Assembly (NCBI RefSeq): GCF_015277515.1
Contig: NZ_CP063767.1
Location: 186,001-250,000, forward strand
Origin: Thermophilibacter immobilis
GTDB taxonomy: Bacteria; Actinomycetota; Coriobacteriia; Coriobacteriales; Atopobiaceae
Length of the DNA: 64,000 nucleotides
Direction of reading: 5' to 3'
Below the pieces are notes generated by a model that ran no database searches, was not told the origin of the DNA, and saw only the letters and a list, made by a program, of their open reading frames with translations. Position 1 is the first letter of the stretch. Every line of letters begins with the position of its first letter. The position numbers were made by a program, and so were the translations under genes. Of this stretch, positions 1 through 64,000 are shown in pieces.

Positions 1-280
1 CCAACGGTTCCCAGAGCTCGCGGGCGCGCGCCCGAAAGGTCGCGGTCGTGTGACCGGTGCCACCCACCAGGGCATAGGTGCGTGCTACGTGCGCTTGCAT
101 GGCCTCTGCCATCACGTCTGCCCCGGAAGGGATGGTGCCTCCCGTGAGGATGGCCACGTCAACCTGGCCATCGGGCACCCCGGCCGCCTCCAGGGTGCAG
201 CGATCGAGCGACGCAACGTCGCGCATGCCCGTGAAGGCAGCGAGGGTATTGAGGTTACGCGCGGTCTCGGCAGGGCCCAT
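1..280 (-). CDS. YdcF/DUF218-family protein, 3' part missing at the window edge
   Basis: Read on the minus strand from an ATG at 280, an open frame runs off the window. It encodes about 93 residues, including LTGGTIPSGADVM and ALVGGTGHTT. These match the DUF218 (YdcF-like) pattern, where a Gly-rich loop after a hydrophobic strand is followed by a second GG-x-GHT loop. YdcF proteins are soluble SAM-binding proteins of poorly known role. The gene follows the GntR regulator with a 7-base gap on the same strand, so the two are probably co-transcribed. The ATG is the first one available, because the upstream bases are the end of the regulator. The Shine-Dalgarno sequence is weak (GAGAAG). Confidence 0.6.
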   Translation of the reverse strand, partial: MGPAETARNLNTLAAFTGMRDVASLDRCTLEAAGVPDGQVDVAILTGGTIPSGADVMAEAMQAHVARTYALVGGTGHTTATFRARARELWEPL

Positions 281-287
281 GGTCTTC

Positions 288-1082
288 TCAGCCTTGTCTG
301 GTGGGGACGATGCCCGCGTGCGTGGAGCCGTCGCGCTGCAGCGACACCTCATATTGGTTGCGGTCGCCGGGAGCCACGATGCGCGAGCACTCGAACGTCT
401 CGCCTCCCGAGTCCGACGTCGAGCGGCGGATGATGAACGTGGGGTCCCCCTCGGCGCAGCCCAGCTGGCGCGCGTCGACTCGCGAGAGGCGCGCGGCCTC
501 GTAGGTCTCGTGCGCGCCTTGGGCGATCCGCCCGGTCGCCTCGGTGATGAGCGCGTAGAGCGAGCGTGTGAGCTGCTCCTCCTTGAGGTTGGGACAGAAG
601 TGGCAGGGGATCCAGGCGGTCTCGAGCAGGATGGGCTCGCCGTCGGCAAGCCTCAGACGGCAGATCTCGAAGACGTTCGTCTGGGGGCCTATCCCCAGAC
701 GCTCCGCGACCCAGGCGCTCGGCTTGGTGACGCTGAACCCCAGGACCTTCGAGGTGGGATTCATGCCGAGTTTGAGCATCTCCTCCGAGAAGTTGTGGAC
801 TGTGTCGAGACTGCGGGGAAGCTTGGGCTCGGCGACAAACGAGCCCCTCCGGGGACGGCGCACCACGCGGCCCGCGTCGACGAGCTCCGCGTAGGCCTTG
901 CGCGCCGTGGTGCGCGAGACCCCCAGCGCGTCGCAGAGGGTCTCCTCGGTGGGGAGGGGGTCGCCGGGATGCAGCGTTCCGTCTAAGACGAGCTGCGCAA
1001 GCCCCTCCGAGAGCTGACGATAGAGCGGCTTGCCCGACAGGGGGTCAAGCGTGACGCTTGCGGCTATTTTTGTGCCGTCCAC
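288..1082 (-). CDS. GntR-family transcriptional regulator with UTRA ligand domain
   Basis: 264 residues. Residues 18-88 form the GntR winged helix-turn-helix (PLYRQLSEGLAQLVLDG, then LCDALGVSRTTARKAYAEL). Residues about 100-250 form a UTRA effector domain of the HutC type, ending with a run that contains EVSLQRDG. HutC-type regulators usually bind a sugar, amino acid or nucleoside intermediate and release their operator. It diverges from deoC across a 141-base gap containing a near-perfect 11+11 palindrome, so control of deoC and of itself is the natural inference. The ligand may be a deoxynucleoside or deoxyribose phosphate, but nothing in the sequence proves it. Confidence 0.85.
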   Translation of the reverse strand: MDGTKIAASVTLDPLSGKPLYRQLSEGLAQLVLDGTLHPGDPLPTEETLCDALGVSRTTARKAYAELVDAGRVVRRPRRGSFVAEPKLPRSLDTVHNFSEEMLKLGMNPTSKVLGFSVTKPSAWVAERLGIGPQTNVFEICRLRLADGEPILLETAWIPCHFCPNLKEEQLTRSLYALITEATGRIAQGAHETYEAARLSRVDARQLGCAEGDPTFIIRRSTSDSGGETFECSRIVAPGDRNQYEVSLQRDGSTHAGIVPTRQG

Positions 1083-1142
1083 GGGAAAGCCTCCGATTTT
1101 GCTTCTTCATCTACGCCAGTCTGCTAGGTTACTTCTAGATTG

Positions 1143-1168
1143 AATTGAATCATACAAATGAATCAATT
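1143..1168. promoter_or_regulatory. Palindromic operator candidate between gntR and deoC
   Basis: Arms AATTGAATCAT (1143-1153) and ATGAATCAATT (1158-1168) flank a 4-base ACAA centre and match at 10 of 11 pairs. The site lies in the AT-rich divergent promoter gap, the expected place for a GntR/HutC operator. Binding is inferred and not shown. Confidence 0.55.
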
Positions 1169-1223
1169 AAATCAGACGCGCCAAGAAATTCTATCACGGA
1201 GCCACAAGAGGAAGGGAAACGCC

Positions 1224-1955
1224 ATGAAGCCCACCAAGAAGGCAGCAGAGATGTGCGAACGCGAGCTGGCCGCCTACATCGACCAGTCGGTCCTCAAGCC
1301 CGAGTTCACCGTCGAGGAGATCAAGAAGTACAGCCAGGAAGGCATCGACTTCGGCTGCAAGACCATCTGTATCAACCCCTCCTCGCTGGATATCGTGGCT
1401 CCCATGGTCAAGGGGACCGTTACGGGCCTGTGCGTGGTGTGCGACTTCCCGTTTGGCCTGGCGACCACCGAGGCCAAGGCTCTTCTCGCCGAGAAATACT
1501 GCTCCGAGTACGAGATCGAGGACCTGGACATCGTGGCTAACTACGGACGGCTGCGCTCCGGCGACCTTGACTACGTGGTGAGCGACCTCGCCCCCACGGT
1601 CGAGGCCTGCCATGCCCACGGCGTCAACGTCAAGGTTATCATCGAGACCGACTCGCTCACCATCGACCAGGTGAAGCAGGGCACGCAGTGCGCCGTCAAG
1701 GCCGGGGCCGACTTCATCAAGAGCTCTACGGGCTTCCTCACGGGCCACGAGAACGTCGGTGCCACCAACGAGGTCGTCGCGGCCATGATCGAGGCCGGCG
1801 AGGGCAAGATCAAGATCAAGGGCTCCGGTGCCATTCGCACCCGCGAGCACTTCCTCGAGCTCATCGACAGGGGCATTGACCGCATGGGCGTGGGGTACGC
1901 TTCCACGCCCAAGGCTCTGGGCTGCACGCCCGAGGAGGCCAAGAAGCAGGCATAG
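1224..1955 (+). CDS. deoC: Deoxyribose-phosphate aldolase
   Basis: 243 residues from the ATG at 1224, chosen because AGAGGAAGGGA lies 6 bases upstream. An earlier in-frame ATG at 1158 would fall inside the palindromic operator. The enzyme cleaves 2-deoxyribose 5-phosphate to glyceraldehyde 3-phosphate and acetaldehyde in the cytoplasm, the last step of deoxynucleoside use. GADFIKSSTGF carries the Schiff-base lysine (about K166), and IKIKGSGAIRT supplies the second active-site lysine (about K199). Length fits the short bacterial DeoC class. It stands alone, with no phosphorylase or phosphopentomutase beside it. Control by the divergent GntR protein is inferred. Confidence 0.93.
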   Translation: MKPTKKAAEMCERELAAYIDQSVLKPEFTVEEIKKYSQEGIDFGCKTICINPSSLDIVAPMVKGTVTGLCVVCDFPFGLATTEAKALLAEKYCSEYEIEDLDIVANYGRLRSGDLDYVVSDLAPTVEACHAHGVNVKVIIETDSLTIDQVKQGTQCAVKAGADFIKSSTGFLTGHENVGATNEVVAAMIEAGEGKIKIKGSGAIRTREHFLELIDRGIDRMGVGYASTPKALGCTPEEAKKQA

Positions 1956-2020
1956 GGGTCGTGACTTTTGCCCTTTGAAGAAGGCAAAGCTGCCCTTGGT
2001 GTCCCAAATCACGTTGAACG

Positions 2021-2045
2021 CCTGTCCCCGTTGCATTCGGACAGG
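2021..2045. promoter_or_regulatory. Inverted repeat upstream of the NRAMP transporter gene
   Basis: CCTGTCC (2021-2027) and GGACAGG (2039-2045) are perfect 7-base arms around an 11-base loop. No T-run follows, so it is not an obvious terminator of deoC. It sits directly before an AGGAGAGG sequence (2052-2059). It could be an operator for a metal regulator or an RNA hairpin, and the sequence does not decide between them. Confidence 0.3.
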
Positions 2046-2121
2046 TAGAATAGGAGAGGCTTGTGACATTTGAGGGCAATCGGGGGCAGCTACGTCTACG
2101 GTAGGAGAGTGCACTAGGCGC

Positions 2122-3363
2122 AAGATCTGGGGAGACGTCCACACGGGGCATCGCGGGGGCCTCGAGGTTCTCAAGTCCATAGGACCGGGGCTCCTGGTCA
2201 CGGTTGGGTTTATCGACCCGGGCAACTGGGCGTCCAACATGGCGGCGGGTTCCACGTATGGCTACGCGCTCCTGTGGGTGGTCACCCTATCCACCGTCAT
2301 GCTCGTCGTGTTGCAGCACAACGTCGCACACCTGGGGATCGTGAGCGGGAAGTGCCTGGCCGAGGCCACGACGGACTATCTTCCGCGTCCGGTCTCCCGC
2401 GTTGTGCTTGCGACGGCGATGCTCGCCTCCGTGGCCACGGCCATGGCCGAGGTCCTGGGCGGTGCCATCGCGCTGCAGATGCTCTTCCAGCTGCCCCTGC
2501 AGATCGGGTCGATTCTGGTGGCGGCCGTCTCGCTCGCCTTGCTGCTCACCAACTCGTATCAGCGCATCGAGCGGCTGATCATCGGCTTCGTGTCTGTGAT
2601 CGGCCTGTCGTTTCTGATCGAGATCGCGCTCGTGCAGGTCGACTGGCCCCTGGCGGCGGTCTCGTGGGTTGTGCCCAGCGCGCCGGCCGGCTCGTCCGTG
2701 GTAATCATGAGCGTGCTCGGCGCCGTGGTCATGCCTCACAACCTCTTCCTGCATTCCGAGATCATCCAGAGCAGCAGGTACGACATGCAGGGTGACGAGG
2801 TCATCCGGGAGCGCCTGTCGCATGAGTTCACGGACACGCTCTTCTCGATGATCGTGGGATGGGCCATCAACTCCGCGATGGTCATCCTTGCGGCGGCTAC
2901 GTTCTGGAAGGCGGGCGTCCAGATTACCGACCTCGCCCAGGCGGCCTCAACGCTCACGCCCATGCTGGGCCGAGCGGCCTCGTTCATCTTTGCGCTCGCC
3001 CTGCTCATGGCCGGCGTCTCCTCGTCCGTCACGGCGGGCATGGCGGCGGGGACCATCTCGGCGGGCATGGCGGCCGAGCCGTACGACATCCACGATCGCC
3101 ACAGCTCGCTGGGCGTGGTGCTCACGTTCGTACTGGGCACGGCCGCCATCTTCTTTGTGAGCGATCCGTTCCAGGGTCTCGTGCTCTCACAGGCGGCGCT
3201 CTCGCTGCAGCTGCCCATCACGATTTTCCTGCAGATCTACCTGACCAGCTCCAAGCGGGTCATGGGCGGCTACGCCAACGGGGTGGGGCTCAAGGTCCTT
3301 CTCGTGGTCATAGGTATCATAGTGACCGTGCTCAACGTGCTCTCGCTCGTAAACGGCGGCTAG
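2122..3363 (+). CDS. NRAMP-family divalent metal (Mn/Fe) transporter, start codon unclear
   Basis: Membrane protein of the NRAMP family, which imports Mn2+ or Fe2+ with protons. The hallmark DPGNWASN in TM1 is at 2215-2238 and MPHNLFLHSEI in TM6 is near 2731, with about 11 hydrophobic segments overall. The first in-frame ATG (2239) falls after the DPGN motif, so it cannot be the real start. Clear family-like sequence (KIWGDVHTGHRGGLEVLKSIGPG) begins by 2122. Yet no ATG, GTG or TTG occurs in frame between the stop at 2071 and 2239. A GTG at 2063 with AGGAGAGG before it would fit if one base were restored, for example in the G5 run at 2082-2086. The listed start is the first recognisable residue, not a start codon. 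Confidence 0.8.
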   Translation, partial: KIWGDVHTGHRGGLEVLKSIGPGLLVTVGFIDPGNWASNMAAGSTYGYALLWVVTLSTVMLVVLQHNVAHLGIVSGKCLAEATTDYLPRPVSRVVLATAMLASVATAMAEVLGGAIALQMLFQLPLQIGSILVAAVSLALLLTNSYQRIERLIIGFVSVIGLSFLIEIALVQVDWPLAAVSWVVPSAPAGSSVVIMSVLGAVVMPHNLFLHSEIIQSSRYDMQGDEVIRERLSHEFTDTLFSMIVGWAINSAMVILAAATFWKAGVQITDLAQAASTLTPMLGRAASFIFALALLMAGVSSSVTAGMAAGTISAGMAAEPYDIHDRHSSLGVVLTFVLGTAAIFFVSDPFQGLVLSQAALSLQLPITIFLQIYLTSSKRVMGGYANGVGLKVLLVVIGIIVTVLNVLSLVNGG

Positions 3364-3449
3364 GACGCCCCGCTTGGGTCTGCCGTTGACGACGCCCCTC
3401 TCCGCGCGAGGCCCGACCTAGGAGGCTTTGTGCGGCCGCAAAAGTCGAA

Positions 3450-3483
3450 GTAGAGGGCTTTTGCTAGGATGCCTCTACGTTTT
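3450..3483 (+). terminator. Possible terminator after the NRAMP gene
   Basis: GTAGAGG (3450-3456) pairs with CCTCTAC (3472-3478) and is followed by GTTTT. The stem is short and the T-run weak, so this is a modest candidate. The surrounding gap, 3364-3580, has no gene. It holds other imperfect inverted repeats, such as CTTTGTGCGGCCGC at 3427 and its near complement around 3530-3546. Confidence 0.3.
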
Positions 3484-3580
3484 CGCAGGTAGAGAAGTCA
3501 TATGTTTTGTCAGTCAAGCAACCTTGGCATGTGCGGCCACAAAGAAGCTGCGCGACGCGCGCCGAAGCGCGGTGCCGGTT

Positions 3581-4441
3581 CTAGAGCCTGCCATGAAAGG
3601 CGGGGAAACGCTCGTCGCGCTCGTAGTCAGCGATGGGGTCGACGGCGTCGAGCGCGGCCATGTCCTCGTCGGAGATGGTGAAGTCGAGCTGGGCGTTGGC
3701 GCGGATATGGTCGGGATTGGCCGCCTTGGGCAGCGCCACAAGGTCGTGCTGCAGGCAGTAGCGCACACACAGTCGGCCCACGCCCGCGTCGTAGCGGTCG
3801 GCCATGGCGGCGAGCGCGGCGTTGGCGAGCGTGGCGCCGTGGGCGATGGGGGAATACGCCTCCACCACGATTTCGCGTGCGCGACACCAGTCGATGAGCT
3901 CGAAAGGCATGGCGCCCACGTGCGCGCGAATCTGGTTGGCGGCGGGCTTGATGTGGCAGACCCCCAGGATGTTCTGGAGGTCGCCCACCTGAAAGTTGGA
4001 GACGCCGATGGAGCGCACCTTGCCTGCGCCGACGGCGTCCTCCATCGCGCGCCAGGTCTCGCGGTTGCCGGCGAGGTAGCGGTCATCGGAGCCGTATGCG
4101 TCCCAGGGCTGAGGGCTGTGGATGAGGAGGAGGTCAAGAGAGTCGAGACCGAGCTTGGCAAGGGACTCGTCGATCGAGGCAGCCGTCGAGTCGTAGCCCT
4201 TGAGGCCAGCGGCGACCTTGGTGGTCACGAAGACGTCCTCGCGTGCCACGCCGCTCTGGCGCAGCCCGCGCCCGACTCCCTCCTCGTTGCCATAGCCCTG
4301 GGCGGTGTCGATGTGGTGATAGCCACTCTTGAGGGCACAGCATACGGTGTCTGCCGCCTGGTCGTTGGGGATGAGCCAGGTCCCAAAGCCGAGCGTGGGA
4401 ATGACGATGCCGTTGTTGAGCTTGAGTGTTGCGGTGTCCAT
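3581..4441 (-). CDS. Aldo/keto reductase
   Basis: 286 residues in an (alpha/beta)8 AKR fold. The catalytic tetrad is complete: D45 and Y50 in IDTAQGYGNEE, K75 in VTTKV, and H108 in LLIHSP. IGVSNF near residue 155 is also typical. These cytosolic enzymes reduce aldehydes or ketones with NADPH, and the substrate cannot be read from sequence. The closest look is to the 2,5-diketo-gluconate reductase group (AKR5-like). An AGGAGGATTCC sequence precedes the ATG. The gene is monocistronic, bordered upstream by a MITE-like repeat. Confidence 0.9.
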   Translation of the reverse strand: MDTATLKLNNGIVIPTLGFGTWLIPNDQAADTVCCALKSGYHHIDTAQGYGNEEGVGRGLRQSGVAREDVFVTTKVAAGLKGYDSTAASIDESLAKLGLDSLDLLLIHSPQPWDAYGSDDRYLAGNRETWRAMEDAVGAGKVRSIGVSNFQVGDLQNILGVCHIKPAANQIRAHVGAMPFELIDWCRAREIVVEAYSPIAHGATLANAALAAMADRYDAGVGRLCVRYCLQHDLVALPKAANPDHIRANAQLDFTISDEDMAALDAVDPIADYERDERFPAFHGRL

Positions 4442-4490
4442 GGAATCCTCCTGTGTACACGTCTCTTAGCGGCTTTTCTGGGTCGCAAGG

Positions 4491-4617
4491 GGACTTGTCA
4501 GCAGTTTTTAGAGGTTGGCCTGAGTGGCTCGATTTTCGGCAAGCCCTTGACCTGATATTTTACAATCTGCGGAAGGCTTGCTATTCGGGGAGTGCGGAAA
4601 AAACCGCTGACAAGTCC
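4491..4617. repeat. MITE-like element, copy 1 (127 bp, terminal inverted repeats)
   Basis: Perfect 12-base ends, GGACTTGTCAGC (4491-4502) and GCTGACAAGTCC (4606-4617), extend imperfectly through a T/A-run to about 19 bases. The interior (CGATTTTCGGCAAGCC, TGACCTGATATTTT) is clearly related to the element at 39929-40063. No ORF fits. It sits between the aldo/keto reductase start and the end of the ABC operon. Confidence 0.7.
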
Positions 4618-4646
4618 ATCCTAGCCGCTCCGCGTCCGTAAAAGAG

Positions 4647-4692
4647 CACGGCCATCGCCCAAAAACACTTTGTTCTGGGCGATGGCCGCGTG
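4647..4692 (-). terminator. Rho-independent terminator of the TrpXYZ-type ABC operon
   Basis: On the minus strand, a stem of about 14 bases (CACGCGGCCATCGCCC paired with GGGCGATGGCCGTG) is followed by CTCTTTT. It lies 25 bases past the stop of the ATPase gene at 4717. Confidence 0.75.
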
Positions 4693-4716
4693 CCACGGCG
4701 AATATGCAAAGGAGCG

Positions 4717-5517
4717 CTAGCTCAGCAGCATGCGGTCGTTCGCGAACTCTCCGCCGGAGACCTCCTCGAACTTCTGCAGCAGGTCAGGTACCGTGAGCGT
4801 GTGCTTCTCGGCACCGGAGGCGTCGTAGATTATGGTGCCCTCGTGCATCATGATGAGGCGGTTGCCCAGGCGGATGGCGTCGGTCATGTTGTGCGTGACC
4901 ATGATCGTGGTGAGCTTGCGCTCGCCGACGATCCTCTGGGTGAGGTCAAGCACCTTCTTGGCCGTCTTGGGGTCGAGCGCGGCGGTGTGCTCGTCAAGGA
5001 GCAGCAGTTCGGGGTTGGTGAGCGTTGCCATGAGCAGGGTGAGCGCCTGGCGCTGCCCGCCGGAGAGCAAGCCCACCTTGGAGCTCATGCGACTCTCAAG
5101 CCCCAAATCGAGCTCGGCGAGCAGCCGCGGATACTCCTCGCGCTCCTGCTTGGTGACGCCCCAGGCTAGACTGCGCTTCTTGCCGCGCCTCTTGGCCAGC
5201 GCGAGGTTCTCCTCGATCTGCAGGTCGGAGGCCGTCCCCAGCATGGGGTCCTGGAATACGCGACCCAGGTAGCGGGCTCGCTTTGGTTCGGAGAGGCGCG
5301 ATATGTCCGTTTTCCCGAGCGTGACAGTGCCCGAGTCGAGAGGATAGACTCCTGCGACCATGTTGAGCAGGGTGGACTTGCCTGCCCCGTTGCCACCGAT
5401 GACGGTAACGAAGTCCCCGTCGACAAGGTCGAGGCTCACGTTGGTGAGGGCGCGCTTCTCGGTGACGGTCCCCCGGTTGAAGGTCTTGGTGACGTGCGAG
5501 AGCTTGAGGGTGGCCAT
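4717..5517 (-). CDS. ABC transporter ATP-binding protein (TrpZ/COG1101 type)
   Basis: 266 residues. Walker A is GGNGAGKST (residues 41-49), the signature is LSGGQRQ (about 150) and Walker B is LLLLDEHTAALD, in which His replaces the usual Pro after the Glu. THNM is the switch histidine. It powers the importer formed with the permease upstream, since its start overlaps the permease stop by one base at 5517. This class pairs with COG2984 binding proteins and COG4120 permeases. In streptococci that set is annotated as putative tryptophan uptake (TrpXYZ). The substrate here is not shown, and no Trp leader or T-box is visible upstream of the operon. Confidence 0.9.
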   Translation of the reverse strand: MATLKLSHVTKTFNRGTVTEKRALTNVSLDLVDGDFVTVIGGNGAGKSTLLNMVAGVYPLDSGTVTLGKTDISRLSEPKRARYLGRVFQDPMLGTASDLQIEENLALAKRRGKKRSLAWGVTKQEREEYPRLLAELDLGLESRMSSKVGLLSGGQRQALTLLMATLTNPELLLLDEHTAALDPKTAKKVLDLTQRIVGERKLTTIMVTHNMTDAIRLGNRLIMMHEGTIIYDASGAEKHTLTVPDLLQKFEEVSGGEFANDRMLLS

Positions 5518-6431
5518 CAGAGCTCGCCCCCCTTCGCGTAGGAGCGGCGTCGCTGGAAGCTCTCCCAGAGGACCGGCACGCTCAGGGCCAGCACCACGAT
5601 AATGGCGCTGAGCAGCTTCATGTCGTTGGCATCGAGGCCCATTTGCAGCACGATGGCGCGGATGAGGAAGTAGATGATGGACCCCGCCACGGCCGAGACG
5701 AGCCTGGTGGAGAACTGCGAGAGCCCGCCGGGCACGAGACGGCCCAGCACCTCGCCGATGACGATGGCCGCGAGGCCGATGACGATTGCGCCCGTGCCCA
5801 TGCCGACATCGGCGTACTTCTGCATCTGGCAGATGAGCCCACCGGAGAGGCCCACGAGCGCGTTGGAAAGCGTGAGGGCGATGACCTTCATTGTGTTCGT
5901 GTTGACGCCGAGCGCGCGGATCATGGCCGCGTTGTTGCCGGTGGCGCGCAGGGCGCTCCCAAGCTCGGTACCAAAGAACCAGTACAGCAGGGCCACCACG
6001 ATGGCGGCCACCACGAGGCCGATGATGATGGCGACCGCGTTGCTGGACAGCCCCGTGAAGTCACCGAGCTGGTTGAAGATGGTGTCGCCCGTGAGCAGAG
6101 GCGTATTCGACTTGCCCATGATGCGCAGGTTGATGGACCACAGGCTGATCTGCGTGAGGATTCCGGAGAGAATCGCGGGAATCTTGAAGAGCGTGGTGAG
6201 CAGGCCCGTGACCAGGCCGCACACGGCTCCTGCGGCCGTGGCCGCCGCGATGGCGAGCGCGGGGTCATGGCCGCTCACTACGAGCACCGCGCACACGCAC
6301 CCGCCCGTGGCAAAGCTGCCGTCGACCGTGAGGTCGGGAATGTCCAGCAGCTTGTAGGTGATGAAGACCCCGAGGACCATGATGCCCCAGAGGATGCCTT
6401 GGGAGACGGCGCCGAGAATTGCTATCTGCAT
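5517..6431 (-). CDS. ABC transporter permease (TrpY/COG4120 type)
   Basis: 304 residues with about 8-9 hydrophobic segments, starting with ILGAVSQGILWGIMVLGVFITYKLLDIPDLTVDGSF. The DLTVDGSF motif is characteristic of the branched-chain-permease-like family used with COG2984 binding proteins. It forms the membrane channel of the importer. It lies 8 bases after the binding-protein gene and overlaps the ATPase start, so all three are one operon. The start ATG at 6431 has a short purine-poor leader and probably relies on coupling. Confidence 0.9.
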   Translation of the reverse strand: MQIAILGAVSQGILWGIMVLGVFITYKLLDIPDLTVDGSFATGGCVCAVLVVSGHDPALAIAAATAAGAVCGLVTGLLTTLFKIPAILSGILTQISLWSINLRIMGKSNTPLLTGDTIFNQLGDFTGLSSNAVAIIIGLVVAAIVVALLYWFFGTELGSALRATGNNAAMIRALGVNTNTMKVIALTLSNALVGLSGGLICQMQKYADVGMGTGAIVIGLAAIVIGEVLGRLVPGGLSQFSTRLVSAVAGSIIYFLIRAIVLQMGLDANDMKLLSAIIVVLALSVPVLWESFQRRRSYAKGGEL

Positions 6432-6439
6432 GGGGGCGC

Positions 6440-7429
6440 CTAGTCGTCGAGGACGGAGAGGTCGATGCCGAGGGCCTCAGCCATGTCCTCGTTCTTGATG
6501 ACCTTGAGCTGAGAGGAGTCCTCCTGCTCGATAGCCATCTCAGCGGGGTTGGCACCCTGCGTGAGGATCTTGACGGCCATCTCTCCGGCCATGTGGCCGA
6601 GGGTGGTGTAGTCGATCGAGAGGGTGCATACGCCGCCTGCCAGGCACATGTTCTCCTCGCCGGCGATGATGGGGAGCTTTCCCTCCTTGGCGATCTGGCC
6701 GACCTGCGCCATGCCAGCGGCGATGGTGTTGTCCGTGGGGGTGTAGACGGCGTCGACCTTGCCGACCATCGACTCGACGACGGACTGGATTTCATTGGAG
6801 CTGGAGACCGTGAAGCGGTCGTGCGTGAGTCCAGCCTTGTCGAGCGCGGCCTCGGCCATCTCGATCTGGATCTCAGAGTTGGCCTCGGCGGTACAGAAGA
6901 GCAGTCCTACGTGCGTGGCCTCGGGGAGGACCTGCTGGAGCATGGCAATCTGCTGGTCGACCGGGTTCATGTCCGAGGTGCCGGTGATGTTGCGCCCGGG
7001 GGCGTCATTGGAGTCGGCGAGGCCGGCGGAGGCATAGTCGGTGATGGCGGTGCCCACGATGGGAATCTCATCCGTGACGGCGGCCACGGCCTGCGCCGCC
7101 GGGGTGGCGATGGCGAAGATGAGGTCGTCGGCATCGCCCAGGAACTTCGAGGCAATGGTGGTGCAGGCGGACTGGTCGTTCTGGGCGTTTTGCTGGTCGG
7201 CCTCGTAGGAGACGCCAGACTCGTCGAGCGCGGCGATGAAGCCCTTGTTGGCGGCGTCGAGCGCGGCGTGCTCGGTGAGCTGCAGGACACCGATCTTGTA
7301 GGTCTTGTCGGACGAGGTGCTGGATGCGGTGTCGGTGGAGCCGGAGTTGGACTGGCCGCACGCGCCGAGCGCGAGCAGAGTCGCACCTGCGGCGCCGGTG
7401 ACGAAGGTCCGCCTGCCGATGGATCCCAT
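6440..7429 (-). CDS. ABC transporter substrate-binding lipoprotein (PF04392/TrpX type)
   Basis: 329 residues. The N-terminus has a twin arginine (GRRTFVTGAAG), a hydrophobic stretch and the lipobox LGAC (about residues 21-24). It should therefore be exported and lipid-anchored, possibly by the Tat route. A Ser/Asp/Thr-rich linker follows, then two Rossmann-like lobes (YKIGVLQLTEHAALDAANKGF near the start; VDAVYTPTDNTIAAGM later), as in the COG2984 binding-protein family. It is the first gene of the operon, with AAGGAGGA 5 bases before the ATG. The 130-base leader has a short GATAC/GTATC inverted repeat (7490-7503) but no recognisable riboswitch. Confidence 0.9.
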   Translation of the reverse strand: MGSIGRRTFVTGAAGATLLALGACGQSNSGSTDTASSTSSDKTYKIGVLQLTEHAALDAANKGFIAALDESGVSYEADQQNAQNDQSACTTIASKFLGDADDLIFAIATPAAQAVAAVTDEIPIVGTAITDYASAGLADSNDAPGRNITGTSDMNPVDQQIAMLQQVLPEATHVGLLFCTAEANSEIQIEMAEAALDKAGLTHDRFTVSSSNEIQSVVESMVGKVDAVYTPTDNTIAAGMAQVGQIAKEGKLPIIAGEENMCLAGGVCTLSIDYTTLGHMAGEMAVKILTQGANPAEMAIEQEDSSQLKVIKNEDMAEALGIDLSVLDD

Positions 7430-7717
7430 GAGTCCTCCTTGGATGTGGCGACCGACAGCCCCACGGAGACGCCGCCCGTCGCAGATACGCGAGTATCCGA
7501 ATTCTACCTATCGTGTGGGCGTGGCGGGAACGGCGTTTGATGTTACGTAACCGTATCGTTGCTAATGCCTGAAGAGAAGCGGCAAAGCGGGTGGATCGCG
7601 CGAGCGTGCCGGAGTGCACGGAAAGACTTCTCCGGGGGCGCGTTCCGTGCGCTCCGGCAGGCTCGGGGAAAACGACACTACCATGGAGGCGACGAACCCC
7701 CCCGGGGGGGGGATCGC

Positions 7718-8599
7718 ATGCTCGACATCAGGCGCGTCCTTGCGAGCAGGCCCTGCAAGCCGGACGGAGCGGTTCCCCGACCACTGCTCACTCCCTGGGG
7801 CGAGAAGATCGAGGCCGGCGAGGGGCGACCCGCGCCGCACCCGCACCCGCAGTTTGCGCGCGCGAGCTCCTGCCCGCTCAACGGCTGGTGGTACTACCAC
7901 TGCGATCACCTCGGCATGCTCGTGATGCAGGACATGGTGAGCGGGGGCGGCCCTCTCGACGCCTGGCAAACAAGCTATAAGCCCACGCTCTTCCGATGCT
8001 CCTGGAGCCGCCTGGAGGACCATACTTTGCGCGGCATGCGGGCCCTCGCGTCGGATGACGCTCGCTATTGCGCCGAGTGGACTCAGACGTGTCAGGGGAC
8101 CGTGCTCCACCTGCACAATCATCCCTGTATTGTGGCCTGATGCCTCTTCAACGAGGGCTGGGGGCAGTTCGATGCGACCAAGGCGTTCGTGATGGTGCGC
8201 GAGCTTGACCCGACCCGCGCAATTGACGCCACGAGCGGCTGGTACGACCAACGTTGCGGTGACTTCCTGAGCGTGCATAACTACTTCAGGCCGCTCGAGG
8301 TGTACCCGGATGACTCTCGTGCGCGCAGGGCCTTTCTCATCTCGGAGTTTGGCGGGCTGAGCCGCGCAGTTTCGGGTCATTGCGCGTTCGCATCCTCCTA
8401 CGGCTACGAGCAGCTCGACGACGTGGAGAGCTACGTCGCTTCGGTGCTCGCGCTTCTTGCCCAAATCGACGCGCTCGAGGAGCGGGGACTTGCCGGGTTT
8501 GTCTATACCCAGCTCTCCGACGTCGAGGAGGAGACGAACGGCCTGGTGACCTACGATCGACGCGTGGTCAAGCTCGACGGAATGCCTCGCAGCTCTTAG
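7718..8599 (+). pseudogene. Remnant of a glycoside hydrolase family 2 (beta-galactosidase/glucuronidase-like) gene
   Basis: From about 7880 the frame matches the catalytic barrel of GH2: WYYHCDHLGMLVMQDMVSGGG, then CLFNEGWGQFD (acid/base Glu), SVHNYFRP, ISEFGGLS (nucleophile Glu) and GFVYTQLSDVEEETNGL. A TGA at 8138-8140 replaces the Trp codon expected between CIVA and CLFNEGW. The N-terminal sugar-binding and immunoglobulin-like domains are absent, and 7718-7870 is only faintly alignable. The gene is therefore truncated and nonsense-mutated. The 5' gap, 7430-7717, holds nothing else coding. It contains runs of C and G at 7698-7711. The pseudogene end overlaps trmL by 4 bases, tail to tail. 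Confidence 0.85.
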
Positions 8600-9201
8600 C
8601 GAGCCGGCAGCTCCATGCCCCCGAAGCCGGTCTGGCGCAGGGCTTCGTAGAGGACGATGGCGACGGCGTTGGAGAGGTTGAGGGAGCTTATGCGGTGGTC
8701 CTCGGGGTTAATGAAGTTTCCGCAGATGTCCTGTTGTCGGAGGGCAGCGTGGTCGCGGCTTGGACTGCCTGCGGCCCACGTCTGGGCGTTGTTCAGCGAG
8801 GCGGCGTCTGGCAGCATGGGGATGCGCTCGCAGCTTTGTGGCAGCGAGGCGAGCACGTCGTCGGGGATGCCGGTGCTCTCCCTGCCAAAGACCAGGTAGT
8901 CGTCACGCGCGTGGGGCGTCTCGGCATAGGTACGACGTGCCTTCTTGGTGAGCAAATGCAGACGCGGCTCGAAGCCGGCCAGCTCAAAGCCATTACGCGT
9001 GAGGAAGTCGCTCCAGTTCTTATAGACGGTGACGTCGAGGCTGTCCCAGTATCCGAGGCCCGCCCGATGCAGCAGGTGGTCGTCCAGAGAGAAGCCGAGC
9101 GGTCCCACAAGGTGCAGGCGGGAGCCCGTGAGCACGCAGGTGCGCCCGATGTTGCCCGTGTTGGCGGGAATCTCCGGCTCGTACAGCACGACGTTGAGCA
9201 T
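8596..9201 (-). CDS. trmL: tRNA (cytidine/uridine-34-2'-O)-methyltransferase, SPOUT family
   Basis: 201 residues from the ATG at 9201, which has CGAGGAGG 6 bases before it. A longer reading to 9261 would run into a repeat. NTGNIGRTC near the N-terminus, LVFGRESTGIP and the C-terminal LNLSNAVAIVLYEALRQ are the three SPOUT knot motifs that bind S-adenosylmethionine. TrmL methylates the 2'-OH of the wobble base of tRNA-Leu isoacceptors. The protein is longer than E. coli TrmL (about 157 aa). An insert of about 40 residues after CERIPM (AASLNNAQTWAAG to GNFINPEDHRIS) precedes the last motif. Confidence 0.9.
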   Translation of the reverse strand: MLNVVLYEPEIPANTGNIGRTCVLTGSRLHLVGPLGFSLDDHLLHRAGLGYWDSLDVTVYKNWSDFLTRNGFELAGFEPRLHLLTKKARRTYAETPHARDDYLVFGRESTGIPDDVLASLPQSCERIPMLPDAASLNNAQTWAAGSPSRDHAALRQQDICGNFINPEDHRISSLNLSNAVAIVLYEALRQTGFGGMELPAR

Positions 9202-9234
9202 GATGCCTCCTCGTTCGCTGGAAATATCTGTCAA

Positions 9235-9491
9235 TCTGCGCAGTTTTGGCCTTCGACACACGTTTTGTCGAATCCCTGCGCAGTTTAGCTCTCCGACGCA
9301 CGTCCATTTGGGGTCTTCTGGATAAACCCTACTCCACCCGACAGATGGACCATGATAGATGGGCAGGTGAGAGGCTTGTTCTATCCGAACGATTGAGCCT
9401 ACTACTCAGCGGGGTCTCCAAAGGACGTGTACCGGGAGCCGAAACTGCGCAGCATTTTAGAAAAACGTGCATCGAAGGCCAAAACTGCGCG
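9235..9491. repeat. Large imperfect inverted repeat in the trmL/def-like gap
   Basis: The left arm, about 9235-9315 (CTGCGCAGTTTTGGCCTTCG, then GCACGT), and the right arm, about 9415-9491 (its reverse complement, ending CGAAGGCCAAAACTGCGC), are about 80 bases each around a 100-base centre. Identity is imperfect, but whole blocks match, including a second CTGCGCAGTTT in each arm. No convincing protein is encoded. It fills most of the 413-base gene-free gap 9202-9614, and it resembles a transposable or REP-type non-coding element. Confidence 0.6.
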
Positions 9492-9563
9492 ACGACGGCT
9501 TAGACATGAGGCTGGCAGCGTCGTGCCGTGCCGTAGGCATGTCGTCCGAGTGGTAGCTGCCGC

Positions 9564-9569
9564 TATAAT
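9564..9569 (+). promoter_or_regulatory. -10 box of the deformylase-like/UvrA-like operon
   Basis: A consensus TATAAT lies 45 bases before the ATG at 9615. The -35 region at the right spacing (GTCGTC, 9541-9546) is poor, so only the -10 is convincing. Confidence 0.45.
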
Positions 9570-9614
9570 GGCCTGCAGGACGCACGTCCATAACCCAAAC
9601 CTGAAGGGACCCCC

Positions 9615-10034
9615 ATGATCAAGGACCTGGTACAAGACGATGCGCTTCTCGCCACGCCGTGCGAGCCTGCTACCACCGCAGACGCCGCCGTCGCGATCGA
9701 CCTGGTCGACACGCTCGCCTCGCTTGACGAGGCCGTGTGCCTCGCCGCCAACCAGATTGGCATCACCAAGGCCGTCGTGGCCTACCAGGACGACAAGGGT
9801 CAGACGCACGTCATGTACAATCCCAAGCTCCTCATGGGGCTCTCGAGCTCCAAGCTTACCGAGAGCTGCCTGACGCACGAGGAGGAGACGAGCGTAACGC
9901 GCTTCGCAAAGATCAAGGTCGCGTATGACGAGCTTGACGGTGGCGTCCTCAAGTCTCATCGACGCGACTTCACAGGCTGGATCGCGCAGATGATTCAGCA
10001 CATGATTGACCACTGCAAGGGGAAGCTGGTCTAG
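9615..10034 (+). CDS. Peptide-deformylase-like protein with altered metal/catalytic motif
   Basis: 139 residues. The three deformylase motifs are recognisable: CLAANQIG (motif 1, residues 42-49), ESCLT with metal-ligand Cys85 (motif 2) and QHMIDH (128-133; motif 3). In true deformylases motif 3 is HExxH. Here the catalytic Glu is Met130, while ligands H129 and H133 remain. Motif 2 is also ESCLT where EGCLS is usual. The protein may still bind metal but is unlikely to deformylate formyl-methionine by the normal mechanism. The start follows AAGGGACCCCC. The stop is 4 bases before the UvrA-like start, so the two genes are coupled. A true def gene is presumably elsewhere. Confidence 0.75.
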   Translation: MIKDLVQDDALLATPCEPATTADAAVAIDLVDTLASLDEAVCLAANQIGITKAVVAYQDDKGQTHVMYNPKLLMGLSSSKLTESCLTHEEETSVTRFAKIKVAYDELDGGVLKSHRRDFTGWIAQMIQHMIDHCKGKLV

Positions 10035-10038
10035 CCCC

Positions 10039-12573
10039 ATGCCCTCGCGCAAAAGCCCGGATTCGGGCTCCGCGCGCGGCCGAATCCCCGATCACATCGA
10101 GGTACATGGTGCGCGCGTTCATAACCTCAAGAACGTCGACGTGGACGTGCCCCTGCATGAGCTGGTGGGGATCGCGGGCGTCTCGGGATCGGGAAAGTCG
10201 TCCCTGGCGCTGGGCGTGCTCTATGCCGAGGGCTCGCGTCGCTATCTGGAGGCGCTCTCTACCTATACGCGTCGCCGCCTTACGCAGGCGCGCGGCGCAG
10301 CGGTCGACGAGGTCCGCTACGTTCCGGCGGCGCTTGCGCTTCACCAACGCCCGGGCGTGCCGGGCGTGCGCAGCACCTTTGGTACCATGTCTGAGCTGCT
10401 TAACGGCCTGCGTCTGCTCTTCTCGCGCGCGGGCGGCCACGTGTGCCCGTCGTGCGGGGCGCATGCGTCTCCCACGCTGGCCGTGGCGGCCGGCCGGCCG
10501 ATCCGCTGTCCCCGGTGCGGCACCGAGTTCGAGGGTCCCAGCGCGGAGGGTCTGGCCTTTAACAGCGGCGGCGCCTGTCCTACCTGCGAGGGAACGGGCG
10601 TTGTGCGCACCGTGAACGAGGCTGCGCTTGTGCCGGACGAGTCCATCTCCATCGACGACGGGGCCGTGCTACCATGGGGGACGCTCATGTGGGACCTCAT
10701 GAAGCAGGTCTGCCGTGAGATGGGCGTGCGCACGGACGTGCCGTTCTCCGAGCTCACCGTCGCCGAGCGTGACGTTGTCTTTCATGGGCCTGCCGAGAAG
10801 AGGCATATCCTCTACCGGCCCAAGAAAGGGGACAGCCTCGCCGAGCTGGACTTCACGTACTACAACGCAATCTACACGGTGGAGAACGCCCTGGCCAAGG
10901 TCAAGGACGAGAAGGGTCTCAAGCGCGTGGCACGCTTCCTCACCGAGGGAACGTGCCCGGACTGCGGGGGCACGCGGCTCTCGGCTGCGGCGCGCGGTCC
11001 CCAGGTCGCGGGCATCAACTTGGCCGAGGCCACGGCGATGACGCTCGACGAGCTTTCGGGCTGGGTCGCGGCCGTGCCCCAGAGCCTGCCGGCCGAGATG
11101 CGCCCGATGGCCCAGAGCATCTGCGACTCGTTCGCCCACACGGCGCGGCGCCTGCTCGACCTGGGTCTTGGCTACCTCTCGCTCGACCGTGCGGCGGCGA
11201 CTCTCTCCACGGGCGAGCGCCAGCGCGTGCAGTTGGCCCGCGCCGTGCGCAACCGTACGACCGGAGTGCTCTACGTGCTCGACGAGCCTTCCATCGGGCT
11301 GCACCCCTCCAACGTGGACGGCCTTCTGGGCGTGATGCGCGACCTTCTGGTGGACGGGAACTCCGTGGTGATGGTTGACCACGACGTGCGCATCCTCGCC
11401 CAGACGGACCACCTGATTGAGATGGGCCCCGGCGCGGGCGCGGACGGAGGGCGCGTGGTCGCGCAGGGTACGGTGGAGGAGGTCGCAGTCAACCCGGCGT
11501 CTCGTATCGGTGGCTTTCTCACGGGACAGAAGAGCACGCGCACACGACCGCGCGCTGCCGCTGACAAGCTCTTTGACCTGGGGTTCATTCATCTGGAGAC
11601 AGGTGCCCTCCATACGGTGCGGCCCCTCTCGGTCGACGTGCCGCGCGCACGCCTCGTAGTCGTGACCGGCGTCTCGGGCTCGGGCAAGACCACGCTCGTC
11701 CTGGAGACCCTGGTGCCGGCCCTTGTGGCGCAGGCTGCGGGTGAGCCCCTACCTGCTCACGTGCGCGCCCTCGACGCCGAGGGGGTGCGGCGCGTGAACC
11801 TTATCGACGCGAGCCCGATCGGCATCAACGTGCGCTCGACGGTGGCCACCTACTCCGGCGTTCACGACGAGCTGCGCCGCGCCTACGCCCGTACCGATCA
11901 GGCCAAGGTTGCAGGATACAAGGCAGGTGACTTTTCGTACAACACGGGACGACTGCGTTGTTCTACCTGCGACGGAACGGGACAGGTGTCGCTCGACGTG
12001 CAGTTCCTGCCCGATGTGGTTATCGACTGTCCCGATTGCGGGGGCACGCGCTATGCACGGGAAGCCTCGTCCGTCCGCCGTCCTCCCGAGGGGGCGCCGG
12101 CGGGAACCGGCCTCGCGCTGCCGCAGCTCATGGCGCTCAGTGTCGACGAGGCCCTTGACGCATGCGGTGACCTCAAGCGCGTGGCCTCGCGGTTGCAGAC
12201 GCTGCACGATCTGGGGCTGGGCTACCTCATGCTCGGTGAGGCCACACCCGCGCTCTCGGGTGGCGAGGCGCAGCGGCTCAAGCTCGCGAGCGAGATGGGC
12301 CGCGCCCAGGACGATGCGGTATTTGTCTTTGACGAGCCCACCATTGGGCTGCATCCGCTTGACGTGCGGACGCTGCTCTCGGTGTTCCAAAGGCTTGTCG
12401 AGGCGGGCGCGACCGTGGTGGTCATCGAGCACGACCTCGACGTTATTGCCAGCGCGGACTATGTCATCGATCTGGGGCCCGGCGGCGGCGCGGCGGGCGG
12501 GCGCATCGTGGCCACCGGCACGCCCGAAGAGGTCGCGGCGAACCCACGGAGCGTGACTGGGCGTTACCTCTAG
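10039..12573 (+). CDS. UvrA-like excinuclease ATPase (UvrA2 class)
   Basis: 844 residues from the ATG at 10039. A TTG at 10006 would add 11 residues inside the previous gene. There are two ABC halves. Half 1 has Walker A GVSGSGKSS, zinc-finger pairs CPSC/CPRC and CPTC/CPDC, signature LSTGERQR and Walker B LYVLDEPSIGLHP. Half 2 has GVSGSGKTT, CSTC/CPDC, LSGGEAQR and VFDEPTIGLHP. UvrA dimers scan DNA for bulky lesions. This protein is about 100 residues shorter than canonical UvrA (about 940) and fits the UvrA2 group, which has been linked to DNA-damaging antibiotic tolerance in some actinomycetes. The first signature has T where G is usual. Confidence 0.85.
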   Translation: MPSRKSPDSGSARGRIPDHIEVHGARVHNLKNVDVDVPLHELVGIAGVSGSGKSSLALGVLYAEGSRRYLEALSTYTRRRLTQARGAAVDEVRYVPAALALHQRPGVPGVRSTFGTMSELLNGLRLLFSRAGGHVCPSCGAHASPTLAVAAGRPIRCPRCGTEFEGPSAEGLAFNSGGACPTCEGTGVVRTVNEAALVPDESISIDDGAVLPWGTLMWDLMKQVCREMGVRTDVPFSELTVAERDVVFHGPAEKRHILYRPKKGDSLAELDFTYYNAIYTVENALAKVKDEKGLKRVARFLTEGTCPDCGGTRLSAAARGPQVAGINLAEATAMTLDELSGWVAAVPQSLPAEMRPMAQSICDSFAHTARRLLDLGLGYLSLDRAAATLSTGERQRVQLARAVRNRTTGVLYVLDEPSIGLHPSNVDGLLGVMRDLLVDGNSVVMVDHDVRILAQTDHLIEMGPGAGADGGRVVAQGTVEEVAVNPASRIGGFLTGQKSTRTRPRAAADKLFDLGFIHLETGALHTVRPLSVDVPRARLVVVTGVSGSGKTTLVLETLVPALVAQAAGEPLPAHVRALDAEGVRRVNLIDASPIGINVRSTVATYSGVHDELRRAYARTDQAKVAGYKAGDFSYNTGRLRCSTCDGTGQVSLDVQFLPDVVIDCPDCGGTRYAREASSVRRPPEGAPAGTGLALPQLMALSVDEALDACGDLKRVASRLQTLHDLGLGYLMLGEATPALSGGEAQRLKLASEMGRAQDDAVFVFDEPTIGLHPLDVRTLLSVFQRLVEAGATVVVIEHDLDVIASADYVIDLGPGGGAAGGRIVATGTPEEVAANPRSVTGRYL

Positions 12574-12601
12574 AGACGCGGCACCGATCACGCTCGGGGT
12601 G

Positions 12602-12970
12602 CTACGCGTTGTGGACGGCCTCGATGTTGTTGCCCTCGGGATCGTGCACGAAGGCGGCATAGTAGTTCGGGCCGTAGTCGGGGCGAGGACCGGGCTTGCC
12701 GTTGTCGGTGGCGCCAGCCTTGAGTGCGGCGTCGTAGAAGGCCTGTACCGAGGCCTCATCGGCGGCGGTGAAGGCGATGTGGACCGGTGTGGGCGTCGCG
12801 CCCTGCTTGGCGGTGGAAACCCAGACGGAGTCCGCGTCGGAGGCATCGGCGAAGCACACCGATCCGGGGTGCTCAAAGGCCTGCGTATAGCCAATCGGTG
12901 CAAGCGCGGCCCCGTAGAACGCCTTTGCGCGGTTGAAGTCCAGCGTGTTTATGGTGAGATGGTTGATCAT
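12602..12970 (-). CDS. VOC-superfamily (glyoxalase/bleomycin-resistance-like) protein
   Basis: 122 residues from the ATG at 12970, with AAGGAGTGCGCA before it. Two beta-alpha-beta-beta-beta units are visible. The first begins MINHLTINTLDFNRAKAFYGAAL. The second includes VHIAFTAADEASVQAFYDAAL and ends FVHDPEGNNIEAVHN, in which the Glu near the end is a typical metal ligand. Such small dimeric proteins act as metal-dependent lyases, isomerases or drug-sequestering proteins, and substrate is not predictable. It faces the UvrA-like gene tail to tail across 28 bases. Confidence 0.85.
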   Translation of the reverse strand: MINHLTINTLDFNRAKAFYGAALAPIGYTQAFEHPGSVCFADASDADSVWVSTAKQGATPTPVHIAFTAADEASVQAFYDAALKAGATDNGKPGPRPDYGPNYYAAFVHDPEGNNIEAVHNA

Positions 12971-13082
12971 TGCGCACTCCTTCTCGACGACGGGGGCAGC
13001 CCCCTCCCCTTTGCACGAACACTCTAATTGTTCCCTACTGGCACCGTGGCGTGCAGGTGGAACGCGACTCCATTCTGGGGGC

Positions 13083-13745
13083 TCAGCAGCGATGGGCACT
13101 CGGGCAGATGTCCTCGAGCACGCAGCCGTCGCAGAGGGGGCCACGTGCGTGGCAGGTCTCGCGCCCGTGGCGAATCCACTGGTGGTTGACTGGCCCCCAG
13201 AGCTCGCGGGGGAGCAGGGCGAGGAGGTCCTGCTCGGTCTTGAGGGGCTCCTTCTCGTGAGTCTTGGGTGAGAGGCCCAGACGGTGCGCGATGCGGTTGA
13301 CGTGCGTGTCCACTGCGATGCCCTCGACGATGCCAAAGCTGACATTAAGGACGATGTTGGCCGTCTTGCGCCCCACGCCCGGCAGGCGGGTGAGCTCAGC
13401 CATCGTGTGCGGGACCTCGCCACCAAAGTTCGAGACGATCATCTGGGCGGCCTCCACGCAGTGCGTGGCCTTGGTCTTGTAGAAGCCAAGCGAGTGAATG
13501 ATTTGGGCGATCTCCACGGGCGTTGCCGCCGCCATGGCCTCGGGTGTGGGAAAGCGCACGAAGAGTGCCGGTGTGACCCTGTTGACCTGTGCGTCCGTGG
13601 TCTGCGCGGAGAGAAGCACCGAGATGACCAGATGGAACGGGTCCGTGTGGTCGAGGAAGCACTCGACGGGACCGTACTTCTCGTCAAGGCGTCGGCACAC
13701 CTCGATGGCGCGCTCCACCTTGGCTTTTTTGGTCTCTCGCGGCAT
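13083..13745 (-). CDS. nth: Endonuclease III (base-excision DNA glycosylase/AP lyase)
   Basis: 220 residues from the ATG at 13745, preferred over 13775 because of AAGGGAG just upstream. The helix-hairpin-helix LPGVGRKTANIV carries catalytic K127, and D146 is in AVDTHVNR. The C-terminus has the four iron-sulfur cysteines spaced C-x6-C-x2-C-x5-C (C198, C205, C208, C214). It removes oxidised pyrimidines and nicks at abasic sites. Length and motifs are canonical. It diverges from a decayed methyltransferase gene. Confidence 0.95.
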   Translation of the reverse strand: MPRETKKAKVERAIEVCRRLDEKYGPVECFLDHTDPFHLVISVLLSAQTTDAQVNRVTPALFVRFPTPEAMAAATPVEIAQIIHSLGFYKTKATHCVEAAQMIVSNFGGEVPHTMAELTRLPGVGRKTANIVLNVSFGIVEGIAVDTHVNRIAHRLGLSPKTHEKEPLKTEQDLLALLPRELWGPVNHQWIRHGRETCHARGPLCDGCVLEDICPSAHRC

Positions 13746-13811
13746 GAGTCTCCCTTGGTTGGCGTCTGCGTTCATACTGAGATGATAAAACGTGAGGCGC
13801 GAGGAGTCGCG

Positions 13812-14521
13812 ATGAACATCAGCTGGGATGCAGCGGGATACGAGAAGGCTTCTTGCTCGTGCCCGCCTACGGGCGGGGTGTAATCGATCTGATTGACGCG
13901 CGGCCGGGAGCCACCTGTCTCGACTTGGGCTACGGAAACGGGGCGCTCACGGTAGAGCTGCGGCGGCGTGGGCTCGACGCCTTTGGCGGGACGCCTCGGC
14001 CGAGATGATTGGGCTCGCGCGCGCCCGCCACCCCGACCTGCGCTTTGTGAGGGTCGACGCCACGAACTTCACGCTGGGCGAGCCCGTCGACGTAGTCTTC
14101 TCCAACGCGATGCTGCGCTGGATTGATTGCGAGAAGCACCCCGACGCCCTGGCCTGCGTGTCGGCCGCCCTTGCGCCTCGGGGCCAGTTCGTCTTTGAGT
14201 GCGGGGGTCGCGACTGCTGCGCGCGCATTCACGGGGCTCTCGCGCGAGTGTTCGTTGTTGCGCGCGGACGGGGCTACGAGATTCCGTTCTGGTTTCCCAC
14301 GGTTGGGGGGGGGGTACGCGCCGCTCGTAGAGGCTGCGGGCCTGCGGGTGACGCATGCGGAGCTCTTCGATCGGCCCATGAGGCCGGCAGGTTCGGAGGG
14401 CATGGCGGATTGGATTCACCTGTTCGTGAAGCGCCCGTTTGCAGACGTGCCCACAGATGAGGTGGATGCCATCGTGGCGGAGGCGGTGGACGACCTGCGC
14501 ATGCGTGCCGTGCAGGCGTGA
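13812..14521 (+). pseudogene. Frameshifted class I SAM-dependent methyltransferase
   Basis: Pieces in three frames join into one methyltransferase. MNISWDAAGYEK begins at 13812. Then YGRGVIDLIDARPGATCLDLGYGNGALTVELRRRGLDAFG holds the SAM loop. MIGLARARHPDLRFVRVDATNF and FSNAMLRWI start at 14005. YAPLVEAAGLRVTHAELFDRPM to RMRAVQA follows. Breaks fall near 13860, near 13985 (a short deletion where V/DASAEM is expected) and at a G-run (14306-14315). The SAM motif has Tyr where Cys is usual (DLGYGNG). Three lesions argue for a true pseudogene, although homopolymer errors could explain one. Confidence 0.8.
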
Positions 14522-14560
14522 CGGGGTCTGGATGCATCAGCAATCTTCGGACCCCGCCTG

Positions 14561-14643
14561 AAGTTCAATTTCGTTGTGCTAGAGTGGACCAAAGTTGAAC
14601 TTCTTGCAACGATAAGTTCAATTTAAGGAGCAAAATTGAACTT
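14561..14643 (+). promoter_or_regulatory. Four 11-bp operator-like repeats before the HTH-aminotransferase gene
   Basis: AAGTTCAATTT occurs at 14561-14571 and 14614-14624, its exact reverse complement AAATTGAACTT at 14633-14643, and the palindromic variant AAGTTGAACTT at 14592-14602. Centre spacings are 31, 22 and 19 bases. The last copy lies right against the Shine-Dalgarno sequence AAGGAGG (14645-14651). A cluster like this at the promoter of a gene with its own DNA-binding domain suggests autoregulation. Binding is inferred. Confidence 0.65.
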
Positions 14644-14655
14644 CAAGGAGGCCTC

Positions 14656-16170
14656 GTGCGGAACCATACGTTTTCCGATCGGCTCGGTGTGATTTTGGAC
14701 CAGAGGGGGCTCAAGCAGGCCGATCTGGTTCGCATGGCTGCCGAACGAGGCAAGAAGCTCGGAAAGAGCCAGGTCAGCCAATACGTGAGTGGCAAGGTCA
14801 CGCCGCGCCGCGACGTCCTCGAGCTTCTCACCAGCATTTTGGGCGTCGAGGAGGACTGGCTCGACGGGACGAATCCCGCTGCTGAGCCTGCGCTCGCGCC
14901 TATCTTCACACCTGCGCCCCCCTCTCAAGACCCCACTCAAAGGAGCACTGCCATGCGCGAGTTCAAGAAGTCGTCCAAGCTGGAGAACGTTCTCTATGAC
15001 GTGCGCGGGCCCGTCGTCGATGAGGCGGCGCGCATGGAGGCCGAAGGCCAGCGCATCTTGAAGCTCAACATCGGCAATCCCGCGCCGTTTGGCTTTCGCA
15101 CCCCCGACGAGGTCGTAAGCGACATGCGCCAGCAGCTCACGGACTGCGAGGGCTACTCGGACTCGCGCGGCCTCTTCTCCGCGCGCAAGGCGATCATGCA
15201 GTACGCGCAGCTCAAGAACCTCCCCAACGTGGACATGGAGGGCATCTACACGGGCAACGGCGTCTCCGAGCTCATCCAGCTCTGCATGCAGGCGCTGCTC
15301 GACAACGGCGACGAGATCCTCATCCCCAGCCCCGACTACCCGCTCTGGACGGCCTGCGCGACCCTGGCCGGCGGCACCCCCGTCCACTACCTCTGCGACG
15401 AGGACGCCGGCTGGTACCCCGATCTCGCCGACATGGAGTCCAAGGTCACGCCGCGTACCAAGGCGCTCGTCATCATCAACCCCAACAACCCCACGGGTGC
15501 CGTCTACCCGCGCGAGGTTCTCGAGGAGATTGCGGAGCTCGCCCGTCGCCACCAGCTCATGATCTTCTCGGACGAGATCTACGACCGCCTGTGCATGGAC
15601 GGCGAGAAGCACGTCTCCATTGCGAGCCTCGTGCCCGACCTGTTCTGCGTCACGTTCTCCGGCCTCTCCAAGAGCCACATGGTGGCCGGCTACCGCATCG
15701 GCTGGATGGTGCTCTCGGGCAACAAGCGCTGCGCGCGCGACTTCGTCCTGGGCATCAACATGCTCTCCAACATGCGTCTGTGCTCCAACGTGCCCGCACA
15801 GTCCATCGTGCAGACGGCCTTGGGCGGCTATCAGAGCGTCGAGCGCTACGTGGAGCCCGGCGGGCGCATCCTGGAGCAGCGCGACTACGTCTATGAGGCG
15901 CTTAATGCCATCGACGGCGTCACGGCGGTCAAGCCCAAGGCGGCGTTCTACATCTTTCCCAAGATTGACGCCAAGAAGTTCAACATCACCGACGACGAGC
16001 AGTTCGCGCTCGATCTCCTGCACGAGAAGCGCATCCTGGTCACGCGCGGCGGTGGGTTCAACTGGGACAAGCCGGATCACTTCCGCGTGGTCTACCTGCC
16101 ACGCATGGGCGTGCTGCACGAGTGCATGGAGGACCTTGCCGACTTCCTGTCAGACTATCGTCAGGCATAG
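14656..16170 (+). CDS. Fusion of an XRE-type helix-turn-helix with a class I/II aminotransferase (AlaA-like)
   Basis: 504 residues from a GTG start 4 bases after AAGGAGG. Residues 1-70 form an XRE/Cro HTH (FSDRLGVILDQRGLKQADLVRMA, GKSQVSQYVSGKVTPRRDVLELLTSILGV). A Pro-rich linker (about 72-97) follows, then a complete PLP aminotransferase of the alanine/valine type. The latter shows LNIGNPAPFGF, NPNNPTGAVY, SDEIYDRL, the PLP lysine K339 in SGLSKSH, and GYRIGW. AlaA-type enzymes transfer the amino group between alanine/pyruvate and glutamate. The PLP fold is intact, so the protein may be both enzyme and metabolite-responsive regulator of itself through the four upstream repeats. Internal ATG 14953 could yield the enzyme alone. 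Confidence 0.9.
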   Translation: MRNHTFSDRLGVILDQRGLKQADLVRMAAERGKKLGKSQVSQYVSGKVTPRRDVLELLTSILGVEEDWLDGTNPAAEPALAPIFTPAPPSQDPTQRSTAMREFKKSSKLENVLYDVRGPVVDEAARMEAEGQRILKLNIGNPAPFGFRTPDEVVSDMRQQLTDCEGYSDSRGLFSARKAIMQYAQLKNLPNVDMEGIYTGNGVSELIQLCMQALLDNGDEILIPSPDYPLWTACATLAGGTPVHYLCDEDAGWYPDLADMESKVTPRTKALVIINPNNPTGAVYPREVLEEIAELARRHQLMIFSDEIYDRLCMDGEKHVSIASLVPDLFCVTFSGLSKSHMVAGYRIGWMVLSGNKRCARDFVLGINMLSNMRLCSNVPAQSIVQTALGGYQSVERYVEPGGRILEQRDYVYEALNAIDGVTAVKPKAAFYIFPKIDAKKFNITDDEQFALDLLHEKRILVTRGGGFNWDKPDHFRVVYLPRMGVLHECMEDLADFLSDYRQA

Positions 16171-16272
16171 CGAAGCGACGGGGAGACCCCGCAGCAGGTC
16201 CGCGCCTTTCCTGTGGATATGTGCTCGTGCGGTTCGCGCAGGTGGATTGCACGTACACTAAACAGCAGTATC

Positions 16273-16296
16273 GGGAGGTTCCGAGAGGGGCCTCCC
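16273..16296 (+). other. Short GC-rich hairpin between the aminotransferase and RGG-tail genes
   Basis: GGGAGG (16273-16278) pairs with CCTCCC (16291-16296), and CTCGTTTAT follows. It could be a weak terminator for the aminotransferase or a structured 5' leader of the next gene. The rest of the gap 16171-16333 shows a possible -10 TACACT at 16254. Confidence 0.3.
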
Positions 16297-16333
16297 CTCG
16301 TTTATGGTGCGCAGACGCGCAGAAGGAGACTGA

Positions 16334-17362
16334 ATGTCCCAGTTTGAGAACGACGAGCAGGACCTCGAGGCTACGGAGCCCGAGAAGACGACGGAGCCCG
16401 CGGAGGCTCCCCAGGCAGCCGAGGCTGCGAAGACCGAGAAGGCCGAGCCCGCAACGGGCGATCTGGACAGGCAGCTCCTGGACAAGGCGAACCGTGCGGC
16501 TCGCCTGCTGCGCAACAGGCGCGATATGCTCTCCAAGCAGGCTGAGGAGGGCTCGGGCAAGACGGGTACCCTCGAGCGCGCGATGCGCCTGCTCGAGCTC
16601 AAGCCCAAGATGGAGCAGAAGGAGATGGCCGAGCTCCTGGGCGTGCGCCTGCGCGAGCTCAACGAGATTCTCGTCAAGGCCGAGGCTGACGACCTCGTGT
16701 CGCGCGTCGAGCCCGAGGATGCCGACATGCGCAAGGTCGTCGTAACGGCGAGCGTCGACGCCCTCGAGCGCGTCGAGGCGCTAAGCGCCCAGGTCGAGCG
16801 CTACGTTCCGGGTCTGGATGACGAGACCTTGGCTCAGCTGCTCGCCCAGCTCGACCAGGTAATTGACCCGCTGGCGGCCATGGGCCTCGAGAACGACCGC
16901 GACGAGCGTCGCGGGCGCCCCGACGACCGTGGCCCGCGCGGCGGCTTTGGCGGCCCCCGCGGACGCGATGACCACCACGACCGGGGCGGCTATCGTGGCG
17001 GCAGCGACCGTGGCCCGCGCGGCGGCTTTGGCGGACACGACCGCGACGACCATCACGATCGCGGCGGGCACGGTGGCTATCGTGGCGGCAACAGCGGCGG
17101 ATACGACCGCGACCGCAGCGGCTACCGTGGCAACGGCGGCAGCAACGGTGGGCACGACCGTGACCATGGCAGCTACCGGGGCAACGGCGGCGGATACGAC
17201 CGCGACCGGGGCAGCTATCGTGGCAACAACGGTGGCTATGACCGTGACCGCGGAAGCTATCGTGGCGGCAGCGACCGCAGCGACCGCAGCGACCGCAGCG
17301 GACGCGACGACCGCGGCTCGCGTGGCGGCTATGGCTCGAGCCGAGGCGGCTACCGCGGCTAG
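16334..17362 (+). CDS. MarR-like winged-helix protein with long RGG/DRD-rich low-complexity tail
   Basis: 342 residues, AAGGAG 5 bases before the ATG. Residues 1-45 are acidic and Ala/Glu/Pro-rich. Residues about 46-185 are helical with a winged-helix-like core (GTLERAMRLLELKPKMEQKEMAELLGVRLRELNEILVKAEADDLV, then DMRKVVVTASVDALERVEAL). Residues about 190-342 are low complexity, built from Gly, Arg, Asp, Tyr, Ser and Asn with recurring YRGG/YRGN and DRDRGSYRG units. RGG-type tails elsewhere bind RNA and drive condensation. Here function is unknown. The gene is alone with its own terminator. The tail DNA is internally repetitive, so copy-number variation between strains is likely. Confidence 0.75.
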   Translation: MSQFENDEQDLEATEPEKTTEPAEAPQAAEAAKTEKAEPATGDLDRQLLDKANRAARLLRNRRDMLSKQAEEGSGKTGTLERAMRLLELKPKMEQKEMAELLGVRLRELNEILVKAEADDLVSRVEPEDADMRKVVVTASVDALERVEALSAQVERYVPGLDDETLAQLLAQLDQVIDPLAAMGLENDRDERRGRPDDRGPRGGFGGPRGRDDHHDRGGYRGGSDRGPRGGFGGHDRDDHHDRGGHGGYRGGNSGGYDRDRSGYRGNGGSNGGHDRDHGSYRGNGGGYDRDRGSYRGNNGGYDRDRGSYRGGSDRSDRSDRSGRDDRGSRGGYGSSRGGYRG

Positions 17363-17383
17363 ACTGCGCCTTTCCTAGCGCAC

Positions 17384-17417
17384 AAGGGGTCTGGAGTCCG
17401 CTCCGGGCCCCTTTTTT
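17384..17417 (+). terminator. Rho-independent terminator after the RGG-tail gene
   Basis: AAGGGGTC-x-GGAG pairs with CTCC-x-GGCCCCTT in a stem of about 12 bases with a 4-base loop, running into six T. It lies 21 bases after the stop. The following gap, 17418-17647, is locally AT-rich (17485-17560, with a repeated TGCATTATT) and holds no gene I can support. Confidence 0.85.
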
Positions 17418-17647
17418 GTTGCACGCTCTTCTCGCCTGCGATGAGGCTTCCTGCCTCGCGCTCCCCTTTGCACTATTGGGGCGTTTTTTTGATATTCGAG
17501 CATCTTCCGTCGAGAAGAGATGCATTATTGTGCATTATTACTGCTCAGAATAAGGAAAAATGCATAGCGCTGTCGACCCGAGGCGCTCCATATCAAGAAA
17601 GCTCCCCAATCGTGTCGCCCAGCCGTGCCAAGGCTGCCCGAGAAACC

Positions 17648-17995
17648 CTACAGCGCCTCGATTCGCCAGACGTCCTCGAAGCGTATGCAAGTGCGCACCA
17701 CCTGCAGCTCATGTGATGCAACGTCGAGGCGAGATACAATGCCCTCCTGCGTGACGTAGGAGCCGTCGGTGTAGTGCTTCACGCGCACGAGGTCCCCCTT
17801 GTGTACTCGGGAGAGCTCCGACGAGATGCGCTCGACGTCCTCGGCCGAGAGGTCGTGGCGTGGCTCGACGACGCTCTCCTGGGCCCGAACGAGATCGTAG
17901 TAGCCGGTGAGGGCGGCAAATGGCATGAACTGTGCGGCGCGGTCCACGTGGGTCGCCTTGCGCTCCTTGCCCCACTCGGGAGAGCCTTCACTCAT
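17648..17995 (-). CDS. YolD-like protein, partner of the Y-family polymerase
   Basis: 115 residues. DRAAQFMPFAALTGYYDLVR near the N-terminus and the beta-rich C-terminal half (GDLVRVKHYTDGSYVTQEGIVSRLD) are typical of YolD-like proteins (DUF1878-like/PF08863). These are almost always encoded beside UmuC/DinP polymerases in Gram-positive bacteria and are thought to substitute for UmuD. Its start overlaps the polymerase stop by 8 bases (17988-17995), so translation is coupled. No catalytic residues are known for the family. Confidence 0.85.
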   Translation of the reverse strand: MSEGSPEWGKERKATHVDRAAQFMPFAALTGYYDLVRAQESVVEPRHDLSAEDVERISSELSRVHKGDLVRVKHYTDGSYVTQEGIVSRLDVASHELQVVRTCIRFEDVWRIEAL

Positions 17996-19322
17996 GATGC
18001 CCTCCCACCTGGGCGTTCCTCTCGCGTGCGGTGGCCTTGTCCCTTAAGCTCATGCCTCGCACCAGGGCGTTCTTGCCAAATCTCTGCTTTACGGCCAGGG
18101 TGGCCTCCGAGAGGCGATGGTCGGCCTGGCGCGCCTTGGCGTCCGTGAAGAGGGTGAGGTTGGCGAACTCCTCGGGCACGAGCTCCCCCATGCTGAGGCT
18201 GATTCTCCTGAGGGCGCGGTTGCGATCCGCAGTCTGATCGTAGAGACGCAGGAAGCTCTCGGTGAGCTCGGCGCGTGCGTTGGTGCACGCTTTCAGCTTG
18301 CGCGAGCCTCCTGCGTGCGGCAGGTCGTGACCCAGCCGTCTCGTGCCGTGCTCGCCCGTAAACGTGGGCGACGCGGTAGGGCCCGGGCCTCCGTCTTCGC
18401 TGGGGCGCTCGGCGGCATAGCCCAGGAAGAGCGAGATGTGTCCGCAGACGAGGCCCTTCTCCACGAGGTCCAGCGCGGAGGCATCCACCATCTCACGCAG
18501 GATGAGACGCGCCTCGTCGTAGTCGTAGTCGCAGGGGAGCACCTGAGCGTTGCAGATTGAACGGGCCTGAGGGCGATAGGCGTGAATCTGCGCGATCGTA
18601 CAGGGCTCGACACCCCAGGCATGGTCGATGAGCAGCTCAGCATTGACCCCGAACTCCTGGTAGAGCGCATCCTTATCGGCGAGAACAACGCCTGCGAGGT
18701 CATAGACGCCCATGTTCTTGAGGCGTCGCGCGATTCCCGGCCCGATGCCCCAGATGTCCGTGAGAGGGCGATGGCGCCAGATGCGCAGCTTGAACTCGTC
18801 CTCGTCCAGGTAACCGATGTGATCGTCAACGTGCTTGGCCGTGACGTCCAGCGCAACCTTGGCAAGAAAGAGGCTGGGACCCATGCCCGCCGTGGCGCAG
18901 ATGCCCGTCTTCTCGAGCACGAGCTTCATGAGATCGCAGGCCAGCTTGCGCGGGGTCTTGTCATAGAGCGCAAGGTAGGGGCCCACGTCGATGAAGCACT
19001 CGTCGACCGAGTAGACGTGGATGTCGTCGGGCGAGAAGTAGCGCAGGTAGAGAGCATAGATTTTGGCTGAGACCTCCATGTAGCGCCGCATGCGCGGACG
19101 GGTCTTCTCGTAGTCGATGCTCTTGGGAATCTGGAAGACGCGGCAGCGGCTGCGAACGCCGAGCTTCTTCATGGCGGGGGAGACGGCCAGGCAGATGGTC
19201 TTGGGGCCGCGCGACGGATCGGCTACCACCATGAGCTTCTTGAAGGGGTCCCATCCCCGGTCCACGCACTCCACCGAGGCATAGAAGCATTTGAGGTCAA
19301 TGCACAGATAGAAGTGTTCCAT
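17988..19322 (-). CDS. Y-family (UmuC/DinB-type) translesion DNA polymerase
   Basis: 444 residues from the ATG at 19322, preceded by GAGGGGG. The palm has the catalytic acidic residues in CIDLKCFYASVE (D9) and SVDECFIDV (Asp-Glu pair, near 110). The steric-gate aromatic is in CFYASVE. DIWGIGPGIARRLKNMGVYDLAGV is the helix-hairpin-helix thumb. The little-finger domain is in the C-terminal third. These enzymes copy damaged DNA with low fidelity. Operon with yolD and an SOS-like box 15 bases upstream of the start imply damage induction. It resembles the UvrX/UmuC group of Firmicutes more than DinB. Confidence 0.92.
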   Translation of the reverse strand: MEHFYLCIDLKCFYASVECVDRGWDPFKKLMVVADPSRGPKTICLAVSPAMKKLGVRSRCRVFQIPKSIDYEKTRPRMRRYMEVSAKIYALYLRYFSPDDIHVYSVDECFIDVGPYLALYDKTPRKLACDLMKLVLEKTGICATAGMGPSLFLAKVALDVTAKHVDDHIGYLDEDEFKLRIWRHRPLTDIWGIGPGIARRLKNMGVYDLAGVVLADKDALYQEFGVNAELLIDHAWGVEPCTIAQIHAYRPQARSICNAQVLPCDYDYDEARLILREMVDASALDLVEKGLVCGHISLFLGYAAERPSEDGGPGPTASPTFTGEHGTRRLGHDLPHAGGSRKLKACTNARAELTESFLRLYDQTADRNRALRRISLSMGELVPEEFANLTLFTDAKARQADHRLSEATLAVKQRFGKNALVRGMSLRDKATARERNAQVGGHHE

Positions 19323-19336
19323 GGTTCCCCCTCGCA

Positions 19337-19350
19337 CAAACACATGTTCT
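19337..19350 (-). promoter_or_regulatory. Candidate LexA (SOS) box upstream of the Y-family polymerase
   Basis: On the minus strand AGAACATGTGTTTG matches 13 of 14 positions of the Gram-positive SOS consensus CGAACRNRYGTTYG; only the first base differs. It sits just before the Shine-Dalgarno sequence. A second palindrome, GTTCTGATTAAGAAC (19346-19360), overlaps it. Confidence 0.6.
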
Positions 19351-19451
19351 GATTAAGAACCATGATGAGGGGAGCGTGGAACATAAATTGCGACAGGGGC
19401 TCTCGTCACAAAGCCGACATGCCTTGTTCTAAGAGGCGCTTCTCTTACAGG

Positions 19452-20240
19452 CTATGCGTAGATGACTTCGAGGCTGGGAGCTTCCTCCAAAAACCGGGTG
19501 CGTGTGGCATCGTTTACGGCCGAGTCGGTGATGAGACAGTCGATTTCAGAAAGGCTGGCTGCTTGCGTGAGCGCACTCGAACCTATCTTGGTCGAGTCAA
19601 GGAGCATGATGTGCCGCTCGGACGCCCTGATTTGAGTGCGCACGTACTCTGCCTGCTCGAGGCGATGCGCGGTAAAGCCGTGCTCGAAGGAGAAGGCGTT
19701 GCAGCACATATAGGCTGTCGGGACATAGTAGCTCTCGAGCTGCTTGAGCGTCTCGGACCCCTGGGCATAATGAAACCCCATGCGTAGCGTTCCTCCCAAG
19801 GTGATAACGGAGCTGTCCTTGAGGATCTGCTCGGCGAGCATGGCAATAGCATAGTCGCTGGTAATCATCGTGATGTTGCGCCTGTTACGCAGCGCGCGCA
19901 CAAACTCGGTGCACGTTGTGCCCGACTGCACGAAGAACGTGTCCCCGTCCGAGACAAGTTGGGCAGCCTGACGGCCGATCCTGACCTTCTCGGCGTGAGC
20001 GCGCGAGGCTGCCACGTCCACGTTCATCTCGATGCTATCAGCTGCGGGCTTAATGGCACCTCCATGCGTTCTGCGAAGCTTGCCCTCATGTTCAAGGCTG
20101 CGGATGTCTTTTCTAATGGTGGCGGTCGAGACGCCAAGCTGGGCGCTGAGGTCGGCGACGCGTACGATGGCATCCTTTTCCAGCTGAGAAAGAATCAGCT
20201 CTTGACGCTCTTCGAGGTAGTAGGAGCGATTCTCGGCCAT
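19452..20240 (-). CDS. DeoR-family transcriptional regulator of the PTS/aldolase operon
   Basis: 262 residues. The N-terminal HTH (RQELILSQLEKDAIVRVADLSAQLGVSTATIRKDIRSLEHEGKLRRTHGGA, residues 11-62) is the DeoR signature. The C-terminal DeoRC sugar-phosphate sensor is complete, with DGDTFFVQSGTTCTEFVRAL, ITMITSDYAIAMLA and LLDSTKIG. These repressors respond to phosphorylated sugars. It diverges from the class II aldolase and PTS genes across an AT-rich gap with TTCGTTTTGA-like repeats, so it almost certainly controls that operon. The effector is probably the sugar phosphate made by the PTS. Confidence 0.9.
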   Translation of the reverse strand: MAENRSYYLEERQELILSQLEKDAIVRVADLSAQLGVSTATIRKDIRSLEHEGKLRRTHGGAIKPAADSIEMNVDVAASRAHAEKVRIGRQAAQLVSDGDTFFVQSGTTCTEFVRALRNRRNITMITSDYAIAMLAEQILKDSSVITLGGTLRMGFHYAQGSETLKQLESYYVPTAYMCCNAFSFEHGFTAHRLEQAEYVRTQIRASERHIMLLDSTKIGSSALTQAASLSEIDCLITDSAVNDATRTRFLEEAPSLEVIYA

Positions 20241-20257
20241 AGGGTGCCTCTCGATGG

Positions 20258-20311
20258 ATTCGTTTTGAATTATATCTTGCGGCTAGCATACCGCTTACGA
20301 ATCAAAACAAA
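20258..20311. promoter_or_regulatory. DeoR operator candidates in the divergent promoter gap
   Basis: ATTCGTTTTGAAT (20258-20270) and the inverted relative GAATCAAAACAAA (20299-20311) share the core TT-GTTTTGA. Further A/T-rich relatives occur at 20325-20336 and 20371-20390. The gap 20241-20439 is strongly AT-rich against the GC-rich genome, consistent with divergent promoters. Exact -10/-35 boxes are ambiguous. Confidence 0.4.
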
Positions 20312-20439
20312 CCGCTCACCAAACTATTTTGAAAAACGGTCATAAGAGGTACTTATCGAAAATAAACGTGTATATTTGAAACCGAAAAATGGTTCTATTT
20401 AAGTTCGCTTTGGGTCTGACAAAGAGGAAGGAACAGGAC

Positions 20440-21327
20440 ATGCTAACTAACCTACGAGATATCTGCGCGATTGCCGAGCAGAACAACATGGCGCTTGCCG
20501 CCGTAAACTCGGCAAGCCTGGAGGCGGTCCGAGCCGCCATTGACGTGGCCGAGCAGACGGGCTATCCCATCATCATCCAGCATGCCGAGGCACACGAGGG
20601 CGTTGTCCCGCTTAAGACCATTGCACCTGCCGTCGTCGCGCTCGCCGAGCGCTCAAGTGCGCAGATCTGCATTAACCTTGATCACTGTGAGCATCTCTCC
20701 TATGCGCAGCGCGCGCTCGACCTGGGATTCAATGGGGTCATGTTCGATGGCTCGACGCTCCCCTACGAGCAGAATGTCGAGTACTCTCGCCGCGCTGCAG
20801 AGATGTGCGTCGAGTATGGGGCGGGACTCGAGTGCGAGCTCGGATCCATGGGCTCGCGTGAGGGGGGAGAGCGTGACGAGGGCGGGACGGCCGAGGAGGC
20901 CGGGGCCATCTACACCGATCCTGACCAGGCAGCCGACTTTGTGAAAGGTACCGGTCTGGACATACTGGCCTGTTCCTTTGGTACGGTGCATGGTATCTAC
21001 AGGGGAGAGCCACATCTTAACTTTGATGTGCTGGAGCAGATTCGCAAGCGCATTAAGGTACCTCTGGTCATGCACGGCGGCTCGGGTGTCTCAGACGATG
21101 ACTATCGGAGCGCCATTGACGCTGGAATTCGCAAGATCAACTACTACACCTATGGGGCCAAGTACGCCGGCGAGGCGGTGCGCTCAGTCATAGATGATCG
21201 CACCAAGCAGGGTTCGGATGCAATCGTCTACTGGCATGACATGACGGTTGCCGCCTACGAGAGCTTTGTCCAGACGTTTGGACATGTGGTCAAGGTATTC
21301 GCCAATGGCGCAGCCCCCCTTGCTTAG
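20440..21327 (+). CDS. Class II (metal-dependent) ketose-bisphosphate aldolase
   Basis: 295 residues from the ATG at 20440, after AGGAAGGAACAGGAC; an ATG at 20389 lacks a ribosome site. The zinc site is read from INLDHCEHL and later HGIYRGEPHL and MHGGSGVSDDD. The long loop around SMGSREGGERDEGGTAEEAGAIYTDP is typical of the FbaA/GatY family. It cleaves a ketose 1,6- or 1-phosphate into two trioses. First in a PTS operon, it probably splits the imported, phosphorylated ketose. Fructose, tagatose or another ketose cannot be told apart here, and no kinase gene is present. Confidence 0.9.
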   Translation: MLTNLRDICAIAEQNNMALAAVNSASLEAVRAAIDVAEQTGYPIIIQHAEAHEGVVPLKTIAPAVVALAERSSAQICINLDHCEHLSYAQRALDLGFNGVMFDGSTLPYEQNVEYSRRAAEMCVEYGAGLECELGSMGSREGGERDEGGTAEEAGAIYTDPDQAADFVKGTGLDILACSFGTVHGIYRGEPHLNFDVLEQIRKRIKVPLVMHGGSGVSDDDYRSAIDAGIRKINYYTYGAKYAGEAVRSVIDDRTKQGSDAIVYWHDMTVAAYESFVQTFGHVVKVFANGAAPLA

Positions 21328-21341
21328 GCGGACGATGTCGT

Positions 21342-21770
21342 ATGAGAAAGATTCTTATTGCATCTCATGGTCATGTAGCAAGCGGCATGAAAAGTGCCGT
21401 AAAGATTCTGACGGGCGACGTGAGCGCGCTCACTGCTGTTGACTTCTACGTGGATGAGTCCGACCAGACGCCTGTCGTCGAGGCGTTTATCAACTCAGTA
21501 GGGCCCGAAGACGATGCGGTCATCTTTACGGATCTGCTGGGGGGAAGCGTCTGCAACAAGGTACTGACGCTTCAGCCAGAGAAACACGGCATCACGCATG
21601 TTACGGGATTCAATCTGATTGCCGTTCTGGGGTGTCTGCTGTCCGATGAGCCTCTGACACCAGCTGTGGTGGACGAGGTTATTGCTACGGCGTCGGCGCA
21701 GTTGCAACGTATAAGCGTCGAGCCTGAGGCACGGGAGGACGAGGAGACCGAGGATAGCTTCTTCGCGTAA
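21342..21770 (+). CDS. PTS mannose-family EIIA component
   Basis: 142 residues of the EIIA-Man fold, beginning MRKILIASHGHVASG with phospho-accepting H9. FTDLLGGSVCNKV (about residues 65-78) is the second conserved block. It accepts phosphate from HPr and passes it to EIIB. It lies 14 bases after the aldolase. The C-terminal tail (about 20 residues, EPEAREDEETEDSFFA) is acidic. EIIA and EIIB are separate proteins here, unlike E. coli ManX. Confidence 0.92.
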   Translation: MRKILIASHGHVASGMKSAVKILTGDVSALTAVDFYVDESDQTPVVEAFINSVGPEDDAVIFTDLLGGSVCNKVLTLQPEKHGITHVTGFNLIAVLGCLLSDEPLTPAVVDEVIATASAQLQRISVEPEAREDEETEDSFFA

Positions 21771-21830
21771 AGGCGTCCACATGTCAGTCGGCGTGTGGGA
21801 TGCAAGGGTTTTTACTGACGGGAGACGGAC

Positions 21831-22328
21831 ATGATCGTACAGCTGCGCGTTGACGACCGGCTAATCCATGGGCAGGTCGCGCTTATGTGGGGCAAAGAGC
21901 TCAATACGAAGGGGATAGTCGTGGCCAACGACCATGCCGCATCTGATGCGACGCAGGCAGCCACGCTTAAGATGGCCTGCCCCCAAGGGCAGAAACTGCT
22001 CATTCGCAGTGTTGATGACGCCGTCAAGGTGGTCAATGACCCTCGTGGTGGGCAGATGCGCATCTTTGCGCTCACGGACAGCGTCGCGGACGCACTTCGC
22101 CTTGCCCAGGGAGCGCCTGACAAGATCGGAAGCATCAACATAGCGAACGTCGGACGTTTTGATCGCTCGGACGAGGCCTCAAAGGTTCTGCTGACAACGG
22201 GGGTCACCCTCAATCCCCAGGAGCTCGATGCAGCTCGGGAACTCTGCAAGCTTGACATGCCCGTCGTGCACCAGGTGGGCGTCTTGGATCCTAAGACGAA
22301 GGTCTCAGATCTTCTCGCCAAACTTTAG
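21831..22328 (+). CDS. PTS mannose/fructose/sorbose-family EIIB component
   Basis: 165 residues. The start MIVQLRVDDRLIHGQV contains the phosphorylation motif with H13. The remainder (IVVANDHAASD, MRIFALTDSVADALRLAQGAPDKIGSINIANVG) follows the EIIB-Sor fold. It takes phosphate from EIIA and delivers it to sugar held by EIIC/EIID. The 60-base gap after EIIA has no obvious terminator, and GGGAGACGG precedes the start. Confidence 0.93.
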   Translation: MIVQLRVDDRLIHGQVALMWGKELNTKGIVVANDHAASDATQAATLKMACPQGQKLLIRSVDDAVKVVNDPRGGQMRIFALTDSVADALRLAQGAPDKIGSINIANVGRFDRSDEASKVLLTTGVTLNPQELDAARELCKLDMPVVHQVGVLDPKTKVSDLLAKL

Positions 22329-22400
22329 GAGGTATGCATCTCCTCGTTCTAGGTGTGCGGGGGTGCGGTTATATGCAGTCGATATGAAAGGAGCTTTGGC

Positions 22401-23228
22401 ATGTTGGGTCCTGCGCTCATGGCGTTTTTCGCCGGGTTTATCTGCTATTTTGTGCAATGGACATTTGGTCAGCCCATGCTCGACCAGCCTCTTGGGGTGG
22501 GTCTGGTGGCCGGCCTTCTTTTTGGGGACGTCACAACGGGCATTATCATCGGAGCGGCCCTCCAGGCGATTTTTATCGGCAGTGTCAACGTTGGTGGTGC
22601 AACGTCTGCTGAGCCGGTTTCTGGTACGGTTATGGCCATCTGCTTCGTAACGCAGATGAACATGGATCAGGGCATTGCGATTACCCTTGGTGTCGCCGTG
22701 GCTGTCTTTGCAAATCTCATTTACTCGCTCATATTCAACGTCTTGATGTCATTCTGGGCGCCACTCATTGACTGGGCGGCTGAATCGGGCGAGCGCAGCA
22801 AGGTGGCTCTCGTTCACTTTGGTGGTGCCGTTGTTATGAATGCCGCATTTGCGGTCCCCTCGTTTCTTGGCGTTTACGTGGGTGCCGAGCCGGTGGCAAA
22901 CCTTGTGAACGTTATCCCCGCTGCGGTGACTAACGGATTCAATGCTGCTGCAGGCTTGCTTCCCGCCGTGGGCATGGCCCTTCTGCTACGTATGCTCTGG
23001 GACAATAAGACCGCCATCTTCTTCCTGCTGGGCTTTGTTCTCTTCACGTATCTCAACATGCCGATGATTGCGGTGGCCGCCGTGGGTGCCGTTGTCGTGG
23101 TTGTGACCGGCCTGCGCGACATGCAGGAGTTCGATATCAAGAATCAGATTAGAACCTTACGTGAACAGGGAATATCGGGTGGAGCCACATCGCCGGCCGA
23201 ACTTGAAGAGGAGGATTTCTTCGCATGA
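22401..23228 (+). CDS. PTS mannose-family EIIC membrane component
   Basis: 275 residues from the ATG at 22401, with AAAGGAGCT before it; upstream ATGs lack this. Hydrophobic segments run throughout, including PLGVGLVAGLLFGDVTTGIIIGAALQAIFIGSVNVGG, the conserved EIIC-Man block with a substrate-binding GG loop. Together with EIID it forms the elevator-type sugar channel. The C-terminal 45 residues are cytosolic and end in EEEDFFA. Its stop overlaps the EIID start (ATGA). Confidence 0.93.
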   Translation: MLGPALMAFFAGFICYFVQWTFGQPMLDQPLGVGLVAGLLFGDVTTGIIIGAALQAIFIGSVNVGGATSAEPVSGTVMAICFVTQMNMDQGIAITLGVAVAVFANLIYSLIFNVLMSFWAPLIDWAAESGERSKVALVHFGGAVVMNAAFAVPSFLGVYVGAEPVANLVNVIPAAVTNGFNAAAGLLPAVGMALLLRMLWDNKTAIFFLLGFVLFTYLNMPMIAVAAVGAVVVVVTGLRDMQEFDIKNQIRTLREQGISGGATSPAELEEEDFFA

Positions 23229-24133
23229 GCACTCAGGAGACAAGCACGACTCAAACGATTTCCCCCGAGAGCGGCGGGTCGCAAAGCGGGGCAAGTCAGA
23301 AGATTTCCCTCTCCACCAAGGACCTCTCACACGAGGACAGGAAGATGCTGCATGGAATCTTCTGGCACTCGTTCAACGTCTTCGCCATGTACTGCGGCGG
23401 TGCTCGTGCGGGGGCTTCTGGCTTTATGTGGTCGATCTGGCCGGCCATCGAACGCTTCTACCCCACGAAGGAGGGGCGTTGCGATGCCCTTAAGAGGCAT
23501 TCGACCTGGTACAACATTACCTCAAACGTGGGAACGTTCTGCATGGGTCTCGTTGCGGCCATGGAGAAGGAGAACTCCGAGAAGCCTGACTTTGACACGC
23601 ACTCCATTGACTCGGTCAAGGCCTCTCTCATGGGGCCGATGTCGGGCATTGGAGACGCAATATTCTGGGGCGTTCTGCGTGTGATTGCTGCCTCCGTGGG
23701 CATGGCACTTTGTGCCGACAACGGCACTGTGCTAGGACCCATTGCGTTCCTTCTCATTTACAACGTCCCCTCCTGGATTTGTCGCTGGGTCCTGACCGTC
23801 CTGGGCTATCGAGTGGGGTCGAGCTTCATCACCAAGCTCTATGAGGGTGGCTTGATGGGCATCCTGACAAAGCTCGCCGGAACGTTGGGCCTGCTCATGA
23901 TTGGTGCCATGACCGCGTCTTTTGTGAAGTTCAACATGATTTTGTCCATCCCCCTGCCACAGGGCGATCCGGTCATGATCCAGACCTATTTGGATACCAT
24001 TTTCAAGGGGCTCGTGCCCATTCTTTACACGCTTGGCTGTCTCAAGCTGCTGAGGAAGAACGTAAGTGTCAACTGGCTCATTATTGGTACGATGATTATT
24101 GGCCTGGGGCTAGGCCTGCTGGGAATCGTATAG
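23225..24133 (+). CDS. PTS mannose-family EIID membrane component
   Basis: 302 residues, a start overlapping EIIC by 4 bases. After about 30 Ser/Thr-rich residues comes the amphipathic EIID core (MLHGIFWHSFNVFAMYCGGARAGASGFMWSIWPAIERFYP). Then come KASLMGPMSGIGDAIFWGVLRVIAAS and three or four hydrophobic helices ending GLGLLGIV. EIID exists only in the mannose family and completes the transport domain. A perfect terminator follows 20 bases later, closing a five-gene operon. Confidence 0.93.
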   Translation: MSTQETSTTQTISPESGGSQSGASQKISLSTKDLSHEDRKMLHGIFWHSFNVFAMYCGGARAGASGFMWSIWPAIERFYPTKEGRCDALKRHSTWYNITSNVGTFCMGLVAAMEKENSEKPDFDTHSIDSVKASLMGPMSGIGDAIFWGVLRVIAASVGMALCADNGTVLGPIAFLLIYNVPSWICRWVLTVLGYRVGSSFITKLYEGGLMGILTKLAGTLGLLMIGAMTASFVKFNMILSIPLPQGDPVMIQTYLDTIFKGLVPILYTLGCLKLLRKNVSVNWLIIGTMIIGLGLGLLGIV

Positions 24134-24152
24134 CTCGCATGCTTAGCCTATG

Positions 24153-24196
24153 AAAGGCGGCGGTCACAGAAGACTCTGTGACCGCCGCCTTTCTGG
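24153..24196. terminator. Bidirectional terminator between the PTS operon and the GNAT gene
   Basis: AAAGGCGGCGGTCACAGA (24153-24170) pairs perfectly with TCTGTGACCGCCGCCTTT (24175-24192) around a 4-base loop, an 18-bp stem ending in TTT on both strands. It lies between the tails of EIID (+) and the acetyltransferase (-), so it serves both. Confidence 0.9.
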
Positions 24197-24239
24197 AAGA
24201 AGGCAGATGAAAGTCCCCCTGGGGGTCAAAAAAACAACC

Positions 24240-24512
24240 CTAGGCGAGCAGATCGCCTTCTTCGGAATGCTTCTCGAACCAGGTGACGGCATAGGAGCAG
24301 GTGGGGTGCGCCCGGCGTCCGGTAGTGCGCAGTGCATCGGCTACATGGCGCATGAGCTGGCCGGCCATGCCCTGGCCGCGCAAAGACGGGTCCACGAACG
24401 TGTGGTCGATGTTTACGATGCCAGCGGATTCCTCGGGAAACGTCGCCTCAGCAAGCGTGCTTCCGTTCTCGTCAAGATAGACGACAGCGTTATCGCGTGT
24501 CTCAAAGCTCAT
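24240..24512 (-). CDS. Small GNAT-type N-acetyltransferase (YjdJ/NATD1-like)
   Basis: 90 residues. LAEATFPEESAGIVNIDHTFVDPSLRGQGMAGQLMRHVADALRTTGRRAHPTCSYAVTWFEKH follows the short COG2388 pattern. RGQGMA is the acetyl-CoA pyrophosphate loop, and CSYA-WFEKH is the conserved end. These are among the smallest acetyltransferases and their substrates are unknown. GGAGGGAACCCCT precedes the ATG. Confidence 0.85.
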   Translation of the reverse strand: MSFETRDNAVVYLDENGSTLAEATFPEESAGIVNIDHTFVDPSLRGQGMAGQLMRHVADALRTTGRRAHPTCSYAVTWFEKHSEEGDLLA

Positions 24513-24653
24513 AGGGGTTCCCTCCTGCGGTGGTCACGGACGAGCTTGCCATGCTTCGTAGCATACCCAGTAATTTCGGGGTGCGTCAGCACGATGGAGG
24601 CGGGGCGCTAGGTATATGGTTGCCGTCAAATGGACCCGGCAGAAGGAGCGCAC

Positions 24654-25217
24654 ATGAACGTAGTGATGATCAACGGCAGTCGTCGTGCGAAGGGCTGCAC
24701 CTACACGGGGCTCGGCATCGTGTCTGACGTGCTCAGTGAGCAGGGGATCGACTCCGAGGTTGTCCACGTGACGGACGCGGACGCGGTCAGCCGCACCTTG
24801 GGGCTGCTTCCTGACGCGGATGGCCTTGTGATTGGCTCGCCGGTCTACTGGGCAGGCCCCTCGGGCGAGGCCAAGACGTTTCTCGATCTTCTCTGGGGCA
24901 GGGCGTCGCGCGATCTTCTGGCCGGGAAGCCCTGCGCCATTCTCGCCTCCGCGCGCCGCGCGGGAACCACGACCACGCTCGATGCGCTTGCCAAGTACCC
25001 CGAGTACGCCGAGATGCCGCTCGTGAGCTCGTTCTACTGGCCCCTGATCCATGGCGTCGCTGCCGAGGACGTCTTGCGCGACGAGGAGGGCGTCGAGATC
25101 CTGCGGCAGCTGGGTGCCAACATGGCGTGGATGCTTCGCTGCATCGAGGCCGGGCGCGCGGCGGGCATCGAGCTGCCAGCGGCTTCCAAGAGCGTGCAGA
25201 CGAACTTCATCCGCTAG
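24654..25217 (+). CDS. NADPH-dependent FMN reductase/flavodoxin-like protein
   Basis: 187 residues from the ATG at 24654 (AAGGAGCGCAC before it). The flavodoxin-like fold begins MNVVMINGSRRAKGCTYTGL, the FMN phosphate loop with GSRRxKGxT. GLVIGSPVYWAGPSGEAKTFLDLLWGR is the second FMN block. Such multimeric NAD(P)H oxidoreductases reduce free flavin, quinones or iron chelates in the cytoplasm. It stands alone, next to the 565-base gap before nrdB. Confidence 0.85.
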   Translation: MNVVMINGSRRAKGCTYTGLGIVSDVLSEQGIDSEVVHVTDADAVSRTLGLLPDADGLVIGSPVYWAGPSGEAKTFLDLLWGRASRDLLAGKPCAILASARRAGTTTTLDALAKYPEYAEMPLVSSFYWPLIHGVAAEDVLRDEEGVEILRQLGANMAWMLRCIEAGRAAGIELPAASKSVQTNFIR

Positions 25218-25280
25218 GACACGTGTCCGGACCCTCTGCGTAATCGCCGCCAACGACGGTTACGTTAACTTCTCGCGTCA

Positions 25281-25360
25281 CCCTCTCTGCCTGATTTCAA
25301 CGCACGTCACAATGGCCTTTCAGCAGTAGTTCCAAGCCTATGGGGATTAGGCAGAGAGGG
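25281..25360. repeat. Inverted repeat, 15-base arms
   Basis: CCCTCTCTGCCTGAT (25281-25295) and ATTAGGCAGAGAGGG (25346-25360) match at 14 of 15 positions with a 50-base loop. It resembles the ends of a small non-coding element, and no second copy was seen in this window. Confidence 0.45.
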
Positions 25361-25552
25361 AAGGTCCGTGCTGCAATCTGGCGCGCCGCTTCACGGCCGA
25401 CTGGTCTACACCAACACCGAGCCGAGCGGTGCCTTTCGCGACTACGGTGCCACGCAGGGGGGGCTTTTGCGGTCGAGAGCTCGGGGGAGAGCATCTCTGC
25501 TCGTGCTGCCCCCTGATCCCCATTGATTAAATTATTTATTTATAATCGCACT

Positions 25553-25621
25553 CGTACATAAATAATGGATGCTAGCCGTTTGTCGACTGGCGACCCGGTG
25601 TTTTATAGATATTTATGTACG
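25553..25621. repeat. AT-rich inverted repeat, 12-base perfect arms
   Basis: CGTACATAAATA (25553-25564) and TATTTATGTACG (25610-25621) are exact inverted copies. A further GACATAAATATTTTT follows at 25631. It may be an operator pair or an element end. The function is unknown. Confidence 0.45.
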
Positions 25622-25715
25622 ACCTGAGGCGACATAAATATTTTTCTTGAGGTCTTGGAGGGTTTTTGGGGTTCGAATCTAGGGATGGGGTTCCGCAGAC
25701 TCCTGCGCTGCCGAG

Positions 25716-25756
25716 AAAACCGGGGGCCGCCGCACTATGTGCAAAACGACCCCCGG
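25716..25756 (-). terminator. Rho-independent terminator of nrdB
   Basis: On the minus strand CCGGGGG-TCG pairs with CGG-CCCCCGG, and TTTTCT follows. It lies 30 bases beyond the nrdB stop. Confidence 0.75.
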
Positions 25757-25783
25757 CCAGGTTTTGATGCGTCCCCGCAGCTC

Positions 25784-26842
25784 CTACAGATCGTCCACCA
25801 GGGCCGTGGACTTGGCGTAGGCGGTAGAGCGCGCCTCGAAGAAGTCGGTCTTGACCATGTTGGCGTTGCTGTACTGGCTGACCCAGGCCATGTCGGCGGG
25901 CTCCTCGTCGTGGCCCTCGAAGAGGGTCCCAAAGCCCAGGGAGCGCCAGCGCAGGTTGCCCAGGTACAGGATGTAGTCCTCGACCATCTGGTGCGTGAGA
26001 CCGGCGATCTTGTCGTCGATCACGTACTGGCCCCAGGCGATCTCCTGGCGAATGCCCTCCTCGAGCATGCCGCGCAGCACGGCGACGTTCTCGTCGGAGA
26101 AGAGCCCGGGCTCCTCCCTCTGCAGCTCCAGGATGATGCTGCGGAAGAGCCACAGGTGCGTGTTCTCGTCGCGGTTGATGTAGCGAATCTCCTGGGCGCT
26201 GCCCGACATCTTGCCGTTTCTGGCCAGGTTGTAGAAGAACATGAACCCGGAGTAGAAGTAGACGCCCTCGAGGATGAAGTTGGCCATCATGACCTTGAGC
26301 AGCGTGAAGGCGTCCTTGTGGTCCATGAACTCGTTGTACTGGTTGCCGATGAAGGTGTTGCGCGTGAGCAGGCGCTCGTCGGTCTTCCAGAGGTAGAGAA
26401 TCTCGTTTCTCTTCTCGGGGCTGCAGATGGTGTCGAGCATGTAGGAGTAGCTCTGCGAGTGCACGCACTCCTGGAACGCCTGGATGTGCAGGCAGAGATT
26501 CACCTCGTTGGCCGTGACGTACTCGCTCACGTTGGGCAGGTTTGCGGACTGCAGGGAATCAAGAAAGATGAGAAACGAGAGAATCTTGTCGTAGGCATCC
26601 CGCTCAGCCGGCTCGAGCTTGGGATAGTCCTTGACGTCCTGCGCGAGGTTGATCTCCTCCGGAATCCAGAAGTTGTTCATCGCCTGTCGATACCAGCTCG
26701 TGGTCCAGGGATACTTCACGTTGTTGAAGTCGTTGAGGTTAGTGGTGTTGCCGCCGATCATCCGGCGGTCCCGTATATCCGTGTCCCCCTCCGGGTTGAA
26801 CAAGGGCTTGCGCGTGAGATCGAGCGGGGCTGCGTCTGTCAT
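25784..26842 (-). CDS. nrdB: Ribonucleotide reductase class I, beta (radical) subunit
   Basis: 352 residues of the four-helix di-metal carboxylate fold. Metal ligands and radical Tyr are in place: the Asp in IFLDSLQS; Glu, His and Tyr in QECVHSQSY (spaced as E115, H118, Y122 of E. coli NrdB); Glu in ANFILEGVYFYSGF; and Glu/His in RDENTHL. The C-terminal tail is short (KSTALVDDL), as needed to dock on the alpha subunit. It makes the radical that NrdA uses to reduce nucleotides. nrdA is not adjacent but lies about 1 kb upstream on the same strand, with an opposite-strand reductase gene in between. No NrdR box was found. Confidence 0.93.
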   Translation of the reverse strand: MTDAAPLDLTRKPLFNPEGDTDIRDRRMIGGNTTNLNDFNNVKYPWTTSWYRQAMNNFWIPEEINLAQDVKDYPKLEPAERDAYDKILSFLIFLDSLQSANLPNVSEYVTANEVNLCLHIQAFQECVHSQSYSYMLDTICSPEKRNEILYLWKTDERLLTRNTFIGNQYNEFMDHKDAFTLLKVMMANFILEGVYFYSGFMFFYNLARNGKMSGSAQEIRYINRDENTHLWLFRSIILELQREEPGLFSDENVAVLRGMLEEGIRQEIAWGQYVIDDKIAGLTHQMVEDYILYLGNLRWRSLGFGTLFEGHDEEPADMAWVSQYSNANMVKTDFFEARSTAYAKSTALVDDL

Positions 26843-27113
26843 GGAAAACCCCTTTTCGTGTCAAAGGAAGCACTGTCTGCACGGCCTTGCCTATCATTAA
26901 AGCATAACCCATAGGTGGGAATGCGCGTTCGGCAGAGCAGTTTTGCACGTGCCGACTTCCGTTTGGCGCGCCTCGCCGAGCTGTCCGCTCGTCGCGGCCT
27001 GTTTGACCTCCACCCGTTCAAAAGGTGCGAAGAGGGTATCCCCTTAGTATGTTGTAGAAGGTGTCCCCTGGACGGACGCCGATGTCCCGCACGAAGACAA
27101 GGAGATGTAGCAC

Positions 27114-27683
27114 ATGAGTGAAGCGAAGAAGATAGGTGTCTTGGTCGGCAGCCTCAGGAAGGCGTCCTTCAGCCGGGCTATCGCGCGCGAGATTGTGGGT
27201 ATGGCCCCGGAGGGGCTCGACATGAGCCTGGTCGACATCGATGGCCTGCCCATCTTCAACCAGGACTACGATGACGAGGGAAGGACGCCTCAGAGCTGGG
27301 TGACCTTCCGCGAGAAGGTCGCGTCGTTTGACGGGTTCCTGTTTGTCACGCCTGAATATAACCGCTCAATCCCTCCCGTTCTCAAGAACGCGCTCGATGT
27401 TGCCTCGCGACCTTATGGGCAGAACGTGTGGGCGGGCAAGCCAAGTGGAATCGTCAGCGTCTCCCCGGGCTCGCTCGGCGGTTTTGGTGCCAACCATCAC
27501 CTGCGCCAGGTCATGATGTTCCTGGACGTCCCCATGCTGCAGCAGCCCGAGGCCTACGTCCGTGAGGTAGCCTCTCTGCTCGATGACGAGGGAAGACTCA
27601 CCGACGAGTCGACGCGCTCGTTCCTCGGGCGGTACGTGGCCGCCTTTGATCGATGGGTTCACCTGGTGTCTGACGCCCGCTGA
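27114..27683 (+). CDS. NADPH-dependent FMN reductase (ChrR/SsuE-like)
   Basis: 189 residues. GVLVGSLRKASFSRAIA is the FMN-phosphate loop of the family. FVTPEYNRSIPPVLKNALDVASRP is the second signature, the flavin-ring binder. AAGGAGATGTAGCAC precedes the ATG. Such tetrameric quinone/azo/chromate reductases protect against redox-cycling compounds. It sits on the opposite strand between the two ribonucleotide reductase genes. The upstream gap 26843-27113 holds only their divergent promoters as far as can be seen. Confidence 0.9.
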   Translation: MSEAKKIGVLVGSLRKASFSRAIAREIVGMAPEGLDMSLVDIDGLPIFNQDYDDEGRTPQSWVTFREKVASFDGFLFVTPEYNRSIPPVLKNALDVASRPYGQNVWAGKPSGIVSVSPGSLGGFGANHHLRQVMMFLDVPMLQQPEAYVREVASLLDDEGRLTDESTRSFLGRYVAAFDRWVHLVSDAR

Positions 27684-27721
27684 GCCGGGTTCCGCCCGGT
27701 TGTGGGACGTTGTCGTAATTG

Positions 27722-27752
27722 GGGGGCGGGCCCAGCTGATGGGCCCGCCCCC
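27722..27752. terminator. Strong hairpin between convergent FMN reductase and nrdA
   Basis: GGGGGCGGGCCC (27722-27733) pairs with GGGCCCGCCCCC (27741-27752) in a 12-bp perfect stem with a 7-base loop. No clean T-run follows on either strand (GTTGTTCG on plus), so it may end transcription less efficiently, or protect 3' ends. Confidence 0.55.
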
Positions 27753-27810
27753 GTTGTTCGTGCGGCAAGGCCGTGCCCCCTAGAGGGCGCGGGGGTACCG
27801 GTCCGAGCGT

Positions 27811-30345
27811 CTACGAGGAGCAGCTCTCACACTCCTCGACCTCGAGCGACTTGCTTCTCACATAATAGACGGTTTTGACGCCGACCTTCCAGGCCTGCAG
27901 GTAGAGATTAAGCACCTGATGCATGGTATAGTCGTTCGTGATGTAGAGGTTCATGGACTGCGCCTGGTCGATGTGGCGCTGGCGCACGCCGGCCGCGCGC
28001 ACGCTCCAGCTCTGGTCGATGTGGTGCGCGGGCTTGTAGTACCAGTAGGTCTCGGGCGAGAGGTCGGGGGCCACGCGCGGGAGCATGGAGCCCTTCTTCT
28101 CCTCGAGGAAGAACCTGCGCATGACCGGGTCGATGCCGGGCGTGGTGCCCGAGATGATCGAGGTCGAGCTCGTGGGCGCAATGGCGAGCAGGTAGGCGTT
28201 GCGCAGGCCGTGGGTGGCCACGCGATTCGCCAGGGCCTGCCAGCGCTCGGAGTCGTAGCCGCGCTTCTCGAAGAAGGCACCCGTGGCCCAGTCGCTGCCC
28301 TCGAAGAGCGGATATGAGCCGCGCTCCTCGGCCAAGCGCTCGGAGGCGTCGATGGCATGGTAGGCGATGCGCTCGAAGACGTCGTCCACGAACGACAGGT
28401 GCCCCTCGCTCTCCCAGTCGATGCCGCGCGAGGCGAGCATGTGATGGTAGCCCGAGACGCCTAGGCCGATCGAGCGGTAGCGGCGATTGGTCAGCTTGGC
28501 ATAAGGCAGCGCATAGAAGTTGAGGTCAATCACGTTGTCCAGGGCGCGCACAGCCGTCTCGACCACGTACCCCAAGGCCTCGTCGTCCTCCACGTCCAGG
28601 TGGCCTAGGGTGAGGCTGGCCAGGTTGCAGACCACGAAGTCGCCGGGGCGCGTGGTGGTGACCACGATGGTATCTCCGTCCTCGTTCACGATCTTACGGC
28701 TGACCTCCTCGATCTGGCTCGTGTTCTGCGCGATCTCGGTGCAGAGGTTGGAGCAGTAGATGATGCCGGCCTGCGGGTTGGGGTTGGCGCGGTTGACGGT
28801 ATCGCGCATGAAGGCGAAGGGCGTGCCCGTCTCCACGGCGCTCTTGAGGACCAGGCGCACGACATCCTTGATCGTGACCACGCGCTTTTCGATACGCGGG
28901 TCGGCCACGCAGCCGCGGTAGCGGCGCTCCCACTCCTCGCCGAAGTAGTCCTCCAGGGCGTAGCCCTTCACGGTGAGAATGTCGTGCGGATCCATGAGGT
29001 ACCAGTCCTGGTCGAGGCTCTCCTCGGCCATCCTCCAGAAGAGATCCGGGTAGCACACGGCAGGGAAGACGTCGTGGGCCTTCATGCGCTCGTCGCCGTT
29101 GTTGGTGCGCAGCTGGAGGAACTCGGGCAGGTCGCGGTGCCAGACGTCCAGGTAGACGGCCACGGCTCCCTGCCGGACGCCCAGCTGGTCCACGGCCACG
29201 GCGGTGTCGTTGATGACGCGGATCCAGCGGGTGGTGCCGCCTGCCACGCCCGAAAAGCCACGGATGGAGCCGCCTGTGGCGCGAACCTTGCCCAGGTACA
29301 TGCCCATGCCGCCGCCGTACTTGGAGACCTGGGCGAAGTTGTCCACGCTGCGGTAGATGCCCGTGAGGCTGTCGGGCACGGTGTCGATGAAGCAGCTGGA
29401 GAGCTGGTGGTTGGGCTTGCGGGCGTTGCTCATCGTGGGCGTGGCCATGGTGAGCTCCAGCTTGGAGAGGGTGTCGTAGAAGCGCCGGGTCCAGTCCATG
29501 CGCGTCTCGACCGGCTCCTCCATGGCCAGGTGCAAGGCAATGCCCAAAAACATCTCCTGCGGGCTCTCGAGCGCCACGTGATCGTGGGTGCGGATGACGT
29601 AGCGCTTGAGCACGAGGTCGAGGCCTGAGTAGGTGAAGAGGTCGTCGCGCTCCGGGCGCAGAAAGCCCGCGGCCTCCTCGATCTGGGCGCGGGTGTAGCG
29701 CTCGAGGATGTAGGAGCCGTAGAGGTCCTGGTCGGTGAGGTAGCGGACCTTGTCGTAGAAGGTGGAGAGGCCGCGCTCCTCACAGGCGGACGCGAGCTCG
29801 CGGTCGAACGAGAGTGCGAGCAGGCGTCCCGCGACCATCTCCCAGCGCGGGGCGTCCTGGGTGGTGAGCTCCACGGTCGCGCGCGTGAGGGCCTCGAGGC
29901 GCTCGGCGTCATCCATGTGCGGCTTGAGGAAGGCGCGAAAGCGTCCCAGGAGGGTGGGCAGCGCGTAAGGCTCGTCGGGGAAGTCGTGCTGGACGCGGTC
30001 GAGGACGGCGTCCAGCGCGTCTGTGAGCTCGGCGTCGTCGCCGGCTGCCTCGCGCGCGATCGCCTGGCGCGCGCTGCGCAGCTCGGAGCGGCGGTGTCGG
30101 TAGAGGATGTAGCGTTTGGCCACGTCGTAGCGGCCGTGCTCCATCAGGGCGAGCTCGACGAGGTCCTGGATTCCCTCCACGCTTGCGCCGCCCGTGCCCA
30201 GCTCGTCCTCGACGGAGGCGAGAAGCGCCTCGAGCTCGCCTGCCTTGGGGGCCTCGCCCACGTCGGCGAAGGCCTTGCCCATGGCCGCGGTAATCTTGTT
30301 CGCGTCGTAGGGCTCGTTGCGCCCGTCACGCTTGACTATGTTCAT
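27811..30345 (-). CDS. nrdA: Ribonucleotide reductase class I, alpha (catalytic) subunit
   Basis: 844 residues. The N-terminal ATP-cone (IVKRDGRNEPYDANKITAAMGKAF, to about residue 90) gives allosteric on/off control. The catalytic barrel has the redox Cys in HQLSSCFIDTVPDS and the radical Cys in SNLCTEIAQNTS (N-x-C-x-E). The paired tyrosines for radical transfer lie in the C-terminal third. The tail ends VEECESCSS, whose CxxC shuttles electrons from thioredoxin or glutaredoxin. It reduces ribonucleoside diphosphates for DNA synthesis. GGAGAACGATCAC precedes the ATG. It is separated from nrdB by one opposite-strand gene. Confidence 0.95.
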   Translation of the reverse strand: MNIVKRDGRNEPYDANKITAAMGKAFADVGEAPKAGELEALLASVEDELGTGGASVEGIQDLVELALMEHGRYDVAKRYILYRHRRSELRSARQAIAREAAGDDAELTDALDAVLDRVQHDFPDEPYALPTLLGRFRAFLKPHMDDAERLEALTRATVELTTQDAPRWEMVAGRLLALSFDRELASACEERGLSTFYDKVRYLTDQDLYGSYILERYTRAQIEEAAGFLRPERDDLFTYSGLDLVLKRYVIRTHDHVALESPQEMFLGIALHLAMEEPVETRMDWTRRFYDTLSKLELTMATPTMSNARKPNHQLSSCFIDTVPDSLTGIYRSVDNFAQVSKYGGGMGMYLGKVRATGGSIRGFSGVAGGTTRWIRVINDTAVAVDQLGVRQGAVAVYLDVWHRDLPEFLQLRTNNGDERMKAHDVFPAVCYPDLFWRMAEESLDQDWYLMDPHDILTVKGYALEDYFGEEWERRYRGCVADPRIEKRVVTIKDVVRLVLKSAVETGTPFAFMRDTVNRANPNPQAGIIYCSNLCTEIAQNTSQIEEVSRKIVNEDGDTIVVTTTRPGDFVVCNLASLTLGHLDVEDDEALGYVVETAVRALDNVIDLNFYALPYAKLTNRRYRSIGLGVSGYHHMLASRGIDWESEGHLSFVDDVFERIAYHAIDASERLAEERGSYPLFEGSDWATGAFFEKRGYDSERWQALANRVATHGLRNAYLLAIAPTSSTSIISGTTPGIDPVMRRFFLEEKKGSMLPRVAPDLSPETYWYYKPAHHIDQSWSVRAAGVRQRHIDQAQSMNLYITNDYTMHQVLNLYLQAWKVGVKTVYYVRSKSLEVEECESCSS

Positions 30346-30712
30346 GTGATCGTTCTCCTGTCATCTTGTGTGGCTGACGCAATGATAGTTGATAAGTGGC
30401 AATTTAGGGACGAAAACCCCATGGATGGTGTCTTTATAGCTTTCTCCCACATCCTCTTGTGGCCATTCTTACGGATTTGGGTTAGTGGTACCGGCCGTGC
30501 AGAGGAGCCACGTCGCCCTATGCCGGTCTTTTGCCAGAGGACGATTCTTTCGTAGCCACGAGTGAACCCAAACCCCGATTTGAGTTTGGGTTCACCCGAC
30601 GGCGCCAAATCATACGAAACGAAATTAAAAGCGGGGTTATCTGCACTTTTGTAGGAAGTGTACTCAACGGGATCGCCGCCGCAAACCCAAACCCGAAAGG
30701 CCGGGGACGGCG
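30346..30712. repeat. Gene-free stretch with TTTGGGTT hairpins
   Basis: Between nrdA and recQ. GTGAACCCAAAC (30562-30573) pairs exactly with GTTTGGGTTCAC (30584-30595). Related strings, CGGATTTGGGTTAG near 30474 and, in reverse, CAAACCCAAACCCG near 30680, bracket it. The whole, about 30470-30695, looks like a compound element with nested inverted ends. The middle, 30600-30660, is AT-rich. No gene is supported. Confidence 0.5.
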
Positions 30713-32599
30713 TCACGACTGCGCGGCGTTGATGCGCCCCAGGAAGGCATCGCCGTAGCGCTCTGCCTTCTTGGCGCCCACGCCCGAGACGCCCAGGAGC
30801 TCCTCGGTCGTGCGAGGGCGCTTGGCGCACAGGTCGACGAGGGTCGTGTTGTTGAAGATGAAGTACGCGGGGACGCCCTGCTCGCGGGCGAGCTCGCCGC
30901 GCAGCTCCGCGAGACGCTCGTAGAGCTCCTGGCCGGCGGCGTCGAGTTCCGAGACGTCTGCGGCGGCGCGGGTCTTCTCGCGCGCGGGTGCCCAGGAGGA
31001 GCGCTCCGCCCGTGGCGCACCCTGGGTGACCTTGAGCATGAGGGGGGCGTCCCAGGGGGCCTCTCGGCGCAGGAATCCTCTGGCCGCGCCGGAGAGCCCC
31101 AGCGTGGGATAGGTGCCGCCCGAGCGCGTGAGCACGCCGCGAAAGACCAGCTCGTCGATGAGCTGGCGCAGGCGACGGGCGGGAACGTCGCGCATGATGC
31201 CGTAGGTGGACAGGGTGTCAAAGCCGCGCCGGCAGATCTTCTCGGCACGAGAGCCGCGCAGCACGTCCACCACGGCGGCGGCCCCGGCGCTCTGGCCGCG
31301 CTGGGCGATGCGCGCCACGCAGCTCACCACCTTGAGGGCGTCGGTGGTGGCGTCCACCTCGTCGAAGCTGGTCAGGCAGTTCGAGCAGTTGTCGCAGTAT
31401 GCGGGCGCCTCCTCACCAAAGTAGCGCAGGATGTGGGCGCGCAGGCAGTCGGTCGTGGTGGCGTAGAAGACCATCTGGCGCAGGCGTCGCTCGTCATGCT
31501 CGTGCAGCTCGGCGGCCTGCCCGGCCGTGAGGTCGTCGCGCTCGCTTCTGTCCAGGAGAAACTCAGCGGTGTGGACGTCGGCGGGGGAGTAGAGCAGCAG
31601 GCACTCGGCGCGCGTGCCGTCGCGTCCGGCGCGGCCCGCCTCCTGGTAGTAGTTCTCCAGCGAGAGGGACAGGTTGTAGTGGACCACATAGCTCACGTTG
31701 GACTTGTCGATGCCCATGCCAAAGGCGTTGGTGGCCACCATGATGCGCCGGCGGTCGTAGAGGAAGTCCTCCTGGTTGCGCTCGCGCTCGGCGGCCGAGA
31801 GCCCGGCGTGGTAGCGCGTGGCAAGAAGACCCTCGTCGCAGAGGGCGTCGCACACCTCCTCGACGGCGTGGCGGCTCGAGCAGTAGACGATGCCGGAGAG
31901 CTCGGAACGCTCGCGGGCAAAGGACACGAGGGCGCGGTCCTTCTCGGCGCGGCCGCGAGGCCGCTCGACGGCAAAGGAGAGGTTGGGGCGGTCGAAGCTC
32001 GCCACCACCACGAGGGGGCTCGCGAGGTCGAGCGCACCTGCGATGTCGTCGCGGACGGCGCGGGTGGCCGTGGCCGTGAGCGCCATGACGGGCGGGCGCG
32101 CGGGCAACGCGTGCACGAAGTCAATGATTCGCTGGTAGCTGGGTCTAAAGTCGTTTCCCCACTGGGAGATGCAGTGGGCCTCGTCCACGGCGAGAAGGCT
32201 TACCCCGCAGCTGGCGGCAACCTCGAGGAAGCGCTGGTCGTCGAGGCGCTCGGGGGCCACGTAGACCAGGCTCAGCGCGCCCGCGGCCATGGCGCTCAGC
32301 ACGTCGGCGCGCTCCTGGGCACCCAGAGCCGAGTTGAGACAACTCGCGGCCACGCCCGACTGGCGCAGAGCCCCTACCTGGTCGGCCATGAGCGAGATGA
32401 GCGGCGAGACCACGACCGTGAGGCCGCCGAGCATGAGGGCCGGAATCTGGTAGCAGATCGATTTTCCGGCCGAGGTGGGCATGACAGCGAGCACGTCTCT
32501 GCCGGCGAGCGCTGCGTCGATGATCTGAGCCTGGTGGGGCCGAAACGCCTCGTAGCCAAAGGTCTCCTTGAGCACCTGGGCGGGCGTGATCTGCGGCAT
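30713..32599 (-). CDS. recQ: ATP-dependent DNA helicase RecQ
   Basis: 628 residues. The superfamily 2 core has motif I VMPTSAGKS (T-S-A-GKS where T-G-x-GKS is common), DEAH motif AVDEAHCISQWGNDFRPSY, TATAT, and motif VI YYQEAGRAGRDG. The RecQ zinc domain follows (AYCDNCSNC). A winged helix comes next, and an HRDC domain ends the protein (ELYERLAELRGELAREQGVPAYFIFNNTTLVDLCAKRPRTTEELLGVSGVGAKKAERYG). It unwinds forked and recombination DNA in repair. The promoter region contains four copies of a 16-bp repeat. Confidence 0.95.
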   Translation of the reverse strand: MPQITPAQVLKETFGYEAFRPHQAQIIDAALAGRDVLAVMPTSAGKSICYQIPALMLGGLTVVVSPLISLMADQVGALRQSGVAASCLNSALGAQERADVLSAMAAGALSLVYVAPERLDDQRFLEVAASCGVSLLAVDEAHCISQWGNDFRPSYQRIIDFVHALPARPPVMALTATATRAVRDDIAGALDLASPLVVVASFDRPNLSFAVERPRGRAEKDRALVSFARERSELSGIVYCSSRHAVEEVCDALCDEGLLATRYHAGLSAAERERNQEDFLYDRRRIMVATNAFGMGIDKSNVSYVVHYNLSLSLENYYQEAGRAGRDGTRAECLLLYSPADVHTAEFLLDRSERDDLTAGQAAELHEHDERRLRQMVFYATTTDCLRAHILRYFGEEAPAYCDNCSNCLTSFDEVDATTDALKVVSCVARIAQRGQSAGAAAVVDVLRGSRAEKICRRGFDTLSTYGIMRDVPARRLRQLIDELVFRGVLTRSGGTYPTLGLSGAARGFLRREAPWDAPLMLKVTQGAPRAERSSWAPAREKTRAAADVSELDAAGQELYERLAELRGELAREQGVPAYFIFNNTTLVDLCAKRPRTTEELLGVSGVGAKKAERYGDAFLGRINAAQS

Positions 32600-32691
32600 G
32601 CGACAAGCTCCTTGGGACGTGGCGGACGGCTGTTTATTGTGCGCCTCGGTCGTGGATTTTATGGCAACGAGAGGGGATGTGTCTCAGAGGT

Positions 32692-32891
32692 GCCGCATAT
32701 GCCCCGCCTTGTGGCAGGGAGAAGTGCGCAGCGGGGCACATGCGGCATTCCACAACCGAGAAACACTGTAAGCGCCCCGCGCAACGAGGAAGCTTATGCG
32801 TAGCGGGGCACATGCGGCGATTTTGTTGAGAGTGACGCGGCGATTGCCCCGCCGGGCAGAGCGGACCCTGGCTATGCGGGGCGCATGCGGC
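32692..32891. repeat. Four copies of a 16-bp GCGGGGC-AY-ATGCGGC repeat
   Basis: GCGGGGCACATGCGGC is at 32731-32746 and 32803-32818, GCGGGGCGCATGCGGC at 32876-32891, and the inverted GCCGCATATGCCCCGC at 32692-32707. The three direct copies are 72-73 bases apart, which suggests a roughly 72-base larger unit. They fill the 340-base gene-free gap (32600-32939) upstream of recQ. They may be a REP-type array or regulator sites. Confidence 0.6.
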
Positions 32892-32939
32892 ACTTCTCGG
32901 CTACTGCGTGCCGCACTGTCCTGTCAGGCGCCTGCGAGC

Positions 32940-34025
32940 TCAGCGCTCCTCGGGGTAGACGACGCCCCACTCGCGGCGCAGCCGGTCCATGAGCGCCATG
33001 ACGTCAGAGGCGTAGTCGAAAAGCCCGCGTGCTCCGGCGTCTCCGGCGACGGCGCGCTCGAGGTCGGCCATCTCGTAGCACAGGGCGTAACCCTCGGTGC
33101 CCGCGCGCACGACCTCGCGGCGGCCGTCCTCGGTCCAGACGATGGTGGCGGTGTCGGCACGGGGGTACTCCATGACCTCGACGTAGCAGCGGTCGAAGGA
33201 GAGGACGGCGCGCTTGGGCAGCTTGGAGTGAAGCGACATCGTGACCGTGGCGAGCTGACCCTCGGCGTTGCGCATCACGATGCCGCCCTCCTCGTCCACG
33301 CCGGTCGTGGCGAGGTTGCCCAGAGAGACGACCTCATCGGGCTGACTCGCCAGGAAGAGGCGCGCGAGCGAGAGTGCGTAGACGCCGATGTCGAGCATCG
33401 CTCCGCCGGCGAGCTTGGGGCTGTAGAAGCGGTTGGTGAAGTCCCCGTAGGGCTTGTAGCTGCCAAAGTTGAGCTGGACCAGGTTGAGAGGACCGAGCTC
33501 CCCTGCGTTTGCGCGCCGGAGAAGCTCCTGGTAGAGTGGCATGTGAAGGACTGTGGTGGCGTCCATGAGCACGACGCCGTGGGCGTGGGAGAGAGTGCGG
33601 GCCTCGTTGAGCTCGGCGGAGTTGAGCGTGATGGACTTCTCGCACAAGACGTGCTTGCCGGCCGCGAGGGCCCCGCGCAGATAGGTGATATGGGTGTTGT
33701 GCGGCGTCGTGATGTAGACGGCGTCGATGTCGGAATCGGCGTAGAGCTCCTCGAAGCTCTCGTAGACCCTGGGGACTCCGTAGCGCTCGGCGAAGGCGCG
33801 GGCCTTGCCCACGTGGCGGTTCGCGACGCCCTCGAGCGAGCGGCCCGCCAGCGCGAGTGACTGCGCCATCTGGTTGGCGATCACGCCGCAACCGATGACG
33901 GCCCAGCGCAGGTGGGGCGCGGTGAAGACGTCGGTGGGGAAGGGGCGCTCGCTCACGTCTTCAAAGGCCGCCTTCGCGGCGGCGGCCGAATCGAGCGGAG
34001 CGGCGGTGGAATTGGAATCTGCCAT
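32940..34025 (-). CDS. Gfo/Idh/MocA-family NAD(P)-dependent oxidoreductase
   Basis: 361 residues. After an Ala/Ser-rich N-terminus (about 35 residues) comes the Rossmann fold LRWAVIGCGVIANQMAQSLA (GxGxxA). Next are VYITTPHNTHITYLRGALAAGKHVLCEKSITLNSAE, the family EK-P-type active-site signature, and the alpha/beta C-terminal domain. Such enzymes oxidise or reduce sugars, inositols or dihydrodiols. Here Ser replaces Pro in the usual EKP. GGAGGTCCC precedes the ATG. The substrate is not deducible. Confidence 0.9.
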   Translation of the reverse strand: MADSNSTAAPLDSAAAAKAAFEDVSERPFPTDVFTAPHLRWAVIGCGVIANQMAQSLALAGRSLEGVANRHVGKARAFAERYGVPRVYESFEELYADSDIDAVYITTPHNTHITYLRGALAAGKHVLCEKSITLNSAELNEARTLSHAHGVVLMDATTVLHMPLYQELLRRANAGELGPLNLVQLNFGSYKPYGDFTNRFYSPKLAGGAMLDIGVYALSLARLFLASQPDEVVSLGNLATTGVDEEGGIVMRNAEGQLATVTMSLHSKLPKRAVLSFDRCYVEVMEYPRADTATIVWTEDGRREVVRAGTEGYALCYEMADLERAVAGDAGARGLFDYASDVMALMDRLRREWGVVYPEER

Positions 34026-34143
34026 GGGACCTCCTTATCGAGCATCCAACAACGTGTTACCAGACAGTATGACGCGAAAGGGCGCGCAGGGGCGACGGTC
34101 GGAGTCGTAGCATGGAGGGGCAATCCCCGATGAAAGGGATGCA

Positions 34144-34206
34144 ATGGGCGGCTGCATCATCGTGCTCTTCATCCCCATGGCCCCTCTGGGTCTCATCTGG
34201 GGGTAG
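34144..34206 (+). CDS. Possible 20-residue hydrophobic peptide
   Basis: ATG at 34144, five bases after AAAGGG, opens a 20-codon frame of nearly all hydrophobic residues (MGGCIIVLFIPMAPLGLIWG). It ends at the border of an inverted-repeat element. It could be a small membrane protein or the remains of one cut by the element. With no homology search this is speculative. Confidence 0.2.
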   Translation: MGGCIIVLFIPMAPLGLIWG

Positions 34207-34219
34207 GTGTAAAAAACGA

Positions 34220-34280
34220 ACCATACCCGAACGCCCGATCTGGTGTCCAAAATGGCCTCAAATCGGCGTTCGGGTATGGT
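34220..34280. repeat. ACCATACCC inverted-repeat element, copy 1
   Basis: ACCATACCCGAACGCC (34220-34235) and GGCGTTCGGGTATGGT (34265-34280) are perfect 16-base inverted arms. The 29-base centre contains GTCCAAAATGGCCTCAAA. A related element with the same outer arms lies at 49391-49459. Confidence 0.65.
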
Positions 34281-34319
34281 CGGCAAGGAAGCCCTGAGCG
34301 CTAGGCACTCCGTCAGCCC

Positions 34320-35066
34320 CTAGAACAGTGCGCCCACCACGATAAGCGCCACGCAGGCAGCCAGGACGGCTCTGTCTCGCGCGACGAGCGGGTAACGCTT
34401 GTAGCTGCTCTCACGCGAGCGCAGGTAGAAGCCGCGTTGCTCGGCGGCGAGCGCCGTGGCGTCGGTCTTGCCCACCGAACTCACCAACAAGGGTATGCAC
34501 AGAGGCAGCATGAGCCGGAGCTTCTTCAGGGGGTTCTTGGTGTCGTACTCCACGCCGCGGGCGGTCTGCGCCTCCATGATCGCGTTCATCTCCTGGCCAA
34601 ACACGGGCACGAAGCGCAGCGCCGTGGTGAACGTGAACGCGTAGCGGTACGGTACGTGCAGCACCTCGACACAGGCATTGGCCAGGTCTCCCAGCTTGGT
34701 GACCGTGAGAACGAGGATGAGCGGCAGCGCCACGCCCAGAAGGCGCAGGCACGCCTTGGACCCCGTGGCCAGGCCGTCGATGGTGATCCAGGCAAAGACC
34801 GGCTCGCCCGTGCGCATGAAGGCCGTCTGGAGCAGGAGCATCGCCACGGCGAGCGGCACGAGCAGCTTGAGCAGAGACCCCAGACGCCCCAGAACGCCTG
34901 CATAGGCACCCAGAGCGAGCGTGAGCGCGAAAAGTCCCAGCAGGGCCGCGTAGGTCTGTGCGAGGAAGGTGGCCACGATGATGGCGGCCGCGAGCGCGAG
35001 CTTGGTCACGGGGTTCAGGCGGTGGAGCACGGTGGCGCCGGGCACGTAGTCGATGACGTTAATCAC
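34320..35066 (-). CDS. ecfT: Energy-coupling factor transporter transmembrane protein
   Basis: 248 residues with about 5-6 hydrophobic segments. The cytoplasmic coupling helices carry the EcfT Ala-Arg-Gly motif in EAQTARGVEYDTKNPLKKLRLMLPL and a second related AEQRGFYLRSRESS. EcfT bridges the ATPases to the S component and drives its toppling. Its start overlaps the ATPase stop by 8 bases (35059-35066). It is the last gene of the operon that begins with the Trp-rich leader peptide. Confidence 0.92.
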   Translation of the reverse strand: MINVIDYVPGATVLHRLNPVTKLALAAAIIVATFLAQTYAALLGLFALTLALGAYAGVLGRLGSLLKLLVPLAVAMLLLQTAFMRTGEPVFAWITIDGLATGSKACLRLLGVALPLILVLTVTKLGDLANACVEVLHVPYRYAFTFTTALRFVPVFGQEMNAIMEAQTARGVEYDTKNPLKKLRLMLPLCIPLLVSSVGKTDATALAAEQRGFYLRSRESSYKRYPLVARDRAVLAACVALIVVGALF

Positions 35067-36843
35067 GGGTGACCATCTCCTGGACGAGGTCGACGATGCC
35101 GGAGACCTGGCTTATCCCGGCGAACTCGGGCGAGACGCCCGCAGCGAGCGCCTGGGACAGGCGGACGACCTGGGGCGCCTCCACGCTCGCGCGACGCATG
35201 AGGTCGGCGTCTGCGAACAGGCCGTCCTTCTCGCCACGCGCGAGGACGCGGCCGTCGGCCATGACGACGATGCGCTCGGCGAAGTCCGAGACGACCTCCA
35301 TGTCGTGGCAGACCATGATGACGGCGCAGCCCGTCTCAGCCATCTCGCGCACGGTCTGCATCACGGTCATGCACTCGCGATAGTCCAGGCCGCTCGTGGG
35401 CTCGTCCAAGATGACGACCTGCGGCCTGAGCACGACCACGGACGCAAGGGCCACCATCTGCCGCTGCCCGCGCGACAGCGAGAAGGGCGCTTCGTTGGAC
35501 GGCAGGCCAAAGCGCTCGATTACCGCAGCGGCCTGACGGCGCGCCTCCTCGGGGGTCACTCCGTGCAACTCTGGTCCAAAGGCGACCTCGTCAAGGACCG
35601 TGTCACGGCAGAGCTGGTGGTCGGGGTTCTGGAAGAGGGTGGCCACGTGCTGGGCAATCTGGGAGACGGGAGTCTCGCGCGTGGCGAGGCCGGCTACGCG
35701 GACCTCGCCAGACGCGGGGCGCAGAAGGCCGTTCACGAGCTTGGTCAGCGTGGTCTTGCCGGCCCCGTTCTGCCCGACGATTCCCACGAGCTCTCCGGGG
35801 TAGACGGTCAGGCAGAGGTCGCGGACGGCGTCACCGCTGCCGGGGTAGGCAAAGCAGGCGTCGACGAGGCTGACCACGGGCTCGGCCCCCTGGGCGTGCG
35901 GCCGCACGGGCGCGTGCGGAGAGTCCGTGCGGCCTGCGGCGGGTGCGGGTCCGACGTCCGCCGCGACAGGCGAGACGTGCCCCGCCACGAGGTCGCCCAC
36001 GAACCGCTCGGCCTCGGCGACGTTCAGGCACGGCCCGTTGCCGGCTGCGGCGACGCCGTGCTGCACCAGGCTGTTGGACACGCGTGCCACGCGGGGGCTA
36101 TCCACCCCCATGCGCCTGAGCTCCTCGCCGTGGGCGAAGACCTCGTGGGGGGTCCCCGAAAGGGCGAGGCGCCCCTCGTTCATGACGAGGATGCGCCTGC
36201 AGTACTCCGAGAGCAGCGCCACCTTCTGCTCGATCACCACCACGGTGATGCCCTCGTCCTCGTTGATGGTGCGCAGCGTCTCGAAGACGAGCTTCGAGCT
36301 TGCGGGGTCGAGCGCTGCGGTGGGCTCGTCGAGCACGAGCACGCGGGGGCGCAAGGCCAGGATCGCCGCGATGGCGACCTTTTGCTTCTGACCGCCGGAA
36401 AGCGTGGCGATCTCGCGTTTGCGCAGATCGGGGATGGCCACGGTGTCCAGGGCCCGCGCCAGGCGACCCTCGATCTGGTCGTGGGCCACGCCGAAGTTCT
36501 CGAGCCCAAAGAGGAGCTCGTCCTCGACCACGGACGAGACCATCTGGGTATCTATGTCCTGAAGGACGCTGCCCACCACGTGCGAGATATCGGTGAGGCT
36601 GACCTCGCAGGTGTCCTGGCCGTCCACGAGCGTGGAGCCAAAGAGCTCGCCGGTGAAGTGATGGGGGATCGCGCCAGACAGGGCGGCCGCAAGCGTGGAC
36701 TTGCCGGCGCCTGACGGGCCGATCACGCCCACGAAGTCGCCGGCGCCCACGGACAGGCTCACCTGGTCGAGCGCGCGCCGGTCTGCCTGCGCATAGGTGA
36801 ACGAGACGTCGCGCATCTCGATGAGTGCTGTGGTGGATGGCAT
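35059..36843 (-). CDS. ecfA: Fused double ATP-binding protein of an ECF transporter (EcfA-EcfA')
   Basis: 594 residues from the ATG at 36843, with GGGAG 10 bases upstream; an ATG at 36870 has no such site. There are two complete ABC domains in one chain. Domain 1 has GPSGAGKSTL, LSGGQKQKV and VLDEPTAALDP. Domain 2, from about residue 310, has GQNGAGKTTL, LSRGQRQM and ILDEPTSGLD. An Ala/Pro-rich linker joins them. In most ECF systems EcfA and EcfA' are separate, but fused forms are common in actinobacteria. It hydrolyses ATP to power uptake by the S components just upstream. Confidence 0.93.
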   Translation of the reverse strand: MPSTTALIEMRDVSFTYAQADRRALDQVSLSVGAGDFVGVIGPSGAGKSTLAAALSGAIPHHFTGELFGSTLVDGQDTCEVSLTDISHVVGSVLQDIDTQMVSSVVEDELLFGLENFGVAHDQIEGRLARALDTVAIPDLRKREIATLSGGQKQKVAIAAILALRPRVLVLDEPTAALDPASSKLVFETLRTINEDEGITVVVIEQKVALLSEYCRRILVMNEGRLALSGTPHEVFAHGEELRRMGVDSPRVARVSNSLVQHGVAAAGNGPCLNVAEAERFVGDLVAGHVSPVAADVGPAPAAGRTDSPHAPVRPHAQGAEPVVSLVDACFAYPGSGDAVRDLCLTVYPGELVGIVGQNGAGKTTLTKLVNGLLRPASGEVRVAGLATRETPVSQIAQHVATLFQNPDHQLCRDTVLDEVAFGPELHGVTPEEARRQAAAVIERFGLPSNEAPFSLSRGQRQMVALASVVVLRPQVVILDEPTSGLDYRECMTVMQTVREMAETGCAVIMVCHDMEVVSDFAERIVVMADGRVLARGEKDGLFADADLMRRASVEAPQVVRLSQALAAGVSPEFAGISQVSGIVDLVQEMVTRD

Positions 36844-36933
36844 GCTGAGTTGCTCCCTGCTTGTGGGCATGGCCTGCGGACGTTCTCACAAAAAGGACGC
36901 CGCCCGAAGGCGGCGTCTCACATGGTAGTGCCC

Positions 36934-37491
36934 CTAGTGCCTGAGCACCTTGGCAAGCGGGACGAAGAGGGCCTGGACCACCACGGCGTTGAAGGCGGCC
37001 GTGCCCAGGACGACCGGGATCTTGACCACGGCGGTGGCCAGCTCGGCACCCATCGCGACGGTGCCCACGGCGGCGAACAGGCTCCCCGAGACGAGCGTGG
37101 CCACGAAGGCGGCGACGAGCGGCGTGAACCTCTTGCCGGCAAAGGTGAGGTCGAGGCGCATGAGGGCGGCCATGGTGAGGGCGCCGGCGACCTCGGTCAG
37201 GAAGTTAAGGCCGGGGATGGAGGTGCTGAGCTGGATGAGCGCCGCGGAGATGAGCCCGTAGAGGGCGGCCTGGGCAAAGCTCGCGTTGGTGAGGAGGATG
37301 GCGAGCGCGTAGGCGGCGATGATGAACTGGGGCTTGATGCCCGTCATGGCGAGCGCGTTGCCCACGGTTATGTTGAGGATGAAGCCGGCGGCCAGGAGGA
37401 TGGCAAGAAGCACGAGCGACGTGATGTCGAGAAGGCCGTGGGACTGGGCCTCGGCGCTGACGGTGCGGGCGGCGGGATCTTTCTCGGACAT
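36934..37491 (-). CDS. ECF transporter S component, second of two paralogs
   Basis: 185 residues from the ATG at 37491 (AAAGGAACCCCC before it). There are six hydrophobic segments. It shares LLAAGFILNITVGNALAMTGIKPQFIIAAYALAILL and the C-terminal block GTAAFNAVVVQALFVPLAKVL with the gene upstream. S components give substrate specificity and dock on EcfT. The general outline (VGNA, then IKPQF) recalls the TrpP-type S family. The Trp-codon leader upstream of the operon supports tryptophan or a related compound as cargo. Specificity is inferred. Confidence 0.85.
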   Translation of the reverse strand: MSEKDPAARTVSAEAQSHGLLDITSLVLLAILLAAGFILNITVGNALAMTGIKPQFIIAAYALAILLTNASFAQAALYGLISAALIQLSTSIPGLNFLTEVAGALTMAALMRLDLTFAGKRFTPLVAAFVATLVSGSLFAAVGTVAMGAELATAVVKIPVVLGTAAFNAVVVQALFVPLAKVLRH

Positions 37492-37547
37492 GGGGGTTCC
37501 TTTCAAGGTGGGGCGATCCTACGGGCGGGCGGTTCGGGACGACCGGG

Positions 37548-38120
37548 CTAGTCCGCGAGCTTGAGGGCCTTTCTGATGGGCAGGTAGAGGGCTGCGACGA
37601 GGATGCCGTTGAAGGCGCCGGTCGCAACCACGACGGGCAGCATCACGGCGGTCAGGTTCTGGGCGAAGCCCATCGTGGCCATCTTGATGATCATGAAGAT
37701 GGTGCCGGAGACCACGGTGGAGACGAACGTGCCCACGGCGGGCACGAACCGCTTGGCGCCGCCGCGCATCCCGACCTTGACGATGACGGCCATGAGCATG
37801 GCCGCGACCCCCTCAGCGGCAAAGTCGATGAGCGGTGACTTGGTGGTCAGCTGGATGACCGCGGCCGAGATCAGGCCGATGACGAGCGCCTGGGCGACGC
37901 TCGGGCGCACGATGAGGATCATCAGGCAGAAGGCGGCGATGATGAACTCGGGCTGGATGAAGCCACCCGTCATCGTGGAGACGGCGTTGCCCACGGTGAA
38001 GTTCAAGATGAAGCCGGCGGCGAGAAGGACGGCGAGCAGGACGAGCGCCTGGACGTCGAGCTTGCCGTGGTCGGTGGTCGCGACGGTGCGGGCGGTGTTC
38101 TTGTCGGTATCTGCGGACAT
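37548..38120 (-). CDS. ECF transporter S component, first of two paralogs
   Basis: 190 residues, six hydrophobic segments, paralogous to the next gene: LLAAGFILNFTVGNAVSTMTGGFIQPEFIIAAFCLMILI, KRFVPAVGTFVSTVVSGTIF and GAFNGILVAALYLPIRKAL. First structural gene of the ECF operon, AAGGAGAATCCC before the ATG. It lies 74 bases past an attenuator-type terminator that follows a leader peptide with three Trp codons. The two S proteins may form alternative or paired specificity units sharing one EcfT/EcfA engine. The cargo is probably tryptophan or an indole compound. Confidence 0.85.
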   Translation of the reverse strand: MSADTDKNTARTVATTDHGKLDVQALVLLAVLLAAGFILNFTVGNAVSTMTGGFIQPEFIIAAFCLMILIVRPSVAQALVIGLISAAVIQLTTKSPLIDFAAEGVAAMLMAVIVKVGMRGGAKRFVPAVGTFVSTVVSGTIFMIIKMATMGFAQNLTAVMLPVVVATGAFNGILVAALYLPIRKALKLAD

Positions 38121-38193
38121 GGGATTCTCCTTGGCTGTGTGATGGACATTCGGGTTCGTGCGGATTTGGGTTCGAAAACGTTGGATCGAGGCA

Positions 38194-38226
38194 ATAAAAA
38201 AGGGCCCCCGGTCTACCGGAAGCCCT
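38194..38226 (-). terminator. Attenuator terminator of the Trp-leader ECF operon
   Basis: On the minus strand GGGCTTCCGG and CCGGGGGCCC form a 10-bp stem (two G-U pairs) around TAGA, and seven T follow. It lies about 30 bases after the leader-peptide stop and 74 bases before the first structural gene. It can therefore block transcription of the whole operon when Trp-tRNA is plentiful. Confidence 0.8.
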
Positions 38227-38256
38227 CTGTGCGCGTAAAGGTATGGCGCGAGAGAC

Positions 38257-38334
38257 TCACGATCGACCGATCGAGGAGAGGCTGCGCCACCACCAGTTCA
38301 TGGACAGATTCGTGCTGCGGACGATGAGGGTCAT
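38257..38334 (-). CDS. Tryptophan-rich leader peptide controlling the ECF operon
   Basis: A 25-codon frame on the minus strand opens with ATG at 38334, nine bases after AAGGGAG, and closes at TGA 38257. Residues 13-17 are NWWWR, three consecutive TGG codons in a peptide that otherwise holds common amino acids. It is followed by possible alternative pairings: TGGCGC over the last Trp codon with GCGCCA at 38244-38249; and CTCTCGCGC with GCGCACAGAG just before the terminator. A 10-bp terminator comes next. This is the order expected for ribosome-mediated attenuation, as in trp operons. Stalling at Trp codons when Trp-tRNA is scarce would favour readthrough into the two S components, EcfA and EcfT. 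Confidence 0.85.
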   Translation of the reverse strand: MTLIVRSTNLSMNWWWRSLSSIGRS

Positions 38335-38376
38335 GGTGGGCGCTCCCTTCGGTGAGCTTCTCGTTGCGTTGCGGTG

Positions 38377-38406
38377 ACTATACGTCGCCGCGCAGCATGC
38401 GCGCAA
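38377..38406 (-). promoter_or_regulatory. Promoter of the Trp-leader ECF operon
   Basis: On the minus strand TTGCGC (38406-38401) and TATAGT (38382-38377) are separated by 18 bases. The -10 box lies 42 bases upstream of the leader ATG, so the transcript starts shortly before the leader peptide. No additional Trp-repressor palindrome is evident. Confidence 0.6.
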
Positions 38407-38486
38407 GGAGACAATTCACAGTTTTTCGTTCTGAAACAAAGCGGTTCGTGGTGAGTGGCGGTCCCGTGCCGTTTGTGAGGAGCGCG

Positions 38487-38530
38487 TTGACAGTCTCCCC
38501 TTCGCTCCATATTGTTAACCAGTCAACAAT
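38487..38530 (+). promoter_or_regulatory. marR promoter with overlapping palindromic operator
   Basis: Consensus TTGACA (38487-38492), a 17-base spacer and TATTGT (38510-38515). The palindrome ATTGTTAACCAGTCAACAAT (38511-38530) covers the -10 and start region. The typical layout for a MarR protein repressing its own gene; binding is inferred. Confidence 0.7.
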
Positions 38531-38553
38531 GAGAAGAGAGAGGAAGAGAAGAA

Positions 38554-39003
38554 GTGGCAGAGGAGCGATTCGAGGACTTCGTGGGGCTTATCGACGCGCT
38601 TCATCGAGAGATTCGGCGCATCAAGGCATCTGAGGCCGAACAGCTGGGCTTTAAGGGTGCGGATGTCATGTGCCTCCACTACCTCGCGCGTCATCCCGAG
38701 GGACTTACGAGCGCCGAGCTGGCGCGTCGTGCGGATGTGAGCCGCGCGGCCATCTCTCGCACCGTTGCGCGTCTGGAGGCGGAGGGGCTCGTCGAGATGG
38801 GCTCCTCGCAGAGTGATGCCACGCGCTATCGTGTCCCCGTCACGCTTACCGAGCGGGGCCACGAAGCCGCTCGCCCCATAGACGATATCGTGAACGGCGT
38901 GCTCAGGGAGACGGGCGAGGTTCTCTCAGAGTCACAGCGCACGCAGATGTACGACTCGCTTAATCAGATACTCAACCGGCTGGAAAGCATCGCACGCGAT
39001 TAG
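38554..39003 (+). CDS. MarR-family transcriptional regulator
   Basis: 149 residues from a GTG, with GAAGAGAAG before it. The winged helix is clear: ADVMCLHYLARHPEGLTSAELARRADVSRAAISRTVARLEAEGLVEMGSS, then DATRYRVPVTLTERG for the wing. Flanking helices form the dimer interface. MarR proteins repress stress or efflux genes until a phenolic or oxidant ligand binds. Its own promoter carries a palindrome. It is followed 43 bases later by a degV-type gene that it may co-control. Confidence 0.9.
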   Translation: MAEERFEDFVGLIDALHREIRRIKASEAEQLGFKGADVMCLHYLARHPEGLTSAELARRADVSRAAISRTVARLEAEGLVEMGSSQSDATRYRVPVTLTERGHEAARPIDDIVNGVLRETGEVLSESQRTQMYDSLNQILNRLESIARD

Positions 39004-39046
39004 GCGTGCGTCGTCGCGCCTTGCGCGCGGCGCAGGAAGGATGGCC

Positions 39047-39892
39047 ATGCCCGTTCACATCATCACCGACTCCGGTTCCGACATCACGGGGGCCCTGAGC
39101 CCGCACCTCACGGTGCTGCCACTCTCCATTGCGTTTGGCACCACGACGTACGCCGACGGCGTCGACCTTACGCACGAGCGTTTCTACCAGCTTCTCGCTG
39201 AAAGAGACGAGCTGCCCACGACGGGACAGGTTACCCCCTACGCCTTCTCGCAGGCGCTCGAGCAGGTGCGCGCGGCCGGCGACGAGGCCGTGATCGTGAC
39301 CCTGTCTTCCAAGCTCTCGGGGACCTATCGAAGTGCCGTCTCGGCGGCGGCCGACTTTCCCGGCGCCCAGGTGGTCGACAGCCTGAACGCGACCGTGGGC
39401 GAGCGCATCCTCGTGGAGCGAGCGCTCACCCTGGTCGACGAGGGGCTGAGTGCGGCTGAGATAGCCGCCCAGCTCGAGCAAGAGCGTTCGCACGTCTGCT
39501 TGGTCGCGCTCCTCGATACCCTTGAGTACCTGCGGCGTGGCGGACGCATTCCCAAGAGCGTGGGGGCGATCGGCGAGCTCCTGTCCGTCAAGCCGGTCAT
39601 AGGTGTCGTGGACGGCGAGGTCGTCATGCTGGGCAAGGCGCGTGGCTCCAAGAACGGCCGCAACCTCCTGCACCAGGAGGTCGAGAGAAGCGCCATCGAC
39701 TTCACTATGCCCGTCATGCTGGGTTACTCGGGCCTCTCCGACCAGCTGCTGCGCACGTATCTTGAGGACAACCGGAGCATCTGGGAGGGTCGCGTGCGCG
39801 AGGAGGACCTGCCCATCATTCTCGTGGGGGCCACGATTGGCACTCACGCGGGTCCGGGCGCCATCGTGCTGGCGTTTTTCCGCGAGGAGTAG
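39047..39892 (+). CDS. DegV-family fatty-acid-binding protein
   Basis: 281 residues from the ATG at 39047; the ATG at 39041 is only one base from AGGAAGG, so the later one is favoured. VHIITDSGSDI, LSSKLSGTYRSAVSAA and YLRRGGRIPKSVGAIGELLSVKPVIGVVDGEV are the three DegV signatures that hold the fatty-acid carboxylate and head pocket. In Gram-positives, DegV/FakB proteins present fatty acids to the kinase FakA for phosphorylation. No fakA is in this window, so a FakB role is likely but not shown. Confidence 0.92.
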   Translation: MPVHIITDSGSDITGALSPHLTVLPLSIAFGTTTYADGVDLTHERFYQLLAERDELPTTGQVTPYAFSQALEQVRAAGDEAVIVTLSSKLSGTYRSAVSAAADFPGAQVVDSLNATVGERILVERALTLVDEGLSAAEIAAQLEQERSHVCLVALLDTLEYLRRGGRIPKSVGAIGELLSVKPVIGVVDGEVVMLGKARGSKNGRNLLHQEVERSAIDFTMPVMLGYSGLSDQLLRTYLEDNRSIWEGRVREEDLPIILVGATIGTHAGPGAIVLAFFREE

Positions 39893-39928
39893 GCCGCGAG
39901 GTGGTTTTTTTGGCCCCCCGGAGAGCAA

Positions 39929-40063
39929 AAGGGGGCTTGTCAATAGATTTGACGGGGAAGGTCGAGTAGCCCGATTTTGGGCAAGCCTCTGACCTCGTCT
40001 TCTGTAAGAGCATCGAGGCCTACTGCTCAGGGTGTCTCGCGAAATCTATGGATAAGTCCCCTT
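39929..40063. repeat. MITE-like element, copy 2 (135 bp)
   Basis: The 22-base ends at 39929-39950 and 40042-40063 are inverted copies with three mismatches (left: AAGGGGGCTTGTC then AATAGATTT). The interior (CCGATTTTGGGCAAGCC, TGACCTCGTCTTCTG) lines up with the element at 4491-4617. It sits between the tails of degV and a lipase-like gene. No ORF is inside. Confidence 0.7.
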
Positions 40064-40081
40064 GGTGCTTTTGGAAGCTCC

Positions 40082-41245
40082 CTAGCGGCGCTGGAGGGCG
40101 CGGCGGGCCGTGATGGCGGCGAGTCGCGAGAGGGCGGGTACCAGGACGTCGCGCGTCTCGTGGCTCATGGTACGCGCAGCCTCCACCACAAGGGCGACCG
40201 GCCGGGCGTCTCCCGAGAAGACCTGACGCGCGTCCGTGACTCCCGACGCATCGATCGCGCGAAAGAGTGCCTCCACAACCCGTGGCTCCTCCGCGTCGGT
40301 GAGCGAGTCGAGCCACTCGGCCAGCACGTCGTGCGTGAGAAGCGCGCCGTCAGAGAGTCCGTCTGCGTAGGCGAAGTCGTCTCCGGAGACCTCCCAGGTA
40401 AAGATGCTGTGCTGGTCGATGCCCCGCGCGGTGCTGCGCACAACGAGCGTGGGCGCGGGAGTCTCCATGATCATGCCTACGACGGACTCCTCGGGCACGG
40501 TTCGGTGGATGCGTCCCGCGAGGCGCTCGAATTCCCCGGCGCTGGCAAACCCGGGCTTGAAGCCGGGACCGTCGTGGTCAAAGACGCGTTCGATGCGGGC
40601 GCGAATGCCCTCTGAGCAGCGAAGTGCCGCATAGGTGGCCAGATTTCCGCCTTTGGAGTGACCGCCCACGTAGAGCCGCGCGGGCAGATGGCGGGCCACG
40701 TCCTCGAGGTAGTCGACGGCCAGGCGCTGGGCCGGGACGGGTGGTTCCACGGCCATGTCGAAGTTCTCGCGCCACCCCACGAGCGAGTTGTCTGTGCCAC
40801 GAAAGGCCATGTAGGCAAAGTCGGAGTCGCGCCTTCGCCCGTGCCAGACGAACGTCGTGGCCGAGAACTGCACGTGCGCGGCTCCGTCCATGACGGAGGT
40901 GTAGTCGCAGAGCCTGAGGTCACGGAATCGCGGGCTGGCCACGAGAGCTGCGAGCTCGTGCTTTACGCGCTCGGGCGTGAGCCCGCGAAACATCCCCTCG
41001 AAGAGCTCAGCGCGGAAGAGGTCACAGAAGCGGACGCTCGGAACGCGACGGGCGCGCCAGCGCTCGGTCAGACGGCCAATTGCGCGACTCTGTGAGGGCG
41101 CATCTGTGGAGTGTCCTGACGCCCCGGGAATCACGCCGACGCCGTCGACCATGCAGATTTGGGAGAGCGCCGCGGAGTCCACGGGGCCCAGGGGCCTCTC
41201 GTCAAAGGTGGCGAGTTCGCGCTCGAGATAGGAGAAGAGGTCCAC
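40082..41245 (-). CDS. Mbeg1/DUF2974-type alpha/beta-hydrolase (lipase-like)
   Basis: 387 residues from a GTG at 41245, four bases after GGGAGG. The hydrolase core is visible: DFAYMAFRGTDNSLVGWRENFDMA (oxyanion region), then YVGGHSKGGNLATYAAL, a G-H-S-x-G nucleophile elbow with Ser, and FDHDGPGFKPGF. This pattern is the DUF2974 group seen in Firmicutes and Actinobacteria, with unknown substrate. It starts 33 bases after the znuB-type gene on the same strand and may be read through from the zinc operon. Confidence 0.8.
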   Translation of the reverse strand: MDLFSYLERELATFDERPLGPVDSAALSQICMVDGVGVIPGASGHSTDAPSQSRAIGRLTERWRARRVPSVRFCDLFRAELFEGMFRGLTPERVKHELAALVASPRFRDLRLCDYTSVMDGAAHVQFSATTFVWHGRRRDSDFAYMAFRGTDNSLVGWRENFDMAVEPPVPAQRLAVDYLEDVARHLPARLYVGGHSKGGNLATYAALRCSEGIRARIERVFDHDGPGFKPGFASAGEFERLAGRIHRTVPEESVVGMIMETPAPTLVVRSTARGIDQHSIFTWEVSGDDFAYADGLSDGALLTHDVLAEWLDSLTDAEEPRVVEALFRAIDASGVTDARQVFSGDARPVALVVEAARTMSHETRDVLVPALSRLAAITARRALQRR

Positions 41246-41277
41246 AGAGCCTCCCGGGGACTGGGGTTGTCGCGCAC

Positions 41278-42132
41278 CTAGGCGCTCGCGGATGGGATGG
41301 ATTTTGAGCCCGCGCCGTTGCGTCGGCTGGAAAGGCGCAGGCATGCCCTCACGACGGCGCAGACGGCGAGCGCCGCGATTGCTACGAGGACGATGGTGCC
41401 GCCGGGCTTGGTACCCACGTAGTAGGAGATGACCAGGCCGGCAATGCTGGCGCCCACGCCGATCGCGCACGAGATGACGGTGAGGCCGCGCCAGCTGCGG
41501 GCCACCTGCAGCGCCGCCGCCACGGGCACCACCATGAGGGCCGAGACGATGAGCGAGCCCACGGTCCGCGACGCGATGGAGACCACCAGCGCGCAGGCCA
41601 GCGTGAAGAGGGCCGAGAGGGCCCCGGTGCGCACCCCCGCGAGCCGTGCCGTTCGCTCGTCGAGGGCCACGAGCAGCAGCTGACGACGAAGCGCCACACA
41701 GCCCGCGATCACGGCCGCGCCGATGATCACGACGGCAAGCACCTCGGCGTCGCTCACGGTCACGATGCTGCCAAAGAGGAAGCTCGAGAAGGTGGCCCCG
41801 TTGGGGACAAAACCGGAGAGCACGCCCGCGAGGCCCACGCCAGCTGACATCACGATCGCAATGGACAGCTCGGCGCGGTCGGCGAAGCGCCGACGGATGG
41901 CCTCGATGCACGAGGCGGCCACGAGCGAGGCGACGGTGGCTCCGAGCACGGGGTTCACCCCGGCGATGAGACCGGCCGCCACGCCGGCGAGCGAGGCGTG
42001 GGACAGCGCGTCGCCGATCATCGAGAGCCGGCGAATGACGACGATGACCCCCACGAGCGGAATCGCGGCCCCCAAGATGGCCCCCGCGATGAGGGCACGC
42101 TGCATGAAGCCGTAGGCAAGTAGGTCAGGCAT
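41278..42132 (-). CDS. znuB: Zinc/manganese ABC transporter permease
   Basis: 284 residues with about eight hydrophobic segments. Conserved permease blocks are MQRALIAGAILGAAIPLVGVIVVIRRLSMIGDALSHASLAGVAAGLI, which contains the family GDALSH-S motif, and later SLIVSALMVVPVAAALQ. It forms the channel for the metal delivered by the binding protein. Its start overlaps the ATPase stop by 8 bases. Zinc is favoured over manganese because a Zur-like gene heads the operon. Confidence 0.88.
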   Translation of the reverse strand: MPDLLAYGFMQRALIAGAILGAAIPLVGVIVVIRRLSMIGDALSHASLAGVAAGLIAGVNPVLGATVASLVAASCIEAIRRRFADRAELSIAIVMSAGVGLAGVLSGFVPNGATFSSFLFGSIVTVSDAEVLAVVIIGAAVIAGCVALRRQLLLVALDERTARLAGVRTGALSALFTLACALVVSIASRTVGSLIVSALMVVPVAAALQVARSWRGLTVISCAIGVGASIAGLVISYYVGTKPGGTIVLVAIAALAVCAVVRACLRLSSRRNGAGSKSIPSASA

Positions 42133-42796
42133 GGTCCTCGACCCTTCCGTTCTCGAGCCGAACGACGTGGGCGCCCCTGACGAGCACGCCCAGGCGCGCG
42201 AGGTCGTGTGTCACGAGGAGCGCGGCCGTGCGGTCGTCGTGCAAAAGCGACGGCAGGAGGCGGGCAAAGTCCCGGGCCCCATCCTCGTCGAGGCCGCTCG
42301 TGGGCTCGTCAAGCAGAAGAAGCCCAGGCTGGTTGGCCAGGGCCCGCGCGAGCATGACGCGTTGGAGCTGCCCTCCTGAGAGCTCTCCCATGAGGTGGCG
42401 CTCGAGACCCGTGAGCGACAGGCGCTCCATGAGCTCGTCGGCGCGCTGCCGGGCCTCCCGGTGAGAGCCGGTCACGCTCGCGCGCACCACCTCGCGTACC
42501 GTGGCGGGAAAGCCGGCAAGCCCTCCCGCGCCCGCCTGTGGGACGTAGCCCACGCAGGTCCAATCGTGGAGCGCGCGCACGTCGGAGCCAAGGATGCGCA
42601 CCGAGCCGCTGTCGGGCGCAAGCTCGCCAAAGGCCAGCCGCACAAGGGTCGACTTGCCCGCTCCGTTCTCGCCGATGAGCACGCACAGCTCGCCTGGGGC
42701 CACGGCGAGGCTCGCCCCCTCGAGGACGGGGGCGAGCCGGTTGGGAAAGGCAAAGGTGACGTTTTCGAACGCCAGCGCTGATTCGTGAGATGCCAT
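42125..42796 (-). CDS. znuC: Zinc/manganese ABC transporter ATP-binding protein
   Basis: 223 residues. Walker A is GENGAGKSTL (about residues 38-47), the signature LSGGQLQRVMLARAL and Walker B LLLLDEPTSGLDEDG; VTHD holds the switch His. The short length and sequence fit the ZnuC/MntA group. Ten bases follow the binding-protein stop, and it overlaps the permease start, so it is an integral part of the zur-znuACB operon. Confidence 0.9.
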   Translation of the reverse strand: MASHESALAFENVTFAFPNRLAPVLEGASLAVAPGELCVLIGENGAGKSTLVRLAFGELAPDSGSVRILGSDVRALHDWTCVGYVPQAGAGGLAGFPATVREVVRASVTGSHREARQRADELMERLSLTGLERHLMGELSGGQLQRVMLARALANQPGLLLLDEPTSGLDEDGARDFARLLPSLLHDDRTAALLVTHDLARLGVLVRGAHVVRLENGRVEDHA

Positions 42797-42806
42797 GCGT
42801 TATAGA

Positions 42807-43811
42807 TTAGCTCAGCGCGGCGACGAGCTTGTCGAGGTTGTCGCGCATGACGCTCACGTAGTCCGCTCCCGCGTCGATGTCATCCTGCTCAAGGCCCTCA
42901 AGGGGGTTGAGCACCTCGCAGGTCGCGCCGGTCGCGTCTGCGATGGCCTGGGCGACCTTGGGACTTACGAGGTCCTCCGAGAAGATCGTCTTAACGCCCT
43001 GGTCCTTGACCTGCTCGATGATGGAGGCCATCGTCTGGGCGTCTGGCTCCCCCTCGGCGTCCATGCCGGTGATGGGAATCTGCGTGAGGCCGTAGGCGTC
43101 GCAGAGGTAGCCAAAGGCCTCGTGCGACACGACGATGGTCTTATGAGGTACCTGGGAGAGGCGCTCGGAGTACTCCTTGTCGAGCTCGTCGAGGTCAGAG
43201 GCGTGCTTCTCGTAGTTAGCCTTGTAGTCATCGGCGTGGTCGGGGTCTACCTTGACGAGCGCGTCGCGGATGTTGGCGAGCTCGTGCTTGGCGTTCTTGG
43301 GCGCAAGCCACACGTGCGGGTCGGTGCTGTCGCCGTTGTCCTCCTCGGAGCCCTGGCGCAGCGTGATGCCATCGGAGGCCTTGACGGTCGCGGGGGCCTT
43401 GTCGCCCAGGGAGGCGAGCAGGTCGTCGACCCAGTGCTCCATGTTCGCGCCGTTGTAGACGAGCAAGTCGGCGTTCTGGATCGTGACCATGTCGGTGGGT
43501 GCGGGCTCCCAGTCGTGGGGCTCGGTGCCGGCGGGTGTGAGGTTGGTGAGGTCGGCGTGGTCTCCGGCGACCTTGGTGGCAAAGTCGTAGGGCGCGTAGA
43601 AGCTCGCCACGACGGAGAGCTTGCTGTCCGCGTCAGCGGCGGCGGGCGTCGCCGAGTCCTCGTTGGAAGAGGGCACGGAGCAGCCGGCGAGAAGCGCCGC
43701 TCCCGTCACGCCAAGCGCGGCAGACAGGAGGGACCTCCGCGAGAGCGGACGCCTCCAGAAGCCCTCGTCGGAGTCGCTCGCCTGATACGTGGTCAGTGCA
43801 TGCCTAGTCAT
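42807..43811 (-). CDS. znuA: Zinc/manganese ABC transporter substrate-binding lipoprotein
   Basis: 334 residues from the ATG at 43811, which overlaps the zur stop by 8 bases and follows GAAGGGAAAG. A twin arginine (RRPLSRRSLLSAALG) and lipobox LAGC signal lipoprotein export, possibly by Tat. Metal-binding residues follow the ZnuA/PsaA pattern: His in GTEPHDWEP, His in DPHVWLAP, His in VVSHEAFGYL and an acidic residue in FSEDLVSP. The His-rich loop of Gram-negative ZnuA is replaced by a short acidic segment (GSEEDNGDST). Confidence 0.88.
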   Translation of the reverse strand: MTRHALTTYQASDSDEGFWRRPLSRRSLLSAALGVTGAALLAGCSVPSSNEDSATPAAADADSKLSVVASFYAPYDFATKVAGDHADLTNLTPAGTEPHDWEPAPTDMVTIQNADLLVYNGANMEHWVDDLLASLGDKAPATVKASDGITLRQGSEEDNGDSTDPHVWLAPKNAKHELANIRDALVKVDPDHADDYKANYEKHASDLDELDKEYSERLSQVPHKTIVVSHEAFGYLCDAYGLTQIPITGMDAEGEPDAQTMASIIEQVKDQGVKTIFSEDLVSPKVAQAIADATGATCEVLNPLEGLEQDDIDAGADYVSVMRDNLDKLVAALS

Positions 43812-44250
43812 GTCCGTCTTTCCCTTCTGGGACGCCATCCTCGGCATGGCGACAGTCCTCGCATATCCCACACAGCACGGTCCTGCTCTGGTCGATCACA
43901 AAGCCGTGGTGCTCCCGAACGTGGTCGGCGAAGCCCTGGAGCATGGAGCAGTCGAGCGGAAATGCCCGCCCGCAGTCGAGGCACAGAAGCTGTCCCTGCG
44001 GCTCGTCTGCCGCGGTGTCTATGCGCCGGTAGGACGCTGAGGCGCCCCGCGCGGCAGCCACCTTGGAGACGAGGCCTTCGTCGACCAGCTTCTCAAGCGC
44101 ACGATAGACCGTGGTGCGCCCAATGCGAGCCCCGCAACCGTGCAGGCCATCGAAGACCTCGTCGATGGTCTGGTAGCGATCTGCGTGCGCATTCATGTGC
44201 GACATGACCAACCTGCGCTGCTCGGTGCTGTACTCTGCTCTCTTGCCCAT
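43804..44250 (-). CDS. zur: Fur-family metalloregulator, probably Zur
   Basis: 148 residues. The winged helix (TIDEVFDGLHGCGARIGRTTVYRALEKLVDEGLV) and dimerisation domain with two CxxC zinc sites (CLDC and CGICEDC) are complete. Fur-family proteins bind AT-rich palindromes when metal-loaded and shut off uptake genes. As first gene of an operon with znuACB, and with two matching AT-rich boxes around its promoter, it most likely is Zur and autoregulates. An Mn- or Fe-responsive role is not excluded by sequence alone. Confidence 0.85.
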   Translation of the reverse strand: MGKRAEYSTEQRRLVMSHMNAHADRYQTIDEVFDGLHGCGARIGRTTVYRALEKLVDEGLVSKVAAARGASASYRRIDTAADEPQGQLLCLDCGRAFPLDCSMLQGFADHVREHHGFVIDQSRTVLCGICEDCRHAEDGVPEGKDGHD

Positions 44251-44323
44251 AAAGCCTCCCGGAGTCTTCTCGGAAGTATCGTAGGACTGCGAACCGCCTC
44301 CGTCGATTCAGAAATCCACTTTG

Positions 44324-44398
44324 TAATATGAAAACCAGTTTTAATTATGCACCCGGTCCTGGTGATGTCAATAGAAAATAAAAGTCAATTTCATATTT
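44324..44398 (-). promoter_or_regulatory. zur promoter flanked by two Zur-like boxes
   Basis: Box 1 (44324-44347) has TAATATGAAAA on the left and TTTTAATTA on the right. Box 2 (44375-44398), read in reverse, matches box 1 at 17 of 24 positions. Between them, on the minus strand, TTGACA (44371-44366) and CATAAT (44349-44344) are 16 bases apart. Two boxes bracketing a promoter suggest cooperative metal-dependent repression; binding is inferred. Confidence 0.6.
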
Positions 44399-44420
44399 AA
44401 AAGCAGAAGGAGGAGAAGTG

Positions 44421-44966
44421 CTAGAGCACGGTACGCAGGATGAGGAGGATGAACTGGTCGATGGGCATGGGGTCCTCGTCGACGATCCACGCGCTAATGA
44501 CGGCCACGAGCCCGGAGAGGTAGAACTCGCGTACGACGGCGGACTCTCGCGGGCCAAAGCGTCCGGCGGGCATGACGAAGCGGTCTACGAGCGGCGCGAT
44601 GATCTCCTTGAACCGGCGGGTGAAGGTGGGGTCCCCATGGGGACCCAAAAAGGCGCGCGTGCTCTTGCGCGAGTCCTGGGTCATCTGGAGGATGAGGCCC
44701 ATATGCTGCGAGAACTCAAGGCGCTCCCCCTTGAGGAGACGCTCGTTGACCAGCTGCTCGATGCTTTTCAGAAGATCGTCCTCGGCCTCTTTGAGCAGCT
44801 CGTAGACGTCATGGTAGTAGAGGTAGAAGGTGGCCCGGTTGTAGCCGGCGCGGTCGGTGATCTCGCGCACGGAAAGCTTCTCGAGGGGACGCTTGGCGTA
44901 GAGCTCCAGAAACGCCTCGCGCAGGTTGGCACGCGTCTGCTCAGTGATGCGCGGTTGCTTCTGCAT
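44421..44966 (-). CDS. TetR-family transcriptional regulator
   Basis: 181 residues from the ATG at 44966 (CGAGGAGGCACC before it). The N-terminal HTH is RANLREAFLELYAKRPLEKLSVREITDRAGYNRATFYLYYHDVYELL, with the TetR YNRATFY-YY recognition helix. The C-terminal ligand domain is TetR_C-like, with no family-specific signature. It diverges from an ABC exporter-type pair across 160 bases, so it is the likely repressor of that pair. A small inverted repeat (GACAC and GTGTC, 45006-45026) lies in the gap. Confidence 0.88.
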   Translation of the reverse strand: MQKQPRITEQTRANLREAFLELYAKRPLEKLSVREITDRAGYNRATFYLYYHDVYELLKEAEDDLLKSIEQLVNERLLKGERLEFSQHMGLILQMTQDSRKSTRAFLGPHGDPTFTRRFKEIIAPLVDRFVMPAGRFGPRESAVVREFYLSGLVAVISAWIVDEDPMPIDQFILLILRTVL

Positions 44967-45126
44967 GGTGCCTCCTCGGGTTTGTGAGCGTTTGGAGAAC
45001 CGCGCGACACTTGCCGTCCGGGTGTCAAGCGATATGCCCGCCCTCTTCTGCGGACAGTATACTTCCACGATAGACAACACGCTGTCGAGTGATGAGACGG
45101 CCGAGCGTCGAGCAATCGGAGGCCAG

Positions 45127-45828
45127 ATGCCCTACATCGCGTTCACGGATGTCGTGCGCAGCTACGGTGCGGGAGTCACCCAGATAAACGCCCTCGATGG
45201 CGCGAGCTTCGCGGTGGAGCGGGGCGAGCTTGCGGTCATTCTGGGCGCCTCGGGCGCGGGCAAGACGACGGCCCTCAACATCCTGGGCGGCATGGACGGG
45301 GCCACCTCCGGGCAGGTCGTCGTGGACGAGCGAGACATCAGCGATGCGAACGAGGACGAGCTGGTGCTCTATCGTCGCGCCGACGTGGGCTTTGTCTTCC
45401 AGTTCTACAACCTCGTGCCCAACCTCACGGCGCTCGAGAACGTGGAGCTGGCGGCCCAGATCTGCCCCGACTCGTTCGACGCGGCTGAGACCCTGGGCAA
45501 GGTGGGCCTGGGCGAGCGCCTGGATAACTTCCCGGCGCAGCTCTCGGGTGGCGAGCAGCAGCGCGTCTCCATCGCGCGCGCTCTGGCCAAGAATCCCAAG
45601 CTCCTGCTCTGCGACGAGCCCACCGGTGCCCTCGACTACCAGACCGGCAAGCAGATCCTCCAGCTCCTGCAGGACACCTGCCGCAGGGAGCACATCACGG
45701 TGGTCGTCGTGACGCACAACGCGGCGCTCGCGAACATGGCCGACCGCCTCATCCGCTTCAAGAGCGGCCAGGTGATTGACATGGAGGTCAACCCGGACCC
45801 GCAGCCCATCTCCCAGATAGAGTGGTAG
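45127..45828 (+). CDS. ABC transporter ATP-binding protein (MacB/LolD type)
   Basis: 233 residues from the ATG at 45127, with GGAGG 4 bases upstream. Walker A is [10 protein letters not shown] (about residues 38-47), [21 protein letters not shown] is the MacB-type Q-loop region, the signature is [15 protein letters not shown] and Walker [13 protein letters not shown]. These ATPases pair with FtsX-like mechanotransmission permeases, and the one here begins 3 bases after this stop. A possible -10 is TATACT at 45058. Probably involved in export of, or resistance to, a peptide or lipid-like compound. Confidence 0.9.
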
Positions 45829-45831
45829 GGC

Positions 45832-48800
45832 ATGGCCTCTCCTCGCGGCAGCTTCCACCGGGCCTTTGACCGAGGCGTTCTGCGCACGATCCGGGGCAGC
45901 CTCAAACGCTTCGTGGCGCTCGCCACGATCACGGCCCTGGGCGTGACGATGATCATCGGCCTCAAGGCCGCCTGCGTCGACCTGCGCACCTCCGCCGACA
46001 CCTTCTTTGACGACCAGAATCTCTTTGACGTGCGCGTCCAGTCCACGCTTGGCCTCACCGACGAGGACGTGGCCGCTCTCGCCTCCCTCAACGGAGTCGA
46101 GAATGTCGAGGGAGGCTGGTCGGAGAGCGTCTACACGACCGTGGGCTCGGGCTCCGAGAAGGTCGATGTCAAGGCGCTCTCTCCCACGGGGATGAACGCG
46201 CCGGTGGTGCTCGAGGGGCACCTGCCCACGCGCGACGACCAGATCGCGGTCACCCAGCGCTACCTGGACGAGTCCGGGCTCTCCCTGGGCGATACGCTCA
46301 CCTTTCATGGAGACGGTGACGGCGAGGACGGCTCCACGGAGGTCTTCGAGCGCAAGGAGTACACGATCATCGCGACGGTGCTTGACCCCATGGACATCAA
46401 CGCGGGCGAGGGCTCGATGTCGTTTCGCTCGAGCGGAGGCGCGCAGTACTCCTTCTTCGTCCTGCCCTCCTGCGTGACCTCAGATGCCGCAGACGCCTAC
46501 ACCGTGGCCTACCTCACCGTTGACGGTGCACGCGACCCCCTGTGCTACTCGGACGACTACACGGACGCCGTGGAGCCCGTGAAGCAGAGCATCGAGGACG
46601 CCCGAGAAGAGCGCGAGGCCGCGCGGGGCGCGGGCCTGCGCGCCGATGCCAACCAGGAGATTGACGAGCAGGAGGCCGACGCCCTCTCCCAGCTCTCTGA
46701 TGCCGAGGACCAGATAGACGACGCGCAGGCCCAGCTGGACAGCGGACGCGCCCAGCTCGATCAGGGTCGCTCGGAGCTCTCCTCGCAGGAGGCGTCCGCC
46801 CATGCGCAGCTTGCGGACGCCCAGGCGCAGATCGACGCGAGCTATGCGCAGATAAACGCGGCGCAGGACCAGGTCGACGCCGGCCTGACGCAGCTGGCCT
46901 CCGGGCTCGGCTGCGACGTGGGCGGCATCCCCGCCGCGCTGGCCGCCCAGCATGACCAGCTCGTGGCGGGGAGGGCGAGCGCCGAGACGAGCGCGACGAT
47001 GCTCTCGTCGCTCATGGGCGACGCCTGGCCGGCTGACGAGTGGGCGCGCCTCTCGTCTGTGACCAGTGAGGAGGAGGCCGAGGCTGCGGCGACGGCCTTC
47101 AGCTCGAAGCTCGACCCCTTCATCAATACAGCTACGACCTCGCTCGACGAACTCATCACCTACGTGAGCTCGCCGGAGTTCGGACAGGCCATGGACCAGG
47201 TGGGCAACGTCTACGACAACCTCCCGGACACGGTCAAACAGCGCCTCGACGGGCTTCTCGCCGACGTGCCCGAGGGAGTGCGTGCGAGCCTGCAGGGGAT
47301 TCTGGGCATGTCGCAGGATCAGATGGTCGAGCGGCTCACCTCCGTGCGGACCCAGATGCAAAGCGCCTTCGAGCAGCTCAAGGCCCTTGCTCCCGGCATG
47401 GCGCAGATCGTGGCGGGCGAGCATCAGCTCTCTGAGGCCCAGGCCGGCTACCAGCGGCTCGTTGCAAGCCGGGCGCAGGTCACGGCCGCCCGCGCCGAAG
47501 TCGACGCCGGTGCGACCCAGCTCTCGTCCGAGCGTGCGAGCGCCCTCGCGCAGATCGCCGACGGCTGGGACCAACTGGACGCGAGCGCCTCCACGCTCGC
47601 CGAGGGCCAAGACGAGCTCGCCTCCTCGCGCGCTACCTTCGAGGGCGAGCGCGACGACGCCCTCGCGCAGATCGCCGACGCGCGCGACCAGGTGAGCGAC
47701 ATCCCCGACGCCGTCTGGTACGTCCAGGACCGCTCGAGCCTCGCGAGCTATGCGAGCGTGGACTCGGACGCCTCGTCCATCGAGACCATCGGCACCGTGA
47801 TCCCCATCGTGTTCTTTGTGGTCGCCGTGCTCATCAGCCTCACCACGATGACGCGCATGGTCGAGGAGGAGCGCGAGCTCATCGGCCTGTACAAGGCGCT
47901 TGGGTACAGCAGGGGCCGCATCCTGTCCAAGTACGTGCTCTACGCCCTCGCGGCCTGTGCCGCGGGCGGTCTGGTGGGCAATGTCCTGGGCTTTGTGGCG
48001 CTCCCGGCCATCATCTTCACGATCTTCTCGACCATGTACGCGCTTCCGGGATTCTTGTATGGCTTCGACTTCGTCTACGCGCTGGGGTCGATTGCCGTCT
48101 TCGCGCTCGGGATCGTGGGCGCCACCGTGCTCACGTGCTCCCACGAGCTGCGCGAGTTGCCCGCCTCGCTCATGCGCCCCAAGGCCCCCAAGCAGGGCGC
48201 GCGCATCTTCCTCGAGCGCATCGGTCCCGTCTGGCGCCGGCTCAGCTTCCTGGGCAAGGTCACGGCGCGCAACATCTTCAGGTACAAGCGGCGCTTCCTC
48301 ATGACAGTCCTGGGCATCGCGGGCTGCACGGCACTGCTCGTGACCGGCTTTGGCATTCGCGATACGGTGCTCTCGCTACCCGCGCGCCAGTACGGCTCCG
48401 GGGGCGTGATCGGCTACGACCTCATGGCCGTGACCTCCCCCGACGACCTTGACGCGGTAGCGGCGGACCTCTCCTCCGACGATGCCGTTCTGGACCTGCA
48501 GCGCGTCTACGTGGACCAGCTGACGGCGAGCTACGGGGGCACGCACGAGAGCGTCCAGCTCATCGTGGTGCCCGACGGCTCCTCGCTCGACGGCTACGTG
48601 CGGCTCGTTGACGACACGGGCGACGAGCTCGACCCGAGCGCGGGCACGGGAGCCGTCATCACCAAGAACGCCGAGCAGGTCATGGGCTTCTCGGCGGGAG
48701 ACGAGCTTGAGCTCCAGGACTCCACGCTCGTGGAGGCGAGCACGCAGGTGGACGGCATCGCCCTCAACTACCTGGGCAACACCGTCTTCATGACGCAGAG

Positions 48801-49377
48801 TGCCTACGAGGTCGCCTTTGACGCGACCTGCGAGCCCAACGCCGTGCTCGCACGCCTCACGGGCTCGCCTGACGAGCAGGTGGCCTTTGCCGACCAGCTG
48901 TCCCAGGACGGACGGATGCTCTCGGTGGTCTCCACGCAGAAGCTCGTGTCCGACTTCTCCAGCGCCTTCACGCTCATCAACACGGTGGTCTACGTGATCA
49001 TCGTCCTGGCGGCGGCCCTCTCGTTCACCGTGGTCTTCACGCTGTCCAACACCAACATCTCCGAGCGCGAGCGAGAGCTGGCCACCATCAAGATCCTGGG
49101 CTTCAAACGTCCGGAGGTGCACCGCTACATCAACAAGGAGACGCTGATCCTCACGGGGATGGGCGTGGTCTGCGGCCTGCCCCTGGGCTACGCGCTGGCG
49201 CGCAGCCTCACGTGGATCCTGCGCATGCCCTCGCTCTACTTTGACGTGGTGGTCGATCCCGCGACCTATGTGATCTCGGCGGCATTCGCCTGCGCGTTCA
49301 CGCTCATCGTGAACGCGCTCACCAACCGCTCGCTCGACCGCGTGGACATGGTGGGGGCCCTCAAGAGCGCGGAATAG
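45832..49377 (+). CDS. Very large FtsX/MacB-type ABC permease with coiled-coil extracellular domain
   Basis: 1181 residues. One transmembrane helix near residues 20-45 is followed by a long extracellular MacB_PCD-like portion. This region contains an Ala/Gln/Asp-rich coiled-coil of about 380 residues with repeats such as AQLDSGRAQLDQGRSELS and ARAEVDAGATQLSSERASA. Three helices follow, beginning IPIVFFVVAVLISLTTMTRMVEEERELIGLYKALGYSRGRIL (the FtsX signature). A second FtsX module with its own extracellular domain then ends near the C-terminus (RERELATIKILGFKRPEVHRYI). Such YhgE-like coiled-coil FtsX proteins act mechanically on cell-envelope substrates. Cargo is unknown. Confidence 0.88.
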   Translation: MASPRGSFHRAFDRGVLRTIRGSLKRFVALATITALGVTMIIGLKAACVDLRTSADTFFDDQNLFDVRVQSTLGLTDEDVAALASLNGVENVEGGWSESVYTTVGSGSEKVDVKALSPTGMNAPVVLEGHLPTRDDQIAVTQRYLDESGLSLGDTLTFHGDGDGEDGSTEVFERKEYTIIATVLDPMDINAGEGSMSFRSSGGAQYSFFVLPSCVTSDAADAYTVAYLTVDGARDPLCYSDDYTDAVEPVKQSIEDAREEREAARGAGLRADANQEIDEQEADALSQLSDAEDQIDDAQAQLDSGRAQLDQGRSELSSQEASAHAQLADAQAQIDASYAQINAAQDQVDAGLTQLASGLGCDVGGIPAALAAQHDQLVAGRASAETSATMLSSLMGDAWPADEWARLSSVTSEEEAEAAATAFSSKLDPFINTATTSLDELITYVSSPEFGQAMDQVGNVYDNLPDTVKQRLDGLLADVPEGVRASLQGILGMSQDQMVERLTSVRTQMQSAFEQLKALAPGMAQIVAGEHQLSEAQAGYQRLVASRAQVTAARAEVDAGATQLSSERASALAQIADGWDQLDASASTLAEGQDELASSRATFEGERDDALAQIADARDQVSDIPDAVWYVQDRSSLASYASVDSDASSIETIGTVIPIVFFVVAVLISLTTMTRMVEEERELIGLYKALGYSRGRILSKYVLYALAACAAGGLVGNVLGFVALPAIIFTIFSTMYALPGFLYGFDFVYALGSIAVFALGIVGATVLTCSHELRELPASLMRPKAPKQGARIFLERIGPVWRRLSFLGKVTARNIFRYKRRFLMTVLGIAGCTALLVTGFGIRDTVLSLPARQYGSGGVIGYDLMAVTSPDDLDAVAADLSSDDAVLDLQRVYVDQLTASYGGTHESVQLIVVPDGSSLDGYVRLVDDTGDELDPSAGTGAVITKNAEQVMGFSAGDELELQDSTLVEASTQVDGIALNYLGNTVFMTQSAYEVAFDATCEPNAVLARLTGSPDEQVAFADQLSQDGRMLSVVSTQKLVSDFSSAFTLINTVVYVIIVLAAALSFTVVFTLSNTNISERERELATIKILGFKRPEVHRYINKETLILTGMGVVCGLPLGYALARSLTWILRMPSLYFDVVVDPATYVISAAFACAFTLIVNALTNRSLDRVDMVGALKSAE

Positions 49378-49390
49378 GAGCGGCTCCTTT

Positions 49391-49459
49391 GCCGACCATA
49401 CCCAAACGCCTATTTCGGGTCGATTTTGGACCTCAAACACGCGTTTGGGTATGGTCGGT
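49391..49459. repeat. ACCATACCC inverted-repeat element, copy 2
   Basis: GCCGACCATACCCAAACGC (49391-49409) and GCGTTTGGGTATGGTCGGT (49441-49459) pair at 18 of 19 positions. The 31-base centre includes TTTTGGACCTCAAA, and the outer arms match the element at 34220-34280. It lies between the large permease and the isomerase. Confidence 0.65.
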
Positions 49460-49569
49460 CATGTAGCACGTGTGTGGGCGTGGCCGTTGCAGCCTCGTTC
49501 GCTAAGATGAGAGCAGGCGAGCAATGACCCGCAGGCGTTGAATGAACCCCACGTCAAGGAGGCAGTACG

Positions 49570-51330
49570 ATGAGCAGCTACGTCACACGCCCCAAGGTCC
49601 GCGTGAACACCCAGGAGACCGCGCTGCACGGGTACGCGCCCATCCACGAGAAGATCGCGCACTCCTTGGAGGAGGTCATGTCCTCGTGCTCCGATCGGGT
49701 GGTGCTCGCACTCGAGTGCTACCCAGGGACGGATCATGAGGAGCTTCTCGCCCAGCTGATCGAGCCCCTGGGCCCCTCGCTCACGCTCTTCGCGGACGAC
49801 TACGCCCAGAGCGTCGCGCGGGTGCAGGAGCGCATCAAGGACTGCATCACCGAAGACCGGGTCTTCGGGGTGATATCTCACTACACAATCGACCAGTTCT
49901 TCGAGGAGCCCCGCATTGAGGAGGCCCGTCAGAAGATCGCCGCAGCTCAAGGGCTCGTTGTGGTCTATGGCATGGGGACGACCGTCCTGTGCGAGCCCGA
50001 CCTCGTGGTCTACGCGAGCCTCACGCGCTGGGAGGTTCAGTGCCGTTATCGCCGGGGCGTCGCGAACTGGAAGGCGAACAACCCCGGCGAGGACGCTCTG
50101 CGCAAGTTCAAGCGCGGCTACTTCTTTGAGTGGCGCGTGGCCGACCGCCAGAAGAGCGCCCTCTTTGACACGATTGACTTTCTCATTGACGTGAACGTCG
50201 CCGATGACCCCCGCATGGTGAGCGGGGACGCCTATCGCGCGGCCCTGGGCCAGGTCGCGAGCCAGCCCTTCCGCCTCGTGCCGTACTTTGACGCGAGCGT
50301 ATGGGGCGGTCACTGGATGCAGGAGCGCTTTGGGCTCGACCCGGACGCCTCCAACTTCGGGTGGGCGTTCGACGGGGTGCCCGAGGAGAACTCGGTCCTT
50401 CTCGACTTTGGCGGCGTGGATGTGGAGATCCCCGCGCAGGACGTGGTCTTCTCGCATCCCGTCGAGCTCATGGGCCCCAAGGTCCATGCGCGCTTTGGGA
50501 CGGACTACCCCATCCGCTTCGACTATCTGGACACCATGGGTGGCGGGAACCTGAGCCTGCAGGTTCACCCCCTCGTCGCATACATCCAGGACCGCTTTGG
50601 CATGGCCTACACGCAGGACGAGAGCTACTACATCCTGGATGCGACTGCAGATTCCTGCGTCTACCTCGGCGTCAAGACGGGAACCGACAAGGACGAGATG
50701 TTCGCCTCCCTCAGGCGCGCCGCTTCCGGCAAGGAGCAGTTCGCAGACGAGCGCTACATGAACAAGATTCCGGTCGCCAAGCACGATCACGTGCATATTC
50801 CCGCCGGCACCGTGCACGCGGGCGGTGCTGGAACCGTCATCCTGGAGATCAGCGCCACGCCCTACATCTTCACCTTCAAACTCTGGGACTGGGGCCGGGT
50901 GGGCCTCGACGGGCTTCCGCGCCCCGTCCACCTGGATCACGGGGAGCGCAACGTCCTGGTCGAGCGCGATACCGCATGCGCCGAAGGTCGTCTCACGGAC
51001 CGCGTCGGCGCCCCGCACGAGGACCTCTCCCAGGAGCCCGGCGTGCGCGTGGAGAAGACCGGCCTTGCCGATGAGGAGTTTATCGAGACCAGGCGCTACT
51101 GGTTCAGGGACGCGGCGACGCTCTCCACGTTCGAGAGCGTGAACGAGCTCAACCTCGTCGAGGGGGAGTCGGTCGTCGTGGAGGGCCCGGATGGATCCTT
51201 CTCGCCGCTGCCCGTGCACTATGGGGAGACCTTCATCGTCCCGGAGCGCGTAGGGACCTATCGCATCAGGAACACGGGGGACCCCTCGAAGGAGGTCGCG
51301 GTCATCCAGGCGTTCGTGCGCAACCTCTAG
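49570..51330 (+). CDS. Fusion protein: nucleoside-kinase-like N-domain and class I mannose-6-phosphate isomerase
   Basis: 586 residues from the ATG at 49570 (CAAGGAGG before it). Residues about 1-220 look like a degenerate uridine-kinase-type domain: LTLFADDYAQSV, VISHYTIDQFFEEPRIEEARQKI, KFKRGYFFEWRVADRQK. No P-loop GxxxxGKS is seen, because the expected site reads ECYPGTDHEEL. Residues about 225-586 form the class I isomerase: YFDASVWGGHWMQERFG, the metal-site block GNLSLQVHPLVAYI, KHDHVHIPAGTVHAGG. It should interconvert mannose 6-phosphate and fructose 6-phosphate, or act on a related phosphosugar. The first domain may sense sugar or nucleotide. Confidence 0.75.
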   Translation: MSSYVTRPKVRVNTQETALHGYAPIHEKIAHSLEEVMSSCSDRVVLALECYPGTDHEELLAQLIEPLGPSLTLFADDYAQSVARVQERIKDCITEDRVFGVISHYTIDQFFEEPRIEEARQKIAAAQGLVVVYGMGTTVLCEPDLVVYASLTRWEVQCRYRRGVANWKANNPGEDALRKFKRGYFFEWRVADRQKSALFDTIDFLIDVNVADDPRMVSGDAYRAALGQVASQPFRLVPYFDASVWGGHWMQERFGLDPDASNFGWAFDGVPEENSVLLDFGGVDVEIPAQDVVFSHPVELMGPKVHARFGTDYPIRFDYLDTMGGGNLSLQVHPLVAYIQDRFGMAYTQDESYYILDATADSCVYLGVKTGTDKDEMFASLRRAASGKEQFADERYMNKIPVAKHDHVHIPAGTVHAGGAGTVILEISATPYIFTFKLWDWGRVGLDGLPRPVHLDHGERNVLVERDTACAEGRLTDRVGAPHEDLSQEPGVRVEKTGLADEEFIETRRYWFRDAATLSTFESVNELNLVEGESVVVEGPDGSFSPLPVHYGETFIVPERVGTYRIRNTGDPSKEVAVIQAFVRNL

Positions 51331-51343
51331 GAGATTGAAAAAT

Positions 51344-51385
51344 AGATTCTAATCCAAATAAGTATTATTGAGATTAGAATCTTTT
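51344..51385. terminator. Bidirectional terminator after the isomerase and glnQ-like gene
   Basis: AGATTCTAATC (51344-51354) pairs perfectly with GATTAGAATCT (51372-51382), an 11-bp stem with a 17-base AT-rich loop. TTTT follows on plus and a TATTTTTC run on minus. It lies between convergent genes and serves both. Confidence 0.8.
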
Positions 51386-51427
51386 GCCGCCGCAAGGTTG
51401 AGACAAACGCGGGCACGGGGCAACCGC

Positions 51428-52195
51428 CTACCCCTCGCGCTGGGCGAGAAACGCCTGCGTGCGCGCCTCTCGGGGGTGCTCTATCACCTGCGTGGCGAGG
51501 CCCTCCTCCACGATCACGCCGCCGTCCATGAAGACGACGCGGTCGGCGACCTCGCGCGCAAAGCTCATCTCGTGCGTCACGATGACCATGGTCATGTCCT
51601 CGGCGGCGAGGTTCTTGATGACGCGCAGGACCTCGGCGGTGAGCTCGGGGTCCAGGGCGCTCGTGGGCTCGTCGAAGAACATGACCTGCGGATTCATGGC
51701 CAGGGCGCGTGCGATGCTCGCCCGCTGCTGCTGGCCGCCGGAGAGCTGACAGGGAACCTTCTCCTCGCAGCCCGAGAGGCCCATCTTGTCTAGGAGGGCC
51801 CGCGCGTCGGCCTCGGCCTGGGCGCGGCCGCGCTTCTGCACGCACACGGGGGCATCCATCACATTGCGCAGCACCGAGAAGTGCGGGAAGAGGTTGTAGT
51901 TCTGAAACACCAGGCCAAAGCGCTCGCGGGCCCGCGCGAGGGTGGCCTTGTCGGCGTAGGAGCCGCTGCGGGAAACCTCGACCTCGCCGTAGGAGAGATC
52001 CCCCGCGTCGAGGCGTTCGAGCAGGGTGAGGCAGCGCAGGAGGGTCGACTTGCCGCCGCCGGAGGGGCCGATGATGGCCACGACCTCGCCTGAGGCCACC
52101 GAGAGGGAGATGTCGCGCAGGACGGGCACGCCGCCAAAGCTCTTCTGGGCGCGGTCGAGCGTGACCACGGGTGCGGATGCGGACGCGCTAGTCAT
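51428..52195 (-). CDS. glnQ: Polar amino-acid ABC transporter ATP-binding protein
   Basis: 255 residues. Walker A is [35 protein letters not shown] is the Q-loop region, the signature is [17 protein letters not shown] and Walker [16 protein letters not shown]. This is the GlnQ/HisP family that drives import of glutamine, histidine, cystine and similar amino acids. Its start overlaps the permease stop by 8 bases. Substrate is set by the binding protein at the head of the operon. Confidence 0.92.
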
Positions 52196-52841
52196 GGTAG
52201 TAGCTCAGCTTTCTCTCGACGCGGGAGGCCGCCAGCTCGATGAGCAGGTTGAACACCCAGTAGAACAGGGCGGCGATCATGAACGGCAGCATGCTCACCT
52301 GGCTGGCCACGAGCTGCTTGGCCACCGTGAACATCTCGATGACGCCGATGGAGAACGCCAGGGACGTGTCCTTGACCAGGGTGATGATCTCGTTGGTCAT
52401 GGCCGGCATGATGCGCTTGACCACCTGGGGCAAGACGATGCGCATGAACGTCTGCGCGCCGGAGTAGCCCAGGACCTCGGCGGCCTCGTACTGGCCACGC
52501 GGGATGGACTGTATGCCCGAACGGTAGATCTCGGCGAAGTAGGCGGCGTAGTTGACGATGAACGCCACGATCGTGGCCTGCCACTTGCTGTCAGGGGAGA
52601 GGTCGATGCCAAAGACGTAGTACGGCACGAAGTAGATGGCGAACATCTGCAACATGAGGGGGGTGCCGCGCATGAGGGAGATGTAGAGCCGGGCGAGAAG
52701 CGCCAGCGGCTTCACGCGACTCATCCGCGCGAAGGCGACGAGCATGCCGAGCGGCAGCGAGCCCACGAGCGTGAAAGCGAAGATCTGCAGGCTCACGAGG
52801 AAGCCCCCGCCCAGCATGCTGACCATGGTCATAACGTCCAC
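52188..52841 (-). CDS. Polar amino-acid ABC transporter permease (HisMQ family)
   Basis: 217 residues, about five hydrophobic segments. The start has GTG (52841) with GAGGGG 9 bases before it; an internal ATG at 52832 is an alternative. [15 protein letters not shown] and [65 protein letters not shown] are the EAA coupling loop and permease core. It forms the homodimeric channel of the amino-acid importer. It follows the binding-protein gene after a 76-base gap with an internal hairpin. Confidence 0.92.
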
Positions 52842-52866
52842 GCGCGGCTCCCCTCAGACGGCAAAC

Positions 52867-52896
52867 GGGGCAGACGCCCGCGCGGACGCCTGCCCC
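52867..52896 (-). terminator. Intra-operon hairpin between binding-protein and permease genes
   Basis: GGGGCAGRCG and CGYCTGCCCC type arms (52867-52876 and 52887-52896) form a strong GC hairpin without a T-run. Hairpins at this position commonly stabilise the upstream mRNA or partly attenuate, so that more binding protein than channel is made. Confidence 0.5.
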
Positions 52897-52917
52897 ACAA
52901 GGATAGATGGTAAAAGG

Positions 52918-53778
52918 CTACTCGAGGCACCAGTTCTCATAGGAGATACCTTGGTCGGCGTACTTCTCGCAGAGTGCCTGGACAAAGCCGTCCTCGTCCA
53001 TTTGCTTCAGGGTCTCGCTGACCTTGTCCGCCGTGGCGGTGTCGCCGGTCTTGAAGCCCACCGCGTAGTGCTCGCTCGAGAGCTGCTCGTCGAGCTGGGT
53101 GTAGGCATCGGGCTTGGCGGAGATCTGATAGGAGGCGATGGAGAGGTCGCAGGCCACGGCATCCACGGCTCCGGACTCGAGCTGCATGAAGGCGGTGTTG
53201 TAGTCGCCGATGGTCTCGAGGCTGGCAAAGCTGGCGGCGAGGTTGGCCTGGTCGCCGGTGAGCACGTCGTAGGCGGCCGAGTCGACCTGCGTGATCACGG
53301 TCTTGCCGGCGAGGTCGTCGAACGAGGAGATGCCGGAGTCGGCGCGGGTCACGATGACCTGGGCGTTGAGCATGTACGGCTCGGAGAAGGTGTACTTGCC
53401 CTCGCGGCCCTCGACGGTGAAGCCGTTCCAGAGGCAGTTGATGGCGCCGGAGTCGATGAGGGTGTCCTTGGCGTCCCAGTCGATGGGCTCGAGCTGGACC
53501 TCCCAGCCGTTGCGGCTGGCGACTTCCTGGGCGAGCTCGAGGTCAAAGCCCGTGTACGCACCGTCGTCGCCCACGTAGCCGTAGGGCGGGTAGGAGGAGT
53601 CGAAGCCCACGACGAGCTTCTCCGTGGCAGCGGCGCTCTTGTCGTCGGAGGTTGAGGAGCTGGCAGAGGCATCGCTGCTGCTGGTGGAGGGGGATCCGCC
53701 GCACCCGGCGATAAGGACGACGGCGAAGACCGCGGCCACAAGACAGGCGAGGACGGAGGCGAGGCGGCGCTTCTTCAT
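52918..53778 (-). CDS. Polar amino-acid ABC transporter substrate-binding lipoprotein
   Basis: 286 residues. The signal peptide ends at lipobox IAGC (about residues 22-25), followed by a Ser-rich spacer. The SBP_bac_3 fold is plain: KLVVGFDSSYPPYGYVGDDGAYTGFDLELAQEVASRNGWEVQLEPIDWDAKDTLIDSGAINCLWNGFT, then AQVIVTRADSGISSFDDLAGKTVI. It binds the amino acid outside and delivers it to the permease. The pocket Asp/Arg residues (GFDLELA, VTRAD) fit polar amino acids. The gap to the next promoter, 53779-53945, is AT-rich near 53810-53870 and holds its promoter. Confidence 0.92.
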   Translation of the reverse strand: MKKRRLASVLACLVAAVFAVVLIAGCGGSPSTSSSDASASSSTSDDKSAAATEKLVVGFDSSYPPYGYVGDDGAYTGFDLELAQEVASRNGWEVQLEPIDWDAKDTLIDSGAINCLWNGFTVEGREGKYTFSEPYMLNAQVIVTRADSGISSFDDLAGKTVITQVDSAAYDVLTGDQANLAASFASLETIGDYNTAFMQLESGAVDAVACDLSIASYQISAKPDAYTQLDEQLSSEHYAVGFKTGDTATADKVSETLKQMDEDGFVQALCEKYADQGISYENWCLE

Positions 53779-53945
53779 GGAGGATTCCCTTCTCGGTGCG
53801 TGTGCCCAGTACTTTACTCAGATAAAGCGTGAGAAAGAATATACACTTTAGTATGATGGAGTGCAAGGAGATTTTAGAAAACCCTCAGATCCGGGCGCAG
53901 GAATGGTATATCGGTGGGCGGAGCGGCAGGACGTGCGCTCCTATG

Positions 53946-53951
53946 CTATGA
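53946..53951 (+). promoter_or_regulatory. Extended -10 promoter of mntP
   Basis: TATGAT preceded by TGC gives an extended -10 (TGC-TATGAT), 14 bases before the riboswitch GGGAGTAG. No clear -35 is present, as is common with extended -10 promoters. Confidence 0.5.
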
Positions 53952-53957
53952 TGCTCG

Positions 53958-54046
53958 CCCCGCGAGGGAGTAGTGGCATGCGAGAAAGCATGTGATGCAT
54001 CCAACACGCTGGCTTTTAGCCTGGGTGCATCGTAATCAACGAGACT
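53958..54046 (+). promoter_or_regulatory. yybP-ykoY-type Mn2+ riboswitch upstream of mntP
   Basis: GGGAGTAG (53965-53972) and the 3' block AACGAGACT (54038-54046) are conserved landmarks of yybP-ykoY aptamers. Between them are two hairpin-forming stretches: GCATGCGAGAAAGCATGTG, and GATGCATCC around GCTGGCTTTTAGCCTGGGTGCATC. The element is followed by a terminator that shares the GACTCG bases with the aptamer end, so folding would be mutually exclusive. The downstream gene is a Mn2+ exporter. Recognition is by motif and context; a covariance-model scan would confirm it. Confidence 0.75.
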
Positions 54047-54090
54047 CGTGGCGACCCCGTGAGGGCAGGGTCGCCACGAGTCTTTTTATT
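54043..54090 (+). terminator. Riboswitch-controlled terminator of mntP
   Basis: GACTCGTGGCGACCC (54043-54057) pairs exactly with GGGTCGCCACGAGTC (54068-54082), a 15-bp stem followed by TTTTTATT. Its first bases belong to the aptamer 3' end, so Mn-bound aptamer should prevent the terminator and turn the exporter on. Confidence 0.85.
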
Positions 54091-54124
54091 GGGTGCTGTC
54101 GCGGCGGCAGGAGAGAGGTTTGCT

Positions 54125-54697
54125 ATGGGATTCGTCGAGCTTCTGCTCGTGGCCGTAGGCGTCTCGATGGACGCCTTTGCCGTGTCCGTCTGCAAGGGGC
54201 TCGGCATGCGGGCGATCGACTTGCGGACGACTGCGGTGATGGCGCTGTTTTTTGGCGGGTTCCAGATGATCATGCCGCTTGCTGGCTGGGTTCTGGGCAG
54301 CCAGTTCCTGTGGCTGATAGCGCCCGTTGACCATTGGATTGCCTTTGGGCTTCTGGGCTGCATCGGTGCCAAGATGATCTGGGAGGCAGCGCACGAGGAG
54401 GCGGACTGCGGGCGCGCTGATACGAGCCACGTCAGCTTGCGTGAGATTCTGGCGCTTTCGGTTGCCACCTCTATCGATGCGCTTGCGGTGGGCATCTCGT
54501 TTGCTGCGCTCGCGGTGGACATCGTGCCTGCCGTGGTCACGATTGGGCTCACCACCTTTGTATTCTCGCTCGCAGGTGTGACGGTGGGCCACTTCTTTGG
54601 GGCTCGCTTCGAGCGCCCCGCAAACGTGGTGGGCGGCGTCGTGCTGATCTTGATTGGGATTAAGATCTTGCTGGAGCATCTGGGGATGCTGAGTTAA
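54125..54697 (+). CDS. mntP: Manganese efflux pump MntP
   Basis: 190 residues from the ATG at 54125, with GGAGAGAGG 8 bases before it. There are six hydrophobic segments in two homologous halves. Each half carries the acidic motif that binds Mn: SMDAFAVSVCKGLGMR near the N-terminus and ATSIDALAVGISFA near residue 125. MntP exports excess Mn2+ across the membrane. It is controlled by the Mn riboswitch and terminator just upstream, so the ion itself gates its expression. Confidence 0.93.
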   Translation: MGFVELLLVAVGVSMDAFAVSVCKGLGMRAIDLRTTAVMALFFGGFQMIMPLAGWVLGSQFLWLIAPVDHWIAFGLLGCIGAKMIWEAAHEEADCGRADTSHVSLREILALSVATSIDALAVGISFAALAVDIVPAVVTIGLTTFVFSLAGVTVGHFFGARFERPANVVGGVVLILIGIKILLEHLGMLS

Positions 54698-54706
54698 GGG
54701 ACGTCC

Positions 54707-55378
54707 TCACACAAGCGCGCGCAGCCCGGATCGATCGAGCACGTCGACGGAACCGCGCGAAAGCGCCACGAGGCCCTCGTGCTCGAAGTACTTGAGCATG
54801 CGCGAGACCACCTCGCGGGCGCTGCCCAGGTGCCGCGCGATCTCGTCGTGCGTCACCACAAGGTGCGTCTCTCCCGTACGGGCCAGCTCGTCGAGGAGAA
54901 ACGCGGCGAGTCGCGCGTCGAAGCTCGAGAACAGCACCTGTTGCATGACCCACATGCAGTCGCTGAAGCGTAGCGCCGTCTGACGGTACGCGAAGGCCTC
55001 GACGTGCACGTTCTTCTCGATGAGGTCAGAGAAGAAGCCGGGGTCCATAACAAGCAACTTGCAGTCCGAGGCGGCGTCGAGTGCGATGTCAAAGCCAATC
55101 ATGGGCAGGATGCACGAGGCGGCGAGCACGCAGCACTCGCCGGTCTCCACGCGAAAGAGCGTGATCTCGCGCCCGGACTCAGAGAGCATGTAGGCCCTCA
55201 GGCTCCCCTCCGCCACGAGCAGCACACCCGCGCAGCCTGCGTCTCTTCCCTGGATATGCTCGCTCGTGCGGAACCGCCGGACGTTCGTGTGGCGGGCGCA
55301 CGCAGCGCGCTCCTCGTCTGCCAGCTCCTTCCAGACAGGAAGAAGACGAGCGAGGAGCGCAGAAGGATCGGTGGTCAC
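54707..55378 (-). CDS. Crp/Fnr-family transcriptional regulator
   Basis: 223 residues from a GTG at 55378, with GGAG 5 bases before it; the longer frame runs into the upstream gene. A cyclic-nucleotide-binding-like beta-roll (about residues 25-115: VRRFRTSEHIQGRDAGCAGVLLVAEGSLRAYMLSESGREITLFRVETGECCVLAASC) is followed by the dimer helix and an HTH (ETHLVVTHDEIARHLGSAREVVSRMLKYFEHEGLV). The roll has a Cys-rich GECCVLAASC strand but not the Fnr iron-sulfur spacing. It follows a CoA-disulfide reductase on the same strand, so a redox or sulfur signal is plausible. Confidence 0.88.
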   Translation of the reverse strand: MTTDPSALLARLLPVWKELADEERAACARHTNVRRFRTSEHIQGRDAGCAGVLLVAEGSLRAYMLSESGREITLFRVETGECCVLAASCILPMIGFDIALDAASDCKLLVMDPGFFSDLIEKNVHVEAFAYRQTALRFSDCMWVMQQVLFSSFDARLAAFLLDELARTGETHLVVTHDEIARHLGSAREVVSRMLKYFEHEGLVALSRGSVDVLDRSGLRALV

Positions 55379-55389
55379 GAGGCTCCATT

Positions 55390-55419
55390 CGGGACAAAAG
55401 TAGTAGCGTTCATGTCCCG
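55390..55419 (-). promoter_or_regulatory. Inverted repeat in front of the Crp/Fnr gene
   Basis: CGGGACA (55390-55396) and TGTCCCG (55413-55419) are perfect inverted 7-mers 16 bases apart, in the short gap between the CoA-disulfide reductase gene and this regulator. The spacing is too long for a normal Crp/Fnr half-site pair, so a looped or RNA hairpin role is also possible. Confidence 0.35.
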
Positions 55420-55452
55420 ATTGTAGCGCCTCGCCGACTGGAGCCGTCGGCC

Positions 55453-57159
55453 TTACGAAACCATCCCACAAGGACCTGCGGCGTTGCCGGCAAGGGCCCG
55501 GTCAAGCGCGCTGGCCGCGTAGAAACCATAGCCGCCGGCGACGTTGGCGCACGAGAAGCCCAGCTGCGAGAGCATGCGGCAGGCGACGTAGCTGCGCAGT
55601 CCGCTCTGGCAGTGCACGTAGAGGGTCTTGTCGCGCGGGAGCTCGCCCGTGCGGTCGCGCAGCTCGTCCAAGGGGATTCGCAGCGATCCCTCGATGCCGC
55701 CGCGAGCGACCTCGCCCGGCGTGCGTACGTCCACGAGCACGGCATCCTCTGGCAGGTTAGTCGCCTCGCCCCAGCTCACCTGCTTGACCAGGCCATCGAG
55801 GATGTTCTCGATGAGGTAGCCAGCCATGTTGACCGGGTCCTTCGCCGAGGAGTAGGGGGGCGCGTAGGCGAGGTCGAGCTCGGTGAGGTCGCTCGCGCCC
55901 ATCTGGGCGCGAATGGCCGTGGCGAGCACGTCGATACGCTTGTCGGCACCGTCGGTCCCCACAATCTGCGCGCCGATGATGCGTCCGCGTCGTTCTCCGG
56001 AGCGCTCGAACAGCACCTTCAGGGTCATCGAGCCGGCGCCGGGATAGTAGGTCGCGTGGCTCGCCGGCGAGAGGACCACGGCGTCGAAGTCGATGCCGAC
56101 CTGGGCGGCCTGACGTGCGTTGAGGCCGGTCGAGGTGATCGTGAGGTCGAAGAGCTTGAGCACCGAGGAGCCCTGCGAGCCGGTGAACGTGGTCTTTCGT
56201 CCGCAGATGTTGTCGGCCGCGATGCGCCCCTGCTTGTTGGCGGGACCGGCGAGTGCGATAAGGGCCGGCCGGCCCGTTACCACGTGGCGCACCTCGATGG
56301 CGTCGCCCACGGCAAAGATGTGCGAATCGCTCGTCCTTAGGTGCTCGTCCACGCGGATGGAGCCGCGCAGCCCGAGCTCCAGGCCGGCATCCTTTGCGAG
56401 CGTGCTGTCCGGGGTAACGCCGATAGCTAGGATGACGAGGTCGGCAGCGAACTTCTGGCCGTCGGCGAGTTGGGTGACAAGGGCGTCGTCCTTCTCCACA
56501 AATCCGGTCACAGTTGCGTTGAGATGCAGCTCAACGCCATTGCGACGCAGCTCGTTATGGACGAAGGGCGCCATGTCCGCGTCGATTGGGAGCATGGCCT
56601 GGGGGTCTCGCTGCACGAGCGTAACGTCGATTCCGCGCTCGCACAGGTTCTCGGTCATCTCGAGGCCGATGAAGCCGGCACCCACCACGGTGGCGCGCTT
56701 AGCCTGCGCGCGCTCGATGAAGTCATGAATGGCAAAGGTGTCCTCGACGGTCCTCAGCGTGAAGAGGCGCTCGGAGTCCACGCCCGGCAGCGGAGGTACG
56801 ACGGCACGTGCGCCAGGGGAGAGTATGAGCTCGTCGTACGGCTCGTCGTAGGTGCTCTTGTCCTCGAGATTGCGTACGTGCACGACCTGCTGGGCGCGGT
56901 CGATGGAGACGGCCTCCTGGTGGACATGCACGTCTATGTTGAAGCGCGCCCGGAAGCTCTCGGGGGTCTGAAGCGTGAGCTTGGAGCGGTCGGTGATGGT
57001 GCCACCCACGTAGTAGGGCAGGCCGCAGTTGGCGTAGGAGACGTATCCGCTGCGCTCGAGGATGACGATGTGGGCCCGCTCATCCAGTCTGCGTAGGCGC
57101 GCCGCTGCGGTGGCGCCTCCCGCGACGCCTCCGATGATGACGATCTTCTTCTCGCTCAT
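55453..57159 (-). CDS. CoA-disulfide reductase/NADH oxidase family with C-terminal rhodanese domain
   Basis: 568 residues. FAD-binding GGVAGGATAAARLRRL opens the protein. The active-site cysteine C45 is in SYANCGLPYYVGG. AKRATVVGAGFIGLEMTENL is the NAD motif. The dimerisation domain and then a rhodanese domain (about 470-568) with KTLYVHCQSGLRSYVACRML and catalytic Cys follow. Such fusions reduce CoA disulfide, polysulfide or persulfides with NAD(P)H. It starts 2 bases after the stop of a separate rhodanese gene, so the two sulfur proteins are co-translated. Confidence 0.9.
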   Translation of the reverse strand: MSEKKIVIIGGVAGGATAAARLRRLDERAHIVILERSGYVSYANCGLPYYVGGTITDRSKLTLQTPESFRARFNIDVHVHQEAVSIDRAQQVVHVRNLEDKSTYDEPYDELILSPGARAVVPPLPGVDSERLFTLRTVEDTFAIHDFIERAQAKRATVVGAGFIGLEMTENLCERGIDVTLVQRDPQAMLPIDADMAPFVHNELRRNGVELHLNATVTGFVEKDDALVTQLADGQKFAADLVILAIGVTPDSTLAKDAGLELGLRGSIRVDEHLRTSDSHIFAVGDAIEVRHVVTGRPALIALAGPANKQGRIAADNICGRKTTFTGSQGSSVLKLFDLTITSTGLNARQAAQVGIDFDAVVLSPASHATYYPGAGSMTLKVLFERSGERRGRIIGAQIVGTDGADKRIDVLATAIRAQMGASDLTELDLAYAPPYSSAKDPVNMAGYLIENILDGLVKQVSWGEATNLPEDAVLVDVRTPGEVARGGIEGSLRIPLDELRDRTGELPRDKTLYVHCQSGLRSYVACRMLSQLGFSCANVAGGYGFYAASALDRALAGNAAGPCGMVS

Positions 57160-57161
57160 GG

Positions 57162-57503
57162 CTATGCCCCCCTCACGATGTCGCCGCGCCAGCGGTTGAT
57201 GCCGCCGGCATTGACGACGTTGGTGTACCCCATCCGGGCAAGGGAGCTCACCGCATTGCTCGCGCGCGCCCCGGAGAGGCAGTAGACGTAGACGGGCGTG
57301 TCGGTGCGGGGGACCATGCGCTTGGCGCCCGAGATGGAACCCACGGGAACGTTGATTGCCCCCGCGACGTGTCCGCTTGTGAACTCGTCCTTCTCGCGCA
57401 CGTCCAGAACGACCGCGCCGCGAACGTCGCGTGCCTCCGCCAGACAGGTGTTGATGTCTCGCGCGCCCGCGCCACCGCCAAAGATCGAACCAAAAAAGCC
57501 CAT
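57162..57503 (-). CDS. Single-domain rhodanese-like sulfurtransferase
   Basis: 113 residues from the ATG at 57503 (AGGAGGGCACC before it). VVLDVREKDEFTSGHVAGAINVPVGSI and VYVYCLSGARASNAVSSLARMGYTNVVNAGGINRW are the rhodanese motifs. The active-site Cys in VYCLSGARA has an uncharged loop. It carries persulfide sulfur between partners and is probably a donor to the adjacent CoA-disulfide reductase/rhodanese protein. No signal peptide; a Gly-rich start (GFFGSIFGGG) precedes the fold. Confidence 0.9.
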   Translation of the reverse strand: MGFFGSIFGGGAGARDINTCLAEARDVRGAVVLDVREKDEFTSGHVAGAINVPVGSISGAKRMVPRTDTPVYVYCLSGARASNAVSSLARMGYTNVVNAGGINRWRGDIVRGA

Positions 57504-57616
57504 GGTGCCCTCCTGTTGGATGTCTGTTTTGGCAAGGCTAGCACGGGCGGCGTGGCGGTTCAGTGACTTAGTCACCAGGGCGAGGGGGCGGCAGCGGTGC
57601 CGCCGAGCCGGCGCGG

Positions 57617-58291
57617 CTACCGCACGTGCTCGACGACCTCCTCGATCGGGCGGCGCAGCTTGGGGTGCGCACGATGGCTCGGGTCGTGGACGCCAAACTG
57701 TGCGAGTACGCTGACGCCCCATTCCCCGGGGTCGAAGGCGCCCTCCTTGACCAGCAGCTCGTTGAGGGCATCGGCGTCGTAGCCCTCGACGGGCGTGGCG
57801 TCCACGCCCAGAAGCGCCGCCGCGGTGAGCATGTTGGCCAAGGCTATGTAGGTCTGCTTGCCGGCCCAGTCGAAGAGGGCGCGGTCGCTCTCGAGGACGT
57901 GGAGGTCGCTTCTCTGGAATTCCTCGAACGTGGCGAGGCGTGCCCGCTCGTCTTCCGGGGAGAGGCCGTGGACGTGCCCGGAGATCTGGTGCGCCCACGG
58001 GCTCTGCGCGTCAACGCCCCGTCGGGCCAGAATGACGACGGTGCGGTCGGCGTTCTTCTTGGCGCCCCAGCAGCAGTCGAGGATCTTGCCCAGGAGCTCG
58101 TCGCTCTCTATGACGAGGAACTTCCACGGCTCGAACCCAAAGGAGCTGGGGGAGAGCCGGCCGGCCTCGAGGATCGTGGAAAAGTCCTCGTCGGAGACGT
58201 GTCCGTTCGGGTCGTAGCGCTTGCAGGTGAAACGCCGCTCGAGCGCGTCGATAAGGGTTGCGCCATTCTGACGCTCAACGGCAGTGTTCAT
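57617..58291 (-). CDS. NAD(P)H nitroreductase family protein
   Basis: 224 residues of the nitroreductase fold. ALERRFTCKRYDPNGHVSDEDFSTILEAGRLSPSSFGFEPWKFLVI is the FMN-phosphate site. ANMLTAAALLGVDATPVEGYD and the C-terminal FMN contact (GEWGVSVLAQFGVHDPSHRAHPKLRRPIEEVV) match the NfsB/YdjA family. It reduces nitro compounds or quinones using FMN. The next gene downstream, after 113 bases, is the rhodanese, on the same strand. Confidence 0.9.
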   Translation of the reverse strand: MNTAVERQNGATLIDALERRFTCKRYDPNGHVSDEDFSTILEAGRLSPSSFGFEPWKFLVIESDELLGKILDCCWGAKKNADRTVVILARRGVDAQSPWAHQISGHVHGLSPEDERARLATFEEFQRSDLHVLESDRALFDWAGKQTYIALANMLTAAALLGVDATPVEGYDADALNELLVKEGAFDPGEWGVSVLAQFGVHDPSHRAHPKLRRPIEEVVEHVR

Positions 58292-58333
58292 GGGGGCTCC
58301 TTTCGCGGGGTGCTCTTCGGAGTCCTTCGTACC

Positions 58334-59233
58334 CTATTCTGCTTGTGGTCTTCTCGCCACGAGCGAGAATGTGAGCGGAATCCGTGGGAGTCCGTCGGGC
58401 ATGCTCCAGGCGTCCTCGTCTGCATGATACTTGAGCTGGGGAAGCGCCTTCCAGTCGGTCTGCTCGTGCTCGCCGAGCGCTTCGATCGTGAGACCGGCGC
58501 CGAGCAGCGCGCCGGTGATTTCCTGGAAGTCATGGGCCCAGTTGTGGTTGCGTGTATGCGTGATGACGGGTGCTGCGGGAGTGTCGTCCTTGAGGTTGCC
58601 GTTCGCGGGAAGGGGCACGGTCATGTAGGTCTGAGCCGTCTCGTAGCACGACTCGGTGCCGCTCAGATAGCCTGTAACAACCTCGAGTCCGTTATTATCG
58701 AGTGCGAACAGGAGCGGGTGATTGTCGCGAATCATGAAGATTCCGCCTGGGGCCAGAAGCCGCGCGATGGAGCGTCCCCAGTCCTCGAGGTCGGGGAGCC
58801 AAGTGATGGTGCCGGCGCTTGTGACAATGACGTCGAACGATCCCAGATGCTCGGACAGGACCTCGTCGGCATGGCGTGCGTCGCCCCGCACGTAGGTGAT
58901 GTCCGCCCCGGCGCGCGCGGACAGCGCGCGGGCGTGATTAAGTGCATGGGGTGAGAAGTCCAGGCCATGGACCTCGCTCGCCCCCAGACGCCACCAGCTC
59001 AAGGTGTCTGTGCCGATATGGCACTGAAGATGCAGCAGACGTTGCCCGGCGACGGAGTTCATGGGCAGGTGGGGAGCAAGCACCCCCAGGTCGCGTCGGA
59101 CGACAGATGAGACGTACAGGGGGTCATCGGCCAGAGCGTTCAGGTCACCGTAGGTGCTCTGGGCATGTGTCTCAGCACGATCGTTCCAGTTTTGTAGGTT
59201 GTCGCGGACGGCATCTGTGGTGTGGCCACTCAC
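58334..59233 (-). CDS. Class I SAM-dependent methyltransferase
   Basis: 299 residues. The SAM site is LLHLQCHIGTDTLSWWRLGASEVHGLDFSPHALNHARAL (motif I and post-I), followed by DVIVTSAGTITWLPDLEDWGRSIARLLAPGGIFMI. This group (LQCHIGTDTL) is recognisable in many actinobacteria and Firmicutes, usually labelled class I methyltransferase; substrate is unknown. The stop and the next gene, nitroreductase, lie 42 bases apart on the same strand. Confidence 0.88.
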   Translation of the reverse strand: MSGHTTDAVRDNLQNWNDRAETHAQSTYGDLNALADDPLYVSSVVRRDLGVLAPHLPMNSVAGQRLLHLQCHIGTDTLSWWRLGASEVHGLDFSPHALNHARALSARAGADITYVRGDARHADEVLSEHLGSFDVIVTSAGTITWLPDLEDWGRSIARLLAPGGIFMIRDNHPLLFALDNNGLEVVTGYLSGTESCYETAQTYMTVPLPANGNLKDDTPAAPVITHTRNHNWAHDFQEITGALLGAGLTIEALGEHEQTDWKALPQLKYHADEDAWSMPDGLPRIPLTFSLVARRPQAE

Positions 59234-59275
59234 GCGTCTCCTCCCTTGTAGGATTCTGGGTCCTGGTGCGGAGTT

Positions 59276-59863
59276 CTACAGACAGGCGGCTGCGATGCGG
59301 CGCCGGAGCCCGTCGATGCCCTCGCCGGTGGCGGAGGAGGTGACCACGACCTGCTCGCGCTCGACGCCGAGCTGTCGAGTCAGGGTGGCGACCTGCTGGT
59401 TCTGCTTTGAGCGCCCGATCTTGTCGGCCTTGGTGAGCGCTACCACGAAGGGAAGCTCGCTCTGCTGCAGGAAGCCGATCATGTCCAGGTCGAGCTGCTG
59501 GGCCTCGTGACGGATGTCCACGAGGGCGATTACCAGGTTGAAGCTGCGCTCCTGGTCGAAGTAGCCGGAGATGAGGTCGGCCCACCGGCGCTTCTCGGCC
59601 TTGGAGACCTTGGCGAAGCCGTATCCGGGCAGGTCTACGAAGCGGATGCCGTCGACGGAAAAGAAGTTGATGTTGGCGGTCTTGCCCGGCGTGCTGGAGA
59701 CCTTGACGAGGTCCTTGCGCGAGAAGACTCGGTTGAGCAGAGAGGACTTGCCCACGTTGGAGCGCCCGGTCACGGCGACCTCGGGGGTCGCGGGCTCGGG
59801 AAGCTGCGCCACGGTGCCATAGGAGGCCTCGAAGCGCGCCGTCTGGTAGTTGATGCTGGCCAT
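59276..59863 (-). CDS. engB: Ribosome-biogenesis GTPase EngB (YihA/YsxC)
   Basis: 195 residues from the ATG at 59863 (GCAGGGAGGGCCC before it). G1 is GRSNVGKSSLLN, G2 is STPGKTANINFF, G3 is DLPGYGFAKV, G4 is TKADK and G5 is SSATGEG. EngB assists late assembly of the 50S ribosomal subunit and is usually essential. Length and motifs are canonical. It is followed 42 bases later by the methyltransferase on the same strand. Confidence 0.95.
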   Translation of the reverse strand: MASINYQTARFEASYGTVAQLPEPATPEVAVTGRSNVGKSSLLNRVFSRKDLVKVSSTPGKTANINFFSVDGIRFVDLPGYGFAKVSKAEKRRWADLISGYFDQERSFNLVIALVDIRHEAQQLDLDMIGFLQQSELPFVVALTKADKIGRSKQNQQVATLTRQLGVEREQVVVTSSATGEGIDGLRRRIAAACL

Positions 59864-59987
59864 GGGCCCTCCCTGCGTCGGTTGCAGGGTCATTGTACCT
59901 GCAAGCCCGTTGCTCGGGAAAGAGCCGTCCACTGTCGCATGCTGCCTTTGGGTACCATGGGCGGAGATGTCGGCAACAGGAGGTCCC

Positions 59988-61442
59988 ATGTCTGTCGAGA
60001 AGAAGAGAGACGTCCTGCTCGAGGTGACGAGCATTCTGCTCATGGCGCTTGCGGCGATAGGGCTGGTTCGTCTTGTTATGAGCGTTACGAGCCTCGTCGG
60101 GCAGGGTCCGCAGGGGCTCTCTGCTTCCTTTGAGCAAGCGGGCCTTCCGTCGGGTGATGCCGCAGTGGGCGCGCTGACGGCGATCGGCGTCCTGCTTTCC
60201 CTGACGATTCTCGCCCTCCAGTTGGGGGCGGGTATTTGTGGGCTGCGCCTTTTGCGGGGCCGGGGCACGGCCCGGCGCTGCGAGACGCTGGGCATTGCCG
60301 CGTCCGGGGCGAGCGTGGTCGCATGGCTCACCGACCGACTCCTGCTGGGGCTTGCGGGCACGGCCGACGTCGCCTGGCTTCTCTGCGCGATGCTCGTTCC
60401 GCTGCTGTTCTATAGGGGTGCGCGCGGCGGGGTGATGAGCGATTTCTGGGAGGGCATCAAGCGCAAGCCCGTTGCGCCCGCGGCTCAGCCCGTGGACAAG
60501 GTGGTGAACCGCTTCGCCCTGGATCACGAGAAGGAGACCCTGCGTCCCGCGCAGAAGGGGGAAGACGTTCTGGTCGAGTTCCTCTCCCTCGACGAGTATG
60601 AGCAGCGCTCCTCCGACTCTCCGATCACGCGGCACGTCGCACGTAGTGCGCGCTCGATTCACCACTGCCTGGCGAGCACCTTTGGCGATGCGGTCTACGG
60701 AACCCTCCTCATTCCCCGGGAGGCTCTGGGCGCTTCGGGCATTCCCCTCGCCGATGACGTGCCCCTGGCGTTCTGCCTGTCGCGCGACCGGCTGACGCTC
60801 GTGGGAGACGACGAGGCCGCGGAGGGGTTCGTCACCTACTATGTCGCGCATCAGGTGCTCGAGAAGCGCGCGGCGGCCGCGGTTCTCCTCGAGCTGCTTG
60901 ACCTGGTCATCCGCGATGACATGGCCTTTTTATCCGACGTCGAGGATGGGCTCGACCGTCTTGAGGTCAACATGGGCAAGGACGTGAGCGAGATACCCCA
61001 GGACCTCGATGACTTCGTGATCAGGGAGCGCTCTCAGCTTCATGCGCTGGAGAGCTTCTACCGCCAGATCACGGACGTTGCCGACACCGTGGCAGTCTCG
61101 CCTGCCGAGGTGGCCAGCACTCCGGTGCAAGAGCTCTTCCGCGAGCTCTCCGCGCGCTGCGAGCGCCTTGCCGCCGATGCGCGCGATCTGCGCGACTATG
61201 CGCTGCAGATTCGCAACATGTACCAGAGCAAGGTTGACGTCCGACAGAACAAGGTGATGAGCGTGCTCACAATCGTCACCTCGATCTTCATGCCGCTCAC
61301 TCTGCTCACCGGCTGGTATGGCATGAACTTCGAGAACATGCCCGAGCTGCGCGATCCCAACGCCTACTACCTCCTCATCGCGATCGCGGCGATTGTGATC
61401 ACGGTCGAGGTGATCGTCTTCAAGGTGAAGCGGTGGTTCTAG
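59988..61442 (+). CDS. corA: CorA-like divalent-cation transporter with an extra N-terminal membrane domain
   Basis: 484 residues from the ATG at 59988 (AGGAGGTCCC before it). Residues about 8-140 contain four hydrophobic segments not found in ordinary CorA (ILLMALAAIGLVRLVM, TAIGVLLSLTILALQLGAGI, ASGASVVAW, VAWLLCAMLVPLLFY). Residues about 165-484 form the CorA cytoplasmic domain, long helices (FYRQITDVADTV, RDYALQIRNMYQSKVDVRQNKVM) and the two pore helices with GMN in WYGMNFENMPEL. Mg2+ or Co2+ transport is the family role. Fusion of the N-domain is unusual and its job is unknown. Confidence 0.85.
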   Translation: MSVEKKRDVLLEVTSILLMALAAIGLVRLVMSVTSLVGQGPQGLSASFEQAGLPSGDAAVGALTAIGVLLSLTILALQLGAGICGLRLLRGRGTARRCETLGIAASGASVVAWLTDRLLLGLAGTADVAWLLCAMLVPLLFYRGARGGVMSDFWEGIKRKPVAPAAQPVDKVVNRFALDHEKETLRPAQKGEDVLVEFLSLDEYEQRSSDSPITRHVARSARSIHHCLASTFGDAVYGTLLIPREALGASGIPLADDVPLAFCLSRDRLTLVGDDEAAEGFVTYYVAHQVLEKRAAAAVLLELLDLVIRDDMAFLSDVEDGLDRLEVNMGKDVSEIPQDLDDFVIRERSQLHALESFYRQITDVADTVAVSPAEVASTPVQELFRELSARCERLAADARDLRDYALQIRNMYQSKVDVRQNKVMSVLTIVTSIFMPLTLLTGWYGMNFENMPELRDPNAYYLLIAIAAIVITVEVIVFKVKRWF

Positions 61443-61474
61443 GGCGCAAGAAGTCGCAGGCCTAGGCGCCCGAC

Positions 61475-63136
61475 CTATGCCGCAAGCCCCGCCACCACGG
61501 AGACAAGCGCGATGATCACGCCCACGATGGACTCGCCGCCCAGCAGGCCGGACGCCACCACGATACCGGACTCCTCGGCAGCGGCGGCGTCGCGACCGCG
61601 CGAGCGCATCGCGTGGTCGTAGACGAGCTTGGCCAGGGTCCCCAGAAAGGCCGTGAGTGACATGTAGAACGGCAGGTAGACGCCCAGACCCAGCATCATG
61701 GACGGGATTCCCGCAAGATATAGGAGTAATCCCGCCGCAAGGCCCGTCGCGAAGGCGGGCACGCTCGGGATGCCCGAGACCATCGTGGCCACCACGCTTG
61801 CCTGCGCGGAGACAAAGAGTCTGCCCGGGCCAAAGGCGTCCGGTCCGTACGCCCGCAGAAGCGCACTCAGGATCACGACCGAGACTACCACGCCCACGAG
61901 CGCTCCGATCGCCTGCCCCATCCAGAGCGTGCGTGGGCTCGTGCCGATGATCGCACCCGTCTTGAAGTCGCTCATGACGTCACCGGCAAGGCCGCATGCC
62001 ACGGCCACCACGCCAGCCACGAAGAAGAGCTTCACCTGGGGAGTATTAGAAACGGCGGCCACGACGAGCAGCACGATGAGGCCAAAGATCTCCATCGGGT
62101 CGATGCCGGTCTGTCCCACAGACTGTGCGCTCATGATGGTGGTCACGAACGCGAGCGCCACGACTACGAGGGCAACCATGGGGCCCAGCTCTAGGCCAAA
62201 GCATATGATGAGCGCTGCAGCTGCCACCAGTAGCGAGAGCAGCCCGGCGTCGGCACGGCTGGAGACGTCTCCGCTCTGCCCGTTCTTGCCTCTTTCACGC
62301 GATTGACCACGCAGCACCCCTGCGGCCTTGGGCAGGACGTCCTTCACCACCACGCCGATGCCCGAGCCCATCATGAGTCCCATGCCCAGGCTGGACACGA
62401 TGCCCGAGGCCGCGACGGCGTCCCACAGGCCAGCGGCTACGCCGCCCACGACGATGCCGAAGTTGCCCAGGAGAGCACCGGCGAACCAAAACGCGATCGC
62501 CGTCGTCCCTACGAGAAAGCCCACCGAGAGGAGCATCGGGGAGTTGTAGATCGCAAAGCTCACGCCCGGGATGGGCAGCGCCGCGACCATGGTGGGCAGC
62601 ACGCCGAGCACGTCACGTAGGGCGCACCAGATTCCGGAGAGGGCCATGGAGCCAAAGAGCCTGCGACCGGTCCCGCTGTCGGAGCGGGTGGCCTTGAGAG
62701 TCTCGGCCGCGGCGGTGCCGATGGGGTACTCCAGCCCGGACTCCTCCACGAAGCGCCTTCGGATAAGAGCCGTGCACACCAGGCCCAGAAGCGTTCCCGC
62801 CAGGGCCACGAAGAGCATCTCCTGCCAGCTGACCTCGTCGGCGAGGTCGAGCATCCAGATGCCGGGCAGCGTGAAGGAGAGGCCGCCGGCGACCATCGAG
62901 CCAGCGGACATGATGACCTGCGTGATGTTGGCCTCGTTGAGACTCGTGTGTCCCAGAGCGCGCAACAGGACAAGCGCGGTTATGGAGGTGAAGATGGTGG
63001 GCCACGGCAACGAGCCCATCTTGAGGGCGGTATAAACCGAAGATGCTGTGATGATGACGCAGCCGATGCATCCGATCAGAATGCCGGCGGGGCTCAGCTG
63101 CGCGCGCAGACCTGCGCGGTCGCTCGAGTGGCTCAT
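61475..63136 (-). CDS. OPT-family oligopeptide/metal-chelate transporter
   Basis: 553 residues from the ATG at 63136 (CGAGGGAGCACCC before it). About 14-16 hydrophobic segments. Family hallmarks are GCIGCVIITASSVYTALKMGSLPWPTIFTSI near the start, EYPIGTAAAETLKAT, and GGVAAGLWDAVAASGI. OPT proteins import small peptides, siderophores or metal chelates with protons. In this bacterial YSL-like branch the cargo is usually unknown. It converges on the CorA-like gene with a 32-base gap. Confidence 0.9.
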   Translation of the reverse strand: MSHSSDRAGLRAQLSPAGILIGCIGCVIITASSVYTALKMGSLPWPTIFTSITALVLLRALGHTSLNEANITQVIMSAGSMVAGGLSFTLPGIWMLDLADEVSWQEMLFVALAGTLLGLVCTALIRRRFVEESGLEYPIGTAAAETLKATRSDSGTGRRLFGSMALSGIWCALRDVLGVLPTMVAALPIPGVSFAIYNSPMLLSVGFLVGTTAIAFWFAGALLGNFGIVVGGVAAGLWDAVAASGIVSSLGMGLMMGSGIGVVVKDVLPKAAGVLRGQSRERGKNGQSGDVSSRADAGLLSLLVAAAALIICFGLELGPMVALVVVALAFVTTIMSAQSVGQTGIDPMEIFGLIVLLVVAAVSNTPQVKLFFVAGVVAVACGLAGDVMSDFKTGAIIGTSPRTLWMGQAIGALVGVVVSVVILSALLRAYGPDAFGPGRLFVSAQASVVATMVSGIPSVPAFATGLAAGLLLYLAGIPSMMLGLGVYLPFYMSLTAFLGTLAKLVYDHAMRSRGRDAAAAEESGIVVASGLLGGESIVGVIIALVSVVAGLAA

Positions 63137-63198
63137 GGGTGCTCCCTCGTATATCCGCTTCCCCAGGGGAAGTCGGGTTACGGCGCGGACCGCTACAG

Positions 63199-63204
63199 TA
63201 TAGT
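63199..63204 (+). promoter_or_regulatory. -10 box of coaX
   Basis: TATAGT lies 40 bases before the coaX ATG, in the 107-base divergent gap with the OPT gene. The -35 region at the right spacing (GGTTAC, 63176-63181) is poor. Confidence 0.35.
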
Positions 63205-63243
63205 CTGGGAGCATGCGGATGGCCGTCGAATCTTGGAGGACGC

Positions 63244-64000
63244 ATGGGCGAGCGCGAGGAGCGTGCGGACAAGAACGTGCTGGCCGTGGACGTGGGGAAC
63301 ACGACCACGAGGCTGGGGCTCTTCTCGGCAGGTGAGCTTGCGGGGACCTGGGAGCTCACCACGCCCGCGCGACTCACCATCGACGAGGCGCGTCTCGCGG
63401 TGCTCCAGGCGCTTGAGGCACTCGGCGTGCCTGCTCCCGAGGGGGCCATCCTGGCCTGCGTGGTGCCATCGCTCGTGGACGTCTGGCGTGCCGCGCTGGC
63501 CGCGAGCTGCGAGGGGCGCGCCCTCGTGGTGGGGCCGGGTCTCAAGACGGGCCTGCGCATGCGCTACGACGACCCCTCCGAGGTGGGGGCCGACCGCGTG
63601 GCCGACGTGGTGGCGGCTCGCGCCGACCACGGCTGCCCCGTGGTTGTCGTGGACCTGGGGACGACCACCAACTTCGAGGTCGTGAACGCCCAGGGTGTCT
63701 TTCTGGGCGGCGTCATCGCGCCGGGCATGGCCCTGGGGGCTCGTGCGCTCAACCAGGCTGCGGCTCGCCTGCCCATGGTGGAGCTGCATGCCCCGGCCTC
63801 GGTCATCGGGAGAAGCACGCGTGCGGCGATGCAGTCAGGCGTGGTCCTGGGCGAGGTCGCACGAATCGATGGGCTCCTGGACGCGATGACGGATGAGCTG
63901 GGGCAGGTCGCTCAGGTGGTGCTCACGGGCGATGGCGCGCGCGAGATGTCGGCGCTTCTACGGCATGACGCCTGCGTCGACGACACCCTCACGCTGCGCG
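63244..64000 (+). CDS. coaX: Type III pantothenate kinase, 3' end beyond the window
   Basis: The first 252 residues are present, from the ATG at 63244 with TTGGAGGA 3 bases before it. VLAVDVGNTTTRLGLF is the ATP phosphate loop. CVVPSLVD, VGADRVADVVAA, VVDLGTTTNFEVV and LGGVIAPGMALGARAL are the type III signatures. It phosphorylates pantothenate in the first step of coenzyme A synthesis and, unlike type I, is not inhibited by CoA. The family is about 255-260 residues, so only a few residues are cut off. Confidence 0.93.
   Translation, partial: MGEREERADKNVLAVDVGNTTTRLGLFSAGELAGTWELTTPARLTIDEARLAVLQALEALGVPAPEGAILACVVPSLVDVWRAALAASCEGRALVVGPGLKTGLRMRYDDPSEVGADRVADVVAARADHGCPVVVVDLGTTTNFEVVNAQGVFLGGVIAPGMALGARALNQAAARLPMVELHAPASVIGRSTRAAMQSGVVLGEVARIDGLLDAMTDELGQVAQVVLTGDGAREMSALLRHDACVDDTLTLR

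Follow-up and report, generated by a model that had tools for sequence, protein, structure and literature searches.

The attenuator of the E. coli trp operon consists of a leader peptide with tandem UGG codons, a terminator, and an antiterminator that competes with it. A similar set of parts is described for the trp attenuators of Corynebacterium and Streptomyces, where leader peptides with double or triple UGG codons are combined with a GC-rich terminator with a T run and a competing antiterminator (PMC1262725, in extract). The locus studied here lies in a 64-kb stretch of DNA, the whole of which is called the window, and brings together a short leader ORF, a terminator and the genes of an ECF transporter (Table 1). 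Comparison with its relatives makes it very probable that the element is a ribosome-mediated, tryptophan-specific transcription attenuator, which would control a dedicated group I ECF importer with TrpP-like S components, with L-tryptophan as its most likely cargo.

A sequence-only reading of the window had pointed to a 25-codon leader with three consecutive TGG codons and a Shine-Dalgarno sequence, and these were found in the window as claimed. It had also proposed a terminator with seven T and a sigma-70-like promoter. The hairpin of the former is present: positions 37900-38700 contain a single terminator-like site (38228-38199, 13 pairs, loop of 4; shuffle mean 0.6), located between the leader ORF and the first ECF gene of the window. 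Its T run is interrupted after the sixth T. The promoter is weaker than claimed. There is a TATAGT as candidate -10, no good or convincing -35 was seen, and a scan of 37900-38700 returned no minus-strand promoter at the scanner's 9-of-12 threshold.

Table 1. Features of the leader region and of the ECF operon in the window
Feature	Position	Strand	Remarks
Leader ORF, MTLIVRSTNLSMNWWWRSLSSIGRS	38257..38334	minus	25 codons + TGA; kept in relatives
Three tandem Trp codons, TGG x3 (TGGTGGTGG)	38287..38295	minus	invariant across 57 aligned leaders
Shine-Dalgarno AAGGGAG of leader ORF	38343..38349	minus	
Candidate -10 TATAGT of leader promoter	38377..38382	minus	48 nt before ATG
Strand 1: Trp codons + next codon	38284..38294	minus	predicted to pair with 38249-38240
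Strand 2 of antiterminator	38250..38263	minus	holds leader stop codon
Strand 2' (GCGCCATACC), after stop	38240..38249	minus	predicted partner of strand 1
Strand 3: terminator 5' arm	38215..38227	minus	can pair with strand 2 instead
Intrinsic terminator hairpin, strands 3 + 4	38199..38228	minus	
T6 run of terminator	38196..38201	minus	six T, then A, then TT
S component 1 (S1), TrpP-like	37548..38120	minus	24.5 bits (cut-off 27.2)
S component 2 (S2), TrpP-like	36934..37506	minus	23.8 bits (cut-off 27.2)
Fused EcfA-EcfA' ATPase	35059..36870	minus	TIGR04520, TIGR04521 over cut-off
EcfT, CbiQ family	34320..35066	minus	PF02361, 95.9 bits, over cut-off

Within the family ("family" and "order" are used here as kinship labels assigned by the genome tool), 69 of the 140 genomes encode a relative of the S1 protein. 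The single relative from a named genome collection, Olsenella profusa An794 (L032), belongs to the Atopobiaceae, Coriobacteriales in the NCBI taxonomy and carries the ECF operon. Two loci (L001 and L003) were dropped as duplicates of L002 and L032, and a third (L073), which begins inside the gene, was also dropped. An ORF with three consecutive Trp codons (WWW), followed by a terminator stem 14-40 nt past its stop, is found at 64 of the 70 loci with upstream sequence; counted by genome, a WWW leader is present in 63 of 69. Controls gave no such ORF: 0 of 70 loci had one when the opposite strand was read, and 0 of 3,500 dinucleotide shuffles contained one. The leader observation is confirmed and lies far from chance. 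All 64 WWW leaders have a match to a lenient Shine-Dalgarno motif before a start codon, and 57 of them have TANNNT 25-70 nt before the chosen start. Alignment of the leaders of relatives revealed no variation in the TGG run, and the 64 leader peptides mostly end in G[R/Q][S/W/L] before the stop (GRS 23, GRW 17, GRL 10). Among the loci without WWW, L058 has kept WW and a like terminator, and L060 and L061 a like terminator without a Trp leader. In L070 and L071 the leader is missing and a terminator-like hairpin of a different kind stands 240-280 nt upstream; L045 has neither a Trp leader nor a terminator. This outcome of the check for orthologous loci devoid of Trp codons and terminator alike supports the interpretation given in the sequence-only reading. 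TrpB over cut-off is present in the genomes of both L060 and L061 (G040 and G039, respectively), which may mean that the leader is being lost where tryptophan can be made. The L069 leader (G017:C7) is very divergent: it has WWW, a stop four codons on, and terminator arms unlike those of the others. In this leader, the terminator 5' arm contains TCAGAGT, the complement of an ACTCTGA found near the stop.

The alternative pairings were compared in an alignment of 57 distinct leaders (A1), from which L069 was omitted as too divergent. The terminator has 11 consensus pairs, and at least one compensatory change is seen in 9 of them. For the antiterminator formed by strands 2 and 3, 85.7% of the cells are paired, against 29.9-57.9% in registers slid by 1-3 columns. 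Shuffled partners still give 84.3% (3/500 as high), so the gain over them is small. Double changes occur in 8 cells, compared with 2.3 in shuffles (0/500), and 2 of the 10 pairs have double changes, compared with 1.8 in shuffles. The covariation in this helix is modest. In permutations that ignore relatedness, so that the resulting figures are not probabilities, the leaders' own 2:3 duplexes average -11.97 kcal/mol and permuted partners -10.87, with none of 10,000 permutations as strong (52 distinct pairs, L069 being counted with its strand 2 window misplaced). Two leaders of trpB2 genes (see below), L137 and L159, have the stop TAG instead of TGA, and their strand 3 differs to match. The leader stop usually lies inside strand 2. 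In several leaders of SNF genes (L184-L187) the stop comes earlier and the same strand 2 bases persist untranslated, which implies that the constraint there acts on the RNA.

A strand 1 sought downstream of the Trp codons gave no signal (mean z 0.13); one appeared only when the Trp codons were included. Its pairing with strand 2' was examined by the same kind of permutation, the figures of which are likewise not probabilities. Own pairs are stronger than permuted ones in the ECF leaders (-15.7 against -14.6; 51 pairs, 0/5,000 as strong), in the class set (-16.6 against -14.6; 21 pairs, 1/5,000) and in all 98 pairs together (0/5,000). Swapping within the trpB2 set, whose 26 pairs are of low diversity, gave no support (4,830/5,000 as strong). 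In the leader of the window, the predicted helix 1:2' crosses helix 2:3 and the two share no bases. Two such helices could be mutually exclusive or else form a pseudoknot.

The leaders were also folded with ribosomes placed on them. In these folds, which include L069 and omit L179 and L144, the ribosome footprint is blocked (its size is an assumption) and strand 4 has not been made. In 98 of 104 leaders (set A3 being 60 of the 104), a larger part of strand 3 is held by upstream sequence when the ribosome sits on the last Trp codon than when it sits at the stop. Averaged over the 57 ECF leaders, the fraction held is 0.72 for a ribosome at the third Trp codon and 0.48 for one at the stop (53/57 higher when stalled). 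The corresponding values are 0.67 and 0.40 in the trpB2 leaders (26/26) and 0.77 and 0.55 in the class set (19/21). The window's own leader holds 0.26 without a ribosome, 0.78 and 0.85 when stalled, and 0.73 at the stop; the states come in the right order, and the difference between stalled and stop is small. When the complete leader is folded to equilibrium, all states favour the terminator on average (set means 0.62-0.97); L182 in its stalled state (0.12) is an exception. With the terminator favoured in all equilibrium states, the switch has to be kinetic.

From these features we infer ribosome stalling and control of termination in the following manner. When Trp-tRNA is scarce, the leading ribosome would stall on the three UGG codons and cover strand 1. 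Strand 2 would then be able to pair with strand 3 before strand 4 is made, allowing RNA polymerase to continue into the importer genes. With ample Trp-tRNA, the ribosome would reach the UGA and cover strand 2, and strands 3 and 4 would form the terminator.

The same element is also found at other genes, so the finding appears to be wider than first claimed. A covariance model trained on nothing but ECF leaders (R1) was used to search the 140 genomes of the family. Beyond the ECF leaders it gave 14 weaker full-length matches, which end 239-348 nt before the matched part of trpB-like genes. Six trpB-like proteins, four with the leader and two without, were scanned and scored 552-574 bits with NF009057 (cut-off 366) and 490-506 bits, from fragments, with TIGR01415, just below its cut-off of 518.85. 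By these profiles, they are TrpB-like PLP enzymes. We take the enzyme behind the leader to be TrpB2, which converts indole to tryptophan. Of roughly 66 trpB2 loci in the family genomes, 46 were fetched; 30 of these have the leader and terminator (25 WWW, 5 WW) and 16 do not, where L144 is excluded as a chance ORF and L179, whose terminator has a G before the T run, is accepted by eye. Both L179 and L144 were omitted from the trpB2 leader comparison and from the strand 1:2' test. Twelve other R1 matches examined in the family were rejected as members of the regulon, having no WW leader and looking like terminators after genes or tRNAs.

Of 396 genomes of the class, R1 matched 158 (terminator-only matches included) and the S protein 203. 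Outside the family, 21 R1 matches (20 loci) were chosen in which the S gene was not evident or the score was weak, and all 21 have a WWW ORF. Their targets are trpB2 in 11 cases (one of which, L194, is cut by a contig end), an SNF/NSS symporter in 7 and ECF S genes in 3. The symporter cases are all in one genus, and the one scanned matched PF00209 with 168.7 bits. At L181 (G203:C1:1546500-1553500) an SNF/NSS gene and an ECF operon adjoin, each with its own WWW leader. At L189 (G296:C13), from another family of the order, a single WWW leader is followed by trpB2 and then by ECF S and A genes. A further model, R2, was run over 376 genomes of the phylum and matched 32 of them at E<=1e-4, 25 being in the order. 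A WW or WWW leader ORF is absent at the 7 R2 matches outside the order and at G187 inside it. Five further matches in the order (L220-L224) have a WW or WWW leader, with a trpB2-like ORF behind four of them, the fifth being L223. As to de novo trp loci, no WWW leader was found in 18 regions around trpB genes over cut-off, taken from 18 of the 44 genomes with TrpB over cut-off, with operon starts unmapped and two regions, L085 (8.5 kb) and L089 (3 kb), cut by contig ends. The WW ORFs that these regions hold look like chance.

The presence of one element before the importer genes, before trpB2 and, in one genus, before an SNF/NSS symporter would amount to a tryptophan acquisition regulon in the order. 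A more ambitious reading, which we hold tentatively and consider rather doubtful, is that a single Trp attenuator RNA family, so far found only in one order, defines this regulon of three unrelated targets (the TrpP-like ECF importer, the SNF/NSS symporter and TrpB2). In its ECF leaders, helices 1:2' and 2:3 would cross with few or no shared bases, and the antiterminator might take the form of an H-type pseudoknot instead of the classical switch with overlapping 1:2 and 2:3 helices.

The nature of the importer itself has to be considered next. The two S components, the fused EcfA and the EcfT named in the sequence-only reading were confirmed by profile searches (TIGR04520, TIGR04521 and PF02361 over cut-off). 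S, A, A' and T are encoded together in the window operon, as in group I ECF transporters. S1 and S2 are 48-50% identical; such a pair in one operon is seen here, and many relatives show only one S component. Neither of the two reaches the cut-off of TrpP (PF17099), 27.2 bits, and their matches are near full-length. The S protein of L181, behind a WWW leader, is over that cut-off (33.1 bits). In a set of 61 S proteins (A2; 59 of 91 from the family and two from other families), 38 have a TrpP match at E<=1e-3 (best 1.2e-13), and no other Pfam family is matched at that level. The S protein of L188 has no TrpP match. The structure predicted for S1 has a pLDDT of 86.5. Its ten best folds in the PDB are all ECF S components (PanT, ThiT, RibU, FolT and others), at E 0.03 or weaker, none reaching 0.001, and with TM 0.46-0.64 of the query. 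Regarding the name TrpP, a trpP mutant was tested among S-protein mutants and tryptophan was named as an ECF nutrient (PMC11487621, in extract). The name calls for some caution: a C. glutamicum protein that also bears it, Cg3357, was found on examination to be no transporter (PMC11995493, in extract).

The cargo first proposed, tryptophan or an indole derivative, gains from the weak TrpP similarity of both S proteins, from L181 and from the occurrence of the element before trpB2 and the symporter gene. Tryptophan is the best guess, given the TrpP similarity, the Trp codons and the company of trpB2, and L-tryptophan is most likely what the importer carries. An alternative that accepts the attenuator is that the ECF transporter imports another compound (for instance indole, an indole acid or a cofactor), the need for which tracks tryptophan starvation. 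The Trp codons report Trp charging and not cargo, the S proteins of the window are below the TrpP cut-off, and two different S components may bind two substrates. Moreover, Olsenella species reportedly turn indoleacetate into skatole (PMC4767918). We nevertheless consider another cargo unlikely, considering that TrpP is the sole Pfam family matched among the 61 S proteins, that one leader at L189 precedes both trpB2 and the ECF S and A genes, and that the element also stands before the SNF symporter.

Less probable still is that the divergently encoded MarR protein (38554-39003) exerts the main control and that the leader is minor or a relic. In the genus, many loci do have a MarR relative next to the leader, and the window has a palindrome in this region. 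However, MarR matches were obtained only at loci of the same genus (with about 1-1.5 kb fetched upstream). The leader, by contrast, persists in most of the other genera that have the operon, as well as in other families. The near-perfect palindrome, ATTGTTGACTGGTTAACAAT at 38511-38530, is situated ahead of the MarR gene and overlaps a promoter-like site on the plus strand (38487-38515), not the -10 of the leader. Autoregulation by MarR is a possible role for it.

Two further explanations appear very improbable. One is that the terminator does no more than close a transcript from upstream, with a short ORF there by accident; terminator-like hairpins are common, as the 12 family matches without a WW leader illustrate. 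The upstream MarR gene, however, is oriented the other way, the conservation of the WWW ORF (64/70 loci, 0/3,500 shuffles) contradicts this explanation, and the model detects WWW leaders in front of unrelated genes too. The other is a T-box, an element that governs many transporters of amino acids in Firmicutes, or another tRNA- or ligand-sensing riboswitch. It has hardly any claim on this locus, given that in the 64-kb window the gathering score is not attained by any Rfam 15 family, the T-box among them (the five permissive matches comprise four over the hairpin region and a longer one of 9.6 bits), and that the conserved parts are the WWW ORF and the terminator arms.

Attenuation by tryptophan, the reading we favour, can also be viewed against the tryptophan genes of the carriers. 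In the window's genome (2.16 Mb, one contig, 99.9% complete), searches for trpA and, for trpE, Anth_synt_I_N came back empty, and TrpB did not exceed its cut-off; 14 of 14 control genomes were positive in each of these searches. It contains a second element (900482-900382, minus strand), in which an intact WWW leader ending in GAWWWTRTSRLPD before its stop and a terminator precede a broken trpB2 (L180, G000:C1:899.7-900.5 kb, minus strand). The middle of this gene, about 215 of 477 residues in comparison with L192, is missing. With these genes unmatched and trpB2 broken, import looks like the main or only route to tryptophan. Among family genomes, TrpB over cut-off is found in 9 of 63 with the leader and S gene, 54 being without it, against 32 of 71 without the S gene (Fisher p 0.00014, uncorrected for relatedness or incomplete genomes). 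It is found in 3 of the 6 genomes that have the S gene but no WWW leader (p 0.06).

The regulatory sequence alone gives a testable cargo for an ECF family below cut-off and for an SNF symporter. Attenuation of the trp type would here be tied to uptake and salvage in bacteria that are mostly, it appears, unable to make tryptophan de novo, a use that differs from the textbook one. The switch may also matter for the fluxes of tryptophan and indole in the gut or mouth, and the covariance model could serve to annotate the regulon across the order. Among the matches listed in the open PMC literature, with subscription papers and preprints outside the scope, we found no account of a tryptophan attenuator placed ahead of ECF, SNF or trpB2 genes within this order.

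Several described systems share parts of this arrangement. First, bmrCD of B. subtilis likewise has a leader-peptide attenuator on an ABC transporter, but it is a drug transporter under antibiotic pressure, whereas the window system has regulatory Trp codons and an importer (PMC4191407, in extract). Second, the His attenuators of Gram-positive bacteria were likewise predicted by comparison, with codon-run leader peptides and alternative hairpins; unlike the window system, they belong to histidine genes and other lineages (PMC9413887, in extract). Third, TrpP (PF17099), the tryptophan transporter of Bacillus, shares the S-component fold and a weak, near full-length similarity with the S proteins of the window. 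Unlike TrpP, these are paired and have their own ECF module, not a shared one. Finally, the window leader resembles the trp attenuators of E. coli, Corynebacterium and Streptomyces in its UGG run, its terminator with a T run and its antiterminator. Those of Corynebacterium and Streptomyces target trp biosynthesis and trpS (PMC1262725, in extract), and leaders of the window type stand before importers and trpB2. The mechanism would be textbook in kind, and what seems to be new are the targets, the majority of family carriers without TrpB over cut-off, and the crossing helices: unlike in the trp attenuators just named, the predicted pairings 1:2' and 2:3 of the window leader cross without shared bases.
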